NCBI RefSeq assembly: GCF_900626155.1
Contig: NZ_LR130844.1
Coordinates: 1,632,880-1,696,879, forward strand
Length of the DNA: 64,000 bases
DNA from: Anaerococcus vaginimassiliensis
Lineage (GTDB): Bacteria > Bacillota > Clostridia > Tissierellales > Peptoniphilaceae
Direction of reading: 5' to 3'
Below, piece by piece: positions 1 through 64,000 of this stretch. Made by a program: the position numbers and the translations under genes. A model generated the notes under the pieces. It saw only the letters and a program-made list of their open reading frames with translations. It made no database searches and was not told the origin of the DNA. Each line of letters begins with the position of its first letter. The stretch's first letter is position 1.

Positions 1-990
1 CCATGAATTCTTAGGTTATTATACCAATATACGTATTCTGCTAATTTTAGATTAAGTTCTTGGAAATTAGTAAAGTTCTCCTGATATATGAATTCTGTCT
101 TCATTACTCTATTGACTGCTTCGCTTACTGCGTTATCATATGGGCTTCCTTTTTTACTTAGCGATCTTTTTATCCCAAATACCTTTAATATTTCTTCTAT
201 TTTTATATTTTTAAATTCTCTTCCTCTGTCTGTGTGAAATATTTTTATACGATTTAGTGGCTGCCTTATTGAGTAAATGCTCCTGCTACTAGATTTGCAT
301 CTTTGTTTTTACCTGATGAGTATCCTATTATTTCACGGCTGTTTAAGTCTATTATTAAACATATATAATTTCATGTTTTTCCTACTCTTACATATGTTAG
401 GTCGCTTACTATTGCTTCTAAATAGTCTCTATTGTCAAATTATCTATTTAAAAGGTTAGGGATGTCTTCTTCGTTGCATTTGGATCTTATTACTTTATAT
501 TGTGCTACTGTATAGTTTGAGACTAGGCCATTTTTCTTCATTATTCGGCCTATTTTTCTTCTCGATATTTTATATCCAATTTTCCCTAGTTCTTTTTTTA
601 TTTTGCGTGTTCCATAGTTGTTTCTACTTCTTCTGAATATTTCTTTTATTTCTTCTATTAGTTTTTCATCTTCATCTAATTTCACATCTTTTTCTTTGTT
701 CAAATGATAATAGACTAAACTTCTTGTGACCCCAAGTAGTCTACACATTGCACTAATGCTATATTTATCTCGGTTCGAGATAATGAGGTCTATTTTTTGC
801 CTAACAGTAGTGCAGCTAGCTTTAAAATATCATTCTCCATTTCAACCTGTTTCAATTTTTTACGAAGTCTGATTATCTCTTTTTGTTTCGCATCCACATT
901 ATCAAAATGGTTACTCTAAGCAGCACACCAACTATTTATTTTTTGAGTTTTAAACTTTGGTAGAAGTCTTGAACTCTTTATATTTACATA
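1..990 (-). pseudogene. Decayed IS3-family (IS150-like) transposase
   Basis: Read on the minus strand, about 800-915 encodes the end of an OrfA-like protein (heptad helix with [16 protein letters not shown]). Positions 440-748 are an intact OrfB N-terminal piece with helix-turn-helix (MCRLLGVTRSLVYYH, then NNYGTRKIKKEL). Positions 1-440 carry the DDE integrase core in fragments: VSDLTYVRVG, HTDRGREF and SKKGSPYDNAVSEA. A TGA stop falls after VRVGKT, further stops fall near position 270, and the frame changes twice, so no functional transposase can be made. The left end runs off the window. Terminal inverted repeats were not located. The element probably marks older insertion activity in this hot spot. 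Confidence 0.85.
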
Positions 991-1260
991 ACTATTTGCC
1001 TCTATCACTATTATGACACGAAACCCTGCACAATGATCTAAAATTTTCAATTCTAACAAGTCTTTTTCAGTATTTTTAACTTCATAAAAACCTCTTTGGC
1101 ATTAATGCCTAATTCTTCTTTAGTTGTTAAAATTTTTTATTTTACCATCATCGTTCCCCTGATTTTCAATTAATCTTCTTAGGTTATATAAGAAGTACAT
1201 ATCTTTTTAATCTTAAAGTTTTTAAGTCTTAATTTTAAAATTTTCAATCTTAGATATTAT
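991..1260. other. AT-rich stretch with no supportable gene
   Basis: This lies between the IS remnant and the RumA-tail fragment. Both strands are broken by stops. A short minus-strand stretch (LLELKILDHCAGFRV) faintly resembles an N6-adenine methylase motif but is far too short to call. It is probably a debris zone between inserted elements. Confidence 0.5.
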
Positions 1261-1569
1261 TTAAATCATTCCAAAATGCTCTAAAGCATCTTCGATTGCT
1301 TTTTCTTTTTCTTCTGGGCAATTTGGCACTCTTTGATTTTCTTTCTTACTAAAATTATAATTTTCTCTCTCTATTAGACCATGTTTCCTTTTTATTTGTG
1401 CAATATATAGGCTTGAAACTTTTAGTCCGTATTTATCTAACACATACTTTTTAATTTCTCCATAAGTTGCGTCTTTTGAAAAGTCAATTTCAGAAAATTC
1501 ATCTTCCCCTATTTCTATATCTAAATGATGTTCTGTATTTAGTTTGGACAACAGAGCTACCGTCTCCAC
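1261..1569 (-). pseudogene. Orphan RumA/methyltransferase C-terminal extension
   Basis: The reading frame begins inside the conserved RumA C-terminal motif HVETV (GTG at 1569; the preceding codon is CAT) and continues for 102 residues through ATYGEIKKYVLDKYGLKV, SSLYIAQIKRKHGL and VPNCPEEKEKAIEDAL. This tail is known from longer RumA-type and phage or ICE methyltransferase proteins in Firmicutes; the chromosomal copy at 51.5 kb lacks it. Upstream, 1600-1650 still encodes IIDMFPHT, the RumA motif that should directly precede HVETV, but about 45 unrelated bases with a stop sit between them. It is therefore a detached 3' end left by element insertion at the rumA target. No start or ribosome site supports independent expression. 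Confidence 0.7.
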
Positions 1570-1572
1570 ATG
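1557..1572. other. rumA-type attachment-like site (left)
   Basis: The 16-mer CTACCGTCTCCACATG matches 14 of 16 bases with CTACAGTCTCCACGTG at 51506-51521, in the same orientation and in the same codons (HVETV) of a RumA reading frame. Homology left of this copy is RumA-like. The bases immediately right of it (1573-1615) are not, which is expected of an element junction. Assignment as an att site is an inference. Confidence 0.45.
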
Positions 1573-1748
1573 GCTTGATCGGTCAGTATGGATAAAATTG
1601 TAATTTTTTCAAAAGCCTTGTATGTGGGAACATATCTATGATATAAATTCCTTCTCTCATTACATAATATACTATTAATAAGCAAAGAAAAATAGCCCTA
1701 TATCACCTTTACTTTATAATGGAAAATCTGCCCTTATCTACAAGTCGA

Positions 1749-2164
1749 TTATCTTAAAAAATCTTCTAATAACAACTTCAGTTTTTTCAATATATTATTC
1801 TTACGCCATTGTATAGCTTGATAACTCACTTTCTTTATTCTTGTAATACTCGAAAGAATTTCATCCTGAAAGTACAAACGCTCAATGATGCCCCTTTCTT
1901 CTGCATTGAGTCTTGAAATTGTATTTCTGACTGCTTCAATCATCATCTGTGTTTCAACAATCTTTTCTACATCAACACTTTCATCAACAATATTATCTAC
2001 AAAATGTCCGTCATGATCCAATGATGAAAAAAGAGCAAGTGATTTTTTCTTTCCACCTGCTCCAAATACTTTTCGTGTTCTCTTTCTCGCCAGTAGACTT
2101 TATAAATATCTTCACTGACTTTGACCTTTTGTCCGTTGATATAAAGGTAATATTTTTTTGGCAT
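1749..2164 (-). pseudogene. Frameshifted ICE sigma-70-like protein
   Basis: An ATG at 2164 preceded by GGAGG starts MPKKYYLYINGQKVKV, followed by VYWREREHEKYLEQV, the typical N-terminus of small sigma-factor-like proteins of integrative conjugative elements. Near 2035 the frame breaks in a run of six T: one frame ends HHWIMTDIL-stop and the other continues DHDGHFVDNIVDESVD into a region-4-like helix-turn-helix (AEERGIIERLYF, SYQAIQWRKNNILKKL). Restoring one T gives FFSSLDHDGHF and a single protein of about 138 residues. It is probably an inactivated remnant; a sequencing error in the homopolymer is the alternative. It ties this end of the region to ICE-type DNA. Confidence 0.75.
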
Positions 2165-2203
2165 ATATGCTTCCTCCATTTCTTTTTGTCTGCGTTTTAA
2201 AAC

Positions 2204-2244
2204 AAAAAAAGGAGGACTCCTGCACCTTGGCATAAGAAGTCCTC
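2204..2244 (-). terminator. Stem-loop with T tract before the sigma-like gene
   Basis: On the minus strand GAGGACT pairs with AGTCCTC across a 19-nt loop and runs directly into seven T. It lies between the MATE gene and the sigma-like remnant, so it could end the efflux operon transcript or act as a leader attenuator. Confidence 0.6.
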
Positions 2245-2475
2245 TAAAACGAAAGAAACTTGTTCTTCCTTTAATTATATTTAATTGTTTAGACGAGCAT
2301 ATGGAAAGACAAACAGCTATAAAGCTTATAGGAAAAAGGACTATTTTTATTGTGGTTTATTCTTTCAAATAAATATATAGACTTTTCCATTTCTATCCCT
2401 CCATTTTATAGCTAACTATTTTCCATAAATTAAGTCCTTCTAATGTTTCAAATTCTAAACACCTAATAAGAAATT

Positions 2476-3828
2476 TTACGCTTGAACTTTTTCTTTCCCC
2501 ATTTTATTCAGTTCCCCAATCATCATGAAAACGCCAACAACAATCATAATGAAATCAACAAGTGGCTGTGTAAACCAAACAGCTTTTACTCCAAATATCA
2601 TTGGCAATAAAATCATGGCAGGAACAAACAAAAACAGTTGTCTAAGCATTACGATTATCCCAGCTTTCTTTCCGTTTCCGATTGATTGGAAGAAAGTAAC
2701 AGTCATAACCATTACTCCATACAAAATAAATACGGAATAGAACAATCTAAAGTTTCCAACACCCTGTGCAATGATGTTTGCTTCTACACCGAATAAAGAT
2801 AGTATTTGACTTGAAAGCAATAAAGACGGAATCCAAAAGATTGCTGCAAGAACTAAACCGCCAATAGAAAAGACCTTCATAGCCTGTCTTACTCTGTCAT
2901 ACTGCTTTGCTCCAAAGTTTGTTCCAACAACAGGTTGTAAGCCTTGACTCATTCCCCAAAGAGGAATAAATGAAAAGGCATATACACGAAGTGATGCCGC
3001 CATCAAAATTCCATTGGTATCTCCGCCATACTTAAATGCCATTTTATAGAGCATAGTCTGTTGAATCATAAACAAAAGCTGCATCATCATAGCGGATGAA
3101 CCGACAGAAAACATTTCTTTTTTAATTTCCGCATCAGACTTTATCTTATGGATTTTAACAACTTTACTCTTTTTCAAGAAATAATGTAGTGTTGCCACTG
3201 CCTGAACAAATTGTGCTGTGATGGTTGCGAGGGCAGCACCTTCAATCGCATATTCACCCATAACTGTCATTAAAATCGGATCGAGAATGATATTCAGTAA
3301 TGCTCCAAGTCCCATAATCGTCATAGCTTTTTTCATCAGTCCTTCGCCACGCATAACCATGTTTGCGGACTGTGTGAAGTTTACAAATAGAGAACCTATA
3401 AAAATTACTCTAAGGTATCTAATACCATAGGCTTTGATTTCACCCGTTGCACCGACCATATCTAAAAAATGCGGAGCAAGAAGTATTCCTCCAACTGTAA
3501 TAATTACAGAGAAGAAAATCACCCAATAGATTAGGTTACCCATAATTTTATCTACAGTTTTTTGATCCCCTTTACCGATTGCTCTTGAAAGTACAGATGC
3601 AGAACCTACACCAAGTAAAGTTGAAACACCGCTGTTGAAAAAGGTAAGTGGCATTGCGACACCACAGGCAGTCATTGCTGTCTGTCCTATAATTTTCCCT
3701 GCAAATATTCCGTCCATTAACGGATACAGACCGATAACAATCATTCCGATAACTGCCGGAATAGATAACTGAAAGAGTAAATCTATCGGTCTTTTTGTTA
3801 ATAATTGTTCTTTCATATCTTGTTTCAT
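2476..3828 (-). CDS. MATE family multidrug efflux transporter
   Basis: The product is a 450-residue membrane protein with about twelve hydrophobic segments in two similar halves. The N-terminus (LLFQLSIPAVIGMIVIGLYP, then DGIFAGKIIG) is characteristic of the MATE fold, DinF/MepA branch. MATE pumps export cationic drugs and metabolites using a Na+ or H+ gradient. ATG is preceded by GAGGAGAAGGCA. It is the last gene of the S-EcfT-EcfA-ABC-ABC-MATE set, 26 nt after the second exporter subunit, and was probably co-transcribed from the TetR-controlled promoter near 10.2 kb. The substrate cannot be deduced. MATE membership is secure; the link to the ECF genes is inference from gene order. Confidence 0.9.
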   Translation of the reverse strand: MKQDMKEQLLTKRPIDLLFQLSIPAVIGMIVIGLYPLMDGIFAGKIIGQTAMTACGVAMPLTFFNSGVSTLLGVGSASVLSRAIGKGDQKTVDKIMGNLIYWVIFFSVIITVGGILLAPHFLDMVGATGEIKAYGIRYLRVIFIGSLFVNFTQSANMVMRGEGLMKKAMTIMGLGALLNIILDPILMTVMGEYAIEGAALATITAQFVQAVATLHYFLKKSKVVKIHKIKSDAEIKKEMFSVGSSAMMMQLLFMIQQTMLYKMAFKYGGDTNGILMAASLRVYAFSFIPLWGMSQGLQPVVGTNFGAKQYDRVRQAMKVFSIGGLVLAAIFWIPSLLLSSQILSLFGVEANIIAQGVGNFRLFYSVFILYGVMVMTVTFFQSIGNGKKAGIIVMLRQLFLFVPAMILLPMIFGVKAVWFTQPLVDFIMIVVGVFMMIGELNKMGKEKVQA

Positions 3829-3854
3829 TGCCTTCTCCTCTCTTAGACCAATTT

Positions 3855-5600
3855 TTATATAATTTTTAGTCCTTTATTTTTTTCTTGGAGCTCTACCATA
3901 TTTTTATAAATCCCATTTAAAGCAATTAGCTCATTATGGGTTCCTTGTTCTGCAATATTCCCTTCCTTGATTACAATAATACTATCGGCATCTCTAATAG
4001 TATTTAATCTATGGGCGATAACTAATAATGTTTTATTCTTTACCAATTCACTGATTGCTTCCTGTATATAGCTTTCATTGTCCACATCAACACTTGCTGT
4101 TGCCTCGTCAAGAATTACAATAGGAGCATCTTTTAATATGCAGCGAGCAATAGAAATTCTTTGTTTTTCACCACCGGATAGAGTTGCTCCGCCTTCTCCA
4201 ATCATTGTGTCAAATCCATCAGGAAGTGCCATAATAAAATCATAGCATCTTGCTTTTTTTGCAGCTTCTATAACTTCTTCTTTCGTCGCATTTTCTTTCC
4301 CCATGGCAATATTGTTAAAAATCGTATCTTGAAACAAATACACTCTCTGGAAAACCATACTAATTTCCGACATCAATTCAGATAGCGAAACATCCTTTAT
4401 ATTCACCCCTCTAATCAAAATTTCACCGGAGTCTACATCCCAAAATCTTGCCAAAAGATTTGCTACTGTAGATTTTCCTCCTCCGGACTGTCCAACTAAA
4501 GCTGTCATTGTATTCTTTTTCATTTCAAAATTCATATCATGCAAAACCTCTTTTTCTCCATAAGAAAATTTCACATGATTAAAACTAATTTCCGGCTCAC
4601 CAAACTTAGCCTTTAAGAGATGTTTTTTACCTGTATCCTGTAGTTCTGTTTCATTTAATACTTCTTCAATACGATCTAAAGCAGCATTCATAACTGTTAG
4701 CCTGCTTGCTTCTCCATAAAGAGTTTTTAATGGACTGAATAAGTCAAATACAAATAGTATCAGTCCTAACACATAAGGAAGTTTCAACATTCCTTGTAAA
4801 TGAAGATACAAAGCAAGTGCCAAAATAAAAGTAATTCCGATACCATAAATAATGTTCAATCCGCTTGTCCAAGGTGTCATCTTCTTTTCAAACTTTATAG
4901 AAGTGTCTCTTGATGAAGCAAAGCTATCTGTAAGAGCCTTTGAATTGTCTCCTAAAAGGTTATAGCTTTTGATTACACTAATTCCTTCTGCAAATGACAA
5001 AACTGCATCTGTTAGCTTCTCTCCTTGCTCTTGCCTGATAACAGCTTCAGATAAAGACATTTTATTCATTCTGCTTGCAAGTAATGTTGCTATTAGAGTT
5101 ACACACACAGACACAAGACCTATTCTATAATCTAAAACAAACATGAATATAGTAAGCACAACGGTTGAAAGCACATAACTCATCATATTAGCTATGGTAC
5201 TCATGGATACTTCCTCAATGAATGACATATCTGAACTTAAAACAGAATTGATTTTTCCTAAATTTCCTGATGTGAAATATCCCATAGGAAGTTTTCTAAG
5301 GTGATTTCCAAGCTCCATCCTTTTATCTGCAAAAATCAGAAAGCCAGCAGCACTTTGCAATTTATCGCTTAAAAAATGAACCAATGCCTGTACCAACACT
5401 ACCAAACCAAGTCCTATTCCTACATACAAGAATGTTTTCGGTGATATTGTCTTTTCATAAAATCCTATCAATACAGTAAATGCAATAAAAATAGGCATTT
5501 TACTTAAAACAGATTCAATAAAGGCAAAAACAAATGCCCCTTTAATTCTATTTTTATACTTTCCTGACAAGTTTAAAATTCTTGATATTAGTTTAAACAT
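3855..5600 (-). CDS. ABC exporter, fused membrane/ATPase subunit (partner B)
   Basis: The 581-residue protein has an N-terminal six-helix ABC exporter membrane domain (about 1-310) and a C-terminal nucleotide-binding domain. Visible motifs are Walker A GQSGGGKST, signature LSGGEKQR, Walker B IVILDEATASVD and switch VIAHRL. Its start overlaps the end of the preceding exporter gene by 8 nt, which is typical of translationally coupled heterodimers. The two proteins very likely form one transporter in the cytoplasmic membrane. Similar pairs (YbtPQ-like) handle siderophores or other small molecules; direction and substrate are not deducible here. Confidence 0.9.
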   Translation of the reverse strand: MFKLISRILNLSGKYKNRIKGAFVFAFIESVLSKMPIFIAFTVLIGFYEKTISPKTFLYVGIGLGLVVLVQALVHFLSDKLQSAAGFLIFADKRMELGNHLRKLPMGYFTSGNLGKINSVLSSDMSFIEEVSMSTIANMMSYVLSTVVLTIFMFVLDYRIGLVSVCVTLIATLLASRMNKMSLSEAVIRQEQGEKLTDAVLSFAEGISVIKSYNLLGDNSKALTDSFASSRDTSIKFEKKMTPWTSGLNIIYGIGITFILALALYLHLQGMLKLPYVLGLILFVFDLFSPLKTLYGEASRLTVMNAALDRIEEVLNETELQDTGKKHLLKAKFGEPEISFNHVKFSYGEKEVLHDMNFEMKKNTMTALVGQSGGGKSTVANLLARFWDVDSGEILIRGVNIKDVSLSELMSEISMVFQRVYLFQDTIFNNIAMGKENATKEEVIEAAKKARCYDFIMALPDGFDTMIGEGGATLSGGEKQRISIARCILKDAPIVILDEATASVDVDNESYIQEAISELVKNKTLLVIAHRLNTIRDADSIIVIKEGNIAEQGTHNELIALNGIYKNMVELQEKNKGLKII

Positions 5601-7386
5601 TCATTTCACCTTCCTTTCTGCTGATTTTCCAATCTTTACTAAATAGTGTCGCATCCCATAATTTACGGTAGTCTGCTGATGATTCTAACAAGTCATTATG
5701 TTTTCCATTTGCAACTAAACGACCATGATTCATTACCAATATTTGGTCTGCATCTACAATTGCCGGAAGTTTATGAGCAATTACAATCAATGTTTTTCCT
5801 TTTACAAGTTCACGAATAGCTGCTTCCATTTTTTCTTCATTTTCCGGATCTGCGTAGGCTGTTGCCTCATCAAGTACAACAATCGGAGCATTTTTCAAAA
5901 TAGCTCTCGCTAATGATATTCTTTGCCTTTCTCCACCTGATAACATCTTTCCTGCCTCGCCAGCCAAAGAGTAAATACCATTTGGGAGCTTATCTAAAAA
6001 TTCCATACACTGAGCTTTCTTTGCAGCTTCTATCACTTCTTCATCGGTAGCTGACAAATTTCCGATACGAATATTTTCTAAGAGTGAAGTATTAAATAAA
6101 TATTGGTCTTGAGACACATAAGAAATCTCTTTATTCAGTGCCTTAAGACTCATATCCTGTAAATTTTGTCCTCCAATGCTAATACTTCCCTCTAAAACAT
6201 CATAGTAATGAATTAAGAGTTTCGCTAAGGTGCTTTTACCTGAGCCTGATTCTCCAACAATGGCTGTCTTTTCTCCAACTTTTGCTGTAAAGCTCACATT
6301 ATGAATCACATTTTTAATGTATGTTTCAGGTTGTCCATTCTCTCCCATCTTGCTTAGTTGATAACCAAATGTAACATTGTCATAGGAAATAGTATGATCT
6401 ATACCTTTAAACTTGTTTTCACCTTGTTTTAATGGTTCTATATTTAAAGCATCTTCCAATGCAGATATTTTATAATTAAGCTGTGGCATCGTTGGTAAAA
6501 ATCCCAAAGCCTTTAAGAGTGGTAAGCCAATACTCAAAGATAGGCATAATACCAATATCAAATCAGAAAGACTAACATAGCCCATGTAAGCAAAGTAACC
6601 TCCAAGCGGCAATGTTAATATAATCGTGCATGGAAGTAAGGCACTGTATAATGCCATCCATGGCCATGCAGTCTTATACCAAGCGAGTGCATAATCTCTA
6701 TAATCTCCAACATCTTTAGAAAATCTTTTATATGATTCCGTTTGCTTGTTAAACACTTTTACTACTTCCATACCATTCACATATTCAATAATGGTATTAT
6801 TCATTTTTCCACTCGCCATATAATATGGTCCCATTTTTTTCATTCCTGCGGAATACATAATCATCATAGCGACAATGCTTAGTGGAATGGATGCCAAAGA
6901 CATAAGTGCCAGTCTCCAATCAACGAAAAACATTGCAATATATACCATTACAGGCACAATTAAATTGGCAATTCCTTCAGGCAATGAGTGTGCCAAAAGA
7001 ACTTCCAAACTACCAATATCATCTACAAACATCTTTTTAATAGCACCTGTTCCCTTTTCTTCAATAGCTCCTAAGGGAAGATTCTCCATCTTTTTTTGTA
7101 GAGATGTTCTAAGTCCAAATAATGTGTTATATGCTGCCTTATGGGACATATTAAGACCCAAACCACCTAATAATGCTTGCAAAACCAAACATATCAAAAT
7201 ACCGGCAAGCAAAATAACTAACCTTGTGAATTCCAAATTTTGTCCTAAAATCAAGGGATTTATAATCTGATAAGCAAATAGAAATGGCACAACTCCCATA
7301 ATGACACTTAATAGCATAATAAAACTCGCTAAATGTATTGTTTTCTTATGCGAACCAGCATACTCAAAAACCTTATTTAACATCAT
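5593..7386 (-). CDS. ABC exporter, fused membrane/ATPase subunit (partner A)
   Basis: The 597-residue protein has the same architecture as its neighbour: membrane domain (about 1-320), then a nucleotide-binding domain with Walker A GESGSGKST, signature LSGGERQR, Walker B IVVLDEATAYADPENE and switch VIAHKL. The ATAYADPENE D-loop differs from ATASVDVDNE in the partner, which supports an asymmetric heterodimer. It overlaps the EcfA gene by 14 nt upstream and the partner by 8 nt downstream, so the cluster looks like one tightly coupled operon. YbtP/YbtQ-like siderophore transporters share the DPENE signature as far as I recall; the function here is unproven. Confidence 0.9.
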   Translation of the reverse strand: MMLNKVFEYAGSHKKTIHLASFIMLLSVIMGVVPFLFAYQIINPLILGQNLEFTRLVILLAGILICLVLQALLGGLGLNMSHKAAYNTLFGLRTSLQKKMENLPLGAIEEKGTGAIKKMFVDDIGSLEVLLAHSLPEGIANLIVPVMVYIAMFFVDWRLALMSLASIPLSIVAMMIMYSAGMKKMGPYYMASGKMNNTIIEYVNGMEVVKVFNKQTESYKRFSKDVGDYRDYALAWYKTAWPWMALYSALLPCTIILTLPLGGYFAYMGYVSLSDLILVLCLSLSIGLPLLKALGFLPTMPQLNYKISALEDALNIEPLKQGENKFKGIDHTISYDNVTFGYQLSKMGENGQPETYIKNVIHNVSFTAKVGEKTAIVGESGSGKSTLAKLLIHYYDVLEGSISIGGQNLQDMSLKALNKEISYVSQDQYLFNTSLLENIRIGNLSATDEEVIEAAKKAQCMEFLDKLPNGIYSLAGEAGKMLSGGERQRISLARAILKNAPIVVLDEATAYADPENEEKMEAAIRELVKGKTLIVIAHKLPAIVDADQILVMNHGRLVANGKHNDLLESSADYRKLWDATLFSKDWKISRKEGEMNV

Positions 7387-8842
7387 TCTCCTCCTTCAAT
7401 AAATTTCCTTTTTTATCCATAAAATCCATGATTAACGCTTCATTTCCCTTTACAGATATTTTTTTATAACCATTATCACCGAGCATTAAGACGGAATGAC
7501 AGGTTTTAAATAACAGTTCTAAATCATGAGTAATTATTATAATTGGAATCTCCTTTGCTTTTTCTGTAATTAAATCGGACATAATTTTCATACTTTTATA
7601 ATCAAGTCCCGATGTTGGTTCATCCAAAATTATCAGCTTACGACCGGATAAAAATGAAGTAATAATTGCCAGTCGTTGTTTTTGTCCACCGGATAGTTTC
7701 TGCGGATGATTGGTTTTTTTATGCCACAGGTTTGTATCTTTCAGATATTCTCGTATCTTTTCTAAATCATTTTCCGAGTTTTTATCTTTACAAAATATCA
7801 ACTCATTTTCTACTGTGTCTAAAAAAATCTGAGCATCTACATCTTGTAACACGCAATATGAATTTCTAAGTCTTTCTCTTTGTTTCTGTCCATAGCTGAC
7901 ATCCAAATATTTTTCAGATAAACCACATAATGCTTTTGCCAAAGTACTTTTCCCAATACCATTAGAACCAATCACTCCCATTATTTCGCTTTCTCCAAGC
8001 TCAAAAGTTAATTCTTCTATCAAAGTTCTTTTGCCTTGATGAATGCAGGCTTTATTTACTTTGATACAGCTTTTAGCCACAATAGGTTCTTTTTCTGATA
8101 TCAATTCTCTTTCATTAAGTGTCCTTAACTCAAGTTCCTTACATTTATCATTACTAAGACTACCATTCGGAAAAACATCACATATTGTACCGTCTTTTAT
8201 ATAAATCAATCTGCTAAAAATCTCTTTTAAATAATAGAGCCTATGTTCCGCTATAATTATTGTCTTTCCCATCGTCTTCAATCTGATAAGTATTTCACTG
8301 AAATGTTTTATACTATCGTAATCAAGGCTACTTGAAGGTTCATCGAAAAAGATAATGTCTGTATCATAAATAAGTGTTCCTGCTATCGCCACCTTTTGCC
8401 TTTCTCCCCCTGATAATTCAAAAATGGATTTTTTGCTAATATGATTTATTCCTAACAAGTCCATTGCTTTTTCAACTTTTTCTTTTAGGGTGTCCCTGTC
8501 TAATCCCAAATTTTCACCTACTAAAGCAATTTCATCTTCAACTACATCACAAAAAAATTGATCCTTAGGATTTTGAAATACATTGCCAATATATTTAGCT
8601 AACTCTCCCTTTTTATAAGTAGTTATATCCTTCCCTAAAATCTTAATTTCGCCGTCCAAATCACCGTCATAAAATGACGGAATAAGCCCGTTTAGTAGTC
8701 TTAAAAGTGTCGTTTTTCCGCATCCTGAAAGACCTGTTAAGACTATAATTTCGCCTTTCTTTACAGACATTTTTAAATCTTTCAAAATCAAATCTTCTCC
8801 ATAATGAAAGGATTTGATTTCTGCCTCTAAAATATTTTCCAT
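7373..8842 (-). CDS. ECF-type transporter double ATPase (fused EcfA1-EcfA2)
   Basis: The 489-residue protein contains two complete ABC ATPase domains in tandem. The first (about 1-230) has Walker A GLSGCGKTT, signature LSGGERQK and Walker B DIIFFDEPSSSLD. The second (about 255-480) has GSNGIGKST, LSGGQKQR and LIILDEPTSGLD. No membrane domain is present. Energy-coupling-factor importers need two ATPase subunits plus a T protein and a substrate-binding S protein, and genes for both lie directly upstream, with a 16-nt overlap with the T gene. It most likely powers uptake of a small molecule through the membrane protein at 9.5-10.1 kb. Confidence 0.88.
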   Translation of the reverse strand: MENILEAEIKSFHYGEDLILKDLKMSVKKGEIIVLTGLSGCGKTTLLRLLNGLIPSFYDGDLDGEIKILGKDITTYKKGELAKYIGNVFQNPKDQFFCDVVEDEIALVGENLGLDRDTLKEKVEKAMDLLGINHISKKSIFELSGGERQKVAIAGTLIYDTDIIFFDEPSSSLDYDSIKHFSEILIRLKTMGKTIIIAEHRLYYLKEIFSRLIYIKDGTICDVFPNGSLSNDKCKELELRTLNERELISEKEPIVAKSCIKVNKACIHQGKRTLIEELTFELGESEIMGVIGSNGIGKSTLAKALCGLSEKYLDVSYGQKQRERLRNSYCVLQDVDAQIFLDTVENELIFCKDKNSENDLEKIREYLKDTNLWHKKTNHPQKLSGGQKQRLAIITSFLSGRKLIILDEPTSGLDYKSMKIMSDLITEKAKEIPIIIITHDLELLFKTCHSVLMLGDNGYKKISVKGNEALIMDFMDKKGNLLKEENDVK

Positions 8843-9540
8843 AAACTCGCCCCCAACAAAATCATTCCTCCGATCATCATTGCTATATCAATAAATGTAA
8901 ATCTCACCTCATGAAAACTTGTTTTTTGTCCATCATATTCAATACCTTTTGATATGATTGAACAAGTTAAGGTATCGCTTATATCTATGCACTTACACAT
9001 AAGAGGAACAAAATATAATTCAAATGTTTTAATTGGTTTGAAAATACTTGCTTTAAATCCTCTAATTTTCATGCCATTGTTTATTTCCTTCATCCTAATA
9101 GAGATTTCCGGAATAAAACGAAAGAATACTGTAATTCCTATCCCTATTCCACCATCAATTCCAATTTTTCTAAATGCAGCCATTAGATGCGAAGAACTAT
9201 ATGAGGACAGAACTTTTCCCAAAATGAAAAGTGGAGCAAATTTCAACACTATAAGTAGCATTGTATATATAGAACCAACCAAAACATTTCCTAAGTGTGG
9301 TTTCAGCAAATAAATAAGCCCCCATACTATAAGCAATGAACATATCGTTCTAAATGCCTTTCTTATAGAAAATAAGAATAATAGTCCTAAGACAAAAATA
9401 AGGGAAAATAAATATTGTGATTGCTCTCCAACAGTTAGAATAACTGAAAATAGTAAAATCAACCCAACTATAGTAAGCGGGTTGATTTTATCTGATAGTT
9501 GGTATTCGTTTATATTATTTTTTTCACCTTTACAAAACAC
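8827..9540 (-). CDS. ECF transporter transmembrane (T) protein
   Basis: This is an integral membrane protein with a hydrophobic N-terminal half and the cytoplasmic coupling segment of EcfT proteins (FIPEISIRMKEINNGMKIRG, with the conserved MRG-like helix). I chose GTG at 9540, overlapping the S-component stop by 11 nt and preceded by AGGAAG, giving 237 residues. An upstream start at 9612 would add 24 residues that overlap the S gene and look non-native. It bridges the S component to the double ATPase downstream. Family assignment is good; the exact start is uncertain. Confidence 0.82.
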   Translation of the reverse strand: MFCKGEKNNINEYQLSDKINPLTIVGLILLFSVILTVGEQSQYLFSLIFVLGLLFLFSIRKAFRTICSLLIVWGLIYLLKPHLGNVLVGSIYTMLLIVLKFAPLFILGKVLSSYSSSHLMAAFRKIGIDGGIGIGITVFFRFIPEISIRMKEINNGMKIRGFKASIFKPIKTFELYFVPLMCKCIDISDTLTCSIISKGIEYDGQKTSFHEVRFTFIDIAMMIGGMILLGASLWKIF

Positions 9541-10126
9541 TTTTTTTCTTCCTGTTGCTAAAGAATTTGTTGTAAATATATGTTCCAAAATTAGCACCAA
9601 TAATTGATGCAACGATTGCGATCACTACGCAAATTGCAATGTTTTTAGGGGTGTAAAAATTATAAAGAAATGTTGCATAGTCTGTTGTAAACATCTTAGG
9701 GAATTGTTTTGTAAGACCTTCTACACCAAATACGAATGTGAAATACATCGCATGAAGCGAATATATAAACATACCAGCACCAAAACCAAGACCTACTTTC
9801 ATAGTTTTGTCTGAGTAATTTTCCTTTTTACCAATCACAAGCTCTGCTAATATTCCTGCAATTGCACAAACTACTATTACAGGCCACATTCCCATAAGAG
9901 CATAGAACACGCCGAGTAATAAGAAATATAAGAATGCTGTTCCTCTTTGTGCGACTTGTTTACACATTATTACAAAAACTGGCGCGGCAATTATTGTTGG
10001 AAGTGCCGATGATAAATACAAACTCGGAATCATTCCAAACGATCCTGTCAAAAGTCCCAATCCCATTGTTAATACAAAACCAATAACAGAAAATACTGCT
10101 ATTTTTACAATACTTTTTAAATTCAT
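9530..10126 (-). CDS. MptD/Trep_Strep family ECF S component
   Basis: The 198-residue membrane protein has about six hydrophobic segments and begins MNLKSIVKIAVFSVIGF. It resembles the MptD/Trep_Strep family of putative substrate-binding S components. The ATG at 10126 follows AAGGAGGAGAAAA at ideal spacing; a longer reading frame to 10147 has no ribosome site. It is first in the operon, 80 nt downstream of a palindrome shared with the tetR promoter. The family's substrate is not known to me. Pairing with a heterodimeric exporter and a MATE pump suggests a metal chelate or a similar small molecule, which is speculation. Confidence 0.82.
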   Translation of the reverse strand: MNLKSIVKIAVFSVIGFVLTMGLGLLTGSFGMIPSLYLSSALPTIIAAPVFVIMCKQVAQRGTAFLYFLLLGVFYALMGMWPVIVVCAIAGILAELVIGKKENYSDKTMKVGLGFGAGMFIYSLHAMYFTFVFGVEGLTKQFPKMFTTDYATFLYNFYTPKNIAICVVIAIVASIIGANFGTYIYNKFFSNRKKKSVL

Positions 10127-10206
10127 TTTTCTCCTCCTTGAATACATATAATATTTTTTATCTGCTTATAAAACAGCATGTTGCCAATTTATATAAAATT
10201 AAATCT

Positions 10207-10235
10207 TTAATATAACTAAGTTATATTTGATGCAA
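10207..10235 (-). promoter_or_regulatory. Efflux/ECF operon promoter with TetR operator
   Basis: On the minus strand TTGCAT (10230-10235) and TATTAA (10207-10212) are 17 nt apart. Between them and overlapping the -10 lies the 19-bp palindrome AATATAACTTAGTTATATT (10209-10227), perfect around its central base. The same palindrome occurs at the tetR promoter, so a dimeric repressor would block both. Confidence 0.7.
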
Positions 10236-10248
10236 AAATTTTTCCATT

Positions 10249-10887
10249 TTACAAACCTCGTATTTTGCCCCATCCTTCATTAAAGAATTTTGAAATTAGT
10301 TTGGCATTTAATTCTACTTCTTCTCTGCTTTTAGAATGAACAGCAACTTCAGATAAAGCATAATAATATGCATGGTTAATTAAGTGAATTCCCATATCGG
10401 TTATTACACTACCGACACCATCTTCACCATAAATCATGCTTAATATTTTGATGTGATTTTTATCTTCTATTTCCACGAGTTCATCTAAAAAATTACTGTA
10501 TTTTGTTCCATAAGAACCAAACACTAATAACTCAAATGCATCTTTATTTTCAAAAAAATACAAGACCATCTTAACAGCACCATGTGCTTTAGAGTCTAAA
10601 ATTTTATAAATGGTTTCTTTCCCAAGTGGAACTTCCTTTTTATATGTCTCAAAACTCTCATCCTCATACATAGCATAGTATTTTCGTATTTGGCTTACAA
10701 TCGGCTCAACTAACTCAGAAAAAAGTGCTTCCTTATCCTCAAAATGACCATAAAACGCCCCAGTAGTAACACCTGCTTCTTTGCAAATAGCTCTTAAATT
10801 TGCCTTTTCAAATCCTTGTTCTTTGAAAATTTTCTTACCGCTATTAAGAATCCTATTATGAGTTACTTCATAATCTCCGTTTGCCAC
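10249..10887 (-). CDS. TetR/AcrR family transcriptional repressor
   Basis: The N-terminal TetR helix-turn-helix (NRILNSGKKIFKEQGFEKAN, then AICKEAGVTTGAFYGHFEDK) is followed by a helical ligand-binding domain. GTG at 10887 is chosen because AAAGGAGGGC precedes it by 5 nt; a longer frame back to 10968 runs through the promoter and into the recombinase gene. This gives 212 residues. The gene lies just upstream of the ECF/efflux operon in the same orientation. Both promoters carry the same 19-bp palindrome, so autoregulation plus control of the operon is the simplest reading. The inducing ligand is probably a substrate of the transporters. Confidence 0.9.
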   Translation of the reverse strand: MANGDYEVTHNRILNSGKKIFKEQGFEKANLRAICKEAGVTTGAFYGHFEDKEALFSELVEPIVSQIRKYYAMYEDESFETYKKEVPLGKETIYKILDSKAHGAVKMVLYFFENKDAFELLVFGSYGTKYSNFLDELVEIEDKNHIKILSMIYGEDGVGSVITDMGIHLINHAYYYALSEVAVHSKSREEVELNAKLISKFFNEGWGKIRGL

Positions 10888-10907
10888 GATTTGCCCTCCT
10901 TTCTTCA

Positions 10908-10953
10908 AATATAACTTAGTTATATTGTAGCACATGTTATATTTGAAAGTCAA
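10908..10953 (-). promoter_or_regulatory. tetR promoter and 19-bp palindromic operator
   Basis: On the minus strand TTGACT (10948-10953), 18 nt, then TACAAT (10924-10929). The palindrome AATATAACTAAGTTATATT at 10908-10926 overlaps the -10 and the transcription start. It is followed by AAAGGAGGGC and the GTG start. It is identical to the palindrome at 10209-10227. Confidence 0.75.
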
Positions 10954-10958
10954 GATAT

Positions 10959-12524
10959 TTATACACATACATTGACTTCAACTCCTGACTTGAGCACTAT
11001 CTTTAGTTCCTCATCATATACAACTACCTTATCTACAAGTTTCCTTACCAAGTCTTCATCGTAGCTTTCTATTTCCAATTCCTGATTATCTAAAAACTCT
11101 TCTAATTCCTTTAGTCTGTTTTGTTCATTCTTCTCTTCCGCTATATTTAGAAGTATCTTTTCTTTTTCATTTCTTAACTCTTCCACTCTATCTGCAAGGT
11201 CTGTGTAGTCTTTTTTTGCATTAGCTACTTTTAAAAGTTCTTCTTGTACCTCAAGCATTTCTTTGTCTATTTCTTCTATCTGACTACTTCCATCACCTGT
11301 GATGGCTTTTTCTATATTTTCTTTAATTATTTCTTTTAATTCACTGCTTTCAGATATAAGCTGATTGATGGCTTCTACGACTGCTTCTTGTAGGTCTTCT
11401 TCTCTTATGGTTCTTGCTTCACATGCGTCTGGTCCATGGGTTACTCTTGTACAGCATCTCCAAACAGTATATTTTTTCCCTCTGTTGTTCCATGCTATTC
11501 TCCTATAAATATCCCCGCATTTAGAGCAGTAGACAATACTTGAAAGGGCATATTTGCTTGAATAAATTCTTCTCTTTCCTTTGCCGCTCACCATATTAGC
11601 TCGTCTATCCATTTCTTCTTGGACTCGCATGAAGATTTCTTTTGGTATGATGGCTTCGTGGCTATTTTCTACATAATATTGAGGTGCTATTCCATCATTT
11701 TTTACCCTTTTCTTATTTAGAAAATCCACTGTATAAGTCTTTTGTAAGAGGGCATCCCCCATGTATTTCTCATTGGTTAAAATTTGATTGAGGTTTGATA
11801 CATGCCACTTTTTATTCCCCGCCCCATTTACTATCTTGTCTTTTTCAAGTCCTACCTTTATATCTCGTAGACTTGCTCCTTCCAAGTATTCTCTGTAGAT
11901 CCTTTTTATAATTTTTGCTTCTTCAGGAACAATGACAAGTTTTCCCTCTTCGTCTTTTGTGTAGCCTAAGAACCTATTATGATTTACTTGGACTTGTCCT
12001 TGTTGAAATCTGTATTGAAATCCTAACTTCACATTTTGTGATAAAGACTGACTTTCCTGTTGAGCAAGAGATGCCATAATGGTAAGAAGAACTTCTCCCT
12101 TGGCATCCATGGTGTTGATGTTTTCTTTTTCAAAATAGACTGGGATATTGTTTTCTTTTAGTTTACGAATATACTTTAAACAGTCTAGGGTATTTCTAGC
12201 AAACCTCGATATGGACTTTGTGATTATATAGTCGATATTTCCTTCCATGGCTTCTTCAATCATTTTATTAAAGCCAGCTCTTTTCTTGGTATATGTTCCA
12301 CTGATTCCTTCATCAGAAAAAACTCCTGCAAATTCCCAATCTGGATTTTTCTTAATATAGTTTGTGTAATGGTCTATTTGAGTGTCATAAGAAGTTGCCT
12401 GTTCATCGCTGTCCGTCGATACCCTTGCATAGGCAGCTACTCTTAGTTTCTTCTTTTCTGATTCCCTGATGGAATTTCCTTTTTTCTTCTTAGCTGGTAT
12501 AACTATAACCTTGCTATTCATCAT
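10959..12524 (-). CDS. Large serine recombinase (third of three)
   Basis: The 521-residue protein has an N-terminal resolvase domain with catalytic Ser36 in [13 protein letters not shown] and [12 protein letters not shown]. The recombinase domain follows (about 170-320), then a zinc ribbon (VYCSKCGD paired with RCCTR and CEA) and a C-terminal coiled coil. This is the full architecture of phage and ICE integrases that recombine attP and attB without RecA. It overlaps the small recombinase-domain gene upstream by 11 nt. It sits at the extreme left end of the prophage, where the integrase is expected. The last codons (GVEVNVCV) may lie next to or within an attachment site. Confidence 0.92.
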
Positions 12525-12930
12525 CTATCACCTCGATTAAATTGTACTGGTGGCTTGCTCGTTCAAAGGGATCTAGTGGTAGAATTCCTTCTTCTTTATA
12601 TCTAAACTTGCAAGGAACTTTAATAATCTCTTCTTCCTTTTTCCAAACTCGTCCCATGGCCACTGCCCTTTCTTTTAACATTTGACCTGCCTTTTCAAAG
12701 CTCTCTCTATCTATTATCTTGGGATAGATTTCGTTTCCTAAGTACTTTTTATTGGTAAGGATTCTTTTTACACTGGAGCTGTTTTTCTTTAAGCCTGCCA
12801 GGTCTGCCGACTTTATAAGGGCATTTCCATCAAGATAGTTTTTAAAGATTTTTCTTATATTCTCGGCTTCTTTTTCTTGAACTTCTAGTCTTCCGTCTCT
12901 TATGGTGTAGCCATAACATAATCTAGACAT
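12514..12930 (-). CDS. Recombinase-domain-only accessory protein
   Basis: The 138-residue protein corresponds to only the middle recombinase domain of large serine integrases ([18 protein letters not shown], then [15 protein letters not shown]). It has no catalytic resolvase domain, no catalytic serine, no zinc ribbon and no coiled coil. It is not simple decay: it has its own start, and it overlaps the upstream recombinase by 8 nt and the downstream one by 11 nt, so the three are translationally coupled. A DNA-binding accessory or directionality role is plausible. The same large-small-large order recurs in phages and ICEs that use rum genes, as far as I recall. Confidence 0.82.
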
Positions 12931-14485
12931 TATTTTTCACTTCCTCCCTAAGTACAAGTCCACACTTTAAATGAAAATCAAGAGTCTCTCTATTGACAAC
13001 CTGTATGTGATCAATGATTTCTTCAAACAAGTCATCTTCAAAGTGATCTATCATTTTACTTTTATCTAAGATTCCTATTAGTTTTTCAAGTTCTCTTATT
13101 TCTTCATCATTTCCAAGGATAGCTTTTTTACTTCTTTCCTTTTCCCTGAGTAGAAAACTTTCTTCACTTGAAATTTCACTGCTTTCTTTTGTGTAAATAC
13201 TTGCATCTAAAACGCCCGAAGTTATTAGTTTGCTTAGAACCTCTTTTCTTTCCTTTAGTTTTTCTAAACCTTCTTCTATTTTATTTATCTTCGCAACTTC
13301 TCCCTTGCTGTCCATTCTCTTTAATGATTTCAAAAGTGGTGTAAAGATACTATCTTTTCCAAAGATTAGCTTGTTTACTAAAGTTATAAAAGCCACTTTT
13401 ATGTCCTTGTCTTTAATAAACTTCATAGAACACTTATTAATATCTCTTAGGTGCTCACTACAAGTCCAAGCTATATATCTAACTTTTCCATTATAGTGAT
13501 GTCTTCTTTTAAATGTTGATCCACACTCGCCACACTTTATTTTCCCTGATAGGCTATATCTATTTTGATATCTTTTAGTGTCTTCTCCATTTCCTTTTGC
13601 TATAGCCCTTATCTTTATTAGGTCTTGAACTTTCTCAAAGTCCTCTCTACTTACAATGGCTTCATGGTTATCTATAATCTTATACTGGTCTTCTTCTCCA
13701 TTATTTTTATGCCTCTTGTAAGTATCATCTGTATAGGTCTTTTGGTAGATGACATCGCCTATATATTTTTCATTTTTTAAGATTCCATTTATAGTCGACC
13801 CGTGCCAGCTTGCTCCTTTTTGTCCTTTAATCTTTCTTTTATTTAAGTCTTCTGCAATTTTGTGCGTTCCATTACCTGAAAGATACTGTTCAAATATTTC
13901 TTTTATTATTTTTCCTTCTTCTTCATTCACTACCATCTTTCCGTCTATATTCTCATAGCCATAAGGTGGGCTTGATATAATAAACGTTCCATTTTGAAAT
14001 CTTTTCTTTATGGACCATTTGTTATTTTCTGATATAGACCTGGACTCACTTTCTGCAAGGGATGAAAGTATGGATAACATCAACTCGCTTTCCATTGTCC
14101 TGGTATCAATGTTTTCTTTTTCAAAATAGATACCAATGTTTAAATCAAGGAGTCTTCTTACGATTTCCAAACAATCTGTCGTGTTTCTTGCAAGCCTTGA
14201 GATGGATTTGGTTAGGATAAAATCTATTTTTCCGTCTTCACAGTCTTTTATCATTTTTAGAAGACCGTCTCTACATTCTTTCTTTGTTCCAGTGATGCCT
14301 TCATCAAAGTATAGACCTGCAAAAGTATATGAATCATTCTCAGATATCATCTTTTCGTAGTGTGCTTTTTGCGTTTTAAGACTCACAAGCTGAGCATCTT
14401 CATCTGTCGATACTCTCGCATAGGCAGCGACTCTTAATATAGATTCTTCTTTTTGATTTGCTTCTATTTTTGTTATCTTTTTCAT
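12923..14485 (-). CDS. Large serine recombinase (first of three)
   Basis: The 520-residue protein has a resolvase domain with catalytic Ser26 in [13 protein letters not shown] and ITKSISRLARNTTD, a recombinase domain (about 160-300), a zinc ribbon (IKCGECGSTF paired with WTCSEH and CSM) and a C-terminal helical region. It is similar in plan to but clearly diverged from the third recombinase, so the two are paralogues kept together rather than a recent duplication. ATG follows AAAGGAGGTTGAATGG. It probably acts with the other two in integration or excision; one may be the integrase and the other required for excision, which is inference. Confidence 0.92.
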   Translation of the reverse strand: MKKITKIEANQKEESILRVAAYARVSTDEDAQLVSLKTQKAHYEKMISENDSYTFAGLYFDEGITGTKKECRDGLLKMIKDCEDGKIDFILTKSISRLARNTTDCLEIVRRLLDLNIGIYFEKENIDTRTMESELMLSILSSLAESESRSISENNKWSIKKRFQNGTFIISSPPYGYENIDGKMVVNEEEGKIIKEIFEQYLSGNGTHKIAEDLNKRKIKGQKGASWHGSTINGILKNEKYIGDVIYQKTYTDDTYKRHKNNGEEDQYKIIDNHEAIVSREDFEKVQDLIKIRAIAKGNGEDTKRYQNRYSLSGKIKCGECGSTFKRRHHYNGKVRYIAWTCSEHLRDINKCSMKFIKDKDIKVAFITLVNKLIFGKDSIFTPLLKSLKRMDSKGEVAKINKIEEGLEKLKERKEVLSKLITSGVLDASIYTKESSEISSEESFLLREKERSKKAILGNDEEIRELEKLIGILDKSKMIDHFEDDLFEEIIDHIQVVNRETLDFHLKCGLVLREEVKNNV

Positions 14486-14544
14486 CCATTCAACCTCCTT
14501 TCTGCTAGTGCTATATTCCCGTACAAGTGAGTATTTATCAAGTC

Positions 14545-14754
14545 TTATAGCATTAATTCTGAAAGAATAGGTCTGAATTTTTTAATGTTTTCTCTCCTAA
14601 TTTTTCTATATTCTTCAAGACTGATTTCGTCTAAAAGAAAGAGGTCTTGGATAAACTTATCTGATAGATAAAAGTTAAGCTCTGCCTTTAAATCCCTTTC
14701 AGTGTATTCTGATTTTATAATTTCTTTTCTACCTTCAAACTTTTCCACTCTCAT
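14545..14754 (-). CDS. Small SHOCT-like protein preceding the recombinases
   Basis: The 69-residue protein has a C-terminal SHOCT-like helix pair (LFLLDEISLEEYRKIRREN) ending FRPILSELML. Small proteins of this kind often sit directly upstream of serine recombinase clusters in Firmicute phages and ICEs. ATG is preceded by AGGAGGTGGAGT. It is 59 nt upstream of the first recombinase and in the same direction. Its molecular role is not established; a regulator or cofactor of recombination is a guess based on position. Confidence 0.65.
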   Translation of the reverse strand: MRVEKFEGRKEIIKSEYTERDLKAELNFYLSDKFIQDLFLLDEISLEEYRKIRRENIKKFRPILSELML

Positions 14755-14904
14755 ACTCCACCTCCTATATCACAGGCAAAGAAATAAGGTCTATTTTTAA
14801 CCCTAATTTTCTTTCCTCTATATTCCTTAGGACAAAGAGAGTGTTTTTGAGTAATATTAAGGTCTTAATATATGCCATAAGAAATACTGAAATAGGATGG
14901 TAAA

Positions 14905-14950
14905 ATAAAAAAAGGCTTAATGGATTTCTAATTTAAAAATCCATTAAGCC
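14905..14950 (-). terminator. Rho-independent terminator of the late operon
   Basis: The stem GGCTTAATGGATTT pairs with AAATCCATTAAGCC (14 bp) across a short AT-rich loop and is followed on the minus strand by seven T. It sits 13 nt after the amidase stop, closing the structural/lysis transcript before the recombination genes. Confidence 0.9.
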
Positions 14951-14962
14951 ATAATCATTTTA

Positions 14963-15772
14963 TTAAACTAATTGATTCACTCTTCTCTGAATAGCATAAT
15001 AATCATATCCAGCTTGAGTTAATCTCCTTTTTCTTTCTTCTCCATTCCCCCATTTTCCACTTATAACTTCTCTTGCTAAATCATCGATTGACTTCCCAAC
15101 TGGATATACTATCTTACCATTAGCATCGAATACTTTTAATCTAAATCTATCGGCACATCTTTTAGCATTATCTAAATTCTTAAACGCACCTTTCTGGCTT
15201 TTTACATCAGACCAAGATTTTCTAACTCTATATAGTCCACCTATTGATTTGCTAACAGTCTTATTTCCTCTTAGTCTTTTATTGACTTCATTTGCTATAT
15301 ATGGAAACTTACTTCCTAGGTATGGACCAGGACAATTTGTATTAGAATACCACTCATGTTTTTGAAGAACACCATCCTTGCCTCCAGTATAGGTACAAGG
15401 ATAGATTCCATTTCTTCTGCAGATGTCTGTAACTAAATCAATTAGTCTATTTAAAACGTAATCAGAAACTAACCACTGAGGACCTCTCGTAGAGTTCCCT
15501 ACTTCAATTGTGACTGCTCGGTTATCACACCAGGAAGATGAGGTTGTCCAGGCTCTGTTAGATTCATCTACTCCTAAAACAATTACTCCATCGGATCCTA
15601 AGTTGTAGTTAGCTGATGCTCGTCTTGACCTTGGCACAAATACTCCAGCAAGATTTCTACCATTTATAACTCCTGCTGCGTGGTGTATAGCAATTTTTGT
15701 TATTCTTTGATTTCTTCTACCGCTATGGTTAGGTGAGAGAATTCTTGCTTGTACTAATGGACTATTACTCAT
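14963..15772 (-). CDS. Endolysin: N-acetylmuramoyl-L-alanine amidase with CW_7 repeat
   Basis: The 269-residue protein starts with an Amidase_2 (PGRP-like) domain (about 15-160). ITKIAIHHAAG supplies the first zinc histidine, and HEWYSNTNCPGPYLG the second histidine and the conserved Cys. A linker region (about 175-215) contains a SPOR-like stretch. The C-terminus (about 218-266) is a Cpl-7-type wall-binding repeat (IDDLAREVISGKWGNGEER, then RLTQAGYDYYAIQRRV). It would cleave the amide between MurNAc and the stem peptide at lysis. It has no signal peptide, so it depends on the holin encoded immediately upstream. It is the last gene of the late operon. Confidence 0.93.
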   Translation of the reverse strand: MSNSPLVQARILSPNHSGRRNQRITKIAIHHAAGVINGRNLAGVFVPRSRRASANYNLGSDGVIVLGVDESNRAWTTSSSWCDNRAVTIEVGNSTRGPQWLVSDYVLNRLIDLVTDICRRNGIYPCTYTGGKDGVLQKHEWYSNTNCPGPYLGSKFPYIANEVNKRLRGNKTVSKSIGGLYRVRKSWSDVKSQKGAFKNLDNAKRCADRFRLKVFDANGKIVYPVGKSIDDLAREVISGKWGNGEERKRRLTQAGYDYYAIQRRVNQLV

Positions 15773-16174
15773 TTATTTTTCCTCCTTGAATTGTTTTAAA
15801 ATCGCCTTTAGTTTTTCTGGTACTGGCAAGCCTAGTGCTACAGAGTTTTCCAAAATAGAGAGCCCTTCATTTGCTATATAAAAAAAGATGATGGCTGTTC
15901 TTATCATTGTTCCATCACCTTTAATTAAATTTACATCACATAGGTTTGCGATACCTACAACTATAAAAATCATAATCTTTTTTGCTATCCCTCTAAATCC
16001 TATGGATGAGGATAGCTTTCTTTCGACCCCTGCTCTTAAAACTCCTGTCAAATAGTCGGCTATTACAAAAGCAAGTAATGTGTAAATAAATGCATCTACA
16101 CTTCCAAGATAAAATCCCAACCATCCTCCGATAGCTGTAAAACATACTTTTAGTATTTCTAAAAACTTATTCAT
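15773..16174 (-). CDS. Phage holin (holin_4 / toxin-secretion type)
   Basis: The 133-residue membrane protein has three hydrophobic stretches: an N-terminal segment GGWLGFYLGSVDAFIYTLLA, then YLTGVLRAGVERKLSSSIGF with the family's conserved loop, then IMIFIVVGIANLCDV and a C-terminal IIFFYIANEGLSILEN. This matches the phi-105/Cpl holin_4 family that forms lesions in the cytoplasmic membrane and releases the endolysin. It is directly adjacent to the amidase (no gap) and 1 nt after the tail-fibre gene, with GGAGGAATAAA before ATG. Confidence 0.9.
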   Translation of the reverse strand: MNKFLEILKVCFTAIGGWLGFYLGSVDAFIYTLLAFVIADYLTGVLRAGVERKLSSSIGFRGIAKKIMIFIVVGIANLCDVNLIKGDGTMIRTAIIFFYIANEGLSILENSVALGLPVPEKLKAILKQFKEEK

Positions 16175-16175
16175 T

Positions 16176-17555
16176 TTATTCCTCCTCTGTTAGTGTGTAA
16201 GTTATTTTCATTGTCTTATCTGCCGTTTTTAATATTGGGCTTGATAAGTTATTAATTGTTCCAAGGTATGGGGTGTGAAGAAATAAAAGTTTGTAAAACT
16301 TCTCCTCATAACCTCCAAATCCAATGACCAATGGTCCGATTGTCTTTGGATCCATCATTAAGTTTGGTATTCCCTCACCGTTATAGTCAGAAACACTATT
16401 TACTATAACTTGGTCTTTTTTATCAATTGCAAATTCATAACCTAATATATAGTCTCCCCACTTGTATAGGTAACAGTATTCTCCCCCATATTTCGAAGTC
16501 CTAACTTCTTTACCTAATTCTATAACAGAAATATCTACAGGATTATTGATATTAATTTTATAGATTTTATCCGCACTATATGAATTTATCGAATATAGGT
16601 AGCCATCTTTAATACAGCTATATACATATCTATGACAGTAACTTCTATTTTTTTCATAGTAACTTCCTAATTTACCTAATCTTATTTCATTTAATGCCCA
16701 CTCATCTATTTTCGTTGAGTAATCATTTTTATTTATTTTTATTCTTATTAGCTTATCTCTGTAAGTTCCAAAGCCATACCAATTTCCATCTTCTCCGTCA
16801 TAAAAACAACATTCGTTCCAAGTACTCAGTTTACTAAAAAACTCTGATACATCAATTGTTATCCTTTCCTCATTTTTATATCCTTTAGTGTAAATTGGAT
16901 CATTTAAACCTATACTCGTAAATGGTTCCTTAAGTTTTACTAATTCTATTGATTTGTTGTCTAAAGGCCATATTGAAACCAAGGTGTTGTTTTCAACATC
17001 TATTTCAACACATCCGTTATATGCGTCCGAGACTTCTCTGTTTTTCCATAAGCTAATTTTATTTAATAATAGGAAGGGATCTTTACCATGAGTGTCTCCA
17101 TAAAAATGTTTCCCTCCTCTATAATGTGTTAATGCCAATGAAGAGATTCTTCCGTTTGCCTGTGATGTAGAAAAGTCCCAGACAAACTTGTGTCCATTTT
17201 CAAGAGGGGTTGATTCATTAAGATTAGCTGAACCTCTTCTTGGTGCATCCGTTGAATTTACATCATTGGATGCATAGCCTATGATTTGATTATCAGAAGG
17301 AGCAAATATTTTATTTGGATCTTCCTCTAACTTATCCTCAAATAAAAGGATCCCACCATAACATTTAGTTGCTATAGGAAATATTTCTTTTTCATATTGA
17401 GTAATTCTCGAATCACCCATAGGGTACATTAACCCCATAGGATTGAGCCTTAATAAATCAGGGACTGCATTCGTTATTAAGTTTTCATCTTCATATATCT
17501 CCTTCCTATTTGTCCTCACATCAGTTAGTTCAATGACTGATTTACCCTTGAGCAT
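16176..17555 (-). CDS. Putative tail fibre / receptor-binding protein
   Basis: I chose ATG at 17555 (AGGAGGAAGGAA precedes it), giving 459 residues; a start at 17609 would overlap the upstream gene further. The product begins MLKGKSVIELTDVRTNRKEI, an N-terminus often seen in Firmicute phage proteins encoded between the tail and holin. The remainder is Tyr-, Trp- and Gly-rich, with repeated short segments resembling beta-propeller or beta-helix blades (YIYSINSYSADKIYKI-like). Position and composition suggest a host-recognition fibre, but no conserved catalytic motif is visible. The target receptor is unknown. Confidence 0.6.
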   Translation of the reverse strand: MLKGKSVIELTDVRTNRKEIYEDENLITNAVPDLLRLNPMGLMYPMGDSRITQYEKEIFPIATKCYGGILLFEDKLEEDPNKIFAPSDNQIIGYASNDVNSTDAPRRGSANLNESTPLENGHKFVWDFSTSQANGRISSLALTHYRGGKHFYGDTHGKDPFLLLNKISLWKNREVSDAYNGCVEIDVENNTLVSIWPLDNKSIELVKLKEPFTSIGLNDPIYTKGYKNEERITIDVSEFFSKLSTWNECCFYDGEDGNWYGFGTYRDKLIRIKINKNDYSTKIDEWALNEIRLGKLGSYYEKNRSYCHRYVYSCIKDGYLYSINSYSADKIYKININNPVDISVIELGKEVRTSKYGGEYCYLYKWGDYILGYEFAIDKKDQVIVNSVSDYNGEGIPNLMMDPKTIGPLVIGFGGYEEKFYKLLFLHTPYLGTINNLSSPILKTADKTMKITYTLTEEE

Positions 17556-19413
17556 TTCCTTCCTCCTTATCTTTAAATTCTGTAGTAATCTCTTCTTTAT
17601 ATTTCCCAATCATTAATCCTTGATATTTAAATCTCCCTACCTTTTCATTAAATATAATCGGTGTTGGTATTTGTCTTTCTACTTTGTAGTCTGCTTTAAG
17701 TTTCCTAAGAAGAAATGAATGACTAAGTTCTATTCTTTTCCAAGATTCATCAATCTTAATCTTTCCATCCCAAGCCTCTGTAGAGCCTAAGGATTGACCA
17801 GAGATAGCTGCGATAGCATTATCTTTACCTATCATAGCTTGCCCTGATTCAAGCCTAATAAGCACTGAGAAGTTATTCATTGTTTTCTCTTGCAGTTTAG
17901 TTAGTGGGTAAAAAAGATTTAGAATATGGTCACCACTTAAGTAGGTTTCTTTTGGAATGTGATGTTCTATTTTCGTATCATTGAAAACATAAGTAATAAC
18001 AAGTCTTGTTGGTATTTCTATATTTTCAATAAAGTCTAATTCTTCTACTTCCTCTTTTTCTTCAAACTTTAGAGGATTATAGGATTTTCCATCGTTATTT
18101 AAAACCTCTACTTGTTTCTTGAACTCTCTGGATATCTTTCTAGTTTTTTGTTCGGTATCACAAATTATATTTAACAAGATAGATGCATTAAAAATTGCCT
18201 CCGTTTCTTTATTAGAGGCAAATTCTATACGAATTATTGGTGTATCCGTTGTGGAAAGATTAAAGGCAGAATAGTTTGAGTAGGCATGAACTACTAACTT
18301 TTCAGATTCTATCTGGTTTAAAAGTCCAACTATATTTTTATCATTCTTACTCTTAGCTTTAGATAAATAGGGATTTTTTCCTACACCAAGAATTCTATGC
18401 TTGCTATTTATTTTATATTCTATGTCAGTGATAAGTCCTTCAATCTTTTCTTCTGGATAAGAAATAGCTATTCTATCTCCAACATCAAGGCTAGGGTCTC
18501 CTATGGTTACCATGTCAAAAGGTGTGTGGTGAATCTTACAAATTTCTGTTAATAAACTCTCACACATTCTTTTTCTTTTTTCTGGAAGCCCTAATTGCAT
18601 TAAAGGATTTATGCTGAGGTTCATAGTTAAGCCATCATCATTTTCTAAAGAGTAGTATTCAGCTATTTTAGTTTTTGCATTTGTTGAATTGATGGCTGTA
18701 TATCTTGTCTTAAAATCTGATATTGATGAAGAAAATCTTTCTCTTGTTTTAATTTCAGTTGATATGCTTTCTGCATACTTGTTTAAAATTAATTTTCCAT
18801 CACGACTAATCCCAGCAAAAGCACCAAGGGTTGATGCTATATAGTGAATAAAGTCCCTGTAAGTTTCTATATCATGGTCTTGGTAAATAGCCAGAACTTC
18901 CTCTCCATTTACAAAAGCTTTTACCTCATCTTCTGTCATACCTAGTTCTACCTTGCACTTCTCACATGAAAGACTTAGTAATTCAAAAGCTGTGCCAAAG
19001 GTATCTGTAACTGGGAAATTCTTATCAAATCTAAGCATATAGTCATAGCCTTTTAGTTCTAAAATCTTCTTAGACCTATTTGCCTCAGTAACATCAAAGA
19101 TTCCCATTGGTATGGTTTCTATCTTTTTATTCTCTAATTCTTGATGGTAAAAAAGTTCTAGCTTTGAATCCTCTAAAGTATACCTATCTATATTTGAAAA
19201 AAGACTGATTCCAAACTCTCCAGCATAAACTGTACCAATTTCAAGTTCAGAAGATCCAGAGCAAGAACGATGAATGTATCCAGACCCTTTCAAAATATCT
19301 TTATTGGTAAATGGAATGATTGTTTCATCTTTTAATATGATGTTTCCTGTCCAGTAGAATTTACGAGAGTTCTTTTTGATTGCTGTTTTATATTCATTGC
19401 TTATTGGATACAT
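17542..19413 (-). CDS. Baseplate/tail-tip minor structural protein
   Basis: The 623-residue protein (ATG at 19413 after GGAGGAGTATTG) begins MYPISNEYKTAIKKNSRKF, like siphovirus tail proteins following the distal-tail gene. Residues about 1-340 alternate beta segments and include IGDPSLDVGDRIAISYP, a pattern shared with phage baseplate hub/tail endopeptidase-like proteins. The C-terminal half (about 370-620) looks like an added carbohydrate-binding or structural domain. It overlaps the putative fibre gene downstream by 14 nt. It probably forms the tail tip that contacts the cell surface. The exact hub or Tal function is inferred from order. Confidence 0.65.
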   Translation of the reverse strand: MYPISNEYKTAIKKNSRKFYWTGNIILKDETIIPFTNKDILKGSGYIHRSCSGSSELEIGTVYAGEFGISLFSNIDRYTLEDSKLELFYHQELENKKIETIPMGIFDVTEANRSKKILELKGYDYMLRFDKNFPVTDTFGTAFELLSLSCEKCKVELGMTEDEVKAFVNGEEVLAIYQDHDIETYRDFIHYIASTLGAFAGISRDGKLILNKYAESISTEIKTRERFSSSISDFKTRYTAINSTNAKTKIAEYYSLENDDGLTMNLSINPLMQLGLPEKRKRMCESLLTEICKIHHTPFDMVTIGDPSLDVGDRIAISYPEEKIEGLITDIEYKINSKHRILGVGKNPYLSKAKSKNDKNIVGLLNQIESEKLVVHAYSNYSAFNLSTTDTPIIRIEFASNKETEAIFNASILLNIICDTEQKTRKISREFKKQVEVLNNDGKSYNPLKFEEKEEVEELDFIENIEIPTRLVITYVFNDTKIEHHIPKETYLSGDHILNLFYPLTKLQEKTMNNFSVLIRLESGQAMIGKDNAIAAISGQSLGSTEAWDGKIKIDESWKRIELSHSFLLRKLKADYKVERQIPTPIIFNEKVGRFKYQGLMIGKYKEEITTEFKDKEEGNAQG

Positions 19414-19775
19414 CAATACTCCTCCAATGAAAAAGATACTTCCCACAACCCTTTATAAGAAGTATCTTTTATTAATTTGACCTGCAACTTGTCTATATAC
19501 ATTTGTGTCTCTTTGAGTTCCAAACTTTCTGTATCTAAGTATTTAACTTTAAGATTAGACTTGTTAGCAAGACCACTCAATATCTTCACAAGCTTAGGAC
19601 TGCAAGAAAAACCTACAGATATACTTGCTACTTTGTTTCTAACAATATCCCTCTGAATAGTTCCTGCCTCTGTCTCTCCTCCAGTATCTGCCTCGATATC
19701 TCTAAACTCCAAATCGTAAGAATTTGGCAGAGGCAAATCTACTCCTTCAATAATTAAATATGATTGATATTTCAA
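19413..19775 (-). CDS. Small tail protein (Dit position)
   Basis: The reading frame (YQSYLIIEGVDLPLPNSYDL) lies between the tape measure and the baseplate protein, where siphoviruses encode the distal tail protein, but at about 120 residues it is shorter than a canonical Dit. The TTG at 19775 follows GGAGGTAGATAAA at good spacing; a GTG at 19790 would overlap the tape-measure stop. Predicted structure is mostly beta. The match is to small phage tail proteins of unknown function. Its role in tail-tip assembly is inferred from position only. Confidence 0.65.
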   Translation of the reverse strand: MKYQSYLIIEGVDLPLPNSYDLEFRDIEADTGGETEAGTIQRDIVRNKVASISVGFSCSPKLVKILSGLANKSNLKVKYLDTESLELKETQMYIDKLQVKLIKDTSYKGLWEVSFSLEEY

Positions 19776-19776
19776 T

Positions 19777-22700
19777 TTATCTACCTCCACTCCTTAAATT
19801 CTTACGCATTGATGCATTGACAATAACTTCATCAAGGAGAGTCCCTCCAAGATAAACTGGTATTACTATATCTCCAGTATTTTCAGATTTTAAATTTATG
19901 TTTGCAATTGCATCAGATATTTGTCTTCCTATATCAATTCCATTTACAGCAGATTCTTTATCATATCCACCTATGCCAACAGCTGATATGCTTGGGCTTA
20001 AAACCATATCACTTGCAACATTTTTCATTGAAGATTGTACTAGTCTCCTGCTCTTTTCTATTCCCTTAGATAAACCTTCCATAAAGTCTGGCATCCATGA
20101 TTCGTAGTCGGTAAGTGGACCAACATCTGGAACAGAGAAGTGCAGGTAAGACCTAATAGTTGATGCTACATTCGATACAGCCGATGTCACATTGCTAATC
20201 GCACTTCTAATCCCTCTTGCAATTCCGTTAATCATATCGGCTCCCCATGTATAAGCTTGAGATGCTAAATTCTTAATGTGATTAACTGCATTATTAAATC
20301 CATTTCTAATAGTGGACTGAATATTTGCCATGGTCGATGAAATACTCGATCTCATAGAATTAAAGGCAGACGATACGGCTGACTTTGCAGTATTCACTGC
20401 AGATGAAATAGTCGACTTTATGGAGTTCCAAGCAGATGAAACAAAGGACTTAATATTATTCATTGTTGATGAGATAAAGGTCTTTATCCCATTCCAGATT
20501 GATTCAAGGACTGTCTTAATAGAAGTCAAGATAGTCTCAATTGTCGTTTTTATATTGGTCCAGGATGTGGATATAAATGTTCCAATTGCAGTGATGACTG
20601 TTGTTAAAAACTCTTTTAGTCCATTCCAAATAGTCTCTACTTTTACTTTGATTGCATCAAGAACTGTTGAAATTAAAGTCTTAACACCTTCCCAAGTAGT
20701 TTTTATAAACTCTCCAACTGCTGTAAATACTTCTGTAGTTGTAGTTGAAATAGCTGTCCATATATTGGTAAAAGTAGTTTGAATTCCCGTCCAGAGGCTT
20801 GTAAAGAATTCTCCTAAACTTTGCCATAGACTCTTTGCTCCTTCAATAAAGGTATTCCAAGATTCAGTTAGAAAAGTTGTTATAGATGTCCATATACTGT
20901 TCCATCCTTCAGAAAGTCCATTCCATAGATTGGCAAAGAAGTCCTTGATGCCTTTCCAAGTAGTCTTAACACCTTCAATAAATCCAGACCAGAATTCTGA
21001 TAGAAAACTTGTGATTTCAGTCCAGGTACTTGTCCATGAATCAGATATCCCTTGCCATAGATTTACGAAGAATTCTTTTATACCATTCCAAATAGCAACT
21101 GTTGATTCCTTAATAGTTTCCCATATGGAGATTATTCCTTCTCTAAACCAGTCGCACTTCTTCCATAAAAGAACAAGTCCAGCTATTACTGCACCAATAG
21201 CAATAGGAACTATACCAATGGCTGATACTACTGCAGTGATTGCTGGTATAAGTGTACCTGTAAATATTCCAACTATCTTAGTAATTCCTCCTACTATTAG
21301 AGGTCCTTTGGTCATAATAGTTCCTATTGACCAGATAAGTTTTCCTACAATCATAAGTACAGGTCCAAGAGCAGCTATAAAAAGACCGATACCTGCAATA
21401 ATACCCTTTACTGGTCCTGGAAGTGCATTAAGTCCATTTACCAGTTTTGTTAATATATCTACTGCTTTTCTAACAGCAGGCATCAAAAGTTCTCCAAAAG
21501 ATATGGCTAATTCTTCTAAGGCAGATTGTAGGATTTTTAATTGACCAGCTAGGTTATCCTGCATAGTAGCAGCCATTTTTTCTGCTGTTCCATCAGCGTT
21601 ATAGATGGCATCACTTAAACTGTTGTAGTCTTTCTCACTGGCATTTATAATTGCCAACATCCCAGACATGGCATTTTTACCAAATATCATGGATGCTGCT
21701 TGTGCTTTTTGAGTTCCATCTAAATTAGCAAAGGCTACTCTAAAGGTGCTTAAAGTCTCATCAAGTGAAAGGCCCTGCACATCTTCAATAGATAAGCCCA
21801 ACATAGACATTCCGTTAATAACTTCTTTAGTTGGTGATGCGAGTCTTGTTAGTCCAGACCTTAAGGCTGTCCCTGCTTGTGAACCTTTTATTCCTGCGTT
21901 AGCCATTAAACCTATAGCTACTGCTGTATCTTCAACTGAATAGCCAAGGGCACCAGCAATAGGTGCAGCATATTTAAAGGTCTCACCCATTAATGAAACA
22001 TTGGTATTAGCATTAGATGATGCAGCAGCAAGAACATCAGCAAAGTGAGAAGAATCTTCTGCTTTTAAACCAAAGGCTGTAAGGGCATCTGTCACGATAT
22101 CTGAAGTAGTAGCTAGATCCTCACCACTCGCAGCAGCAAGGTTCATAATTCCTTCGATACCACCAATCATGTCCTTACTTTTCCAACCAGCCATTGCCAT
22201 GTAGTTCATAGCCTCTGCCGCTTCAGATGCTGAGAACTTGGTCTTGGCTCCCATTTCACGAGCCTTTTCCCTTAGGGCATCAAAGTCGGACCCTGTTGCA
22301 CCAGATACCGCTTTTACCTTGGACATGCCCGAATCAAAATCTGATGCAGTCTTTACAGCCGCTACCCCAAGACCTGCTACTGCAAGAGATACTGGCATCA
22401 TTTTTCTTCCTACATTTTCTATATTTTGCCCTGTGTTTTGCCATTTTTCTCCAGTAATAGCTATGTTTTGAAGGGTTTGATTAGTGGTTGCCCCTTGCCT
22501 TTCTAGAGATTTAAGGGCTTGTTCTGTTTCAATAATTTCACGTTTAAGGGCATCATATTGCTCTTGGGAAATCTTTCCTTCTGCAAGAGCCTGTTCAGCT
22601 TGTTTTTGTGCCTCTTTTAAAGATGTTAGTTTGTTCTTTGTTTCTTCTAAGGTCTGTCCTAATAGCTTATGCTTTTGTGAGATAAGTTCAGTGTTTCCAG

Positions 22701-22842
22701 GATCAAGTTTAAGAAGTTTGTTAACATCACGAAGTTCTGATTGAGTATGCTTAATCTCCGTATTTACTTGTTTTAGTGCAGTCTGTAATTTGGTAGTATC
22801 TCCACCAATCTCAACAGTTATTCCTTTTATTCTATTTGCCAA
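19777..22842 (-). CDS. Phage tail tape measure protein
   Basis: The 1021-residue protein starts at TTG (22842) after AGAGGAGGTGAGATA. The N-terminus is coiled coil (about 10-130). A TP901-type tape-measure core follows (about 150-470; AMAGWKSKDMIGGIEGIMNL, NANTNVSLMGETFKYAAPIA). Two long hydrophobic stretches lie at about 480-560 (GPVKGIIAGIGLFIAALGP, VVSAIGIVPIAIGAVIAG). A long array of Trp-containing helical repeats fills about 565-870 (WNGIKEFFVNLWQGISDSW and variants). Tape-measure length sets tail length, so the usual rule of about 1.5 angstrom per residue predicts a tail of roughly 150 nm. This supports siphovirus morphology. Confidence 0.95.
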   Translation of the reverse strand: MANRIKGITVEIGGDTTKLQTALKQVNTEIKHTQSELRDVNKLLKLDPGNTELISQKHKLLGQTLEETKNKLTSLKEAQKQAEQALAEGKISQEQYDALKREIIETEQALKSLERQGATTNQTLQNIAITGEKWQNTGQNIENVGRKMMPVSLAVAGLGVAAVKTASDFDSGMSKVKAVSGATGSDFDALREKAREMGAKTKFSASEAAEAMNYMAMAGWKSKDMIGGIEGIMNLAAASGEDLATTSDIVTDALTAFGLKAEDSSHFADVLAAASSNANTNVSLMGETFKYAAPIAGALGYSVEDTAVAIGLMANAGIKGSQAGTALRSGLTRLASPTKEVINGMSMLGLSIEDVQGLSLDETLSTFRVAFANLDGTQKAQAASMIFGKNAMSGMLAIINASEKDYNSLSDAIYNADGTAEKMAATMQDNLAGQLKILQSALEELAISFGELLMPAVRKAVDILTKLVNGLNALPGPVKGIIAGIGLFIAALGPVLMIVGKLIWSIGTIMTKGPLIVGGITKIVGIFTGTLIPAITAVVSAIGIVPIAIGAVIAGLVLLWKKCDWFREGIISIWETIKESTVAIWNGIKEFFVNLWQGISDSWTSTWTEITSFLSEFWSGFIEGVKTTWKGIKDFFANLWNGLSEGWNSIWTSITTFLTESWNTFIEGAKSLWQSLGEFFTSLWTGIQTTFTNIWTAISTTTTEVFTAVGEFIKTTWEGVKTLISTVLDAIKVKVETIWNGLKEFLTTVITAIGTFISTSWTNIKTTIETILTSIKTVLESIWNGIKTFISSTMNNIKSFVSSAWNSIKSTISSAVNTAKSAVSSAFNSMRSSISSTMANIQSTIRNGFNNAVNHIKNLASQAYTWGADMINGIARGIRSAISNVTSAVSNVASTIRSYLHFSVPDVGPLTDYESWMPDFMEGLSKGIEKSRRLVQSSMKNVASDMVLSPSISAVGIGGYDKESAVNGIDIGRQISDAIANINLKSENTGDIVIPVYLGGTLLDEVIVNASMRKNLRSGGR

Positions 22843-22884
22843 TATCTCACCTCCTCTTTAAAGATATATTTATCAGTGTTTTTA

Positions 22885-22913
22885 TTGATGTTTTTATCGA
22901 TTTCTGCTATACT
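22885..22913 (+). promoter_or_regulatory. Promoter of the toxin-antitoxin pair
   Basis: TTGATG (22885-22890), 17 nt, TATACT (22908-22913) on the plus strand, followed by GAGGTGATAAGT and the antitoxin ATG. The near-direct repeat TTTTTATTGATG / TTTTTATCGATT spans the -35 and could be the autoregulatory operator of the antitoxin. The promoter is independent of, and antisense to, the surrounding late phage operon. Confidence 0.65.
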
Positions 22914-22931
22914 TATCTTGAGGTGATAAGT

Positions 22932-23255
22932 ATGAATTTTGTAAAAGAATTATCCAATAAGACTGTATCCATTTCTGAATTCAATCGAGGCCTAGCTGGA
23001 CGTATTTTCGATGATGTCAAAGTGAACGGTTCCAAGGTCGTATTAAAGAACAACACTCCTGAGTGCATTCTTGTTTCCCCTGATGAATATACGAAACTCA
23101 TTGATGAGCTCGAAGATGCAAGAGATATTATGCTTGCCAATACAAGGATGTCATCAATGGATAAATCCGATTTAATTTCTCAAGATGAATTTGAAGAAGC
23201 CTTCCATATCGATTTAAATGAAGTCTCTCCTCTTGATGAGGACGAAATCGAATGA
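22932..23255 (+). CDS. Phd/YefM-type antitoxin
   Basis: The 107-residue protein has an N-terminal fold of the Phd/YefM class (VSISEFNRGLAGRIFDDVK, then VLKNNTPECILVSPDEYTKL), which binds DNA and the cognate toxin, and an acidic C-terminal tail (EEAFHIDLNEVSPLDEDEIE) suited to neutralise it. ATG at 22932 follows GAGGTGATAAG; upstream in-frame codons have no ribosome site. It overlaps the toxin start by 4 nt (ATGA arrangement). The pair runs against the phage late operon, between the tail chaperone and tape-measure genes, with its own promoter. It is probably an addiction cassette that stabilises the prophage. Confidence 0.85.
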   Translation: MNFVKELSNKTVSISEFNRGLAGRIFDDVKVNGSKVVLKNNTPECILVSPDEYTKLIDELEDARDIMLANTRMSSMDKSDLISQDEFEEAFHIDLNEVSPLDEDEIE

Positions 23256-23581
23256 ACTATAAACTATCCTTTATAAAAGAAGCCATCCAAGACTATAAAG
23301 CCTTAGATGGATCTCAAAGAAAAATTGTCGATAAAGCACTTAAGAGGATCTTAATAAATCCTCTTCCTAATACTGAAGGTGGGTATGGCAAGCCTCTTTC
23401 TAACCTTTCTGATTCTAAGCTTGCTGGTCTTATGAAAATTAAACTTAAGAGTTCAGGTCTTAGGATCGTTTATAAATTGGAAAAATCAGATGATGAAGTT
23501 CTTGTCATTATTATCGGTGCAAGAGCCGAATCCAAAGTCTATAAAGATGCTGAAAAAAGAGTAGCTAAGCTTGAAGATTAG
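23252..23581 (+). CDS. RelE/ParE superfamily toxin
   Basis: The 109-residue basic protein has the RelE/ParE-type pattern: YKLSFIKEAIQDYKALDGSQ at the N-terminus, a central helix pair, SGLRIVYKLEKSDDEVLVII and IIGARAESKVYKDAEKR at the C-terminus. RelE members cleave mRNA on the ribosome and ParE members poison gyrase; the sequence alone does not decide, though the SGLRIVYKL/ARAESKVYKDA arrangement looks nearer RelE/YafQ-like mRNases. Its last codons overlap tail to tail with the stop of the gpGT extension on the other strand (23578). Confidence 0.85.
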   Translation: MNYKLSFIKEAIQDYKALDGSQRKIVDKALKRILINPLPNTEGGYGKPLSNLSDSKLAGLMKIKLKSSGLRIVYKLEKSDDEVLVIIIGARAESKVYKDAEKRVAKLED

Positions 23582-24116
23582 AACTTATCATAATCTTCTT
23601 GCGTAGCTACTTCTTTGTATTTATATTCATCGTTATTCTTTTCTGTAAACATATCATTTACAAGTCCAATTGTTAGTAGGGATAAATCAGAAACAGAAAG
23701 ACCAAGTTCCACTGCCCTTAATAGAAACAAGGGTGTAGTCATTGGTCTTTCTGTTGGTCTTACTTTTTTTTAGGAACTTCTTCCGATTTTATATTAAGTC
23801 CCCACAACTCAATTAGCTGAGGTAGAATTTGGTAAATTGAAAAGGTTGAGAAATTATCTAACCATTCTTCTGGACTATCAGGAACAGATTTGTCTCCATG
23901 CTTTGCCATTACATAGGCTATATTTTCAAATAGTTCTAATGAACCTATATCAAGGTTAGATTTATCTTCATCATTTTTCTTCATGGACTTTTCTAATTCC
24001 ATCAAGTCTTTGAAGATATCTCTTCCAAATTTAAGTCTATAGATTCTTGGGATAGCTGCTGATGCACGGAAAACAACATCTTTCCCATCAATTTGAATTT
24101 TCTTGGTTAGTGCCAT
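23578..24116 (-). CDS. Tail assembly chaperone GT (-1 frameshift product)
   Basis: After gpG ends in CCT AAA AAA AAG TAA, the -1 frame is open without interruption: VRPTERPMTTPLFLLRAVEL through YKYKEVATQEDYDKF, stopping at 23578. The A-rich run just before the gpG stop is a plausible slippery site (about 23762-23770). The lambda G/GT pair and many siphoviruses use exactly this arrangement to make a minor fusion chaperone that recruits major tail protein to the tape measure. The extension adds about 60 residues. The frameshift is inferred from the intact downstream frame, its position and the slippery run. Confidence 0.8.
23760..24116 (-). CDS. Tail assembly chaperone gpG
   Basis: The 118-residue protein begins MALTKKIQIDGKDVVFRASA and contains AAIPRIYRLKFGRDIFKDL, a motif pattern of small tail-tube chaperones encoded just before the tape measure in Firmicute siphoviruses. 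It is preceded by GGAGGTAAATAAAT and directly follows the major tail protein gene (2-nt gap). It ends KSEEVPKKK at an A-rich slippery run. Together with the GT fusion it is expected to keep tape measure and tail protein competent for polymerisation; neither protein ends up in the virion. Confidence 0.85.
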   Translation of the reverse strand: MALTKKIQIDGKDVVFRASAAIPRIYRLKFGRDIFKDLMELEKSMKKNDEDKSNLDIGSLELFENIAYVMAKHGDKSVPDSPEEWLDNFSTFSIYQILPQLIELWGLNIKSEEVPKKK

Positions 24117-24118
24117 AT

Positions 24119-24715
24119 TTATTTACCTCCAACACTTGCTCTTGAAGGTGTTACTGTCGTTTCTGTTGGCATATAGACTGACTTATACCAACCATCGTAA
24201 GTTTCCTTCGTAGTTTCTTCACCTGTTCTAGCCTTTACATTTCCATTTGGAAGTGGTCTTGCTTGGATAGATAAGGTTTCTGGTTGAACTTCTCTTGATT
24301 CTTCATTAGTTTCTCCTTCGAGAGTAGGTCTTGCTGCTGAACAGTTATACATAACGTGACGGATTTTCTTTTGGTCTCCATCAAACTCAAATAACAGTGC
24401 AAAGTTTGCAGTTTCAGAGTTTGAAGACTCAATTAGAACTTTATTGGAGTCTGATTTTTCCATCAAAACATCAGTCCTAAAGGATTCTGGAATAAGAGCG
24501 ATTTCCAAATCTCCGTCATATCCCATATTGTTTGAAATAGCGTAGTATTCAATTCCATCTGCATAAAAGCTTTCAGGCTCTCCATTTGGATCTAGTGAAA
24601 TTGAAACAGCACCAGGCATCGGTACTGGTGTCTTATATTTAATAACGCCCTCTTCGGCTTTATCAAGGAGAGCGTAATGCACATTACAAATATTAAACTT
24701 TACCTTATTTGCCAT
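24119..24715 (-). CDS. Major tail (tube) protein
   Basis: I chose ATG at 24715 with GGGAGGTAACAATT before it, giving 198 residues starting MANKVKFNICNVHYALL. The N-terminus, TPVPMPGAVSISLDPNGEPE and FADGIEYYAISNNMGYDGDL are typical of phi13/Lactococcus-type major tail proteins. It lies in the standard position between the tail-completion gene and gpG. A second, earlier copy of its first 12 codons lies 169 nt upstream (24850-24884), separated by an unrelated insert with an inverted repeat. It forms the tail tube; no sheath gene is present, so the virion is siphovirus-like. Confidence 0.92.
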   Translation of the reverse strand: MANKVKFNICNVHYALLDKAEEGVIKYKTPVPMPGAVSISLDPNGEPESFYADGIEYYAISNNMGYDGDLEIALIPESFRTDVLMEKSDSNKVLIESSNSETANFALLFEFDGDQKKIRHVMYNCSAARPTLEGETNEESREVQPETLSIQARPLPNGNVKARTGEETTKETYDGWYKSVYMPTETTVTPSRASVGGK

Positions 24716-24884
24716 AATTGTTACCTCCCATAAATTGTAGTGAGTCAGCTCCATCACAATTCTCTTCGCTCCTTATCAGTCGCAGAGAATTGGATTGCGT
24801 GACATCTGACCTACCTGCCACTCGCAAGGCTCGTGGGGTTAGGTCATTAACATTACAAATATTAAATTTAACTTTATTAGCCAT
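24705..24884 (-). pseudogene. Truncated duplicate start of the major tail protein gene
   Basis: A perfect ribosome site (GGAGGTAAAAA) and ATG at 24884 open a 59-codon frame. Its first 12 residues, MANKVKFNICNV, equal the true tail protein, after which it reads unrelated sequence (DLTPRALRVAGRSDVTQS and on) and stops within the real gene's start. The 35-bp repeated block differs at four positions, all synonymous third bases. It is probably a recombination scar between two related phage tail genes. It may still be translated as a short peptide and reinitiate at the true start. Confidence 0.7.
24757..24792. repeat. Inverted repeat inside the tail-gene insert
   Basis: CAATTCTCT at 24757-24765 is the exact reverse complement of AGAGAATTG at 24784-24792, with CG pairs allowing the stem to extend inward. 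It lies in the extra segment between the two copies of the tail protein start and could be part of a small dispersed repeat. Confidence 0.55.
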
Positions 24885-25203
24885 TTTTTACCTCCATAGT
24901 AAATTCATAGAGAACCTCATAGAGTCTCTCTGATTCAATCCAAACTTCAGATTTTTCATAATAGATTTTTTCTCTATCAAGTATCTCTTCTATTTTTTCT
25001 TCTAATTTTAAATCTTTCTTATCAGTATAAAGCTCTAAGTCTATCTGGGTGTTTTTATAGAAAACTACTCCATCTGCACCAAAGTGCTTATTCTTTGGAA
25101 ATAGGTAGACCATAAATGGGGGATCTGGACTTTCTCCCTCAGCAAAATGTGAATATGCAAAGGGAAGTCCCATATCTTCAATTATTTTTAATAGCCTATC
25201 CAT
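24877..25203 (-). CDS. Putative tail completion/terminator protein
   Basis: The 108-residue protein (LLKIIEDMGLPFAYSHFAEG, PPFMVYLFPKNKHFGADGVV, QIDLELYTDKKDLKLEEKIE) matches the pattern of small phage proteins between the HK97-gp10-like gene and the major tail protein that close the tail tube (gp17/U-like, DUF3168-type). It overlaps the previous gene by 8 nt. Its end overlaps the duplicated tail-protein start by 8 nt (24877-24884). Function is assigned by position and length; no catalytic motif is expected. Confidence 0.65.
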   Translation of the reverse strand: MDRLLKIIEDMGLPFAYSHFAEGESPDPPFMVYLFPKNKHFGADGVVFYKNTQIDLELYTDKKDLKLEEKIEEILDREKIYYEKSEVWIESERLYEVLYEFTMEVKNG

Positions 25204-25576
25204 TGTTTAGTTTCCTCATAATATTTTCTTCCAATTCTCTGATTCCTTTCTCTTCAGCTGGCCCAATGTGTGGCTTAGCAGACACTCTTCCACCTTGTCT
25301 TAGGACGTGACCTTTTTCAAGTAGATGAGCCAGCTGATATCTATTTCTTGAGTGAACTACAAGTTCTATTGAATTTGAAGTTTCTTTTATAGTTTTTACA
25401 GACCAAGATTTAGAATATTTCTTTGTTTCTCCTACAGGTGCATTTTCTTGTATGTCTTTTCTAATATTGCTACCAGCTTTTTTAACTTCCTTTTTGACTT
25501 CATCTGTTGCCATATCAGAATATTCTTCTAAGCCCTTCATTATTTCATTGGCGAGGTTTTCAATTTTTACATTCAT
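25196..25576 (-). CDS. HK97-gp10-like neck/tail component
   Basis: The 126-residue protein begins MNVKIENLANEIMKGLEEYS and contains KKAGSNIRKDIQENAPVGET, KYSKSWSVK and LAHLLEKGHVLRQGGRV, all typical of the HK97 gp10 family that joins the head completion proteins to the tail. ATG follows AAGGTGAGTAG. The overlap with the head-closure gene is 4 nt (ATGA-type). It acts in assembly of the head-tail interface. Confidence 0.87.
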   Translation of the reverse strand: MNVKIENLANEIMKGLEEYSDMATDEVKKEVKKAGSNIRKDIQENAPVGETKKYSKSWSVKTIKETSNSIELVVHSRNRYQLAHLLEKGHVLRQGGRVSAKPHIGPAEEKGIRELEENIMRKLNNG

Positions 25577-25905
25577 CTACTCACCTTCCTACATCTAAAC
25601 TTTATAAGTCTATTTTCATAGTTCATAAAGTCAATTGAGATGATATTGTACATTTCATCATCAAATAGAATTCTGTATTCTGAAGTGTTAATATTCTTTA
25701 ACCTATTTTGAAATCTCACAGTAAAAGAAATATCTGACCTATCTACTTCCATCCCAAGAAAAACTTCTTCGCCTTTACCTTGAAAAGAAATATAGGCTGA
25801 CGTTTCTAGATAATCCGTCCATACTGACTTATGGTTACCAATTCTATCCACCTCAACATTTTTATTTTGAAAGATTATTTTTCTATTTAAATCTGATATC
25901 CTCAT
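25573..25905 (-). CDS. Head closure protein (SPP1 gp16-like)
   Basis: The 110-residue protein has the head-closure pattern: MRISDLNRKIIFQNKN at the N-terminus, RIGNHKSVWTDYLETSAYIS, then SEYRILFDDEMYNIISID and KFRCRKVSR at the C-terminus. Proteins of this family sit under the connector and stop DNA leakage after packaging. It overlaps the connector gene by 1 nt and the gp10-like gene by 4 nt, consistent with a single head-tail joining cassette. Confidence 0.87.
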   Translation of the reverse strand: MRISDLNRKIIFQNKNVEVDRIGNHKSVWTDYLETSAYISFQGKGEEVFLGMEVDRSDISFTVRFQNRLKNINTSEYRILFDDEMYNIISIDFMNYENRLIKFRCRKVSR

Positions 25906-26177
25906 TAGAACTCAGCCTTTCTCATTCCAAACAATAAAGCCCTTAGAGTTAAGTTTAATTCAGAATAATCTGCCTCTTCTCGGTGTTCATAAAGATAAGC
26001 AGTCATATAGAGGACAGCTATCTTTCCATTTGGATTTTTAGAAAGGTCTTCTTCACTATCAACTCTGGCTACATCCATGGAGTGTTTTATTGATGATTGG
26101 ATGAGAGAATTAATCATCTCATCCTCATCATCAAAATCCACCCTTAAATAGGATTTTGCCTCTTCAAGAGTAATCAT
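25905..26177 (-). CDS. Head-tail connector protein (gp6-like)
   Basis: The 90-residue protein begins MITLEEAKSYLRVDFDDEDE, the standard N-terminus of gp6-like phage head-tail connectors, followed by MINSLIQSSIKHSMDVA and a C-terminal helix (LNLTLRALLFGMRKAEF). AAGGAGTAAATT precedes the ATG. It forms the ring below the portal to which closure proteins attach. It lies immediately after the capsid gene, as in other HK97-type head modules. Confidence 0.88.
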   Translation of the reverse strand: MITLEEAKSYLRVDFDDEDEMINSLIQSSIKHSMDVARVDSEEDLSKNPNGKIAVLYMTAYLYEHREEADYSELNLTLRALLFGMRKAEF

Positions 26178-26187
26178 AATTTACTCC

Positions 26188-27378
26188 TTAGGCAGTGGCA
26201 CCAATTTTTAATAGTTTAACTGCTTCTCTTAAAACTAGGATTCCATCAACTCTTTCTTTGCCTAAGAAACCAATCATGCCATTACCAGCAAATAGTTCCT
26301 TTAAGTCTTGGAAAGATCTATTTCCTCTATCTCCAATCTTGTAGTACGAAAAATCGCCAAAGGCTACAGCAAGTTTTCCTTTATCAGCTTTTGGAGCAAA
26401 GGCAGATGTGTAGGCAGGATATCCTAAAAGTCTATCTGGTTCTCCATCTTTAAGTGATGGTTGCCAAATATATGCACCATTAACATCTTTAAGCTTTCTA
26501 ATTTGAGCAACTGTTGCATCATTTAATATGAAGGCTGCTTTCTTCCTATAAGGTCTGTCTAATGAGTAAACTAAATCAATTAGTTCATCCGCATTAATTG
26601 TTTGAGCCTTTGTTGTCAGGCCAAGTTCTCCACCCTTTTTAGAGTCAAAAATTCCTGTAGGTTTATTTACTCCATCTCCATTTAGGAAGGCATCCTCTTC
26701 AGCATTTGCTAGTGCTCTAGTAAATTCTTCAGTGATGTATTTTTCTAGATTAAAGGCTGCATCATAGAGAAGCTCTTCAGTTACTTTAATTCCAACATGA
26801 AGTTTATGTGCATCAAGAGATACTTGATCAAATGTGCCATCTCCAAAGGTTAGTTGACCACCTTCTTCAACCCATAGGGCAGCTGGTTTTGTAGCTGCAA
26901 TATTGATTTTATGAAGTCCTGAAGTTTGAACTTTTGTAGCTAGTTTTCTTACAATATTTTCATCTTCAAGACCATTTACAATATCTGTTTCCATTTCTTC
27001 TGGAACTAAATATCCACCACTTTCATCTGTACCAACTTTTAATTCATTGGAAATATCTCTAAAGTTAGTTCTTAATGCTTTCATCATAGATTTCTTATAG
27101 ACATTTCTTGCCCTCATTGGCTTTTCTTCTTCATTAAAAGTAGCAGGTTCATTTGTTAGTGCTTGAGTAGTAGGTTTTTCTAAGGATTTATCCATTTCTT
27201 CTTCCCTCTTCTTTCTTTCAATTTCACGAGTATAATTCTCGATAGTTCTTTCCATCTCTTCATATGTCTTAAAGTCTTCATCAGACATTAGACCCTTTTC
27301 ATCTTTCTTAGATTCAGCAAATGCCTTTGCCTCATCCCAAGCCTTAGTTCTCTTTTCTAAAAGTTCTTTTAAATTCAT
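26188..27378 (-). CDS. HK97-fold major capsid protein
   Basis: ATG at 27378 follows TTGGAGGTAATT (an upstream start at 27390 would overlap the protease). The 396-residue precursor has a charged coiled-coil delta domain (about 1-95; KRTKAWDEAKAFAESKKDE) that serves as internal scaffold, then the HK97 body: GTDESGGYLVPEEMETDIVN, ALWVEEGGQLTFGDGTFDQ, VTEELLYDAAFNLEKYI, EEDAFLNGDGVNKPTGI and LLGYPAYTSAF. The ClpP-like protease encoded upstream is expected to remove the delta domain during maturation. Confidence 0.95.
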   Translation of the reverse strand: MNLKELLEKRTKAWDEAKAFAESKKDEKGLMSDEDFKTYEEMERTIENYTREIERKKREEEMDKSLEKPTTQALTNEPATFNEEEKPMRARNVYKKSMMKALRTNFRDISNELKVGTDESGGYLVPEEMETDIVNGLEDENIVRKLATKVQTSGLHKINIAATKPAALWVEEGGQLTFGDGTFDQVSLDAHKLHVGIKVTEELLYDAAFNLEKYITEEFTRALANAEEDAFLNGDGVNKPTGIFDSKKGGELGLTTKAQTINADELIDLVYSLDRPYRKKAAFILNDATVAQIRKLKDVNGAYIWQPSLKDGEPDRLLGYPAYTSAFAPKADKGKLAVAFGDFSYYKIGDRGNRSFQDLKELFAGNGMIGFLGKERVDGILVLREAVKLLKIGATA

Positions 27379-27380
27379 AA

Positions 27381-28067
27381 TTACCTCCAAGTGTTTTTAA
27401 TTTTGTTTAATCTTTCTTCTACCTCACTCATTGAGTGAGTCTTTACTTCTTTATTTATCTTTGTTAAAAGTGAGTTTGTAACTGCTCGTCTTGAAAAAAC
27501 CATATTAGTGACTTTTTCATCTTTTCTTTTGTCAGTGAGAGTTCCATCACAAAAACCCATCTCAATAGCCTTGTTCTTATCAAACCAAGTCTCTCCATCC
27601 ATTAGATTAGAAATTTCTTCTCTTGATAAACCTGTCTTAATCTCATAAGCATTGATGATTGATTCCTTGACTTCCTTTAACATATCTATGGCTTTTTGCA
27701 TTTCTTTTGAGTCACCAATGGCTACAGTTAAGGGGTTGTGAATCATCATTAGTGAGGTAGGACTCATCAATACTTCAGTTCCTGCCATAGCAATGACTGA
27801 TGCTGCTGATGCTGCAAGCCCGTCAATCTTAATAGTCACATTTCCCTTGTGCTCTAAAAGCATGGTGTAAATACTTGATGCAGCTATACAATCTCCACCA
27901 GGAGAGTTGATCCACACAGTTATGTCTCCACTTTTATTTTTTAATTCTTCAAAAAAGAGCCTTGGTGTGATTTCATCATCAAACCAAGACTCTTCTGCAA
28001 TTACTCCATCTATATAGAGTTCATTTGAATCCTTTTTCCAGTTCCAAAATATTTTATTATTCTTCAT
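27381..28067 (-). CDS. Head maturation protease, ClpP-like (S14)
   Basis: The 228-residue protein has a ClpP fold: ITVWINSPGGDCIAASSIY, then GLAASAASVIAMAG carrying the catalytic serine (SAAS), and MMIHNPLTVAIGDSKEMQK carrying the catalytic histidine, with the aspartate expected near GETWFDKNKAIEMGF. Phage ClpP-like proteases cut the capsid scaffold domain and are encoded between portal and capsid, as here. The start overlaps the end of the portal gene by 11 nt, and its Shine-Dalgarno is distant, implying translational coupling to the portal. Confidence 0.93.
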   Translation of the reverse strand: MKNNKIFWNWKKDSNELYIDGVIAEESWFDDEITPRLFFEELKNKSGDITVWINSPGGDCIAASSIYTMLLEHKGNVTIKIDGLAASAASVIAMAGTEVLMSPTSLMMIHNPLTVAIGDSKEMQKAIDMLKEVKESIINAYEIKTGLSREEISNLMDGETWFDKNKAIEMGFCDGTLTDKRKDEKVTNMVFSRRAVTNSLLTKINKEVKTHSMSEVEERLNKIKNTWR

Positions 28068-29295
28068 TAGGATTTATTTCTTCTCCTTTCTGCTGATAAA
28101 AACTACCAGCTTTATCAAGCGGTAGCATATTTCCATTTACAAGATATAAGTCTCCACCTTCTTCAGCTGATATCCTATCTAGGTTTTCTAATTCTCTTAT
28201 GTCATTTGCACTCATCCAACCATTCTGTCTTCCTACAGCATATCCATTCATTCTTGATTCATAGTCTCCTCTTAGAAGTCCATCAAGGTTAAATTTAATA
28301 AAGTAGGATTCTTTTTCTTTCTTTGTTAGTAGTGCTCTTTCCAAAGATTGCTCCCAACGAACAATCCAAGGGTCAAGAGTGTATTTAACAAACTCAAGTG
28401 ACTGCTGTTCTATATTTGAAAATGATGACCTCTCTAGGTCGCCGATCATATGAGGTGGTATTCTGAATATTCTTGCTATCTCATTTAGCTGAAATTTTCT
28501 GGTTTCTAAAAACTGGGCTTCACTTGGTGCTATTGCTATGGGTTGGTATTTCATCCCTTCTTCAAGTACAGCCACTTTGTTGGCGTTCTTAGGCCCTTGA
28601 AAGGCTGCATTCCATGACTCCCTTACTCTTTCTGGGTCTTTGATAATACCTGGGTGTTCTAAAACTCCACCTGGCTGTGCTCCATTTTGGAAGAAAGATG
28701 CACCATAATCTTCACAAGCCATAGCCATACCAATAGCATTTTTAGCCATGGTAATTGGTGAGTAGCCAATAAGGCCATCAAAGCCAAGTCCTGGAATATG
28801 AAGGACATCTCCTTTTAAAAGATAAACTTCTTCTGATTTATGATTGTATTTATAAAATATTTCTCCTTCTTCACTTCTCATAACAGTCATCTTGTTTGGC
28901 ATTAGTGGGTAGAGACCAATAACCTCATTTCTTCCATTACGAATTATCTGAGCATAAGCATTACCCCAAAGTAGTAGATGGGTCATTAGTGTTTCTCTAA
29001 ATACAAATGAAGTCATCTCAGTATTTGGTTCATCGTGCAAAAGAAAATATATGGCATGGCCTTTTGCTTTTTCCTTAGAGTTTGAATCTCCTCTTTTATA
29101 TAGATGAAGAGGAAGTCCTGCTAAGGTTTCAGCAAGAACTCTCACGCATGAATAAACTGCTGTCATTTGCATAGCAGTAAATTCGTTGACATTCCTTCCT
29201 GCTGCAGTTCTTCCAAATAAAAAAGACGATGAAGATATCCTCTCCCCGTCTTTAGGTTTGTCTCTTGACTTGAATATTAAATCTAAAATGTTTAT
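28057..29295 (-). CDS. Portal protein (HK97 family), ATA at the start position
   Basis: The reading frame encodes a phage portal: NVNEFTAMQMTAVYSCVRVL, LPLHLYKRGD, LLLWGNAYAQIIRNGRNEVI, YSPITMAKNAIGMAMA, FSNIEQQSLEFVKYTLDPWI. A consensus ribosome site AGGAGG (29303-29308) lies 7 nt before codon ATA (29293-29295), which starts INILDLIFK where an M is expected. The only conventional start upstream in frame, GTG at 29331, lies above this ribosome site and has none of its own. Either ATA initiates weakly or the start has been mutated. The length from ATA is 412 residues, normal for the family. Confidence 0.85.
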   Translation of the reverse strand: MNILDLIFKSRDKPKDGERISSSSFLFGRTAAGRNVNEFTAMQMTAVYSCVRVLAETLAGLPLHLYKRGDSNSKEKAKGHAIYFLLHDEPNTEMTSFVFRETLMTHLLLWGNAYAQIIRNGRNEVIGLYPLMPNKMTVMRSEEGEIFYKYNHKSEEVYLLKGDVLHIPGLGFDGLIGYSPITMAKNAIGMAMACEDYGASFFQNGAQPGGVLEHPGIIKDPERVRESWNAAFQGPKNANKVAVLEEGMKYQPIAIAPSEAQFLETRKFQLNEIARIFRIPPHMIGDLERSSFSNIEQQSLEFVKYTLDPWIVRWEQSLERALLTKKEKESYFIKFNLDGLLRGDYESRMNGYAVGRQNGWMSANDIRELENLDRISAEEGGDLYLVNGNMLPLDKAGSFYQQKGEEINPNEE

Positions 29296-29370
29296 ATTAC
29301 CACCTCCTAAAAGTAGGCATGAAAAAAGCACCTACTAATGTAGATGCTAAAAAAATATCATGAATATATG

Positions 29371-29790
29371 TTAAAACCACTTTGACTTTTCTTTTCTAAA
29401 TTTAGGAATCTCTCCATAAGCATATGGATTATAATTATCTATATTACATCCAAATTCTTTTAATTCTATTATTTTATTATCAAAATCCCATTTAACCAAA
29501 GAAATTCCATTAAATTCATCAATTTTCCCATTATTCATCACTGATTTAAAATGCCATTCCACAATTGATTGGTCTTTAAAGTCTAAAAATTGTACAATAT
29601 CCCATGTTTCAACTTTTGCACGACTGTTCCATTCTTTAAACCATAACTCGAGTGTACTGCGATTATTATACTTTGGCCCCCAACTTTCTGTATACACAAT
29701 ATCATTAGCAAAAATATCTTTAATTCCTAAGTCTTGTTTTTTTATCCACATATCAAACCATAAACGAATAATATCTTCTCTATTCCTCAT
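29371..29790 (-). CDS. NTF2/SnoaL-like small protein (phage moron)
   Basis: The 139-residue protein (ATG 29790, GAGGTGATATTC before it) has the cone-shaped SnoaL/NTF2 pattern: NREDIIRLWFDMWIKKQDLG, IFANDIVYTESWGPKYNNRS, LWFKEWNSRAKVETWDIV and FNGISLVKWDFDNKIIEL. It lies between the large terminase and the portal, where no structural gene is needed, with 44 nt upstream and about 75 nt downstream of non-coding DNA. Such inserted genes (morons) often serve the lysogen. Members of this fold bind or convert diverse small molecules; no catalytic residue can be assigned. Confidence 0.8.
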   Translation of the reverse strand: MRNREDIIRLWFDMWIKKQDLGIKDIFANDIVYTESWGPKYNNRSTLELWFKEWNSRAKVETWDIVQFLDFKDQSIVEWHFKSVMNNGKIDEFNGISLVKWDFDNKIIELKEFGCNIDNYNPYAYGEIPKFRKEKSKWF

Positions 29791-29834
29791 GAATATCACC
29801 TCAAAAATGTTTCTATTTTATTTATATACCCATA

Positions 29835-31424
29835 TTAAAAAACAATCAGACCCCTATCGTCATAAACAGATTCACTTGTATCATTGCCACACCTTATAGC
29901 CCTGTCAAGTGCCATAATTGTAGCTATAACTCCATCTATTTTTTCTGTAGACTTTTCTTTGTCTGCCTTTATGTTTCCAGCTGGATCTGTTCGAATAAAG
30001 ATATTATCCATCATCCACCTTAATACTGGATGACCTCCATGGGCTATTTTTCTTTCGAGAGTTAGTTTCATTAGTTCTTTAGTTGGTGGAGACATATCTT
30101 TAAATCCTTGACCAAATGGAACTACTGTAAAACCCATGCCTTCTAAGTTTTGAACCATCTGAACTGCTCCCCACCTGTCAAAGGCAATTTCTCGGATGTT
30201 ATATTTCTCACCTAAGTCTTCTATAAATTTTTCTATAAACCCATAATGAACAACATTACCTTCTGTTGTCATAATATAGCCTTGTTTTTCCCATAGGTCA
30301 TAGTTTACATGGTCTCTTTTTACTCTTAGGTCGAGGTTGTCTTCTGGTAACCAAAAGTAAGGTAATATTTGATATTTATCATCTTCGTCTATTGGAGGAA
30401 AGACTAAAACAAAGGCTGTAATATCCGTTGTGCTTGATAGGTCAAGACCTCCATAACAAACTCTGCCTTTTAATTCTTCTTCATTAACAATAAAATTACA
30501 TAGGTCCCATTTTTCCATAGGCATCCACCTAATTGCTTGCTTGACCCATTGGTTAAGTCTTAGTTGCCTAAAGGCATTTTCTTCAGTTGGGTTTTGCTTA
30601 GCCGATTCACAAGCTTGTCTTACTTTTTCTATAGGAACTGTAATTCCAAGAGACGGATTTGCCTTATGCCATACTTTTTCATCTGTCCAATCGTCTTCTC
30701 TATCTGCTCCATAAATCACAGGATAAAAAGTTGGATCAGTTTTTCTTCCTTCCAGTATATCAACTGCCTTTTGATGCGTCTCATAGCAGATTGATTTTGT
30801 ATCTGTTCCTGCAGTTGTTATAAGAAAATATAGAGGTTGGGTTCTTGCATCGCCAGACCCTTTTGTCATAACATCAAATAATTTTCTATTTGGCTGAGTG
30901 TGAAGTTCGTCAAATACGACACCATGAATATTAAATCCGTGTTTGGAATAAGCCTCTGCAGATAGAACTTGATAGAAAGAATTGGTAGGTTTATAAATCA
31001 TCCTCTTTTGAGATGCTAGAATTTTTACTCTTTTAGATAAGGCTGGGCTCATCCTTACCATATCAGCTGCAACATCAAAGACGATTGTTGCTTGTTGCCT
31101 ATCAGCAGCACAACCATAAACTTCTGCTCTTTCCTCTCCATCACCGCAAGTAAGGAGGAGTGCTACAGCAGCTGCAAGTTCTGACTTTCCCATTTTCTTT
31201 GGTATTTCAATATAGGCTGTATTAAATTGTCGATACCCTGTATCTTTCACAATTCCAAACAAGTCTCTAATGATTTCTTCTTGCCAGTCAATAAGCTTGA
31301 AATCTTTACCTGCCCATCTACCTTTTGTATGTTTTAGGCATTCTATAAAGGTGACAGCATAGTCTGCTTTATTTTTATCATAGTGAGATGTAGGTAGCAT
31401 AAATTTTGTTGGTTTATATTTCAT
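29835..31424 (-). CDS. Terminase large subunit (TerL)
   Basis: The 529-residue packaging motor has an N-terminal ATPase with AYIEIPKKMGKSELAAA (Walker A) and HGVVFDELHTQ (Walker B DE). The C-terminal nuclease has YGGLDLSSTTDITAFVLVFP (first acidic residue), REIAFDRWGAVQMVQN and NIKADKEKSTEKIDGVIATI (last acidic residue). It belongs to the HK97-like TerL group, usually with cos cleavage assisted by an HNH protein, one of which is at 37.2 kb. It is separated from the small subunit gene by a 5-kb DNA-modification island. Confidence 0.95.
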   Translation of the reverse strand: MKYKPTKFMLPTSHYDKNKADYAVTFIECLKHTKGRWAGKDFKLIDWQEEIIRDLFGIVKDTGYRQFNTAYIEIPKKMGKSELAAAVALLLTCGDGEERAEVYGCAADRQQATIVFDVAADMVRMSPALSKRVKILASQKRMIYKPTNSFYQVLSAEAYSKHGFNIHGVVFDELHTQPNRKLFDVMTKGSGDARTQPLYFLITTAGTDTKSICYETHQKAVDILEGRKTDPTFYPVIYGADREDDWTDEKVWHKANPSLGITVPIEKVRQACESAKQNPTEENAFRQLRLNQWVKQAIRWMPMEKWDLCNFIVNEEELKGRVCYGGLDLSSTTDITAFVLVFPPIDEDDKYQILPYFWLPEDNLDLRVKRDHVNYDLWEKQGYIMTTEGNVVHYGFIEKFIEDLGEKYNIREIAFDRWGAVQMVQNLEGMGFTVVPFGQGFKDMSPPTKELMKLTLERKIAHGGHPVLRWMMDNIFIRTDPAGNIKADKEKSTEKIDGVIATIMALDRAIRCGNDTSESVYDDRGLIVF

Positions 31425-31516
31425 TTGACCTCCTTCCTTGAAAAATAGGCATAAAAAATACTAGCCGTTAGCTAGTTCACTACGAGAAAAAGAGCCTTCG
31501 CTCAATTTCTTGATTT

Positions 31517-31747
31517 CTAATTATTTTGTTTTCCTAATTCATAGGCCTCTTTTAACATTTCTTTTAATGACCATACTGAAACTTCTAAAAAGTCTTCTGA
31601 ATCATTGTTTCTTTTTTCTAAGTCTCCTCTTTCTTCTATTGCATAAGAATGTTTCTTGGCAATTTCTAAAAGTGCTTTATCTCTTTTTTCATTAATTCTT
31701 TTGGTGGCCTCTAAAAAGCATTGCCTTTTCAATTCTTGGTTTGTCAT
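31517..31747 (-). CDS. Hypothetical coiled-coil phage protein
   Basis: The 76-residue charged protein (ELKRQCFLEATKRINEKRDK, KKHSYAIEERGDLEKRNN, SLKEMLKEAYELGKQNN) is predicted mostly helical. It abuts the next gene (ATG at 31747, preceding stop at 31748), so it is expressed with it. No family recognised. Its position before TerL suggests a minor packaging or regulatory role, without direct evidence. Confidence 0.55.
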   Translation of the reverse strand: MTNQELKRQCFLEATKRINEKRDKALLEIAKKHSYAIEERGDLEKRNNDSEDFLEVSVWSLKEMLKEAYELGKQNN

Positions 31748-32080
31748 TTATCTCACTCCTCTTTTCTTATTCTTTTGGAGATTGTCTATAAAGTCATCAA
31801 ACCATTTCGCTCCAATCTCAAGTCTTATAATTGGAAGTCTTCCTAACTTGTTGTATTTTAAACTTACTATCCTTAAGTCTTCAGGAAGGCTAGTTCCATA
31901 AAATTCGTTAATTGTTTTTCCCATTGTGATATAAATTGTGTCATCTTCAAGGTAGTCTTTTAAATAATCTTGGAAAGCTAAGTCTCCATTTTCTCCTTCG
32001 TAAAGTCCAAGCATTGTAATTGCTGAAGAGTCGATTAACTCATTTAAATCTTCCTGTGTTTTCATGTATTTGTATGCCAT
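31748..32080 (-). CDS. Hypothetical phage protein
   Basis: ATG at 32080 is preceded by GGAGAAAAAT, giving 110 residues starting MAYKYMKTQEDLNELIDSS. It contains GLYEGENGDLAFQDYLKDYL and IVSLKYNKLGRLPIIRLEIG. Similar small proteins occur near terminase genes in Firmicute prophages; no function is known to me. It is followed without gap by another small gene, then the TerL gene. Acidic, no membrane segment. Confidence 0.6.
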   Translation of the reverse strand: MAYKYMKTQEDLNELIDSSAITMLGLYEGENGDLAFQDYLKDYLEDDTIYITMGKTINEFYGTSLPEDLRIVSLKYNKLGRLPIIRLEIGAKWFDDFIDNLQKNKKRGVR

Positions 32081-32165
32081 ATTTTTCTCCTTATCTTTTT
32101 GTATGTACATATAACCGTACTGTCAAAAATAAGTCAAGTTAATTAAAGGATATAATGGCTATATT

Positions 32166-32390
32166 TCAACCTTTACTCGATATCTTTTCTATTCTATCCA
32201 CTCTGAAAATTACATTTAACATTGAACCATTATCCCATTTTACTAGGATTGATCCAATGGCATCCACCCCGTAAACTGTGCCTAAAGTTCCAACTGGAGG
32301 TGCTTGGTCATCTTCCATTTGGATTAGTTTCACTCTCGTACCTACTGGATACGCCTCTTTTAATTTTTGTATAATTTCCCTTGAAATCAT
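32166..32390 (-). CDS. DUF4314 small protein
   Basis: The 74-residue protein reads MISREIIQKLKEAYPVGTRV, then VKLIQMEDDQAPPVGTLGTV and ILVKWDNGSMLNVIFRVDRI. This is the DUF4314 family, a small SH3-like beta barrel common in phages next to DNA-modification and terminase genes. GAGGTGATTAG precedes ATG. Molecular role unknown; the fold suggests protein or nucleic-acid binding. Confidence 0.8.
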   Translation of the reverse strand: MISREIIQKLKEAYPVGTRVKLIQMEDDQAPPVGTLGTVYGVDAIGSILVKWDNGSMLNVIFRVDRIEKISSKG

Positions 32391-32433
32391 CTAATCACCT
32401 CACACACATATATCACTTAATTCAAGATTTATA

Positions 32434-33876
32434 TCAAGTCTTATTTGCAGTATTTATAAGTCTTTTGAAAATATATATAGCGCATGGAAGAGCAATTCCA
32501 TTGCCCCACATTTTATATTCTGCAGAATCAGTATGAGGATTTTTAAGCCATTTTAATATCTGCTTATCTGTTTTCTTCTTTTTAAGACCTTTTATTTCAG
32601 CATCCTTATCAAAAACTTCTCTCCAAAAAGACAAGTCCTCATCTGTTGGATTTTCTATTTCTAAGTTATCACACCAGTAATCTGGGAACCCTTGTAATCT
32701 TCCACATTCTTTTGGTGTTAGTCTCCTTACAAGTCTCTGGTTTACAAGCGGTGGGTCTTTATAATCAGTAGCCAGTAAAGGTGATGATATATTTTTATCT
32801 GCTTTTGTAAAATATGAGTTCTTACTCATTGAATAGGTATCTTCAACAATAGCTACCCCTCCTTGATTCCTGGTAGGCGTATTTCCAGATGTATCTATAG
32901 TCCTTGAAACGTCACACTCGTAAATATTATGTCTTTCATTTTTAGTATTTTCTGAAGTTTGTCTTATATCGTAGACTACAAATGGTTGGTTATTTCCACC
33001 TTGTCCTAAGTTTGATGCAAGTGTTTGTGTTTCTTTTAATGGTCCTTTATACCTTGAGTCTTGACTGTGATTTTCAAAAACGAATGGTGCAATTCCTCCA
33101 CTTGCTCTCAAGGTTCCGCTTTCATCAGAATAAAAGTCCATCCTTTCTCCACCTTGGTCATTTAAACAGATTGTTCTATTAAAGCTTTCTTTAATGGCTC
33201 TGGTATTTCTTTTCCCTTTCTCGCAGCCCTGTGAAGTATTCCCTGACAAGCTTTTTTGCTCAAATAATATTTCTCTGGAACTTCCTCCATCAAGATCTGC
33301 GACAAGGAAGATTCTTCTCCTTCGTTGGGGTACTCCAAAGTATTTAGCATCAAGGACTCTCCAAGCAAGGGAAAAATTGTCTCCCAGGATTTTTCCTGCA
33401 CTTTTCCACCTCGAAGGTCGAGGAAGTTTAATTGTGGAATCTTTAATTCTTGTAATTTCTTCAAGGACGCATCTAAAATCCTCTCCTTTGTTAGATGAGA
33501 AGGCTCCTGGCACATTTTCCCATAGTAGGTATCTTGGATACTTACCATTAGTTTTACACCTCATTTCTTTTATAACTCTTGTGGCCTCATAAAAAAGGTT
33601 GGATTTTTCTCCTTCAAGTCCTGCCCTTTTACCAGCAATTGATAAATCTTGACAAGGACTGCCAAAGGAGATAATATCAACGGGTTCAATTCCATACCCG
33701 TCGATATCTTTTATATCTCCTAAATGTTTAATTTGAGGTAGGTTTTTCTGTGTAACTCTTATTGGAAAAGGCTCAACCTCCGATGCCCATATAGGTTTTA
33801 TTTCACAAAAAATAGCAGCTAAAGGAAATCCTCCACTGCCGTCAAATAGTGAACCTAATCTTAGTTCTTTATTCAT
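32434..33876 (-). CDS. DNA cytosine-5 methyltransferase
   Basis: ATG at 33876 starts MNKELRLGSLFDGSGGFPLA (motif I, SAM binding). It continues with FGSPCQDLSIAGKRAG (motif IV, catalytic Cys in PCQ), LLWENVPGAFSS (motif VI ENV), FGVPQRRRRIFLVADL (motif VIII QRRRR), a variable target-recognition region and RLTPKECGRLQGFPDYW with MWGNGIALPCA (motifs IX-X). About 480 residues, full length. It methylates cytosine in a site that cannot be read from sequence. No restriction nuclease gene is adjacent, so it is likely a protective phage methylase, fed by the SAM synthetase 2 kb upstream in the same operon. Confidence 0.95.
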   Translation of the reverse strand: MNKELRLGSLFDGSGGFPLAAIFCEIKPIWASEVEPFPIRVTQKNLPQIKHLGDIKDIDGYGIEPVDIISFGSPCQDLSIAGKRAGLEGEKSNLFYEATRVIKEMRCKTNGKYPRYLLWENVPGAFSSNKGEDFRCVLEEITRIKDSTIKLPRPSRWKSAGKILGDNFSLAWRVLDAKYFGVPQRRRRIFLVADLDGGSSREILFEQKSLSGNTSQGCEKGKRNTRAIKESFNRTICLNDQGGERMDFYSDESGTLRASGGIAPFVFENHSQDSRYKGPLKETQTLASNLGQGGNNQPFVVYDIRQTSENTKNERHNIYECDVSRTIDTSGNTPTRNQGGVAIVEDTYSMSKNSYFTKADKNISSPLLATDYKDPPLVNQRLVRRLTPKECGRLQGFPDYWCDNLEIENPTDEDLSFWREVFDKDAEIKGLKKKKTDKQILKWLKNPHTDSAEYKMWGNGIALPCAIYIFKRLINTANKT

Positions 33877-33877
33877 C

Positions 33878-34474
33878 TTAAATACCCCAAAAATCAAAAA
33901 ATGCACTACTTGCTGCTAAATCAGCATATGGTGTGCATTTTTCAATAACCTTATTTTCTATCCATTTTGGAATAAAATCAATTTTATTATATTGTCCAAA
34001 ACCACCAAACAAACACTTCATGGCAACATTTCTAGCTTTTACAGCGTCATCAAATGTATCGTAGTAGCCCAAGTGAATATCTTTGCCACTAATTTTTATT
34101 CTTGCTCTAAACTTATTTCTTGGTTTATAGAAACTTACTCCAACAACTCCAGAAGTATTATTTTTTTGCAAGCCTTGATTTATTTGATTCTGCTGATGAG
34201 TGCAATACCTTATATTACAGGCTCTATTATCTAGAGTATCCATGTTAATGTGATCTATCTCAAAACCATCTATGTGAGGAAATAAATAATCATGTAGGAC
34301 TCTACCTTTTGAATCCATCATGTACATATTTTCATAGCCTTGTCTACAATAATAGAAATTCACATTTTTTATTTCATTAACTCTATTTGCATCTAGTTTG
34401 AAAATTACACCGTCTTCAGTTTCTCCTAAAGCAATACCAGAGTCTTCAGATAAATAATATTTTATGTTACTCAT
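33878..34474 (-). CDS. HNH homing endonuclease with AP2 domain
   Basis: The 198-residue protein has a HNH core (FPHIDGFEIDHINMDTLDNR, then NIRYCTHQQNQINQ, about 85-115) and an AP2-like DNA-binding domain (GVVGVSFYKPRNKFRARI, HLGYYDTFDDAVKARN, about 125-170). This is the standard plan of free-standing phage homing endonucleases. It is wedged between two methyltransferase genes, overlapping the upstream one by 8 nt and ending 2 nt before the downstream one. It is a selfish element that probably invaded the island. A C-terminal tail (about 175-198) is unassigned. Confidence 0.9.
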   Translation of the reverse strand: MSNIKYYLSEDSGIALGETEDGVIFKLDANRVNEIKNVNFYYCRQGYENMYMMDSKGRVLHDYLFPHIDGFEIDHINMDTLDNRACNIRYCTHQQNQINQGLQKNNTSGVVGVSFYKPRNKFRARIKISGKDIHLGYYDTFDDAVKARNVAMKCLFGGFGQYNKIDFIPKWIENKVIEKCTPYADLAASSAFFDFWGI

Positions 34475-35720
34475 CTTTTAGAACCTCCGAATACTTGTAT
34501 TCTTTACCTTCTCTTAGAAGTTTTATCTCATCATCACTACCAACTAGATTTAAATATCTTTTTACTGCTACATCAACAAATTTAGGTTCTATTTCTATTC
34601 CATAGCAGATTCGATTAAGCTCCTCACAGGCAATTAATGTAGATGCACTTCCTAAAAATCCATCAAGGACTAAGCCATTCGTTTGTGTAGATTGTTTAAT
34701 TAGGTAGGCAATGAGAGGTACTGGTTTTGATGATGGATGACCACATCCTTCTTTTTCTGAATCTTTAATTCCATCGAATTCAAAGACTGCTGTTTGTTTT
34801 TGATCTCCATACCAGTTATGCTTTCCATCTTTTCTCCAACCAAAAATAATAGGCTCCATATTAAATTTCCAATCTGTTCTCATGAAAGGAGCTCTTGGTT
34901 TTTTCCAAATAAGCCCTGCACCAACTTTAAATCCTGCATCTTCAAAAGCATCATAGAAAACTCTAGCTTTCATAGTTGCATAGAATTCATAAATTGATGC
35001 ATCCTTAGCCATTGCGTCTTTAAAGTTTGTAAAGACCTTCATTAAAAATTCATAGGCCTCTTTATCATTTAAGTTGTCATTTTTAATTGTTCCCGATTTA
35101 TTTTTTAATTCAACAAAATATGGTGCATCGGTACATACTAAATTGACCTTAGTTTCGCCTAGTAACTTTTCAAAAGTATCCCATAGAGTAGAATCTCCAC
35201 AGATAACTTTATGTCGACCTAGAGTCCAAATATCTCCTTCCTTGGAAAAAATAGGCTTTTTAAGTTCTTCTTCAACATCAAAGTCATCTTCTTCAGCCTC
35301 TACGCCAAGGTCAAAGAGCGAAGATAATTCTTCAGTTGAAAATCCTGTAAGCTCTACATTAAATCCATAATCTTCTAGGGATTCAATTTCAACTCTCAAT
35401 AGTTCTTCATCCCAACCAGCATCAAGACTTAGCTTATTATCAGCAAGTACATATGCTTTTCTTTGTGCCTCTGTGAGATGATTTTCTAAAATACATGGAA
35501 CTTTATTTAGTCCTAGTTTCTTAGCCGCTAGAAGTCTGCAATGTCCTGCTGTAATAACATTCTCATCTGAAATTAAGATAGGATTTAAAAATCCAAATTC
35601 TTTTATAGATGCAGCTACCTTATTAATTTGTTCGTCAGTATGTGTTCTAGCATTATTAATATATGGGATGAGTTCATCTACATTTTTTAATTCATATTGT
35701 AATAGTCCTTCTTTCATCAT
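34467..35720 (-). CDS. ParB-like nuclease domain / adenine-or-cytosine-N4 DNA methylase
   Basis: The protein of about 417 residues joins a ParB/Srx-like domain (about 5-110: YINNARTHTDEQINKVAASI, VITAGHCRLLAAKKLG) to an amino-methyltransferase domain (about 165-400: GDIWTLGRHKVICGDSTL, VNLVCTDAPYFVEL, GLVLDGFLGSASTLIACEEL). The catalytic tetrapeptide is DAPY, not the usual DPPY, and the SAM motif is DGFLGSAS rather than DPFxGSGS, so activity may be altered. ATG at 35720 overlaps the SAM-synthetase stop. ParB-methylase fusions are common phage modification enzymes. Confidence 0.88.
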   Translation of the reverse strand: MMKEGLLQYELKNVDELIPYINNARTHTDEQINKVAASIKEFGFLNPILISDENVITAGHCRLLAAKKLGLNKVPCILENHLTEAQRKAYVLADNKLSLDAGWDEELLRVEIESLEDYGFNVELTGFSTEELSSLFDLGVEAEEDDFDVEEELKKPIFSKEGDIWTLGRHKVICGDSTLWDTFEKLLGETKVNLVCTDAPYFVELKNKSGTIKNDNLNDKEAYEFLMKVFTNFKDAMAKDASIYEFYATMKARVFYDAFEDAGFKVGAGLIWKKPRAPFMRTDWKFNMEPIIFGWRKDGKHNWYGDQKQTAVFEFDGIKDSEKEGCGHPSSKPVPLIAYLIKQSTQTNGLVLDGFLGSASTLIACEELNRICYGIEIEPKFVDVAVKRYLNLVGSDDEIKLLREGKEYKYSEVLKDE

Positions 35721-36499
35721 ATTAGCCCCCACTTAGCAAATTCCTCAAAACCACCAATAGAGTTAATGTAGTTTCTAGCAATTTCTACAATTTCTGAATA
35801 TGGTCTACCATCAACAGTTTCATCCCCGATTGCACAGGATAATTCAATCTCTTTATTTTCATCTTGTGCCTTTAGGTGGGCATAAATATTAACTGATACA
35901 TCGGCCTTGGATAGGTCTTTACCATGAAGGCCTCCACCCGTTACTGCTCGTCCCATATCTGAGCCGAGTTTTCTATTTGTCGCTCCAGTATCAACATTAA
36001 ATCCTCCAGTCCAATCTCCAAGTGGATTCACGATAGTTTTTGGATAAATTGATTTTAAGATTTCTGTAGATATATTTGACTGGCATATGATGAGTTTATC
36101 TCCATCAAGAATGTATTTTCCATCGTAAGGATAATTAGAAAAAATTTCACGAGCAATTAGAGATAGTTTCTTTTCTTCATCTGATATAGGTACTCCCTTA
36201 AAGATTCCATTGTCACCACATCTTATCTTTTCTTTTTGATTATTTGATAGGTGGATATCCTGTTCTACTATTTTAATATCTGCTTTGATATCTCCAGCTA
36301 TCCTCTTAATCGCTGTTTCAATTTCTTTTTTATTTAGATTACAATCTGTTTCTATAATTACATGACAATTTCCATGTCCCAGCAAAACTTCAACTGCTAT
36401 TTTAGGATTATCTTTTGCTTTATATGCTAAATCTACAATTGCACCAGCGATGCAATCTGCTATTTTATCTGGATGCTTTGGATTTACTTTTTCAAACAA
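35717..36499 (-). CDS. Phage S-adenosylmethionine synthetase (MetK-like)
   Basis: The 260-residue protein has recognisable MetK motifs: KVNPKHPDKIADCIAGAIVD (substrate loop HPDK), IRCGDNGIFKGVP (GDxG loop) and NPLGDWTGGFNVDTGATNR, then AVTGGGLHGKDLSKADVS (the Gly-rich loop and KD motif). It is much shorter than chromosomal MetK (about 390 residues), as usual for phage versions. Start TTG at 36499 follows GAGGAGGTAATAAAT. It makes S-adenosylmethionine from methionine and ATP, and lies directly upstream of two DNA methyltransferase genes that consume it. Confidence 0.88.
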   Translation of the reverse strand: MFEKVNPKHPDKIADCIAGAIVDLAYKAKDNPKIAVEVLLGHGNCHVIIETDCNLNKKEIETAIKRIAGDIKADIKIVEQDIHLSNNQKEKIRCGDNGIFKGVPISDEEKKLSLIAREIFSNYPYDGKYILDGDKLIICQSNISTEILKSIYPKTIVNPLGDWTGGFNVDTGATNRKLGSDMGRAVTGGGLHGKDLSKADVSVNIYAHLKAQDENKEIELSCAIGDETVDGRPYSEIVEIARNYINSIGGFEEFAKWGLI

Positions 36500-36504
36500 A
36501 TTTA

Positions 36505-37077
36505 TTACCTCCTCTGTCTTAGTAATTTTTCCATCATATCTTCTCCATAATCTTCATAAACTTCAGTACAGTTTTCTTTCACTATGTCATAAATTTCATA
36601 CCATAGAAGATTTGCTGTCTTTTGAAACTGACTAGACATCTGTACAAATGGAGATGCAATAACTCCACCAGTTGTAGGATGCTTTCCTAAAAGTCCAAAT
36701 TGACTTATTGCCTCTTCACATTGAATGTATCTTGCAAAAGCCTGGGAGTAGGATTCTAATAATCTTGGATTTACTAAGTTTTCACAGTTTCTCTGTTTTA
36801 ACCAACCCCATGTCTCTTTATATATTTCATCTGCACCTAGTGGTATTCCATTCTTTTGTTTTGCAGATAGATAATCACTAGGTGCTGGCATATCTGTTCC
36901 ATCAAGAACTGCTCCATCTGGTAAGTCAACTGCATCTATTTCTTCTGGAGTGAATGTTGGAATATCATTCATTAGTATTTCTACTTTTTTACCTTTTTCT
37001 ATTTTTTCAACAGCAGGCTGTGGTTTTCCTCCTGCTTTTACTCTTCTTCCACCTCTATATGTTCCGTCTTTAGCGAT
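36505..37077 (-). CDS. Terminase small subunit (P27 family), ATC at the start position
   Basis: The frame encodes a P27-type small terminase: AKDGTYRGGRRVKAGGKP at the N-terminus, WGWLKQRNCENLVNPRLLES, AFARYIQCEEAISQFGL and TTGGVIASPFVQMSSQFQKT. A perfect AGGAGG (37085-37090) stands 7 nt before ATC (37075-37077), exactly where homologues have ATG before AKDGTY. The nearest ATG (36972) would delete 35 conserved residues and lacks a good ribosome site. ATC either initiates poorly or is an inactivating substitution. Its product selects phage DNA for packaging with TerL. Confidence 0.85.
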   Translation of the reverse strand: MAKDGTYRGGRRVKAGGKPQPAVEKIEKGKKVEILMNDIPTFTPEEIDAVDLPDGAVLDGTDMPAPSDYLSAKQKNGIPLGADEIYKETWGWLKQRNCENLVNPRLLESYSQAFARYIQCEEAISQFGLLGKHPTTGGVIASPFVQMSSQFQKTANLLWYEIYDIVKENCTEVYEDYGEDMMEKLLRQRR

Positions 37078-37099
37078 AGTATCACCTCCTAGTTTATTA

Positions 37100-37194
37100 T
37101 TCTTTAATAGGGCCTTTGAACCCGTTTTTTTGTGCGTGAGAGGGCGGCACCGTTGGTAGGGAAATCAGCTTTTAAGATAACGACTCCCCCTCCC
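37100..37194. other. Candidate cos (packaging) region
   Basis: Between the HNH gene and small terminase lies a locally G/C-rich segment (GAGAGGGCGGCACCGTTGG at about 37138-37157, and CTCCCCCTCCCTC near 37183) in otherwise very AT-rich DNA. In HK97-type cos phages with an HNH-assisted terminase the cohesive-end site lies at this place. The cleavage position is not deduced. Confidence 0.4.
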
Positions 37195-37559
37195 TCAAAA
37201 CTTTTCTCGTCCAAATCTATCTCCACTCTTTGCATGAATCTTTGAATGACAAGATTTACAAAGACTCATAAGATTATCTTCGTCATTAGTTCCACCACGA
37301 GAAAGAGGAAGTATGTGATGTACTTCCTCTACCTTTGTCATTCTATTTTCTTTTAAACACATTTCACAAAGTGGATGTTCACTGACATATCTTTTTCTTA
37401 TAAGTCTCCACGCTTTTCCATAACGCTTGTGAGTTTTAGGGTCTCGTTTATATTTTTCATAGTTTTTGTTGTATTCTTTCTCATGTTTCTTACAGAATCG
37501 TCCATCAACTAACTCTGGACAACTGGATGTGAACATGGTCTCTTAGGTTTTCTTGGCAC
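37195..37559 (-). pseudogene. Terminase-associated HNH endonuclease with N-terminal frameshift
   Basis: The main frame from 37536 encodes RFCKKHEKEYNKNYEKYKRD, YGKAWRLIRKRYVSEHPLCE and VEEVHHILPLSRGGTNDEDN followed by LMSLCKSCHSKIHAKSG: a complete HNH core with two zinc Cys pairs. Upstream, GTG at 37559 with GGAG before it starts VPRKPKRPCSHP in another frame. Adding one base near 37522-37526 joins them into CSHPGCPELVDGRF, the family's normal N-terminus, which also restores the first Cys pair. It is either a real deletion or a sequencing error. Such HNH proteins assist TerL in cos cleavage in HK97-type phages. Confidence 0.8.
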
Positions 37560-37579
37560 TTTATCACTCCATAAAGAAA

Positions 37580-37604
37580 GCCTCGAAGATTAAATCTTCA
37601 AGGC
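37580..37604 (-). terminator. Hairpin between late regulator and HNH gene
   Basis: GCCTTGAAGAT and ATCTTCGAGGC (minus strand) pair with one mismatch across TTA and are followed by TTTCTTTAT. It may end the early transcript just before the packaging genes. Confidence 0.55.
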
Positions 37605-37650
37605 TCTATTAATTATTCTTTTGCTATTTTAATAATACTACAACTCCATA

Positions 37651-37676
37651 GTGACATTCTATGACATTTCATGACA
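37651..37676 (-). repeat. Three TGTCA repeats at 10-bp spacing
   Basis: On the minus strand TGTCATGAAA, TGTCATAGAA and TGTCACTATG follow each other with exact 10-bp period, overlapping the last codons of the DUF1492 gene and lying upstream of the packaging genes. A shorter copy is at 38164-38181. They look like helical-phase binding sites for an activator, plausibly the DUF1492/ArpU-like protein itself. Confidence 0.6.
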
Positions 37677-38087
37677 AGGTTTGATTAGATTTGAAGTTTC
37701 TTTTAACCCCAGATTGTGAAGCCTATGAATATGCCTAATATCGTAATTCATATCAACTGCTATCTTCTCCCAAGTCTCATAACAAAGATATCTTTTTTCA
37801 AGGATAACTTGAAGTTCCTTATTTTGAATCTGTTTGATTGTTCCAACCATCTCTGCTTTCAAGTCTACCAACTTATCTATATCCCTATTTATTTCTTCTT
37901 GGAGATCTACAATCTTTACGATAGTATCTTCAAGTTTTGATGTTCCTCTACTAAGGCTCTTAGGCATATCTGATAAAGTCGATGTAGCTTTTGTTGCTAG
38001 AGCGTTGAGTGATTCAACTTGCTCCAGCTTGCTATTAATTCTTTTGTCTAAATAAAAAGCTTGTTTTAAATATTCTTTTGCGTTCAT
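37659..38087 (-). CDS. DUF1492 / ArpU-like late transcription regulator
   Basis: The 142-residue protein has a long N-terminal helix (AKEYLKQAFYLDKRINSKLE, about 1-95) and a C-terminal sigma-region-4-like helix-turn-helix (LEKRYLCYETWEKIAVDMNY, then DIRHIHRLHNLGL, about 100-135), ending CHEMS. This is the DUF1492 group, found just before terminase genes in Firmicute phages and believed to activate late transcription. Its 3' end overlaps three 10-bp-spaced TGTCA repeats and its 5' side has two more, suggesting it controls itself and the packaging/structural operon. Confidence 0.82.
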   Translation of the reverse strand: MNAKEYLKQAFYLDKRINSKLEQVESLNALATKATSTLSDMPKSLSRGTSKLEDTIVKIVDLQEEINRDIDKLVDLKAEMVGTIKQIQNKELQVILEKRYLCYETWEKIAVDMNYDIRHIHRLHNLGLKETSNLIKPCHEMS

Positions 38088-38163
38088 TTCTTACCTCCAT
38101 AAGTTTTGAGGTAAGTTCTCCATAGAACTCCTACTCGTATATTAAGCTTAGCAAATTTTGATA

Positions 38164-38179
38164 GTGACATTCTATAACA

Positions 38180-38181
<2 letters not shown>
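38164..38181 (-). repeat. Second TGTCA/TGTTA repeat pair upstream of the late regulator
   Basis: TGTTATAGAA followed by TGTCACTATC on the minus strand, the same 10-bp period and nearly the same sequence as the block at 37651-37676. It lies between the helicase stop and the DUF1492 start. Confidence 0.55.
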
Positions 38182-39526
<1,345 letters not shown>

Positions 39527-39808
39527 TTAGTCACCTCCGATTCTCTTCATTATTTCATCAATGTTTTCTTTTGAATCAAGAACATAAACCTTAAAACCTA
39601 AATCTTTAAATTGCCTTATTCTCTTTTTCTGAATTGGTCTTGGTTCTCCTCCAGGTCTTTTTGTTTCAACAAATCCGATTTTACCTTTAGGTAGAAGTAT
39701 TATCCTGTCTGGTATTCCCGTCATTGAAGGGGATGTAAACTTAAGACATAGACCCTTGTTCTCTTTTACTCTTTTAACAAGGGAAGATTCAATCTCTTTC
39801 TCTCGCAA
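39527..39808 (-). CDS. VRR-NUC domain nuclease
   Basis: The 93-residue protein consists of one PD-(D/E)xK VRR-NUC domain: LCLKFTSPSMTGIPDRIILL with the catalytic Asp in GIPDR, then KIGFVETKRPGGEPRPIQKK with the ExK motif (ETK) and IQKKRIRQFKDLGFKVYVLD. Stand-alone VRR-NUC proteins act as structure-specific nucleases, likely on replication or recombination intermediates. It starts at TTG 39808 with GGAAGGAG before it, inside the end of the YozE-like gene, and abuts the helicase gene. Confidence 0.93.
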   Translation of the reverse strand: MREKEIESSLVKRVKENKGLCLKFTSPSMTGIPDRIILLPKGKIGFVETKRPGGEPRPIQKKRIRQFKDLGFKVYVLDSKENIDEIMKRIGGD

Positions 39809-40023
39809 TTTTCATACTCCTTCCACGCTTCTTCAAAAGTCATCATACAATCATAACAAGCACCCTGACTTTCTAAATAATTTTTAATCAGTCTTTTCCA
39901 GCCCTTAAATTTCCCTGTTTTATTTTTAGGAAAGTCTCTATCTTCCTTCATATCTCTTGCTAAATCTCCTCTTGGAGACTTTTCATTTAAGTGATTTTTC
40001 ATCATGTAGTTATAGAAATTCAT
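39766..40023 (-). CDS. YozE-like SAM-fold protein
   Basis: The 85-residue protein (MNFYNYMMKNHLNEKSPRGD, LARDMKEDRDFPKNK, LIKNYLESQGACYDCMMTFE) matches the YozE family, a small helical SAM-like fold first known from Bacillus. Phage copies are frequent in replication blocks. It overlaps the VRR-NUC gene by 43 nt. Function unknown; a protein or DNA contact role is likely from the fold. Confidence 0.8.
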   Translation of the reverse strand: MNFYNYMMKNHLNEKSPRGDLARDMKEDRDFPKNKTGKFKGWKRLIKNYLESQGACYDCMMTFEEAWKEYENCERKRLNLPLLKE

Positions 40024-40287
40024 AAATCCTCCATTTTTCTAAAGTGTTGTATAGTGTAGCTTTATATAAACCTTTTACACGAGAGAATAAAAATAATATA
40101 TAAAAGAAAGTAGGCTATAACTATTCACACCATACAAAATGCGTATATTAAGCCATTTAAGTGTTAAGTCAAGTGTAAATAGTCATGTCTTTTTGTAGTT
40201 TAGTGTATGCACTTTTCATTAATTAAGAAAAACTTTTTTCTATACAATCATCTTTATTTAGCCTATAAATGCTACACTAAGATGCAT
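40024..40287. other. Non-coding gap with end-to-end inverted repeat
   Basis: The 264-bp AT-rich gap between the primase stop and the YozE start has no open frame. TAGTGTAGCTTTATA (40052-40066) and TATAAATGCTACACTA (40264-40279) are near-perfect inverted copies at its two ends. Further AGTGT-type motifs occur near 40042, 40160, 40176 and 40200. It lies inside the replication block, so a phage replication origin or a regulatory region is plausible. Confidence 0.5.
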
Positions 40288-42489
40288 TTATAAAAAGTCG
40301 TCTTCCGACTCCATTAAATCATTGATGGTTATACCGCCCCATTCAATTCCCCTATTTGTCCTTTTCTTTTCATAACCTTCTGCTATAAGGGCTCGTGAAA
40401 AATCTCTATTGTTCCTAATGTATTCTCCATTTGAACCAGCCCACTCACGATAAACTTGATATAACCTTGCACTCATTTCTTTATAATTTGTTCCTTTTAT
40501 GCATTTATCTGAAATAAAATGGTTTATCCAATCATTCTCTTCCTTATATAATCTTTTAGCATCATCTACAACATTACACTTTGGATATTTAAAGCCTGCA
40601 TCTATATATTCTTTTGCTCCTTCAATCATCCACTGTAGAATTGCCCCACCTGCTTTTTCTAGAAGCTTATCTATATAGTCTGTCTTAGGATTTTTAATGG
40701 CAACAGAAAATGGAGCCACCACAATTCTTCTCCAGGTTCCTCGATCATTAGAACCCACCTTTGGTAGATGATTTGTATAGAGAATAGTAGAATGCGTTGG
40801 CGTAAATGAAAAGGGTGCATAGTATTTTCTTTCTGCTGAAATATCATCAACACTTGCTATCTGCTTTAACATAGAACTTGACAGTCTTTGACCCTCTTCT
40901 GTTTCAGAGGCTAGAATAAATCTCTTACCACATAACTCTGCAAGATCAACCTTCACATTCTTCGCTCTTGTTGTTAAAGACTCAGCTGGAATTTTACCTG
41001 CATAGTCTCCAAGAACGTGAGCCTCTGAATTAAAGACTGTAGACTTCCCATTTCCTCCATCTCCGTAAGCTATAAGGAGTGCTTCTTCATAAACATGACC
41101 TATTAATGTCGACCCTGCATGGAACTTTAAGAAATTAATAAACTCATCATCTCCACCAGTTACATCCCTTAAAGTAGCTATCCACATATCCATATTATCC
41201 TTACTTGGAGCTAGGGCAGTAATCTTCGTGCAATAGTAAGACGGGTCATGCTCTTTTATTTCACTTGTTTTTAAATCAATAACTCCAACAGGTGTATTTA
41301 AAATAAAAGCATCTGCATCAAGTTTTTCATTTTTAACTTCTAACAAAGACTTAGCTAGTTTTAATATTCCAGATACTTTTCCGTGGTCGTTCATTTTTTT
41401 AGCAAAATTGAGATAAGCTTTTGCAGTATTTACTTTTAATTTTGCTTGTGCCTTTTCTTCCTTATTTCCCATCATTTCAGCATCTGCTAATTCTTGATAG
41501 GTCTCTTTAAATTCAATGCTTGCATTTTCTAAAACTTTTTTGGCAGTCTCCATATAAAGACTCATTACTTTTAGCTCAGAATCTTCCCATTTCTTGCCCG
41601 TCCAATAAAGCCAGCCTTGAGATATGGTGTAGATAGCTTTATTTTTGTTGTGCTTAGTAAAGATTTCAGCCATTGCTATATCTGTAAGTTTCTCTGGCTT
41701 ATATTCCTCATATCTTTCATTGTATTCTTCAGGTGGCACATAATCTTCACATGCTGATACTTTTTTATAGAACTTACAAGCTGACCTCCATATTTGTTCC
41801 AGTTCATCATCTGGAAGTGGTGGTGAACAAAGACTAGCTTTTTTATCAAATAGTTCTCTCGCCTCATCTGTATTTCCATATCGAATTAGAACCCTACCAG
41901 CAAAATGGTTCATAGTTGAATTTCTAGAGCCTTGCTGAATCAAGTCTTGAGAATTATCAAAATCCTCAAAGTCATCTTTTAGAATATCAGTTATATATTT
42001 CCTTCCCCTAACTATTTCAACGGCAGGATTCTTAACTCCAAAGAAAAACCTCGCTCCATCTAAAGCATTTCCATCAAAGAAAGTATAAGTCTCTGCCAAT
42101 TTTTCTTTTAATTCTACATAGTCATCAAGATTTGTAATCTTAGGAATTGGAAAATATATGTGCATTCTTGGTCTTGCAGCTTTTCCATTTTTTTCTTTTC
42201 TATGGTTTCTGCTGTAAACTATGGCAAATTTAACTCCATCAAATATTCTCTTTAAGTCATTAGCTGAAATCCAATCATCTGGATTTTCTGAATGGTCATT
42301 GTCTATATCCATAGGGACACATTCTGACTCTATAAAATTATCATTGGATCGATAGGAATTTTTATACTTAGCCATTACATGGTCGAAACTCGCAGCTTTC
42401 TCAAAAGACCTTACATCTACTGCATTAACCTCATTTGGATAAACACAGTTTGACTCCACTCCTATTAAATTTGAGGTGTATATTTTCAA
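40288..42489 (-). CDS. Phage primase-helicase (P4/D5 type)
   Basis: The 733-residue protein has an N-terminal archaeo-eukaryotic-type prim-pol (about 1-200: ECVPMDIDNDHSENPDDW with the catalytic DxD, then ARPRMHIYFPIPK with the catalytic His). A D5 N-terminal domain follows (about 270-420), then a C-terminal superfamily 3 helicase (about 440-650: IAYGDGGNGKSTVFNSEA Walker A, GKRFILASETEEGQRLSSS Walker B, HSTILYTNHLPKVGSNDRGT sensor/arginine region). It primes and unwinds phage DNA and partners with the family A polymerase upstream. Confidence 0.93.
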   Translation of the reverse strand: MKIYTSNLIGVESNCVYPNEVNAVDVRSFEKAASFDHVMAKYKNSYRSNDNFIESECVPMDIDNDHSENPDDWISANDLKRIFDGVKFAIVYSRNHRKEKNGKAARPRMHIYFPIPKITNLDDYVELKEKLAETYTFFDGNALDGARFFFGVKNPAVEIVRGRKYITDILKDDFEDFDNSQDLIQQGSRNSTMNHFAGRVLIRYGNTDEARELFDKKASLCSPPLPDDELEQIWRSACKFYKKVSACEDYVPPEEYNERYEEYKPEKLTDIAMAEIFTKHNKNKAIYTISQGWLYWTGKKWEDSELKVMSLYMETAKKVLENASIEFKETYQELADAEMMGNKEEKAQAKLKVNTAKAYLNFAKKMNDHGKVSGILKLAKSLLEVKNEKLDADAFILNTPVGVIDLKTSEIKEHDPSYYCTKITALAPSKDNMDMWIATLRDVTGGDDEFINFLKFHAGSTLIGHVYEEALLIAYGDGGNGKSTVFNSEAHVLGDYAGKIPAESLTTRAKNVKVDLAELCGKRFILASETEEGQRLSSSMLKQIASVDDISAERKYYAPFSFTPTHSTILYTNHLPKVGSNDRGTWRRIVVAPFSVAIKNPKTDYIDKLLEKAGGAILQWMIEGAKEYIDAGFKYPKCNVVDDAKRLYKEENDWINHFISDKCIKGTNYKEMSARLYQVYREWAGSNGEYIRNNRDFSRALIAEGYEKKRTNRGIEWGGITINDLMESEDDFL

Positions 42490-42876
42490 TTAGGATACCT
42501 CCTTTATATAGCGAATCTTCATTTTTCTCTTCTCAGCAATCTTTATTTCTTCAGCCATTCCAGGACTTATCTTGTCACCAAAGACCCATACTTCTTCACA
42601 TTTTCCAAGAAGGACATAATTAAAATGCATGGCAAGTCTTCTCTCACTTTCATCACTCATAAACTGAGGAAATAAAAGATGTGGTGCGATGGGAATATTT
42701 CCTTCATCTAAAGCATAGCGAGAATACTTCTGTGCCTTGATTACATTATTTTCTACATCTCCAGAAAATGGACTGCAGATATATACCAGGGGATAGTATC
42801 TCTTCTCTGCATTTTTAATTGTTTGATAAGGAGTGGGGTCCTTGCACCCACTCCCGTTGTATAGTTCCTTATTCAT
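42490..42876 (-). CDS. DUF4406 nucleotide-hydrolase-like protein
   Basis: The 128-residue protein contains YPLVYICSPFSGDVENNVI, KAQKYSRYALDEGNIPIAPH, LLFPQFMSDESERRLAMHFN and VWVFGDKISPGMAEEIKIAE. This is the DUF4406 group related to nucleoside 2-deoxyribosyltransferases. It probably acts on nucleotides or nucleosides during phage DNA synthesis. The N-terminal 25 residues are an extra, unassigned segment. It overlaps the upstream zinc-ribbon gene by 8 nt and abuts the primase gene. Confidence 0.82.
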   Translation of the reverse strand: MNKELYNGSGCKDPTPYQTIKNAEKRYYPLVYICSPFSGDVENNVIKAQKYSRYALDEGNIPIAPHLLFPQFMSDESERRLAMHFNYVLLGKCEEVWVFGDKISPGMAEEIKIAEKRKMKIRYIKEVS

Positions 42877-43069
42877 AAATATCCCTCATTGTTTCACTAC
42901 AAGTATTACAGCAAACTTGGGTAGAAACTAAATCCCCCTCTTCCAATACTTCAACTAAATCGACTCGAACTTCTTTTCCGCACTTTGGACAGGTGCAAAA
43001 TACATTCTCATCATTTATTTCAATGCTTACTTCCATGACATCATTTATTTTTTCTTTAACATAAAACAT
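42869..43069 (-). CDS. Small zinc-ribbon protein
   Basis: The 66-residue protein has two Cys pairs, CTCPKCGKEV and QVCCNTCSETM, forming one zinc ribbon, with an acidic linker. GGAGGTTTATTC precedes ATG. It lies 12 nt after the DNA polymerase stop and before the DUF4406 gene. No specific family is recognised; a nucleic-acid-contacting role in replication is likely from the fold and context. Confidence 0.7.
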   Translation of the reverse strand: MFYVKEKINDVMEVSIEINDENVFCTCPKCGKEVRVDLVEVLEEGDLVSTQVCCNTCSETMRDIYE

Positions 43070-43081
43070 GAATAAACCTCC

Positions 43082-45940
43082 TTAGTCTTTCTTATAAAAT
43101 TCACTTTCAAATCCATCTGCATCTAAGATAAGTCCAGGTGCCCAAATAGGAGCTATGGACATGATTTCATTTATCTCTTCGATACTAGATGAATCACTTT
43201 CTATTACAACTTCATCATGAATATGCATGACGATATTAAATCCTTTTTTCTCCAGTCTCATCATAGCTTCAGTTAAAATATCTCTGGCTATTGCTTGAAC
43301 AATATTTTCTACAAACTTTCCTCCGTAAGATTCTATCTTGTCCCACTTATTTCCTACTACGATTCCTTCATAGACAATTGATTCTCCACCAAATCGATTC
43401 ATCCCTATTTTTGCCTTTGGATAAGCTAGTCTTCTTTTTGAGGGTAGTTGTATAAAAAGAATGCCTTTTTCATAGCTAATAACTAGGCTCTTATATTCTT
43501 CTTTACTTCTAGTCTTTACAACTCTTTTTACGACTGAATCTATATCCCACCACAAGCTTACGATGTTAGGATTAGCCTCTCTCCAAGAATCGACTATTGA
43601 TTGAAGTTCATCTTCAGATAAACCCATCTCAATACCACCCATTGCTTTAAGAGCACCTAAGGCTCCTTGGTAGCCACAGTTGTGAACTAATTTCCCTGAT
43701 ACGGTAAAACGGTTATTCTTTCCGGCATTTCGTATATCATAAAGTCTAGTCTTGCTTCTATACCTTTCCAATTTTTTCTTTTCTCGAATACAGCTAATTC
43801 TGCATCTTCTATAATTTCGTCTCGGCTTAATCCTTTTGAAAGTTTCCTTATAACAACACTTCGTGCATAAGGCCAGTATTTTTGATGAAATTCTGTTAAT
43901 ACAGTATTTCTCTTGTTCGAAGCATTCTCTATACGAGTCGCAAATCTTAAGTTGCCTCTTTCGTAATGCCCATTGTTGTCTATTCTGTCTATTTCTAGTT
44001 CTCTTTTTGGCAATCCAAATCTTTCTATTAAATAAAGACCTGCCTCTAGAATTGATGGAAACTTGAATTTTATTCCTCTTTCTCCATAGTTTTTGAACTC
44101 TGGATCTTTTGGGTTGGTACACCTTTGCTTTGCTGCTGTTAGCCTTCTGTCCAACCATCGTGGAATTTGTCTTGTCTGGGAGCAAGCTTGACATCCTTTT
44201 GACCTTCCTGTTGTTAAATTTCCCCTGTCTTGCCATTGAATGCTTCCACAGCCTTGACATCTTGTGAGGACATAACAAGAATTCCAGTTTTTCGCCCATC
44301 TTTTTTCTGGGCTTATAATCTTCACCCACCCGTATTGTTCTCCTACCATCTCCTGATTGTAGGAGATGTGCTCCGCTGGTGGCAGCTTCTCCAAATTGTA
44401 TTGGCTTTTCTTGCCCCTCGATCCATACGATATGGTCTTTTGTTGCTCTAAGCCCATCATATTCAATCACTTCTCCTATCCCCTTATATATAACTCCATC
44501 ATGTGAAACCCAGTTTTCTCCATCCCATAATTTATGAGCTTTTGTAAGTTTTTCTATAGGAACTAACCCCTTATCTGTAAGAACCAACTCGCCTTCAGCA
44601 ATACAAGCTAACGTCGCTATCTTTCCTTTTTGTCTAAGATGACCATTAACTCCATGCTTTTCAACTGGAACGCCAAACATCCTCGATGCTGTTCTGCAAT
44701 AGATATCTTCTCCATTTTTAAAGGCATCCAGTACCCATTGTTCCCCTGCAAGCCATGCAAGGACACGGGCCTCTATTGCTGAAAAGTCTGAAATAATAAA
44801 CCTGGTGCCTTCTTTTGCTATAAAGGCTGTCCTTATTAGTTGGGATAAAATATCAGAGGGCGATTCATATAGAATCTCCATAGTTTCGTAATCTCTATTT
44901 TTTACAAGACTCCTAGCTAGTTCTAAATCTTTTAGATTATTTCTTCTTAAGTTTTGAACTTGAATAAGTCTGCCTGAATATCTGCCAGTTCTGTTTGCCC
45001 CATAAAATTGGATCAGACCTCTTGCTCGATTATCTTTTCCTTTTACATTTTTCATAGCATCGTATTTTCTTACTGAAGACTTAGATAATTCTTGTCTAAG
45101 TTCCAATACCTCTTTAATATTACCTTCAGCATTTTTAAGAGCAGACTCTACGTCTTTTTTAGCTAATGAATCTATCTCTAAGTCTTTATTATTTAGCCAT
45201 TCTTTTAGTTGTAAGGGAGAATTTGGATTTTCAAGACCAGTTAGTTCTATGGCTCTGTCCATATTCTCTTCTCGTAATATTTCATCAAATTTAATAGCTG
45301 AATCAACTAAAACTTCATCAATCAAAATCCCTCTATCATTGATGTTCTGGTCTGTCCAGTAGTTTTCCCATTCTGAATGAGGCATAGAGAATGCTGATAA
45401 TTTTTTCTTAATCGCCATTTCTGTTTCCACATCTCTTCGGTTATATTCCTTAAAGGTAGACCACTTTTCTAAATCGTGATGTGGTAGATTTCTTTCCCTC
45501 ATACCATTTGTCTTAGTTGGTTTACATGGAATAGAAAAATATCTTATAAGAGCCTTGCCTTCATTCATCTTTTGCTTATCTAGTTTTAAAACCTCTCCTA
45601 CTTTTTCAAGCGATAGAGGTAGACCAAGATAGGCTGACCAAATCATAGTGCAGTACCAACCTTGAGGTTTTAATCTCTCTCCAAGAAATTTTGATAAACA
45701 CACCCTTTCAAAATTTGCATTAAAGACCCACTTTTCTATACTTTCATCACTAAGTGCTGCTAATATTTCTTCAGGAATAATCTCTCCACTTGCCAAATCT
45801 ATGACCTTAACTTCTCCATCATCTATAGAATAGGCAAAAAGGAGGATTTCAAAATCCTCACTCTCGGCATATTTGTATACACCACTTTTGCCTAAATCAA
45901 CTGAAGAATAGGTCTCAAGATCTATGGACAATTTCTTCAT
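43082..45940 (-). CDS. Family A DNA polymerase interrupted by an intein
   Basis: ATG at 45940 starts MKKLSIDLETYSSVDLGKSG, a 3'-5' exonuclease-type N-terminus. The polymerase domain has FIISDFSAIEARVLAWLAG (motif A), RQKGKIATLA / CGYQGALGALK (motif B, O-helix) and VMHIHDEVVIESD (motif C). An intein of 309 residues (43679-44605) splits motif B between Ala and Cys. The joined exteins are about 643 residues, normal for phage polymerases of this type. Without splicing the nucleotide-binding helix is broken, so the enzyme depends on protein splicing. It overlaps a small membrane-protein gene upstream. Confidence 0.93.
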   Translation of the reverse strand: MKKLSIDLETYSSVDLGKSGVYKYAESEDFEILLFAYSIDDGEVKVIDLASGEIIPEEILAALSDESIEKWVFNANFERVCLSKFLGERLKPQGWYCTMIWSAYLGLPLSLEKVGEVLKLDKQKMNEGKALIRYFSIPCKPTKTNGMRERNLPHHDLEKWSTFKEYNRRDVETEMAIKKKLSAFSMPHSEWENYWTDQNINDRGILIDEVLVDSAIKFDEILREENMDRAIELTGLENPNSPLQLKEWLNNKDLEIDSLAKKDVESALKNAEGNIKEVLELRQELSKSSVRKYDAMKNVKGKDNRARGLIQFYGANRTGRYSGRLIQVQNLRRNNLKDLELARSLVKNRDYETMEILYESPSDILSQLIRTAFIAKEGTRFIISDFSAIEARVLAWLAGEQWVLDAFKNGEDIYCRTASRMFGVPVEKHGVNGHLRQKGKIATLACIAEGELVLTDKGLVPIEKLTKAHKLWDGENWVSHDGVIYKGIGEVIEYDGLRATKDHIVWIEGQEKPIQFGEAATSGAHLLQSGDGRRTIRVGEDYKPRKKMGEKLEFLLCPHKMSRLWKHSMARQGKFNNRKVKRMSSLLPDKTNSTMVGQKANSSKAKVYQPKRSRVQKLWRKRNKIQVSINSRGRSLFNRKIWIAKKRTRNRQNRQQWALRKRQLKICDSYRECFEQEKYCINRISSKILALCTKCCYKETFKRIKPRRNYRRCRISCIREKKKLERYRSKTRLYDIRNAGKNNRFTVSGKLVHNCGYQGALGALKAMGGIEMGLSEDELQSIVDSWREANPNIVSLWWDIDSVVKRVVKTRSKEEYKSLVISYEKGILFIQLPSKRRLAYPKAKIGMNRFGGESIVYEGIVVGNKWDKIESYGGKFVENIVQAIARDILTEAMMRLEKKGFNIVMHIHDEVVIESDSSSIEEINEIMSIAPIWAPGLILDADGFESEFYKKD
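43679..44605 (-). other. Intein in DNA polymerase motif B
   Basis: The insert begins CIAEGELVLTDKGLVPIEKL (block A, Cys1), has a TxxH block B in LRATKDHIVWIEGQ, and ends TRLYDIRNAGKNNRFTVSG then KLVHN before an extein Cys (blocks F and G; terminal His-Asn; +1 Cys). These are all the residues for canonical class 1 splicing. Between blocks B and F, where other inteins carry an in-frame LAGLIDADG or HNH endonuclease, the intein frame gives an odd, strongly basic, low-complexity sequence rich in Arg, Lys, Ser and Gln. That is the shadow of a real protein encoded in another frame (43687-44466). Confidence 0.92.
43687..44466 (-). CDS. HNH homing endonuclease nested out of frame in the intein
   Basis: Within the intein, shifted by one base relative to the polymerase frame, 259 codons stay open. 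From about residue 40 they read VGEQYGWVKIISPEKRW, a zinc ribbon (TRCQGCGSIQ with KGCQACSQT), TAAKQRCTNPKDPEFKNYGE, RGIKFKFPSILEAGLYL and LEIDRIDNNGHYERGNLRFA: the plan of free-standing phage HNH homing endonucleases. Translation can start at TTG 44466 after AGGAG with 6-nt spacing, or at ATG 44460/44457. The stop lies 7 nt before the intein end, so its C-terminus overlaps splicing blocks F/G and its N-terminus block B. Confidence 0.9.
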   Translation of the reverse strand: MNMMGLEQQKTISYGSRGKKSQYNLEKLPPAEHISYNQEMVGEQYGWVKIISPEKRWAKNWNSCYVLTRCQGCGSIQWQDRGNLTTGRSKGCQACSQTRQIPRWLDRRLTAAKQRCTNPKDPEFKNYGERGIKFKFPSILEAGLYLIERFGLPKRELEIDRIDNNGHYERGNLRFATRIENASNKRNTVLTEFHQKYWPYARSVVIRKLSKGLSRDEIIEDAELAVFEKRKNWKGIEARLDFMIYEMPERITVLPYQGN

Positions 45941-46115
45941 AGCTATCACTAAGCTTTGTTAATTCTGCTAAATTATTTTTTCTATCTTCTTTTATTTGTT
46001 TTTCTATTTTTCTGATATCTCTATCTAGTTCTTTTAGTTGAGCTTGTAAAAATCCAAGCTTATACCATAAAAAGGACCAAATAGCTAAAACTATTGCTGT
46101 AATTAAATAGTCCAT
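45915..46115 (-). CDS. Small membrane-anchored coiled-coil protein
   Basis: The 66-residue protein has an N-terminal transmembrane segment (LITAIVLAIWSFLWYKLGF, about 4-22) followed by a charged coiled coil (LKELDRDIRKIEKQIKEDRK). It starts 9 nt after the DUF2815 gene and overlaps the polymerase start. No family recognised. Similar small membrane proteins occur beside phage polymerases. Function unknown. Confidence 0.6.
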   Translation of the reverse strand: MDYLITAIVLAIWSFLWYKLGFLQAQLKELDRDIRKIEKQIKEDRKNNLAELTKLSDSYEEIVHRS

Positions 46116-46124
46116 TTCTACCTC

Positions 46125-46676
46125 CTATGCTAAGAAATCTTCGTCATCATCGTCCATAGCATCGAAGTCATCTGCTGCATTAGACCTATTTCCTAGAGGT
46201 TGACCATCTCTTAGCTTTTGAATATTTCCAAGCCCAACCGCTACGCCCTTATTGCCATTTACATTGTAGGCATAGAAGTTAAGGGATACCCTTGCATAAA
46301 CCCCTGAGTAGACTTCACTTCTATCAAGAATAGGTTCTACATTTCTATCTACAATTTGAGGTGCTGTCATAGAGTTGGCATTTAAGAAATATGCATCAGC
46401 ATATGCTTTATCATCTTTTTCTGTGTCACCATCTCTTAATGGAAGTTTGATAGCTTTCTTATTAGGTTTTTTCCCATTGAATTTAGAAAGTCCTTCATCA
46501 ATAGCAGCATCTACTGCCTTTTCAATCTTCTCAATTGTCTTTTGGTCGCTCTTTGGGATAATGACAGATACTGAGTATCTTTCTTTACCACCATTGATTG
46601 ACTTTGGTTCCCAGACATTTGCATAAGATAATCTAACCTCACCTGTAATTACTTTTGTTTTATTTATATTTGACAT
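46125..46676 (-). CDS. DUF2815 single-stranded-DNA-binding-like protein
   Basis: ATG at 46676 follows CGGAGGTAAATAAT (an upstream start at 46712 would overlap the previous gene). The 183-residue protein reads VITGEVRLSYANVWEPKSIN, RYSVSVIIPKSDQKTIEKIE, LPLRDGDTEKDDKAYADAYF, YSGVYARVSLNFYAYNVNGN and ends in a very acidic tail (DDFDAMDDDDEDFLA). This is the DUF2815 family, an OB-fold protein considered a phage ssDNA-binding protein of the gp2.5 type. The acidic tail is typical of SSBs that recruit partners, and the polymerase gene follows. Confidence 0.85.
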   Translation of the reverse strand: MSNINKTKVITGEVRLSYANVWEPKSINGGKERYSVSVIIPKSDQKTIEKIEKAVDAAIDEGLSKFNGKKPNKKAIKLPLRDGDTEKDDKAYADAYFLNANSMTAPQIVDRNVEPILDRSEVYSGVYARVSLNFYAYNVNGNKGVAVGLGNIQKLRDGQPLGNRSNAADDFDAMDDDDEDFLA

Positions 46677-46677
46677 A

Positions 46678-47790
46678 TTATTTACCTCCGAATTCTTCTT
46701 TAACATTGTCAATTTTTACTTCCTCTCGTTTGTCTCTAATGCTTACTAAGGTTAACTTTCCTTTTGGTTTTTCTAATAAGTCGGTGATATTTTCATCAAA
46801 GACTTTCTTACCTAGTAACTTAGTCATAGCTGTGATGCCAAGTAACTTCTCTTCAAAGGGGTTAAATCCCAGTTCTTTTACTTTGTTTATAACTTCATCT
46901 TCATCTCGGTATTTCCTATTAGACCTACCTTCGACAAGTTTTAGGTCCTTCCATCTATGGCCCTTCATTGCTTTTTCTAAAGCGTAAGCCTTGATATCTT
47001 TGACCCATTGTTCCAGTTCGTCTAATCTTGGTAGGATTTCTTCAATTTCATCGTCAGATAGTTCTGGTGGTAGGGTAAATTCCTCTTGTGCCAGTTTTAG
47101 GTTTTCTTCCGCTCTTTTCCTGCATTTATTCTTAGCTTTGCAGAAGATACACCATTCTCCACAAGAGAATTCTCCTTCGCCTATATATGCTTTCTCAGCA
47201 ATCTCTCGTATGGTTTCTCCCCACTCATAAAGTTCTATCTTCTTGATTTCATAAGTTGAGATATTGCATCTTCTTGGTTGATAGATATGAAGAACTACTT
47301 TCTCGATATCATAAATTCCATCGAAGAGAGTCAAAGCACCAAGTCCATATAACATGAGTTGTGAATTCTCTTTAGCATCTACTAAAACTCCCTGACCATA
47401 CTTTAGATCTATTACATGAAGTTCTTTTTCTCCAACAACTACACAGTCAGCAGTTCCAAAGGACTCCTTAACATATTCTGAAAGGTCAAGCCTTTCTTCA
47501 ACAAAGACGGCTGAGCTTTCGTATCTACTTATTACTTCTGTTACATATGATGCATATCCTTCGGTTAACTCATCCATTTCTTCATCATAAAAATCCAAAT
47601 CATCAGTAGGATCTTTAACATCTATGCCTAATAAATTCTTTAGTTTATATTCTGCTAGGGCATGAGCTGAGGTGCCTTCAAGTGCATAAGGACTAACCTC
47701 ATCCTCATATTTTTGAGAAAGCCTAACGCTTGGTGGACAGTGAATCCATCTATTAGAAGATGATGCTGATAAAATAGCATGAGCACTCAT
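46678..47790 (-). CDS. DUF2800 nuclease-like replication protein
   Basis: The 370-residue protein begins MSAHAILSASSSNRWIHCPP and has the RecB-like PD-(D/E)xK pattern of DUF2800: YALEGTSAHALAEYKLKNLL, FGTADCVVVGEKELHVIDLK with YGQG (catalytic D and DxK-type), NSQLMLYGLGAL and CGEWCIFCKAKNKCRKRAEE, a Cys cluster resembling the iron-sulfur cluster of AddB-type nucleases. It begins at the ATG overlapping the previous TAA. Probably a 5'-3' exonuclease or resection enzyme used with the DUF2815 protein. Confidence 0.87.
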   Translation of the reverse strand: MSAHAILSASSSNRWIHCPPSVRLSQKYEDEVSPYALEGTSAHALAEYKLKNLLGIDVKDPTDDLDFYDEEMDELTEGYASYVTEVISRYESSAVFVEERLDLSEYVKESFGTADCVVVGEKELHVIDLKYGQGVLVDAKENSQLMLYGLGALTLFDGIYDIEKVVLHIYQPRRCNISTYEIKKIELYEWGETIREIAEKAYIGEGEFSCGEWCIFCKAKNKCRKRAEENLKLAQEEFTLPPELSDDEIEEILPRLDELEQWVKDIKAYALEKAMKGHRWKDLKLVEGRSNRKYRDEDEVINKVKELGFNPFEEKLLGITAMTKLLGKKVFDENITDLLEKPKGKLTLVSIRDKREEVKIDNVKEEFGGK

Positions 47791-48089
47791 TACAACTTCT
47801 CCACATCTGCTACCAAGTCTTTATAGTTACTTGGATCAATCTCAGATAATTTTTTAGCCCCATACTTTTCTAAGAGTTCTCTTATCTTTGCTGTATGACC
47901 TAATCTTGATTTGTCGGCTAGTATCTTTCTAACATCTTCAATCTCATAAATCTTTTCGTTCTGATTTACTTTTTCTTCCTTTTTAGGAACTTCCTCATTA
48001 CTTTCTAAAGCTGTGAGAAGGACACCTATACTAGATGCAAGATTCTCTGCATCTTCTTTGATTTCCATTAGTAGCTTTATTCTTGACAC
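47790..48089 (-). CDS. Hypothetical early phage protein
   Basis: GTG at 48089, preceded by AAAGGAGAAAAAA, gives 99 residues: VSRIKLLMEIKEDAENLASS, GVLLTALESNEEVPKKEEKV and IYEIEDVRKILADKSRLGHT, then IRELLEKYGAKKLSEIDPSN. The N-terminal helix and a C-terminal LEM/SAP-like or rRP-like helix-turn-helix are visible. Small proteins of this type precede DUF2800 genes in many Firmicute phages. It overlaps the previous gene's end by about 60 nt and the next gene by 1 nt. Function unknown. Confidence 0.65.
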   Translation of the reverse strand: MSRIKLLMEIKEDAENLASSIGVLLTALESNEEVPKKEEKVNQNEKIYEIEDVRKILADKSRLGHTAKIRELLEKYGAKKLSEIDPSNYKDLVADVEKL

Positions 48090-48282
48090 TTTTTTCTCCT
48101 TTCTCGATTTCTCTAACATCCACTGAATCAACTGTCATCCCAGGGTCTAATAGATAAATTTGTCTGTAGCCTCCAAACAAAAATTTTATTAATCTGTTTG
48201 GAATTTTTCCGACTGCACCTTTAAGGACATTTGTCTTTTGTCCTTTCTCATTTGTTACATTGATGATTATTTTGTGCCTCAT
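48031..48282 (-). CDS. Hypothetical early phage protein
   Basis: ATG at 48282 follows AGAAAGGAGGCAAAC, giving 83 residues beginning MRHKIIINVTNEKGQKTNVL with GKIPNRLIKFLFGGYRQIYL and LLDPGMTVDSVDVREIEKGE. It is a small beta-rich protein common at the start of early operons of Firmicute phages. Its last 20 residues overlap the next gene in another frame. No function is known to me. Confidence 0.65.
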   Translation of the reverse strand: MRHKIIINVTNEKGQKTNVLKGAVGKIPNRLIKFLFGGYRQIYLLDPGMTVDSVDVREIEKGEKSVKNKATNGNQRRCRESCI

Positions 48283-48331
48283 GTTTGCCTCCTTTCTGAA
48301 AGGGTCATCTCCCTTACAAATCACAGGCAAA

Positions 48332-48360
48332 GAAAAAGGACGAGTTTTTAACCTCGTCCT
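48332..48360 (-). terminator. Terminator after the sigma-like gene
   Basis: GGACGAG (minus strand 48359-48353) pairs with CTCGTCC across GTTAAAAA and continues into TTTTTCTTT. It lies 8 nt after the sigma-like gene stop. Genes further left therefore need read-through, antitermination or another promoter. Confidence 0.75.
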
Positions 48361-48367
48361 AAAATAT

Positions 48368-48955
48368 TTAAAAATTATTTTTGATTGTTTCTTTTGCCTT
48401 ATCCAAATGTTTCTTAACCGCAGCTGAAGATATATTCATTAAATCTGCAATTTCTGACTGCTTGTATCCATCCACAAACATCAACTTGATTACTAATCGC
48501 TGTTTATCCGTTAATAAAGAAAGTACATCTTCCATATGCTCCGACCATTCAAATTCTTCATTCATGTCTTTGGATTTAATAGTTGCTATTAATCTTTTAT
48601 CGGGATCAATATCCCCATCGTTATCGAAATCAAGAGATAAGTTATAGTTCCTTGGGAATCTTTCCTCTACTTCTCCTTTTAACAAATCCTCATTAGGTTC
48701 GTATCCATGACTCTTTTTAAAGTCGCTTATAAATTCTTGTTTCCACGCATCTATTTCAGCTTTCTCTTCTTTAGTTCGTTCAGGTCTTAGATTCTTGTTG
48801 TTATAGTAAACTTCACTGTCGTCTAAAGCATGTAGTTTTTTGATGTCCACTTCTGTTATCCCATCTTTTCCTGGTTTTAGTTCCACTTTTGTTTCATCTG
48901 CAAACCTATAAACATACGTGGTTCTTTCGTCCGATCTAGTCTTTCTAATTTTCAA
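48368..48955 (-). CDS. Phage sigma-70-like transcription regulator
   Basis: I chose TTG at 48955 (GCGAGGAATATT before it), giving 195 residues starting MKIRKTRSDERTTYVYRFAD, the typical start of this family; an earlier TTG at 48985 has no ribosome site. The C-terminus is sigma region 4: LSLLTDKQRLVIKLMFVDGY, KQSEIADLMNISSAAVKKHL, then DKAKETIKNNF. The rest is a domain common to phage and ICE sigma-like proteins (VDIKKLHALDDSEVYYNNKN). It lies at the head of the early operon and may direct host polymerase to phage promoters. Confidence 0.82.
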   Translation of the reverse strand: MKIRKTRSDERTTYVYRFADETKVELKPGKDGITEVDIKKLHALDDSEVYYNNKNLRPERTKEEKAEIDAWKQEFISDFKKSHGYEPNEDLLKGEVEERFPRNYNLSLDFDNDGDIDPDKRLIATIKSKDMNEEFEWSEHMEDVLSLLTDKQRLVIKLMFVDGYKQSEIADLMNISSAAVKKHLDKAKETIKNNF

Positions 48956-48962
48956 AATATTC

Positions 48963-48993
48963 CTCGCTTTCTTGCCCGATAGCAAGGAGCGAG
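48963..48993 (-). promoter_or_regulatory. Hairpin over the sigma-like gene's ribosome site
   Basis: CTCGCT and TTGC pair with GCAA and AGCGAG around a short loop. The 3' arm contains the first bases of the GAGGAA ribosome site before TTG 48955, so folding could limit translation. Confidence 0.45.
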
Positions 48994-49154
48994 AAATACA
49001 AATTTTACCTACAGTTTATGGAGCATAGTTGTCTTTCACCTAAAAAAGGCTATAAGAAACTAGAGGTACTCCATATACTTCTTTCAAAATTGATTGAAAT
49101 TAGTTTATATGTGTATCTCACGCCCTTATAGCTAATCAGGCTTGATATAATTTG

Positions 49155-49195
49155 TAATAAAAAAAGCCTAATTCATCCGTTAAGATAAATTAGGC
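49155..49195 (-). terminator. Terminator after the first early gene
   Basis: GCCTAATT (49195-49188 on the minus strand) pairs with AATTAGGC across 14 nt and is followed by seven T. It sits about 20 nt after the stop at 49217 and may be an antitermination point between the first early gene and the rest. Confidence 0.85.
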
Positions 49196-49216
49196 CGTCT
49201 TGCAGCTCTTAAAAAT

Positions 49217-49441
49217 TTATGCTGATTTTTTGTAACTCTTTATGTCGTACTCTGTTTTATCTATTCTTTTAACTAAGGTGATACATCCACCTCTAGCTAG
49301 TTCAATACTTTGTCCGACTTCAAGTCTAACTTTAATTTCTTGTTTTTTATAGATATTTTGTAATATCCCAGTTTCTGCTTCAATTTTACAAATAAGTTTA
49401 TTATTTGCATCTTTTACTTCTTGAATTTCTTTAATAGGCAT
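49217..49441 (-). CDS. Small protein opposite the repressor
   Basis: The 74-residue protein (MPIKEIQEVKDANNKLICKI, LQNIYKKQEIKVRLEVGQSI, ELARGGCITLVKRIDKTEYD) is the first gene transcribed leftward from the phage switch. A Cro-like HTH is not visible; the pattern is mainly beta. It follows a leader with a 43-nt inverted repeat and ends before a strong terminator. Position suggests an early regulator, but no family is recognised. Confidence 0.6.
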   Translation of the reverse strand: MPIKEIQEVKDANNKLICKIEAETGILQNIYKKQEIKVRLEVGQSIELARGGCITLVKRIDKTEYDIKSYKKSA

Positions 49442-49500
49442 CTTCCTTTCTTTATATTTTAGCTTGTGATAAAATAACTTCTTTCTTGTTGTTGATTTAA

Positions 49501-49543
49501 TGGAACGCTCAACTTAAAAAAATATAGAAGTTATCTCGTTCCA
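49501..49543. repeat. Composite inverted repeat in the early leader
   Basis: TGGAACG-ctc-AACTT and AAGTT-atct-CGTTCCA form a two-part hairpin (12 paired bases) within the predicted 5' leader of the leftward early transcript, between the switch and gene 49217-49441. Confidence 0.6.
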
Positions 49544-49557
49544 TCTATTCAACATAA

Positions 49558-49586
49558 ATTATACCACATGTGTTGATTGCATGCAA
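49558..49586 (-). promoter_or_regulatory. Leftward early (lytic) promoter
   Basis: On the minus strand TTGCAT (49581-49586), 17 nt, TATAAT (49558-49563). It overlaps the palindromic operator at 49566-49593 and the -35 of the repressor promoter, so repressor bound there would block it. Confidence 0.65.
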
Positions 49587-49593
49587 CACTTGT
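49566..49593. promoter_or_regulatory. Palindromic operator of the phage switch
   Basis: ACATGTGTTG and CAACACTTGT are inverted copies (9 of 10) separated by 8 bp. The site overlaps the -35 elements of the two divergent promoters, the usual place for a cI-like repressor to bind. Confidence 0.65.
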
Positions 49594-49601
49594 GCTATAA
49601 T
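49573..49601 (+). promoter_or_regulatory. Repressor promoter
   Basis: TTGATT (49573-49578), 17 nt, TATAAT (49596-49601) on the plus strand, then AAGGAGGAAG and the repressor ATG at 49623. Confidence 0.65.
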
Positions 49602-49622
49602 ATTATTATAAGGAGGAAGTTT

Positions 49623-49970
49623 ATGAAAGACACTTTGGGAAAGGTTATATCCAATAGACGTGAAGATCTAGGCATCTCTCAGCGTGAATTGGCAAAAAAA
49701 GTAAAAATTAGTAATTCTACTGTTTCGAGAATTGAAAACGACGATAAAATAACTCCAGATAATAACACTCTTAAGGCTATATCTGAAGTTCTACAAATCG
49801 ACTATAACTATCTGCTTGCCTTAAATAAGCAAATAGATGATGAACCAGAAATTCGTATTATTCAGAGAGCAGCAAGAAACATGGATCAAGGAAAAAAAGA
49901 AGAGATGTTAAAGGTATTAAAGAAGCATTTTGAAGAAGAATTTGGCAGTGCAGATGGAGATATGCAATAG
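49623..49970 (+). CDS. cI-like HTH repressor
   Basis: ATG at 49623 follows AAGGAGGAAGTTT; a longer frame back to 49581 would run through the promoter. The 115-residue protein has an N-terminal XRE/HTH_3 domain (LGKVISNRREDLGISQRELA, then KKVKISNSTVSRIENDDKIT, about 5-65) and a short C-terminal helical part. There is no LexA/S24 peptidase domain, so it is not self-cleaving; the ImmA-type metalloprotease encoded immediately downstream is the expected inactivator, as in ICEBs1 ImmR/ImmA. It faces the early operon across a palindromic operator. Confidence 0.88.
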   Translation: MKDTLGKVISNRREDLGISQRELAKKVKISNSTVSRIENDDKITPDNNTLKAISEVLQIDYNYLLALNKQIDDEPEIRIIQRAARNMDQGKKEEMLKVLKKHFEEEFGSADGDMQ

Positions 49971-51265
49971 TGAGGTATACTCCAGATTATAAGATTTCCC
50001 TAGAGAAATCATATGAATTATTGGAAGATGCCGATATCTCTGAAATTCCTGTTGATTTAAATAAAATTATTGATTGCTTTAGCAATGAAATCAGTGTAAA
50101 AACTTACTCTGAATATATGAATGATGCTAACTGTTCTTTACAAGATGTGATTGATTTTTTCGATAGTAATTTAGGCGCCTGTAGTTATAGACCCGATACA
50201 AATAAGTATATTATTTATTATAATGACGTGGATAAAACTGAAAACTGGATTAGATTTACCATAGCTCATGAACTAGGACATATTTTTATTGGCCATCACC
50301 AAATGTATGGTGTTGATGTTCTGTCCAGAAAAGGTGTTAGTAAGAATAAATACGAAGAACTTGAAAAAGAAGCAAATAATTTTGCTAGAAATCTATTATC
50401 ACCAGCACCTCTTGCTGAACAAGTTGTTGTGTTTGAAAAAAAGAAAAATCCTAGCACACTATCGGATTTATTTAGCATAACAGTCCGAGCTGCTGAAGTT
50501 AGATTACAATATATTTCAAGAGACTTAAGAGATTTTTCTAATTCTATGCTTTCTTTTTTTAAAAACACATTTAATCCTCTCAGTATATATTGCCCTGAAT
50601 GCGGAATGGAACATGAAAAAGAAGCAGACTATTGTGTTAATTGTGGTTCCAAGTCTTTGGCCTTTGGTTTTAAATATCAACCTTTAACTGATGGTATAGA
50701 TTCTACTAAATATGATACGTGTATTATTTGTGGTTATAGAAACTCTAATCGCAATGCAAAATTCTGTCCAATTTGTGGAGTTCCCATATCTAACACTTGT
50801 TCAAATAATAAGGATCACAATGTTAAATTAACCGATTATTACTGCTCAACGTGTGGAAGCACTACTACAATGAAAGACCATATAAAAGAAAATAACCAGG
50901 AAAGAGGTGAGATAGATATGATTTATGATGATGGTGTAGAATTTGATGAATCAACAATGAAAGTAAAAATTTGTCCTAAATGCGGAAATGAAGAATTTAG
51001 TGATAATGCATTGTTTTGCAAAATATGTGGAACTAACTTATATAATGATTGTGAAGGAATTCATACTCAGAATTTTAATGGTTTTGATGATATTGTTGAA
51101 ATACATCATAACCCAAGTAATGCCAGATACTGCGAAACTTGTGGGGCTAAAACAATATTTTTTATAGATGGAATCTTATGCGACCACAGTGAATACAATA
51201 AAAATTTTACTGATGATTCTAATTCAGGATTTGATTTTCCAAGTGATGACCAGCTTCCTTTCTAA
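49970..51265 (+). CDS. ImmA/IrrE metalloprotease with several zinc ribbons
   Basis: GTG at 49970 overlaps the repressor stop. Residues about 1-200 form an ImmA/IrrE (DUF955) domain with IRFTIAHELGHIFIGHHQ (HExxH) and KEANNFARNLLSPAPL (second part of the active site). Residues about 204-431 contain at least four zinc-ribbon-like Cys pairs: CPECGMEH/YCVNCGS, CIICGYRN/FCPICGV, YCSTCGST, CPKCGNEE/FCKICGT, and CETCGAK near the end. Ordinary ImmA proteins lack such arrays, so this version is about twice the usual size. It probably cleaves the neighbouring repressor on induction; the ribbons may sense or bind the partner, DNA or zinc. Confidence 0.87.
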   Translation: MRYTPDYKISLEKSYELLEDADISEIPVDLNKIIDCFSNEISVKTYSEYMNDANCSLQDVIDFFDSNLGACSYRPDTNKYIIYYNDVDKTENWIRFTIAHELGHIFIGHHQMYGVDVLSRKGVSKNKYEELEKEANNFARNLLSPAPLAEQVVVFEKKKNPSTLSDLFSITVRAAEVRLQYISRDLRDFSNSMLSFFKNTFNPLSIYCPECGMEHEKEADYCVNCGSKSLAFGFKYQPLTDGIDSTKYDTCIICGYRNSNRNAKFCPICGVPISNTCSNNKDHNVKLTDYYCSTCGSTTTMKDHIKENNQERGEIDMIYDDGVEFDESTMKVKICPKCGNEEFSDNALFCKICGTNLYNDCEGIHTQNFNGFDDIVEIHHNPSNARYCETCGAKTIFFIDGILCDHSEYNKNFTDDSNSGFDFPSDDQLPF

Positions 51266-51308
51266 CTAAAAGAACTAGCCTATTTATTTTTGGCTAGCTC
51301 TTTTTTTA
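51266..51308 (+). terminator. Terminator of the repressor-protease transcript
   Basis: GAACTAGCCTA pairs with TGGCTAGCTC (one G-T pair) and is followed by seven T on the plus strand, just after the stop at 51265. It marks the end of the prophage's right-hand operon. Confidence 0.8.
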
Positions 51309-51410
51309 TATTTTATATGTCTATTCTGTCCACTCTCCTATAAATATCTATTCTGTCTACACACCCCTAAGATTTTTACTATTAATATATTCCCACAAGG
51401 TGTTTTTCTA

Positions 51411-51455
51411 ATAGAGAAATGGCTTTTAGGATTTCTTCTAAAACCCCAAAAGCCA
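51411..51455 (-). terminator. Hairpin downstream of rlmD
   Basis: AATGGCTTTT (minus strand) pairs with AAAAGCCATT as part of a longer imperfect stem, followed by TCTCTATTAG without a strong T tract. It probably ends the murB-to-rlmD operon just outside the prophage. Confidence 0.5.
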
Positions 51456-51485
51456 TTGATTTCAACAGTCTTATATCCTGTTATC

Positions 51486-52733
51486 TTATTTTCTTGACAT
51501 CAATACTACAGTCTCCACGTGCATTGTTTGAGGGAACATATCTACTGCTTTTATTTTTTCTAATTTGTACCCTCTATCCATAAATCGTTTGATGTCTCTT
51601 GCTAAGGTTTGTGGGTTACATGAGATGTAGATTATATTTTCTATTTTAGTTTTTGTTAGGGTTTTTATAATTTCTTTATCTAGGCCTGCTCTAGGTGGGT
51701 CTACTGTTACTGCTTTTATTTTTTCTTTTTTTATAAATTTTTGATCTATGTATTTGGCGTTTTTTGCTATAAATTTATAATCCTTGAGATTATTGGCTAT
51801 GGCGTTTTGTTTTGCATCTTCTATAGCTGATTTGTTTATTTCTATGCCAACTATATGATCATCATTTAGGGCAATAGATGATATACCCGATCCGCAAAAT
51901 AGGTCTAAAAGTTTCTTATCCTTTTCTAAATATTTCCTAGCAGAATCATAGAGATTTTCTATTTGGTAGTCATTTACTTGGTAGAAGTCATACTTTGATA
52001 CTTTAAATATTTTATCTTTAAGTTTAAAATTCAGGTAATTATTTCCTATAGTCATGATTTTTCTACCATTTATTAAGTTAATGTTATAAGTTTGGTTGGG
52101 ATATTGTTCTTTTAAATAGTTATATAATTTCTCTTCATCATTGGTGTAAATATTTAGTAGAATTTCCTTGCCATTACTTCTAATGCTTATTTCTCTTATT
52201 ATTCTCCCTAGATTTTTTGTTATATCTTCAGTTAATTTCCTTATGTTCGGAAGATTTTTTCTAATGTGATTGTTAGCAAGAAGGCAGTCATTTATTGCTA
52301 CCAAATCATTTGAGGATTTTTTATTATAAGCAAGTCTTCCTTTTTCATCTACTTGGAGTCTTATTTTATTTCTGTATCCTAATTTTTCACTCGGAAGTAT
52401 TTCGATATATTCAATATTTATTCCACAAGTTTTCTTTAGTGCGTTTTTTATTAAGTTTTCTTTTAATTTTATTTGTGTATTGTAATTTGTATCCATAATA
52501 GTACAACCCCCACATTCATAAAAATATGGACATGGAGGTTGTGTAAAATGACAGCTTTGTTGAGTTGTTTTAAGCTTTTTTGCTTCTATGAAGTTTTTCT
52601 TTTCATTTATTATTTCAATGTCACAAGTTTCACCAAAACTTGCTCCTTCTATGAAATATACTTTTGAATCAGCTTTCCCAACTCCTCTGCCATCTTGTAG
52701 GATATCAATTACCTTAATATCTTTTATGATCAT
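51486..52733 (-). CDS. rlmD: 23S rRNA (uracil-5)-methyltransferase RlmD/RumA
   Basis: The 415-residue protein has an N-terminal TRAM-like barrel (about 1-55), an iron-sulfur site (QSCHFTQPPCPYFYECGGC and CLLANN), a SAM-binding motif KLLDLFCGSGISSIAL, VTVDPPRAGLD and the catalytic Cys in IYISCNPQTLARD. It methylates U1939-type positions of 23S rRNA. The C-terminus HVETVVLMSRK is intact but lies within the attachment-like site at 51506-51521, so prophage insertion has kept the gene functional. It is the last gene of the core operon and starts at the pyk stop. Confidence 0.92.
   Translation of the reverse strand: MIIKDIKVIDILQDGRGVGKADSKVYFIEGASFGETCDIEIINEKKNFIEAKKLKTTQQSCHFTQPPCPYFYECGGCTIMDTNYNTQIKLKENLIKNALKKTCGINIEYIEILPSEKLGYRNKIRLQVDEKGRLAYNKKSSNDLVAINDCLLANNHIRKNLPNIRKLTEDITKNLGRIIREISIRSNGKEILLNIYTNDEEKLYNYLKEQYPNQTYNINLINGRKIMTIGNNYLNFKLKDKIFKVSKYDFYQVNDYQIENLYDSARKYLEKDKKLLDLFCGSGISSIALNDDHIVGIEINKSAIEDAKQNAIANNLKDYKFIAKNAKYIDQKFIKKEKIKAVTVDPPRAGLDKEIIKTLTKTKIENIIYISCNPQTLARDIKRFMDRGYKLEKIKAVDMFPQTMHVETVVLMSRK
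51506..51521. other. rumA attachment-like site (right)
   Basis: CTACAGTCTCCACGTG, the codons HVETV of rlmD, matches 14 of 16 bases with the site at 1557-1572. The prophage's right end begins within about 200 bp. Serine-recombinase prophages and ICEs with this rum target are known in streptococci; assignment here is inference. Confidence 0.5.
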
Positions 52734-54505
52734 TAGATAACTTTTGTTTCTCCCTTGTATATAACTCCGCCTATTGGATCTACTGTTATTGTTTCACCTT
52801 CTTCTACTAGGTTAATTACATTTACAGCACCAACTACAGCTGGAATTCCAAAGTGTACAGCAGCTACTGCTGTGTGACTTGTTAATCCACCTGTTTCTGT
52901 TACAACGGCAGATGCTTTTTCTAGATATTCTGTTATATCTGCATCTGTGAATTTAGCAACGATTATGTCGCCTTCTTCAAATTTTCCTTCCAATTCTTTC
53001 TTTGTTGAGCCTATTACTACTTTTCCAGATACGGATTTGCTACCAATTCCTGTACCACTTGTCAAAATATCACCTATAACATGTACTTTTATAAGGTTAC
53101 TTGTTCCTGATACTCCAAGTGGAATACCTGCAGTTACAACTGTTAGGTCACCTTCTTTTACATATTCTTCAGAAAGTGCTCCAACTATTGCTCTTTCGAT
53201 AAGCTCATCAGTTTCCTTAGCTTCTTGTATTACTATTGGATATACTCCCCATACAATTGATAGTTGTCTAGCTACTCTATCAGATATAGTTGCTGCTATT
53301 ATATTTGTTTTTGGTTTAAATTTAGAAATTACTCTGGATGTGTTACCACTTGCTGTACAAGAAATAATTGCTTGTGCATTAAGCTCTTCTGCTATATTTT
53401 TTGTAGATTTTGCAATGGAGTTTGTTGTTGTATTTGCTGATTTAATTTTAACATCGTAAATATTTTGATAGAAGTCATCAGATAGCTCTGTTGTTACACA
53501 GATATTTCTCATTGTTTTTACTGCTTCTATTGGATATTTACCACCAGCTGTTTCTCCTGAAAGCATAACACAGTCAGTACCATCTATAATAGCGTTAGCT
53601 ACGTCTGTTGTCTCAGCTCTAGTAGGTCTTGGGTTTCTAATCATTGAATCTAGCATTTGAGTAGCTGTGATTACAGGTTTTGCTGCATCATTACATTTTC
53701 TGATGATTTCTTTTTGAACTAGTGGAATTAACTCAGTTCTAATTTCTACACCAAGGTCTCCTCTAGCAACCATTATTCCATCACTTGCCTCGATTATTTC
53801 GTCAAGATTGTCTACTCCCTCTTGAGATTCGATTTTTGAAATAATCTTTATGTGCTCTCCGCCGTGGTCTTCTAAGACTTTTCTAATATCATATACGTCT
53901 TCTTTTTTACGAACGAAAGAGGCAGCAATTATATCAATATCATTTTCAATACCAAATTTTATATCGTCAACATCCTTTGGAGTAATAGCTGGAAGGTTTG
54001 TTTTTGATCCTGGTAGGTTAACTCCCTTGTGATCTGATAGAATTCCGTTGTTTAATGCTTTACAAACAACATCTGTACCATCTTTTATTTCTATTACTTC
54101 AAGTTGAACCAAACCATCATCTATATATATTTCACTACCAACAGATACATCATATGGGAGTCCATCATAAGAAACAGATACTATAGATTGATCTCCTTCA
54201 ACATCTCTTGTTGTTAATGTGAAGATATCATCTGGCTTTAGGAATATCTCGTCAACTTTAAAATTACCTGTTCTTATTTCTGGTCCCTTTGTATCTAGCA
54301 TTATAGCTACTGGTACGTTAAGTTTTCTTCTAATTCTTCTAATTGTTTTGATTTTTGCTAGATGTTCCTCATGAGTACCGTGAGAGAAGTTAAGTCTTGC
54401 AACGTTCATTCCGTTGTTAATTAACTGTTCAAGTATCTCAGGATTTTCACTAGCAGGTCCAATTGTGCAAACTATTTTTGTCTTTTTTAAAATATCAGGT
54501 TTCAT
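52733..54505 (-). CDS. pyk: Pyruvate kinase with C-terminal PEP-utilising domain
   Basis: The 590-residue protein has the TIM-barrel core (NVARLNFSHGTHEEHLAKIK, MLDTKGPEIRTG, IDDGLVQLEV) and the catalytic region (DGIMVARGDLGVEIRTELIP, CVMLSGETAGGKYPIEAVKT). A C-terminal extension follows (about 475-590: VVTETGGLTSHTAVAAVHFG), the PEP-utiliser-like mobile domain found in many Firmicute pyruvate kinases. It makes ATP and pyruvate from PEP and ADP in glycolysis. It is 8 nt after pfkA, so two controlled glycolytic steps are co-transcribed. Confidence 0.97.
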   Translation of the reverse strand: MKPDILKKTKIVCTIGPASENPEILEQLINNGMNVARLNFSHGTHEEHLAKIKTIRRIRRKLNVPVAIMLDTKGPEIRTGNFKVDEIFLKPDDIFTLTTRDVEGDQSIVSVSYDGLPYDVSVGSEIYIDDGLVQLEVIEIKDGTDVVCKALNNGILSDHKGVNLPGSKTNLPAITPKDVDDIKFGIENDIDIIAASFVRKKEDVYDIRKVLEDHGGEHIKIISKIESQEGVDNLDEIIEASDGIMVARGDLGVEIRTELIPLVQKEIIRKCNDAAKPVITATQMLDSMIRNPRPTRAETTDVANAIIDGTDCVMLSGETAGGKYPIEAVKTMRNICVTTELSDDFYQNIYDVKIKSANTTTNSIAKSTKNIAEELNAQAIISCTASGNTSRVISKFKPKTNIIAATISDRVARQLSIVWGVYPIVIQEAKETDELIERAIVGALSEEYVKEGDLTVVTAGIPLGVSGTSNLIKVHVIGDILTSGTGIGSKSVSGKVVIGSTKKELEGKFEEGDIIVAKFTDADITEYLEKASAVVTETGGLTSHTAVAAVHFGIPAVVGAVNVINLVEEGETITVDPIGGVIYKGETKVI

Positions 54506-54513
54506 TATTACTC

Positions 54514-55473
54514 CTATCTTGATAAAGAATTCGCAAGCTCATATAATTTTTCATCAAATTCTGATTTCTTGCTTGTTGCTTCGTCTATACTAACTTCAAT
54601 TATTTGGCCGTCGACATATCCTATTGCAAGGTTTGTCTGTTCTTCTTGAAGAAGTCTAACGGCTCTAGATCCCATGGAAGAACCAAGAAGTCTATCAACA
54701 GCTGATGGTGAACCACCTCTTTGGACATGGCCCAAAATGGTAACTTTTGTTTCTATACCAGTTTTTTCTTCAACCTCTTTTGCTAATGAATATGGATCTC
54801 CAACTCCCTCTGCCAAAGTAATTAGATGGTGAAGCTTACCTCTCTTCCTACCATGTTCCATCTTATCAATTATCTCTTGGATTGAGAAATTATGTTCTGG
54901 AACTATGATAGATTCAGCCCCTCCTGCAAGGCCAGAATAAAGTGCAAGGTCTCCACAATGACGACCCATTACTTCTATAACTACAGCTCTACCATGTGAA
55001 CTTGAGGTATCTCTTAGCTTACCAATTGCATCTGTCACAGTTTCAATAGCTGTGAAAAATCCAATCGTAAAATCAGTATAGCCCATATCGTTATCAATTG
55101 TTCCTGGAATTCCTATTGTCTTAATTCCTAAATCAGATAGGGCTTTCGCTCCTTTAAAGGAACCATCTCCACCTATTACTATAAGTCCCTCAATACCATA
55201 ATCGCTGAGTATTTGGGCACCTCTTTTTTGTCCTTCTGGTGTTTCAAACTCTAAGCTTCTTGCAGTACCTAAGATAGTACCGCCCTTGTGGATAATATCA
55301 GCTACTGATGAAACATTCATTTCATAAATGTCTCCTTGCATCAGTCCATCATATCCATTCCTAATACCTTTGATACGCATACCACAGTTCAAAGCTGTTC
55401 TAACAGCAGCTCTAATTGCGGAGTTCATACCTGGAGCATCTCCTCCACTTGTTAGTATTCCTATAGTTTTCAT
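54514..55473 (-). CDS. pfkA: ATP-dependent 6-phosphofructokinase
   Basis: The 319-residue protein, normal length for bacterial PfkA, has the ATP-binding [18 protein letters not shown] and [17 protein letters not shown], the catalytic [18 protein letters not shown] (TIDND) and the fructose-6-phosphate region [19 protein letters not shown]. It phosphorylates fructose-6-phosphate with ATP; allosteric control by ADP and PEP is usual. It sits between dnaE (9-nt gap) and pyk, an arrangement common in this bacterial group. Confidence 0.97.
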
Positions 55474-55482
55474 AACAACTCC

Positions 55483-58400
55483 TTAATTGATCTTAACATT
55501 TTCTTTTCCTAAAAACTCTTCTAATACTTTAATGTTTTTTTCATTAATATCAAACCACAATCTCTTATCAAGCTTAACTGATTTGTTTTTATCTTCAAAA
55601 TAAATTATAACTGGTGTATTACCCTTATGCTGTAGTAGAAGGTCTTTAATATCATTATACCTTAAGAACTGGGTTTTTAAGTATAAAGTTTTTAGATTTA
55701 TCTTTTCAAAATCGACAAACTCTGATGTAATTAATTTTACATCCCTTTCATCTGTTTGTAAATTGCCGCGCACAAGCACTGTGCTATCCTCATCTAGTAG
55801 CGTCCTGTATTTCTTGTATGTTTCAGGAAATATTACAATCTCAATAGTTCCATACATATCTTCAAGACTTGCAAAGCTCATGAGTTGGCCCTTTTTAGTC
55901 ATGATTTCCGACTTTTCAGTTATGACTCCTGCCATAGTCACAAACTTTCTATCCAATCTTTGGATTTGTATATCGTTCATGTTATCTTTATAGTCAGTAG
56001 AAAAATTAACTTCTTTATCTAAAACATCCTTATACTCAGACAAAGGATGATCTGAAATGTAAAAACCTAATACCTCTTTTTCAAGTTTTAGCTTGTTTTT
56101 TTTATTATATTCTTTGATATTATCGTACTTCGTCTTAGTTTTTTTCTCTTTATTCTCAGTAAAGCCGCCAAACATATCAATTTGACCTTTGACATTAACT
56201 TTCCTATTTTCATGGACTGCATCCATCGCCTTCTCATAATGAGCCATCAATGACGCTCTATTATGACCAAGGCTATCAAAAGCGCCTGCTTTTATAAGAG
56301 ACTCAACTGCTTTTTTGTTTAAACTCCTTGAGTCAAACTCATATATTCTTTGCAAGAAATCATCAAAATCTATAAAATAACCGTCTTTTTTTCTAGAAGC
56401 TACGATTGATTTTATAGTATTTACTCCAACATTCTTAATCCCTGATAGTCCGAATATAATTTTCCCTTCTTCTACTGTAAATTCTGCAAGGGATTTGTTT
56501 ACATCTGGAGGCAAAACTTCAATTCCAAGGCTCTTACTTTCATTTACATATAAATAAAGTTTAGAAGAAGAATCCATTACTGAAGATATCAAATTTGCCA
56601 TATATTCTTCTGGATAATAGTGTTTTAGATATGCAGTTTGAACGGCCACAAGAGAATAAGCTGCTGAGTGAGATTTATTGAAAGCATATTTGGCAAAGGA
56701 AATCATCTCATCATATATTTGGTTAGCTGCCTTTTCGTTGACACCATTTCTTATACATCCAGGAATTTCAACATTTCCATTATCATCTACTTTCCCATGG
56801 ATAAATATATCCCTATTTGCTTCCATTACGCTCATCTTTTTCTTAGACATGGCGCGCCTTAAGTTGTCTGCTTCTCCTAAAGAGTAGCCTGCAAGCTGTT
56901 GAACTATCTGCATCACCTGTTCTTGATAAACTATAATTCCATATGTTACATCTAAAATAGGTTTTAGTGCTGGATCTATAAATTTGACGTCTTTAGGGTT
57001 GTTTTTGTTGTGGATATAATTAGGAATTTCATCCATAGGTCCTGGTCTAAAAAGCGAGTTTGCCGCTATTAGATCATCAAAAACTGTAGGCTTCAAGTTT
57101 TTAAGGAAGTTTCTCATACCGGGCGATTCAAACTGAAATATACCGATAGTCTTTGCCTTATTAAACTGATCTATGACATTTTTATCATTTACGTCAATTT
57201 TTGAAAGATCTACTTCTACACCTCGATTTTTCCTAACATCCTTTATAGTGTTTTTTATTACAGTCAAGTTTCTTAGACCTAGAAAGTCCATCTTCAGTAG
57301 ACCTAGTTCTTCAATTTCTGTCATGTCGTATTGGGTTACAACTAGGTCATTTGAGACAGCTAAGGGAATGATATCTGTGAGTGGATCTTTAGATATTACC
57401 ACACCCGCTGCATGGATAGAAGTGTGCCTTGGAAGCCCCTCGACTTTTCTTGCTGTATCAATTAGTCTCTTAGATTCTACATCTGAATCATACATTTCCT
57501 TAAATTTAGGAGAAGCATCAAAGGCCTTATCTATTGTCATACCTATTGTTGTTGGTATCAATTTAGCTATTTTATCAACCTTTGCATAACTAATATCAAG
57601 AACCCTACCAACATCTCTAATGGCATTTCTCGCTTGCATTCTACCAAATGTTACAATTTGAGAAACGTGATCTCTGCCATACAAGTCATTTACATAATCT
57701 ACAACCTTGTCACGTAGAACATAATCAAAGTCTATATCTATATCTGGCATAGAAACTCTCTCAGGATTTAGGAATCTCTCAAAGAGAAGATCATACTTGA
57801 TAGGGTCAATCTGAGTAATATCTAAAGCATAAGAGACTATTGATCCCGCAGCTGATCCTCTACCTGGTCCTACTGCTATATCATGGTCTCTAGCATATCT
57901 TACGAAGTCCCACACAATTAGGAAATAATCTACATATCCCATATTGTGTATGATATTTATTTCCATCTCAGATCTTTTTCTTATATCTTCCGTGATTACT
58001 CCATATTTTTGAACTAATCCTTGGTCGACTAACTTTTTAAGGTATTGAAGATTAGTATGTCCTTCTTCTACTTTGCTAAAATATGGAAGGTGGGGTTCGT
58101 GGAAAGTAAAGCTAACATTACACATATCAGAAATTACTTGAGTATTTTCTATAGCATCCTCATAGCTACTAAAGAGCTCATTCATCTCATCATAACTTTT
58201 AAGATAAAACTCATTTGAAGGCATTTTCATCCTGTCTTCATCTTTTACAAGTTTGCCTGTTTGGATACACTGAAGGACGTCTTGATAATAGGCGTCTTCT
58301 TTATTTACATAATGAAGATCATTTGTAGCAACCAAAGGTATGTCAAGGTCTCTATGTATCTTATCAAGTCCCCTATTAACTGTGTTTTGCTCTTTTATTC

Positions 58401-58935
58401 CGTGATTTTGAAGCTCTAGGAAATAATTACCCTTGCCAAAGGTGCTTTCATATTTTATTGCAGTTTCTTTGGCAGCCTCATAATCTCCTTCTATAAGTCT
58501 TTGGCTAACTTCTCCATTGAGGCAAGCTGACAGAGCAACTAAATTATTTGCGTGTTTTTTAATATAATCAAAAGAAACTCTTGGTTTATAATAAAATCCG
58601 TTAACATAAGCTTCTGATACAATTTTAATAAGATTCTTATAGCCATCGTTATTTTTTGCTAGTAGTATCAAGTGATAGTACCTTCTGTTGTTAGGTTCTT
58701 TTATAGTATGATCATTTTCACTTACATAAACCTCACAACCTATAATTGGCTTTATTCCTCTAGCTACCGCTTGCTTATAAAATTCTATTGCACCATACAT
58801 CTCGCCGTGATCTGTAATGGCTATAGAATTCATGCCGAGTTCCTTGCACTTATCTAATAATACATTGATTCTTGAAAATCCATCAAGGAGGGAGTATTCA
58901 GTATGAACGTGTAAGTGAGTAAATTTCTCTTTCAT
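55483..58935 (-). CDS. dnaE: DNA polymerase III alpha subunit (DnaE)
   Basis: The 1150-residue protein has an N-terminal PHP domain (FTHLHVHTEYSLLDGFSRIN, ITDHGEMYGA), the polymerase III palm (VGPGRGSAAGSIVSYAL, SMPDIDIDFDYVLRDKVVD with catalytic Asp), the fingers and beta-clamp region (about 560-860) and an OB fold near the C-terminus (VTMAGVITEKSEIMTKKGQL). This is the DnaE1/DnaE type rather than PolC. It is expressed within the murB-rlmD operon. ATG at 58935 follows AGGAGATTATAT. Confidence 0.96.
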   Translation of the reverse strand: MKEKFTHLHVHTEYSLLDGFSRINVLLDKCKELGMNSIAITDHGEMYGAIEFYKQAVARGIKPIIGCEVYVSENDHTIKEPNNRRYYHLILLAKNNDGYKNLIKIVSEAYVNGFYYKPRVSFDYIKKHANNLVALSACLNGEVSQRLIEGDYEAAKETAIKYESTFGKGNYFLELQNHGIKEQNTVNRGLDKIHRDLDIPLVATNDLHYVNKEDAYYQDVLQCIQTGKLVKDEDRMKMPSNEFYLKSYDEMNELFSSYEDAIENTQVISDMCNVSFTFHEPHLPYFSKVEEGHTNLQYLKKLVDQGLVQKYGVITEDIRKRSEMEINIIHNMGYVDYFLIVWDFVRYARDHDIAVGPGRGSAAGSIVSYALDITQIDPIKYDLLFERFLNPERVSMPDIDIDFDYVLRDKVVDYVNDLYGRDHVSQIVTFGRMQARNAIRDVGRVLDISYAKVDKIAKLIPTTIGMTIDKAFDASPKFKEMYDSDVESKRLIDTARKVEGLPRHTSIHAAGVVISKDPLTDIIPLAVSNDLVVTQYDMTEIEELGLLKMDFLGLRNLTVIKNTIKDVRKNRGVEVDLSKIDVNDKNVIDQFNKAKTIGIFQFESPGMRNFLKNLKPTVFDDLIAANSLFRPGPMDEIPNYIHNKNNPKDVKFIDPALKPILDVTYGIIVYQEQVMQIVQQLAGYSLGEADNLRRAMSKKKMSVMEANRDIFIHGKVDDNGNVEIPGCIRNGVNEKAANQIYDEMISFAKYAFNKSHSAAYSLVAVQTAYLKHYYPEEYMANLISSVMDSSSKLYLYVNESKSLGIEVLPPDVNKSLAEFTVEEGKIIFGLSGIKNVGVNTIKSIVASRKKDGYFIDFDDFLQRIYEFDSRSLNKKAVESLIKAGAFDSLGHNRASLMAHYEKAMDAVHENRKVNVKGQIDMFGGFTENKEKKTKTKYDNIKEYNKKNKLKLEKEVLGFYISDHPLSEYKDVLDKEVNFSTDYKDNMNDIQIQRLDRKFVTMAGVITEKSEIMTKKGQLMSFASLEDMYGTIEIVIFPETYKKYRTLLDEDSTVLVRGNLQTDERDVKLITSEFVDFEKINLKTLYLKTQFLRYNDIKDLLLQHKGNTPVIIYFEDKNKSVKLDKRLWFDINEKNIKVLEEFLGKENVKIN

Positions 58936-58944
58936 ATAATCTCC

Positions 58945-59841
58945 TTATAAATCTTCTGCGATCTTAATAAATTTCTGAAGCCTGTAATTAACCTTGGCCT
59001 TGCTCATTACAGGATCCATCATTTCTCCGATTTCTTCTATAGAAATGTATGGATTTTCTAAACGAATACTTGCTATTTCTTTCATATCATTAGATAAAGA
59101 ATCGTACTTGTCGCTATTAATGACTTCCTTTATAGCATCAACTTGTTTTAATGAAGCTTTTACAGTTCTATCGATATTTGCCTTATCAAAGTTAGTTTGT
59201 CTATTTATATTGTTTCTAATAGATTTCATAGCTCTAACATTTTCAAGCTCAAAAAGAGACCTATTGGCCCCGATTATAGCAAGAAAATCTGAAATTTTAT
59301 CAGAATCCTTTATATATACTATATAATAATCTCCTCTATCATTAACTTTGGCATTGAGGTCAAAAGTATTCATAGAATCCTTGATTAGCTTAAGTTCATG
59401 TTTTTCCCTAGCTATTATTTCTAGGTTGTAGCCTCTCTGTGGGTCATTTATCGAGCCTTTGTATATAAAAGCTATTTTTAAAAATGATTTTATATCATCC
59501 AGAGAAACTTCTTCTATATCAGAAAAATTATCTATAAATCCATTATTTTTCGTATCTACCAATTCTTCCGAAATCTTGTTATCCTCTACAAGAACAATAA
59601 AAACCCTGTCTCTTTCTGATTTATCATATATTTCGAAAGTTGGAGAATAATCATATAAGTCTTTTATTAAGTTGTAAATATATCTGGCATAAGAATTGGA
59701 TTCTGTTTCAAACTTGATGTTGTAACCACCCATATTTATCCTAATAGAACCAATAAAATGCATCAAAGAAATTATCTCTCCTGTTACAGATATTGGATCT
59801 TTCTTTAGAACTTCTTTCTTACACCTCTGGGAAAAAGACAT
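58945..59841 (-). CDS. whiA: DNA-binding regulator WhiA
   Basis: The 298-residue protein starts MSFSQRCKKEVLKKDPISVT and has an N-terminal LAGLIDADG-like fold (about 1-200: AFIYKGSINDPQRGYNLEII) and a C-terminal helix-turn-helix (about 225-295: ASIRLENPYISIEEIGEMMD, PVMSKAKVNYRLQKF). WhiA is a conserved Gram-positive protein linked to cell division and chromosome segregation. The genes rapZ, a phosphatase, whiA in order match the conserved rapZ-(yvcK)-whiA cluster; yvcK is absent here. Confidence 0.95.
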   Translation of the reverse strand: MSFSQRCKKEVLKKDPISVTGEIISLMHFIGSIRINMGGYNIKFETESNSYARYIYNLIKDLYDYSPTFEIYDKSERDRVFIVLVEDNKISEELVDTKNNGFIDNFSDIEEVSLDDIKSFLKIAFIYKGSINDPQRGYNLEIIAREKHELKLIKDSMNTFDLNAKVNDRGDYYIVYIKDSDKISDFLAIIGANRSLFELENVRAMKSIRNNINRQTNFDKANIDRTVKASLKQVDAIKEVINSDKYDSLSNDMKEIASIRLENPYISIEEIGEMMDPVMSKAKVNYRLQKFIKIAEDL

Positions 59842-59852
59842 ATTTTACCTTT

Positions 59853-60572
59853 CTAGCCAGCTATTTTCTCTCTGACTTTTTTTATAGTTTCCTCACTGAT
59901 TCCTGCTTTCAAGAGATAAGATTCAAAAGAACCGTATTTTTCAATTACATACTCATAGGCTTCTTTCATATAGTAGGGACTTGTTATCCTAAATATCGTA
60001 AATTCATCGTCCCTATCATAGTCAATATAGCCTAAATGAGCTGAGCTTACCTCATAATCAGCGATTATATCTTCCTTGTTTACTCCAGCAAGCCCCATCA
60101 AAATCATAGAAATAATTCCGGTCCTATCTTTTCCCTCCTGGCAATGGAAAAGACTTATGCCATCACTTTCAGCAAATATTTCCATAATCTCTCTAATAGC
60201 CTTGTAGTTATCAATTAGATTGCTATAAGTTTGCCCAACTGTAATTTCTTTACTTAATACTTTGTTGATATCTTCTCTACTAAATTCTCTATCTCCAGCC
60301 AAGGATACATTATAATATGTAAAATTATCCCTTATCTTTGAAACTTCTGTTTCTCTTGGCTCGATTTCTCCCTTTCTTCTTAGGTCGATAACAGTTGTTA
60401 CTCCAAGATCCTTTAGATATTCTAAATCAGAATCATCTGCCTTATCTAAACTTGCTGTTCTAATAAATCTTTGCCAATTAGTAGAATTTCCATCCTCGGT
60501 CGGAACTCCTCCTATATCTCTTGCATTTTTAATTTCATTTAGAGGTAATCTTTTTAAGTATTTGTTTACCAT
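59853..60572 (-). CDS. Tyrosine/dual-specificity phosphatase
   Basis: The 239-residue protein has the protein-tyrosine-phosphatase signature SLFHCQEGKDRTGIISMIL (CxxxxxR), an upstream general-acid region, and an N-terminus ARDIGGVPTEDGNSTNWQRF like the bacterial PTP/IphP family (FRDLGG motif: here ARDIGG). It probably removes phosphate from tyrosine or phosphoinositide-like substrates; a regulatory role is a guess. Placed between rapZ (7-nt overlap) and whiA, where related genomes often carry yvcK. It may be a lineage-specific replacement. Confidence 0.9.
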   Translation of the reverse strand: MVNKYLKRLPLNEIKNARDIGGVPTEDGNSTNWQRFIRTASLDKADDSDLEYLKDLGVTTVIDLRRKGEIEPRETEVSKIRDNFTYYNVSLAGDREFSREDINKVLSKEITVGQTYSNLIDNYKAIREIMEIFAESDGISLFHCQEGKDRTGIISMILMGLAGVNKEDIIADYEVSSAHLGYIDYDRDDEFTIFRITSPYYMKEAYEYVIEKYGSFESYLLKAGISEETIKKVREKIAG

Positions 60573-61414
60573 TTATCCTTCTCTCTATGTTTCTTAACAA
60601 TTATATAATCGTCATCTTTAAGTCTATCGTAAAGTTTTTCTACCATATATACTGACCTATGTTGACCACCTGTACATCCTATAGCAAGAGTAATTATATC
60701 CTTGCCTTGGTTTACAAACTCAGGAATTAATTTTTTAATTAAATTCTCTAAATCGTAAACAAACTGTTTGGATATATCAAATTGGTCTAAATATTTTTGT
60801 AGTTTTTCATCAGTTCCATTAAGCTTTTTTAAATCATTAATATAAAATGGGTTTGGTAGAAATCTCATGTCGAAAACAAATTCAAAGTTATCACTAAGTC
60901 CATACTTAAAACCAAAGGAAATAAGATTTATAATTATTTTTTCTTTCTTAGTAGTTGTTTCTTCTATGACTCTTTTAAGCTCAGCATTCTTATAGGTAGT
61001 TGTATCTATAAATCTATCTGAAATCTTTCTAATAGGTCTAAGAAGTTCCTTTTCTCTTGCTATTCCTTCGCCGACATCTCCATATTCTCCTAGTGGATGA
61101 GGTCTTCTAAGCTCGTTATACCTTTTATAAATAACCTCATCGGAAGAATAGATATATATTATTTCTGTATCAATATTTGCTTTTTTCAGCCTCAATAGAG
61201 AATTGTACAAATCTTCTGTCACAGATAATGACCTAACATCAATAACCACAGCCATTTTTTCGATTGGGCTTTCTTGGTTAGAATTTAGTTCAATAAATTT
61301 TTCTATAAGATATGCAGGGACATTGTCCATTGCGTAGTATCCCATATCCTCGTATGCTCTAAGGGCACTTGTCTTTCCCGAACCACTTAGTCCTGTGATA
61401 ACCTTAAGTTTCAT
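60566..61414 (-). CDS. rapZ: RNase adapter/nucleotide-binding protein RapZ
   Basis: The 282-residue protein starts with a P-loop KVITGLSGSGKTSALRAYED, has VVIDVRSLSVTEDLYNSLLR and a C-terminal domain with LAIGCTGGQHRSVYMVEKL. This is the YvcJ/RapZ family. In E. coli RapZ controls GlmZ decay and amino-sugar synthesis; in Gram-positives it is linked to competence and cell-wall metabolism. Overlaps murB by 1 nt and the phosphatase by 7 nt. Confidence 0.96.
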   Translation of the reverse strand: MKLKVITGLSGSGKTSALRAYEDMGYYAMDNVPAYLIEKFIELNSNQESPIEKMAVVIDVRSLSVTEDLYNSLLRLKKANIDTEIIYIYSSDEVIYKRYNELRRPHPLGEYGDVGEGIAREKELLRPIRKISDRFIDTTTYKNAELKRVIEETTTKKEKIIINLISFGFKYGLSDNFEFVFDMRFLPNPFYINDLKKLNGTDEKLQKYLDQFDISKQFVYDLENLIKKLIPEFVNQGKDIITLAIGCTGGQHRSVYMVEKLYDRLKDDDYIIVKKHREKDKW

Positions 61415-62316
61415 TAGATATCTCCAATAAGTTTTACTTCTCTCTCCAATACGAAACCTGTTTTCTCATTTACAATTTTAGAAACTTCTTCTATAAAGGC
61501 CAACATATCTGTGCAAGTAGCATTATCCACATTTATAATAAATCCACAATGTTTTTCGCTAACTTGACATTGACCCTTCCTATATCCTCTTAGACCACAT
61601 TCGTCAATCAATTTTGATGCATAGGAACCGACAGGTCTTTTAAAAGTAGATCCTGCTGATTTTCTATCTAGTGGCTGTTTGCTTGTTCGTCTGCTTGTGT
61701 AATCCTGGTATTTTTCGACTATTTCATCATGAATACCCTTTTTTAATTTAAAACTTGCAGAAGATACTATCAGATCTTGTTCAAATATTTTGGAATGTCT
61801 ATAGGAAAAGTTCATTTCTGTATTAGTAAATTCATACTCGTTTCCTTCGAAGTCAAAAGCTTTTACCAATAGGCAAATATCTTTGATTTCTCCACCGTAG
61901 GCACCTGCGTTCATAGCAACCGCTCCACCAATAGAACCTGGTATACCAGATATTTCTTCCATGCCAGTAAGATTTTCTTCAATTGCAAAAAGGGCAGTTT
62001 CATTTAAACTTGTTCCTGCAAGGGCAGTGATTATATCACCATCAACTTCTATCTTGTCATAGTTATCTGCCAAGACAATAACAGCTCCCCTAATACCCTT
62101 ATCACTAATCAAAAGATTTGATCCTCTACCTATAACTGTTGTTTTTATTCCATTTTCATGGTTTATTTTTAATATATTTTTAAGTTCTTGTTCACAAGTT
62201 GGTTTTAATAATGCGTCAGCGTCTCCGCCTATGCCAAAAGTTGTATAGTCTTTAAGTGGATGGTTATAAAAAACTTCTCCAACATTTTTTCCTTCGTATA
62301 TAGATTTGTAGTCCAT
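61414..62316 (-). CDS. murB: UDP-N-acetylenolpyruvoylglucosamine reductase
   Basis: The 300-residue flavoenzyme has KDYTTFGIGGDADALLKPTC, TVIGRGSNLLISDKGIRG, SGIPGSIGGAVAMNAGAYGG (FAD binding), LDRKSAGSTFKRPVGSYASK with the catalytic Ser in SAGSTF, and the C-terminal GFVLEREVKLIGDI. It makes UDP-N-acetylmuramic acid with NADPH in peptidoglycan synthesis. It is the first gene of the operon; AGGAGGTAAT precedes the ATG. Confidence 0.97.
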   Translation of the reverse strand: MDYKSIYEGKNVGEVFYNHPLKDYTTFGIGGDADALLKPTCEQELKNILKINHENGIKTTVIGRGSNLLISDKGIRGAVIVLADNYDKIEVDGDIITALAGTSLNETALFAIEENLTGMEEISGIPGSIGGAVAMNAGAYGGEIKDICLLVKAFDFEGNEYEFTNTEMNFSYRHSKIFEQDLIVSSASFKLKKGIHDEIVEKYQDYTSRRTSKQPLDRKSAGSTFKRPVGSYASKLIDECGLRGYRKGQCQVSEKHCGFIINVDNATCTDMLAFIEEVSKIVNEKTGFVLEREVKLIGDI

Positions 62317-62441
62317 ATTACCTCCTAAGATTCATTTAAATCTCTTTTATTCTTATAGAACTATACTCTAATTGACCTCTAATAACTATCATTAATACAT
62401 ATTGGAAAATTACTTAGGATAAATAAATATTTAAGAAAAAT

Positions 62442-62470
62442 TTGTATTTTATCATAAACTTTGGTAGAAT
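62442..62470 (+). promoter_or_regulatory. rpmB promoter
   Basis: TTGTAT (62442-62447), 17 nt, TAGAAT (62465-62470), about 33 bp before the rpmB ATG, with AGGAGGTGTAAT between. Confidence 0.6.
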
Positions 62471-62503
62471 AATAAAGATGAATAAAAGCTAGGAGGTGTA
62501 ATA

Positions 62504-62692
62504 ATGGCAAGAGCATGTGATATCTGCGGTAAGGGAACAAAATCAGGTAAAGCTGTAACTTTCTCTCACAGACAAATTAATAGAACATTTAAAGCAAATG
62601 TGCATAAAGTAAAAGCTTTAGTAGATGGAACACCTAAAACAATCAACGTATGTACTAAATGTCTAAAAAGCGGTAAAGTAGAAAAAGCATAA
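62504..62692 (+). CDS. rpmB: 50S ribosomal protein L28
   Basis: The 62-residue protein reads ARACDICGKGTKSGKAVTFS, then HRQINRTFKANVHKVKAL and NVCTKCLKSGKVEKA. It is a zinc-type (C+) L28 with two CxxC pairs, CDIC and CTKC. It is monocistronic, divergent from murB, with a clear ribosome site and a terminator 47 nt after the stop. Confidence 0.98.
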   Translation: MARACDICGKGTKSGKAVTFSHRQINRTFKANVHKVKALVDGTPKTINVCTKCLKSGKVEKA

Positions 62693-62739
62693 TTGCAAAA
62701 TGTTTTTTTTATTTCCAATAAAATATTAGAAACTTAAAA

Positions 62740-62767
62740 GGATGAGGTAAAACCCCATCCCTTTTTT
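62740..62767 (+). terminator. Terminator between rpmB and catalase
   Basis: GGATGAGGT pairs with ACCCCATCC (one mismatch) across AAA and runs into six T on the plus strand. With A-rich sequence on the other side it could also serve the convergent catalase gene. Confidence 0.8.
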
Positions 62768-62773
62768 ATTTGC

Positions 62774-64000
62774 CTAAATTGAACCGTTTCTGTCCCAGAA
62801 TCTTTGCTTAGCCACATTTTCAATAAATTTGTCTATATCAGACATATCTTTTGTTACCATTACTCCAGGATCATCTTGTTTGTCTTTATCTAAGAGGTCT
62901 TTCGCATCTCCTATTATCCATAGTGGTTTGTAATGTTTATATGTTTCTTCTGCAAATTCTTTGACATTTTTCATAAATTCATCAGAAGGTTTTTCTGGAA
63001 CTACTATAATCAAGCTATCCTCAAGAACTGGATGAACTGTATCATATCTATGATCTACCCTTACTCCATCCTTAGTTTCTTTAAGTGTTTTTTGAATTAT
63101 CTCAGCTTTTGCCTTGCTTTTTTCTATTTTTTCTGTCAATGATTTAAAATCAAAATCATCTTCATCGTCAGAATATATACCAACCTTTAATGTATCAGTT
63201 TTAAATATTGTATTTTCTTGAGAGAATTCTGGCATCCTTACTTTAAGAGCTTCTTTTGTAGGTTTTACTCCCGCTGGATCAAATCCTCTTTCCTTATCTG
63301 GAGAGTCTGCTCCTACATTGTCTGCTATCGCTTTTGCCATGTCTTCATCAACATTTGCAAACATATCTACGACATTTTGTCTAATCTCCTTTCTTTGAAC
63401 CTTAGTAAGCTCAAAGGAGAAGGCGTTTATTATATGTTCTTTTTCTACATCAGATAAGGAATTGTAGAAAGCTGTGGCTTGGCTAAAGTGATCTCTGAAA
63501 CTATCATCTCTAGCTTTTATAACTTTGCCATCAATTTTTTCTTGGTAATGTTCAAATCCACCATTTTCTACGCTTTCATAATATGGAGATTCATCTCCTA
63601 TAGAAGATTTTTGATATGCTACAGGACCTTTGTTAATCATGTGTTGATGCCAGCCGTCTCTTTGATTGTTATGAACACCAACTATAGGTCTATTTATAGG
63701 AATCTGTGCAAAGTTTGGGCCACCTAATCTTAGTAGTTGTGTATCTGTATATGAGAATAACCTACCTTGAAGAAGTGGGTCATTTGTAAAGTCAATTCCA
63801 GGAACGATATTTCCTGGGTTAAAGGCAACTTGTTCCGTTTCTGCAAAATAATTATCTACATTTCTATTTAGAGTTATTTCACCAATTTTAATTTTCTCAA
63901 CATCTTCTTCTGGCCAAACTTTTGTTGGATCTAGTATATCATAGGTAAAATCGAACTCTTTTTCTTCTGGAATCATTTGTACGCAAAAGTCCCAAACTGG
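62774..64000 (-). CDS. Catalase, C-terminal part (gene continues beyond the window)
   Basis: The open frame reaches the window edge (PVWDFCVQMIPEEKEFDF), so the N-terminal heme-binding part lies beyond 64000. The visible part has DPTKVWPEEDVEKIKIGEI, TLNRNVDNYFAETEQVAFNP, PGIDFTNDPLLQGRLFSYTD with TQLLRLGGPNFAQIPINRP (proximal tyrosine region). A C-terminal region (about 270-380 of the seen part) resembles the flavodoxin-like domain of large-subunit catalases. It decomposes hydrogen peroxide; a catalase in an anaerobic-type genome suggests exposure to oxygen or host peroxide. Confidence 0.93.
   Translation of the reverse strand, partial: PVWDFCVQMIPEEKEFDFTYDILDPTKVWPEEDVEKIKIGEITLNRNVDNYFAETEQVAFNPGNIVPGIDFTNDPLLQGRLFSYTDTQLLRLGGPNFAQIPINRPIVGVHNNQRDGWHQHMINKGPVAYQKSSIGDESPYYESVENGGFEHYQEKIDGKVIKARDDSFRDHFSQATAFYNSLSDVEKEHIINAFSFELTKVQRKEIRQNVVDMFANVDEDMAKAIADNVGADSPDKERGFDPAGVKPTKEALKVRMPEFSQENTIFKTDTLKVGIYSDDEDDFDFKSLTEKIEKSKAKAEIIQKTLKETKDGVRVDHRYDTVHPVLEDSLIIVVPEKPSDEFMKNVKEFAEETYKHYKPLWIIGDAKDLLDKDKQDDPGVMVTKDMSDIDKFIENVAKQRFWDRNGSI

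Follow-up and report, generated by a model that had tools for sequence, protein, structure and literature searches.

An intein in a phage DNA polymerase I gene that very probably carries its homing endonuclease gene in another reading frame

In conventional large inteins, the endonuclease is normally fused in frame. How, then, can an intein harbour an HNH gene of the kind that stands alone in phages and yet avoid such a fusion? This question is raised by a locus in the window (here, the whole stretch of 64,000 nucleotides that was analysed), where an intein within a phage DNA polymerase I gene is overlapped by an HNH endonuclease frame in the +1 relation. Use of another frame offers an answer, and the element is very probably a mobile intein on which a complete HNH gene, that of its homing endonuclease, is overprinted in a shifted frame. 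In the mechanism that we propose, ribosomes translating the polymerase would read across the HNH gene out of its own frame, producing a stop-free, basic and probably unstructured linker. This linker would connect both halves of a normal Hint (splicing) domain, after which the intein would excise and the polymerase would be restored. Other ribosomes would probably start within intein block B at an ATG (position 44460), with an AGGAG-type site to guide them, and their product would be a separate zinc-ribbon/HNH nuclease of 257 aa. This nuclease would presumably cut intein-less polymerase genes at motif B, and repair would copy the whole element in. Splicing, HNH translation and cleavage are steps that we infer for the window's element.

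The host gene and the splicing parts

The polymerase gene appears to lie in the replication module of a prophage, with neighbours that match primase/helicase, nucleoside deoxyribosyltransferase, a Gp2.5-like single-stranded DNA-binding protein and an exonuclease (Table 1). Its profile matches are Pfam DNA_pol_A (6.1e-21), phrog_17 (2.8e-135) and phrog_10285 (5.6e-114). The open reading frame listing agrees with the first-pass annotation, made from the letters of the sequence, that the polymerase frame is open through the insert and that a +1 frame is open for 259 codons across it (43687-44466). The intein stands between ...GKIATLA and CGYQG... of the polymerase, in a region that we take to be motif B, or the O-helix, a catalytic helix. 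Intein-free alleles (L235, L236, L239 and others) run ATLA-CGYQG exactly, so the insertion is precise and in frame.

Table 1. Coordinates of the polymerase gene, the intein and the HNH frame in the window
Feature	Position	Strand	Basis
Phage DNA polymerase I (family A) gene, 955 aa precursor	43082..45949	-	ORF listing; frame open across intein
N-extein of polymerase, end ...RQKGKIATLA	44606..45949	-	Boundary set by intein-free alleles L235, L236, L239
Intein, 309 codons, CIAEGELVLT...RFTVSGKLVHN	43679..44605	-	Invariant residues in 27-sequence alignment; predicted ordered ends; Foldseek intein matches
Internal Shine-Dalgarno-like AGGAG	44473..44477	-	6 nt before TTG 44466, 12 nt before ATG 44460
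HNH endonuclease ORF, +1 frame, 259 codons	43687..44466	-	ORF listing, PHROG profiles, model
Probable coding part of HNH ORF, 257 aa	43687..44460	-	Conserved ATG
Conserved ATG, probable HNH start, inside intein-frame Tyr-Asp codons	44458..44460	-	ATG in 44/64 loci; TAT bias
Intein block B TKDH, residues 55-58	44432..44443	-	T55, H58 invariant
Intein-frame middle, residues 87-277: open, basic low-complexity filler, probably disordered	43775..44347	-	pLDDT, pN/pS
Zinc ribbon of HNH protein (C70, C73, C92, C95)	44182..44259	-	4/4 Cys invariant in 28 sequences
HNH core ELEIDRIDNNGHYERGNLRFATRIENASNK	43909..43998	-	
Intein blocks F and G (RLYDIRNAGKNNRFTVSGKLVHN), then Cys +1	43679..43747	-	Alignment; predicted strands at 281-308
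C-extein of polymerase, start CGYQGALGAL	43082..43678	-	ORF listing, intein-free alleles

Blocks A, B, F and G are recognised by eye as C1, TKDH, YDIRNAG and HN followed by C. In an alignment of 27 inteins, C1, T55, H58 and N309 are invariant, the terminal residues of the relatives partly by construction because their boundaries were located by pattern; the window has Cys at +1. In the AlphaFold model of the intein frame, residues 1-80 and 281-309 have a pLDDT of about 90, and these ends are predicted to form a Hint (intein) fold. The 188 residues modelled below 50 (87-153, 155-160 and 163-277) are probably disordered. When the model was searched with Foldseek, the top match was the NpuDnaE intein (4kl5, E 1.1e-3, probability 1.00), and the best 50 of 76 matches were all inteins or related autoprocessing domains, none of them reaching E 0.001. 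A profile of seven sequences, six of which were joined intein ends, recovered nine PDB sequences at E <=1, all inteins and each weak (0.044-0.24). TIGR01445, the curated intein N-terminal model, was the only NCBIfam match of the window's intein; it aligned from residue 1 with 14.8 bits, below its cut-off of 24.5, and it matches 6 of the 27 intein members at all. Two mini-inteins occupy the same site, one of 168 aa in Streptococcus phage Javan422 and one of 140 aa in Ruminococcus phage NatCom_23091. Both have lost most of the HNH and retain the splicing ends and the open polymerase frame. The by-eye blocks, the invariant residues and the predicted fold uphold the first-pass reading of an intein with blocks A, B, F and G, as the low pLDDT over 188 residues and a pN/pS of 1.49 do its description of the intein-frame middle as low-complexity sequence only.

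These features also bear on whether the insert is spliced at all, or is a non-splicing insertion kept in the polymerase as a tolerated loop, with intein-like ends that are relics. Relatives share C1, TxxH and the terminal Asn, purifying selection on the N-terminal splicing part is strong (pN/pS 0.20), the splicing parts survive in both HNH deletions, and the insert sits in the presumed catalytic helix. Although an out-of-frame HNH in an open host frame is the arrangement of the ShiLan domain (PMC11855218), we regard the tolerated loop as very unlikely and a splicing intein as the better account.

An HNH gene and its start in the shifted frame

The +1 frame of the window matches the PHROG HNH endonuclease profile phrog_374 (E 3.3e-23), as do all 28 aligned HNH members, in which the four zinc-ribbon cysteines are invariant. 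A tblastn search with the HNH found matches in 634 phage records, and the model of the protein (mean pLDDT 80.4), which is folded where the intein frame has low confidence, has phage HNH endonucleases as its BFVD matches. By these three routes homology of the alternate frame to HNH endonucleases of phages is established, and the zinc ribbon and HNH first noticed in it are borne out. A Pfam HNH match, suggested at the outset as a check, did not materialise for the window: its HNH protein has no family in Pfam or NCBIfam, and Pfam HNH_3 was found in one of the 28 members (E 0.096). Foldseek gave the HNH model no confident match in the PDB. The protein lacks what we take to be the first His of the textbook HNH motif and has DRID there instead; because of this, we only infer catalysis. 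The TAG stop of the HNH (43689-43687) falls within block G, so the overlap comprises blocks B and F and part of G. The nuclease ends had been placed over blocks B and F/G, which stands for B and F and in part for G.

How can one stretch of DNA accommodate both frames? Among 74 distinct +1 elements, 3796 HNH codons could end in T before AA, AG or GA and thereby make an avoidable stop in the intein frame, and none does (0/3796), whereas 3042 of 9338 codons elsewhere in the same genes do end in T; this is not by construction, the loci having been chosen for N and C blocks in one frame and five loci with blocks in different frames left out. In 37 distinct HNH matches outside inteins, the T ending is used in 346 of 1106 cases at stop-making sites vs 870 of 2801 elsewhere, and none of the 37 is stop-free in the corresponding frame. 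Synonymous resampling of the HNH proteins yields a mean of about 10 intein-frame stops per element, the 107 distinct embedded matches of our first set, window included, have none, and the third frame of each has at least two (mean 15). The openness of the intein frame is therefore far beyond chance.

The constraint on the element switches along its length, from the intein frame at the splicing end to the HNH frame in the core, as seen both in pN/pS and in a codon-position analysis whose regions were set by window columns, with the element ends of some relatives wrongly set by pattern. The pN/pS of the intein frame is 1.49 in the HNH core vs 0.20 in the N-terminal splicing part, and that of the HNH frame is 0.16 (28 pairs). 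Selection on both frames is full only at the ends; over the core, all that is maintained in the intein frame is its freedom from stops. The idea that openness of the two frames implies selection on both thus survives for the ends but not for the core.

That pN/pS of 0.16 already contradicts the view of the HNH frame as a recent chance product or the decaying relic of a once in-frame endonuclease, to which we give almost no credence. The frame also persists among relatives with 30-40% protein identity, and it does so under both frame relations. A stop does interrupt the HNH match in 12 of the 107 distinct elements, as decay would have it, but 8 of the 12 lie at match codon 243 or beyond. The remaining 95 are stop-free, one of them (L005) being an 85-codon remnant only; relatives with a broken alternate frame are the exception. 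Neither this finding nor a lack of HNH homology, the two that the first-pass annotation named as refuting its claim, is borne out.

Where the nuclease would begin is suggested by comparison across relatives. The first-pass annotation placed an internal start at TTG 44466 behind an AGGAG; the AGGAG is present, but the start is probably the conserved ATG 44460. An ATG stands at this place in 44 of 64 distinct loci and is absent there in 20. A Shine-Dalgarno sequence of at least 6 nt precedes the start place in 24 of these 64 loci vs 12.3 +- 2.5 expected, with 0 of 1000 resamplings as high; the expectation comes from synonymous resampling of intein-frame codons, the statistic ignores kinship of the rows, and the sample takes in three fractured loci. 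The Tyr codon that makes the ATG is TAT in 62 of 78 cases vs 38.4 +- 4.0 expected, and it is TAC in Javan422, where the HNH is mostly lost. In the +2 lineage, ATG or GTG occurs at a Trp codon in 58 of 64 loci, largely forced by the protein, and no Shine-Dalgarno sequence of at least 5 nt was found among the 64. As for spacing, the 12 nt between AGGAG and ATG in the window exceed the ideal.

Alternatively, the HNH might not be a separate product: programmed frameshifts that leave the polymerase frame and later return to it could yield it as a fusion or within the intein. The two frames overlap, in 13 of 89 distinct +1 loci (e.g., L035 and L043) more than 30 open HNH-frame codons precede the start place, and one frameshifted locus, L393, shows that a fused frame is possible. 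Yet in 45 of the 89 loci an HNH-frame stop is no more than 6 codons upstream of the start place, and in 76 no more than 30, so that any frameshift would be confined to a short stretch. A splicing-competent intein would moreover need two compensating shifts, and the ATG and Shine-Dalgarno sequence are conserved beyond amino-acid need. We therefore judge frameshifting improbable and favour internal initiation of a separate nuclease.

Mobility and spread of the elements

In the family to which the window belongs, the HNH was found in 6 of 130 genomes (E <=1e-10) and the polymerase C-extein in 53 (E <=0.001), some of the latter matches being weak and perhaps to cellular PolI. Thirty C-extein loci were inspected: six have the intein, 23 have an empty site (three of these with another intein elsewhere in the gene) and one could not be placed. 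Across seven distinct intein-bearing alleles, the intein has diverged less than both flanks in 21 of 21 pairs; between the window and Peptoniphilus genitalis, divergence is 0.11% in the intein and 5.7% and 9.6% in the flanks. The intein has thus been transferred between polymerase backgrounds. At great distance it is also more alike than the exteins in 12 of 12 comparisons (0.62-0.75 vs 0.52-0.67), so double constraint could explain part of the likeness, but hardly 0.11% against 6-10%. Empty sites, a near-identical intein in diverged polymerases and the two mini-inteins would all fit homing by a separate nuclease. That the HNH is made as a separate protein and serves in homing is suggested by the conserved start and Shine-Dalgarno sequence, purifying selection, the empty sites and an intein more alike than its flanks.

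At least 200 distinct out-of-frame HNH matches lie inside such elements, 126 in the +1 and 74 in the +2 relation. The first set, drawn from two viral scans, one genome scan, eight phage records and the window, held 232 listed loci: 124 embedded +1, 8 embedded +2, 5 fractured, 15 partial (unused) and 80 others without an intein match. It yielded at least 107 distinct embedded elements, 100 of +1 and 7 of +2, with L201 left out. Two further scans gave 159 listed loci, of which 107 were new and distinct (67 embedded +2, 26 embedded +1 and 14 not embedded). TxxH-like and HN[CST]-like patterns both occur in 86 of these 93 embedded loci. The +2 count of 0/551 stop-making codon choices is by construction, the embedded class of these scans being defined by the open frame; what informs here is the share of embedded loci, 93 of 107, and a resampling expectation of 4.9 stops per element.

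In the HNH tree, built by a quick method with about half of the forks open, the +2 rows form one clade (support 99) and +1 requires nine changes. Since the two lineages lie in different frames, either an HNH was captured out of frame on two or more occasions or capture was followed by a change of frame relation. The host genes are PolA, with several insertion positions in or near motif B, SF2 helicases, with an insertion place presumably near motif VI, and DnaB-like helicases (phrog_19 for L068 and L071; L069 without a match). Contig titles name Firmicutes, Actinobacteria (Gardnerella, Corynebacterium), Proteobacteria, Spirochaetes and others; PLSDB plasmids had no match to the intein DNA. In four fractured loci (L080, L084, L104 and L114) the HNH overlaps both halves, and L085 shares the match positions of L084. 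None of the intein-associated loci examined has an intact HNH of this family in frame, the frameshift-fused L393 being the sole exception. These elements are likely to make up a class of overprinted mobile inteins that is widespread and has so far gone unrecognised, with an independent out-of-frame endonuclease gene, stop-free intein filler, both +1 and +2 relations (at least two origins or a frame change) and phage polymerases and helicases as hosts; fractured inteins may be their relatives or products.

Comparison with known systems

The window's element shares with conventional large inteins the splicing blocks, insertion in an active site and a patchy distribution, and differs from them in that the HNH is out of frame. 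Its nuclease would be uncoupled from splicing, so that the host protein need not be affected by how much nuclease is made, when it is made or whether it is lost; the two natural mini-inteins show the nuclease dropping out. Both frames of the resulting same-strand overlap, 257 codons long, have a plausible function, and about 200 natural replicates are available for the study of overlapping codes.

An HNH gene inside a phage polymerase gene is also found in group I introns such as that of I-HmuI, and in this respect the two arrangements are alike. I-PfoP3I is reportedly another HNH of a group I intron in a phage DNA polymerase (PMC3428280). Such introns are, however, removed as RNA. The host frame in the window is open throughout, and no Rfam intron match was obtained in 43000-46000 at E <=1 (the single listed match is a chance-level lncRNA family), which speaks against a group I intron with an endonuclease ORF.

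Fractured genes, which Dassa et al. are said to have described in 2009, reportedly have split inteins whose halves are separated by a free-standing endonuclease gene. There, too, the nuclease has its own gene between intein halves and is not an intein domain. In the window, by contrast, the nuclease is contained entirely within a host frame that has no break; the single open polymerase frame rules out a fractured gene with a split intein.

The open-licence literature yielded no account of an intein whose HNH lies out of frame; a methylase with an out-of-frame HNH is reported in PMC12613952. The closest arrangement is that of the ShiLan domain and the Pacc40 gp60 insertion, for which Arsenault, Gosselin and Gogarten (2025; PMC11855218) described a hidden HNH with no host-frame stop and reported neither intein or intron splicing parts nor a detectable ribosome-binding site. 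Like the window's element, these are insertions in phage genes with an HNH in another frame, a patchy distribution suggesting homing and a puzzle as to how the nuclease is translated. The likeness is one of arrangement: the window's element has splicing blocks and a predicted Hint fold, and elements of this kind occur in PolA and helicases, in two frame relations, the +1 members with a conserved ATG and Shine-Dalgarno enrichment. A plain ShiLan-type insertion is rejected for the window, since it would have no self-splicing domains and a splicing domain is predicted there. The element escapes annotation, the polymerase being the sole annotation across it in all eight phage records examined (one of them Javan422, with its HNH mostly deleted), and it links the hidden HNHs of the ShiLan type with the fractured split-intein genes.

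Fractured and apparently frameshifted intein genes

In five loci with related HNH genes (L080, L084, L085, L104 and L114), the polymerase is fractured into two ORFs that lie in different frames, the first comprising the N-extein and intein-N and the second comprising intein-C and the C-extein. Both polymerase ORFs are overlapped by an HNH ORF that belongs to the family of the window HNH, and these fractured loci may be evolutionary neighbours of the overprinted inteins. A helicase intein (L393) has an apparent frameshift that joins the intein-N frame to the HNH frame, while the intein-C part stays in another frame; among the loci examined, it is the sole exception of this frameshift-fused kind in the matches listed.

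Coordinates of the loci and protein part discussed
Feature	Positions of the region
Fractured polymerase, L080	1688-4650
Fractured polymerase, L084	2060-4857
Fractured polymerase, L085	
Fractured polymerase, L104	1874-4839
Fractured polymerase, L114	1964-4812
Helicase intein, L393	1797-4222
HNH gene behind PolA, L193	80-1513
HNH gene behind PolA, L195	3056-4037
PolA gene, L201	1420-4864
Helical C-terminal part, window HNH	43741-43863

HNH genes and their proteins

In the predicted structure of the window HNH protein, the C-terminal part behind the nuclease core is helical (model residues 202-242) and may serve in DNA recognition. HNH genes of the same family stand directly behind an interrupted PolA in L193 and L195, where intein blocks were not recognisable in PolA and an Rfam intron search of the loci found no intron. 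The HNH of L207, on the Bacteroidota genome contig Taishania pollutisoli scaffold22, matches that of Salmonella phage JNS02 at an identity that rounds to 100%, and it looks like contamination.

Paired elements and a second intein site

Two copies of the polymerase-intein element (L018 and L019) lie ~67 kb apart on one 214 kb contig (IMGVR_UViG_3300046030_000049), and the HNH of each has 70% identity to the window HNH. The PolA gene of an Aggregatibacter kilianii contig (L201) seems to carry two inteins in close succession, the first apparently divided between frames and the second with an out-of-frame HNH. Within the family of the window genome, L238 and L264 have the same polymerase with the window's intein site empty; a different intein sits elsewhere, at TGRY^C...N^SGRL, is read in frame and has a middle that is LAGLIDADG-like by eye. 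The polymerase of a third family member (L265) probably carries this other-site intein as well, because the window's site is empty there too, with the same flank identity, and the gene is of equal length.
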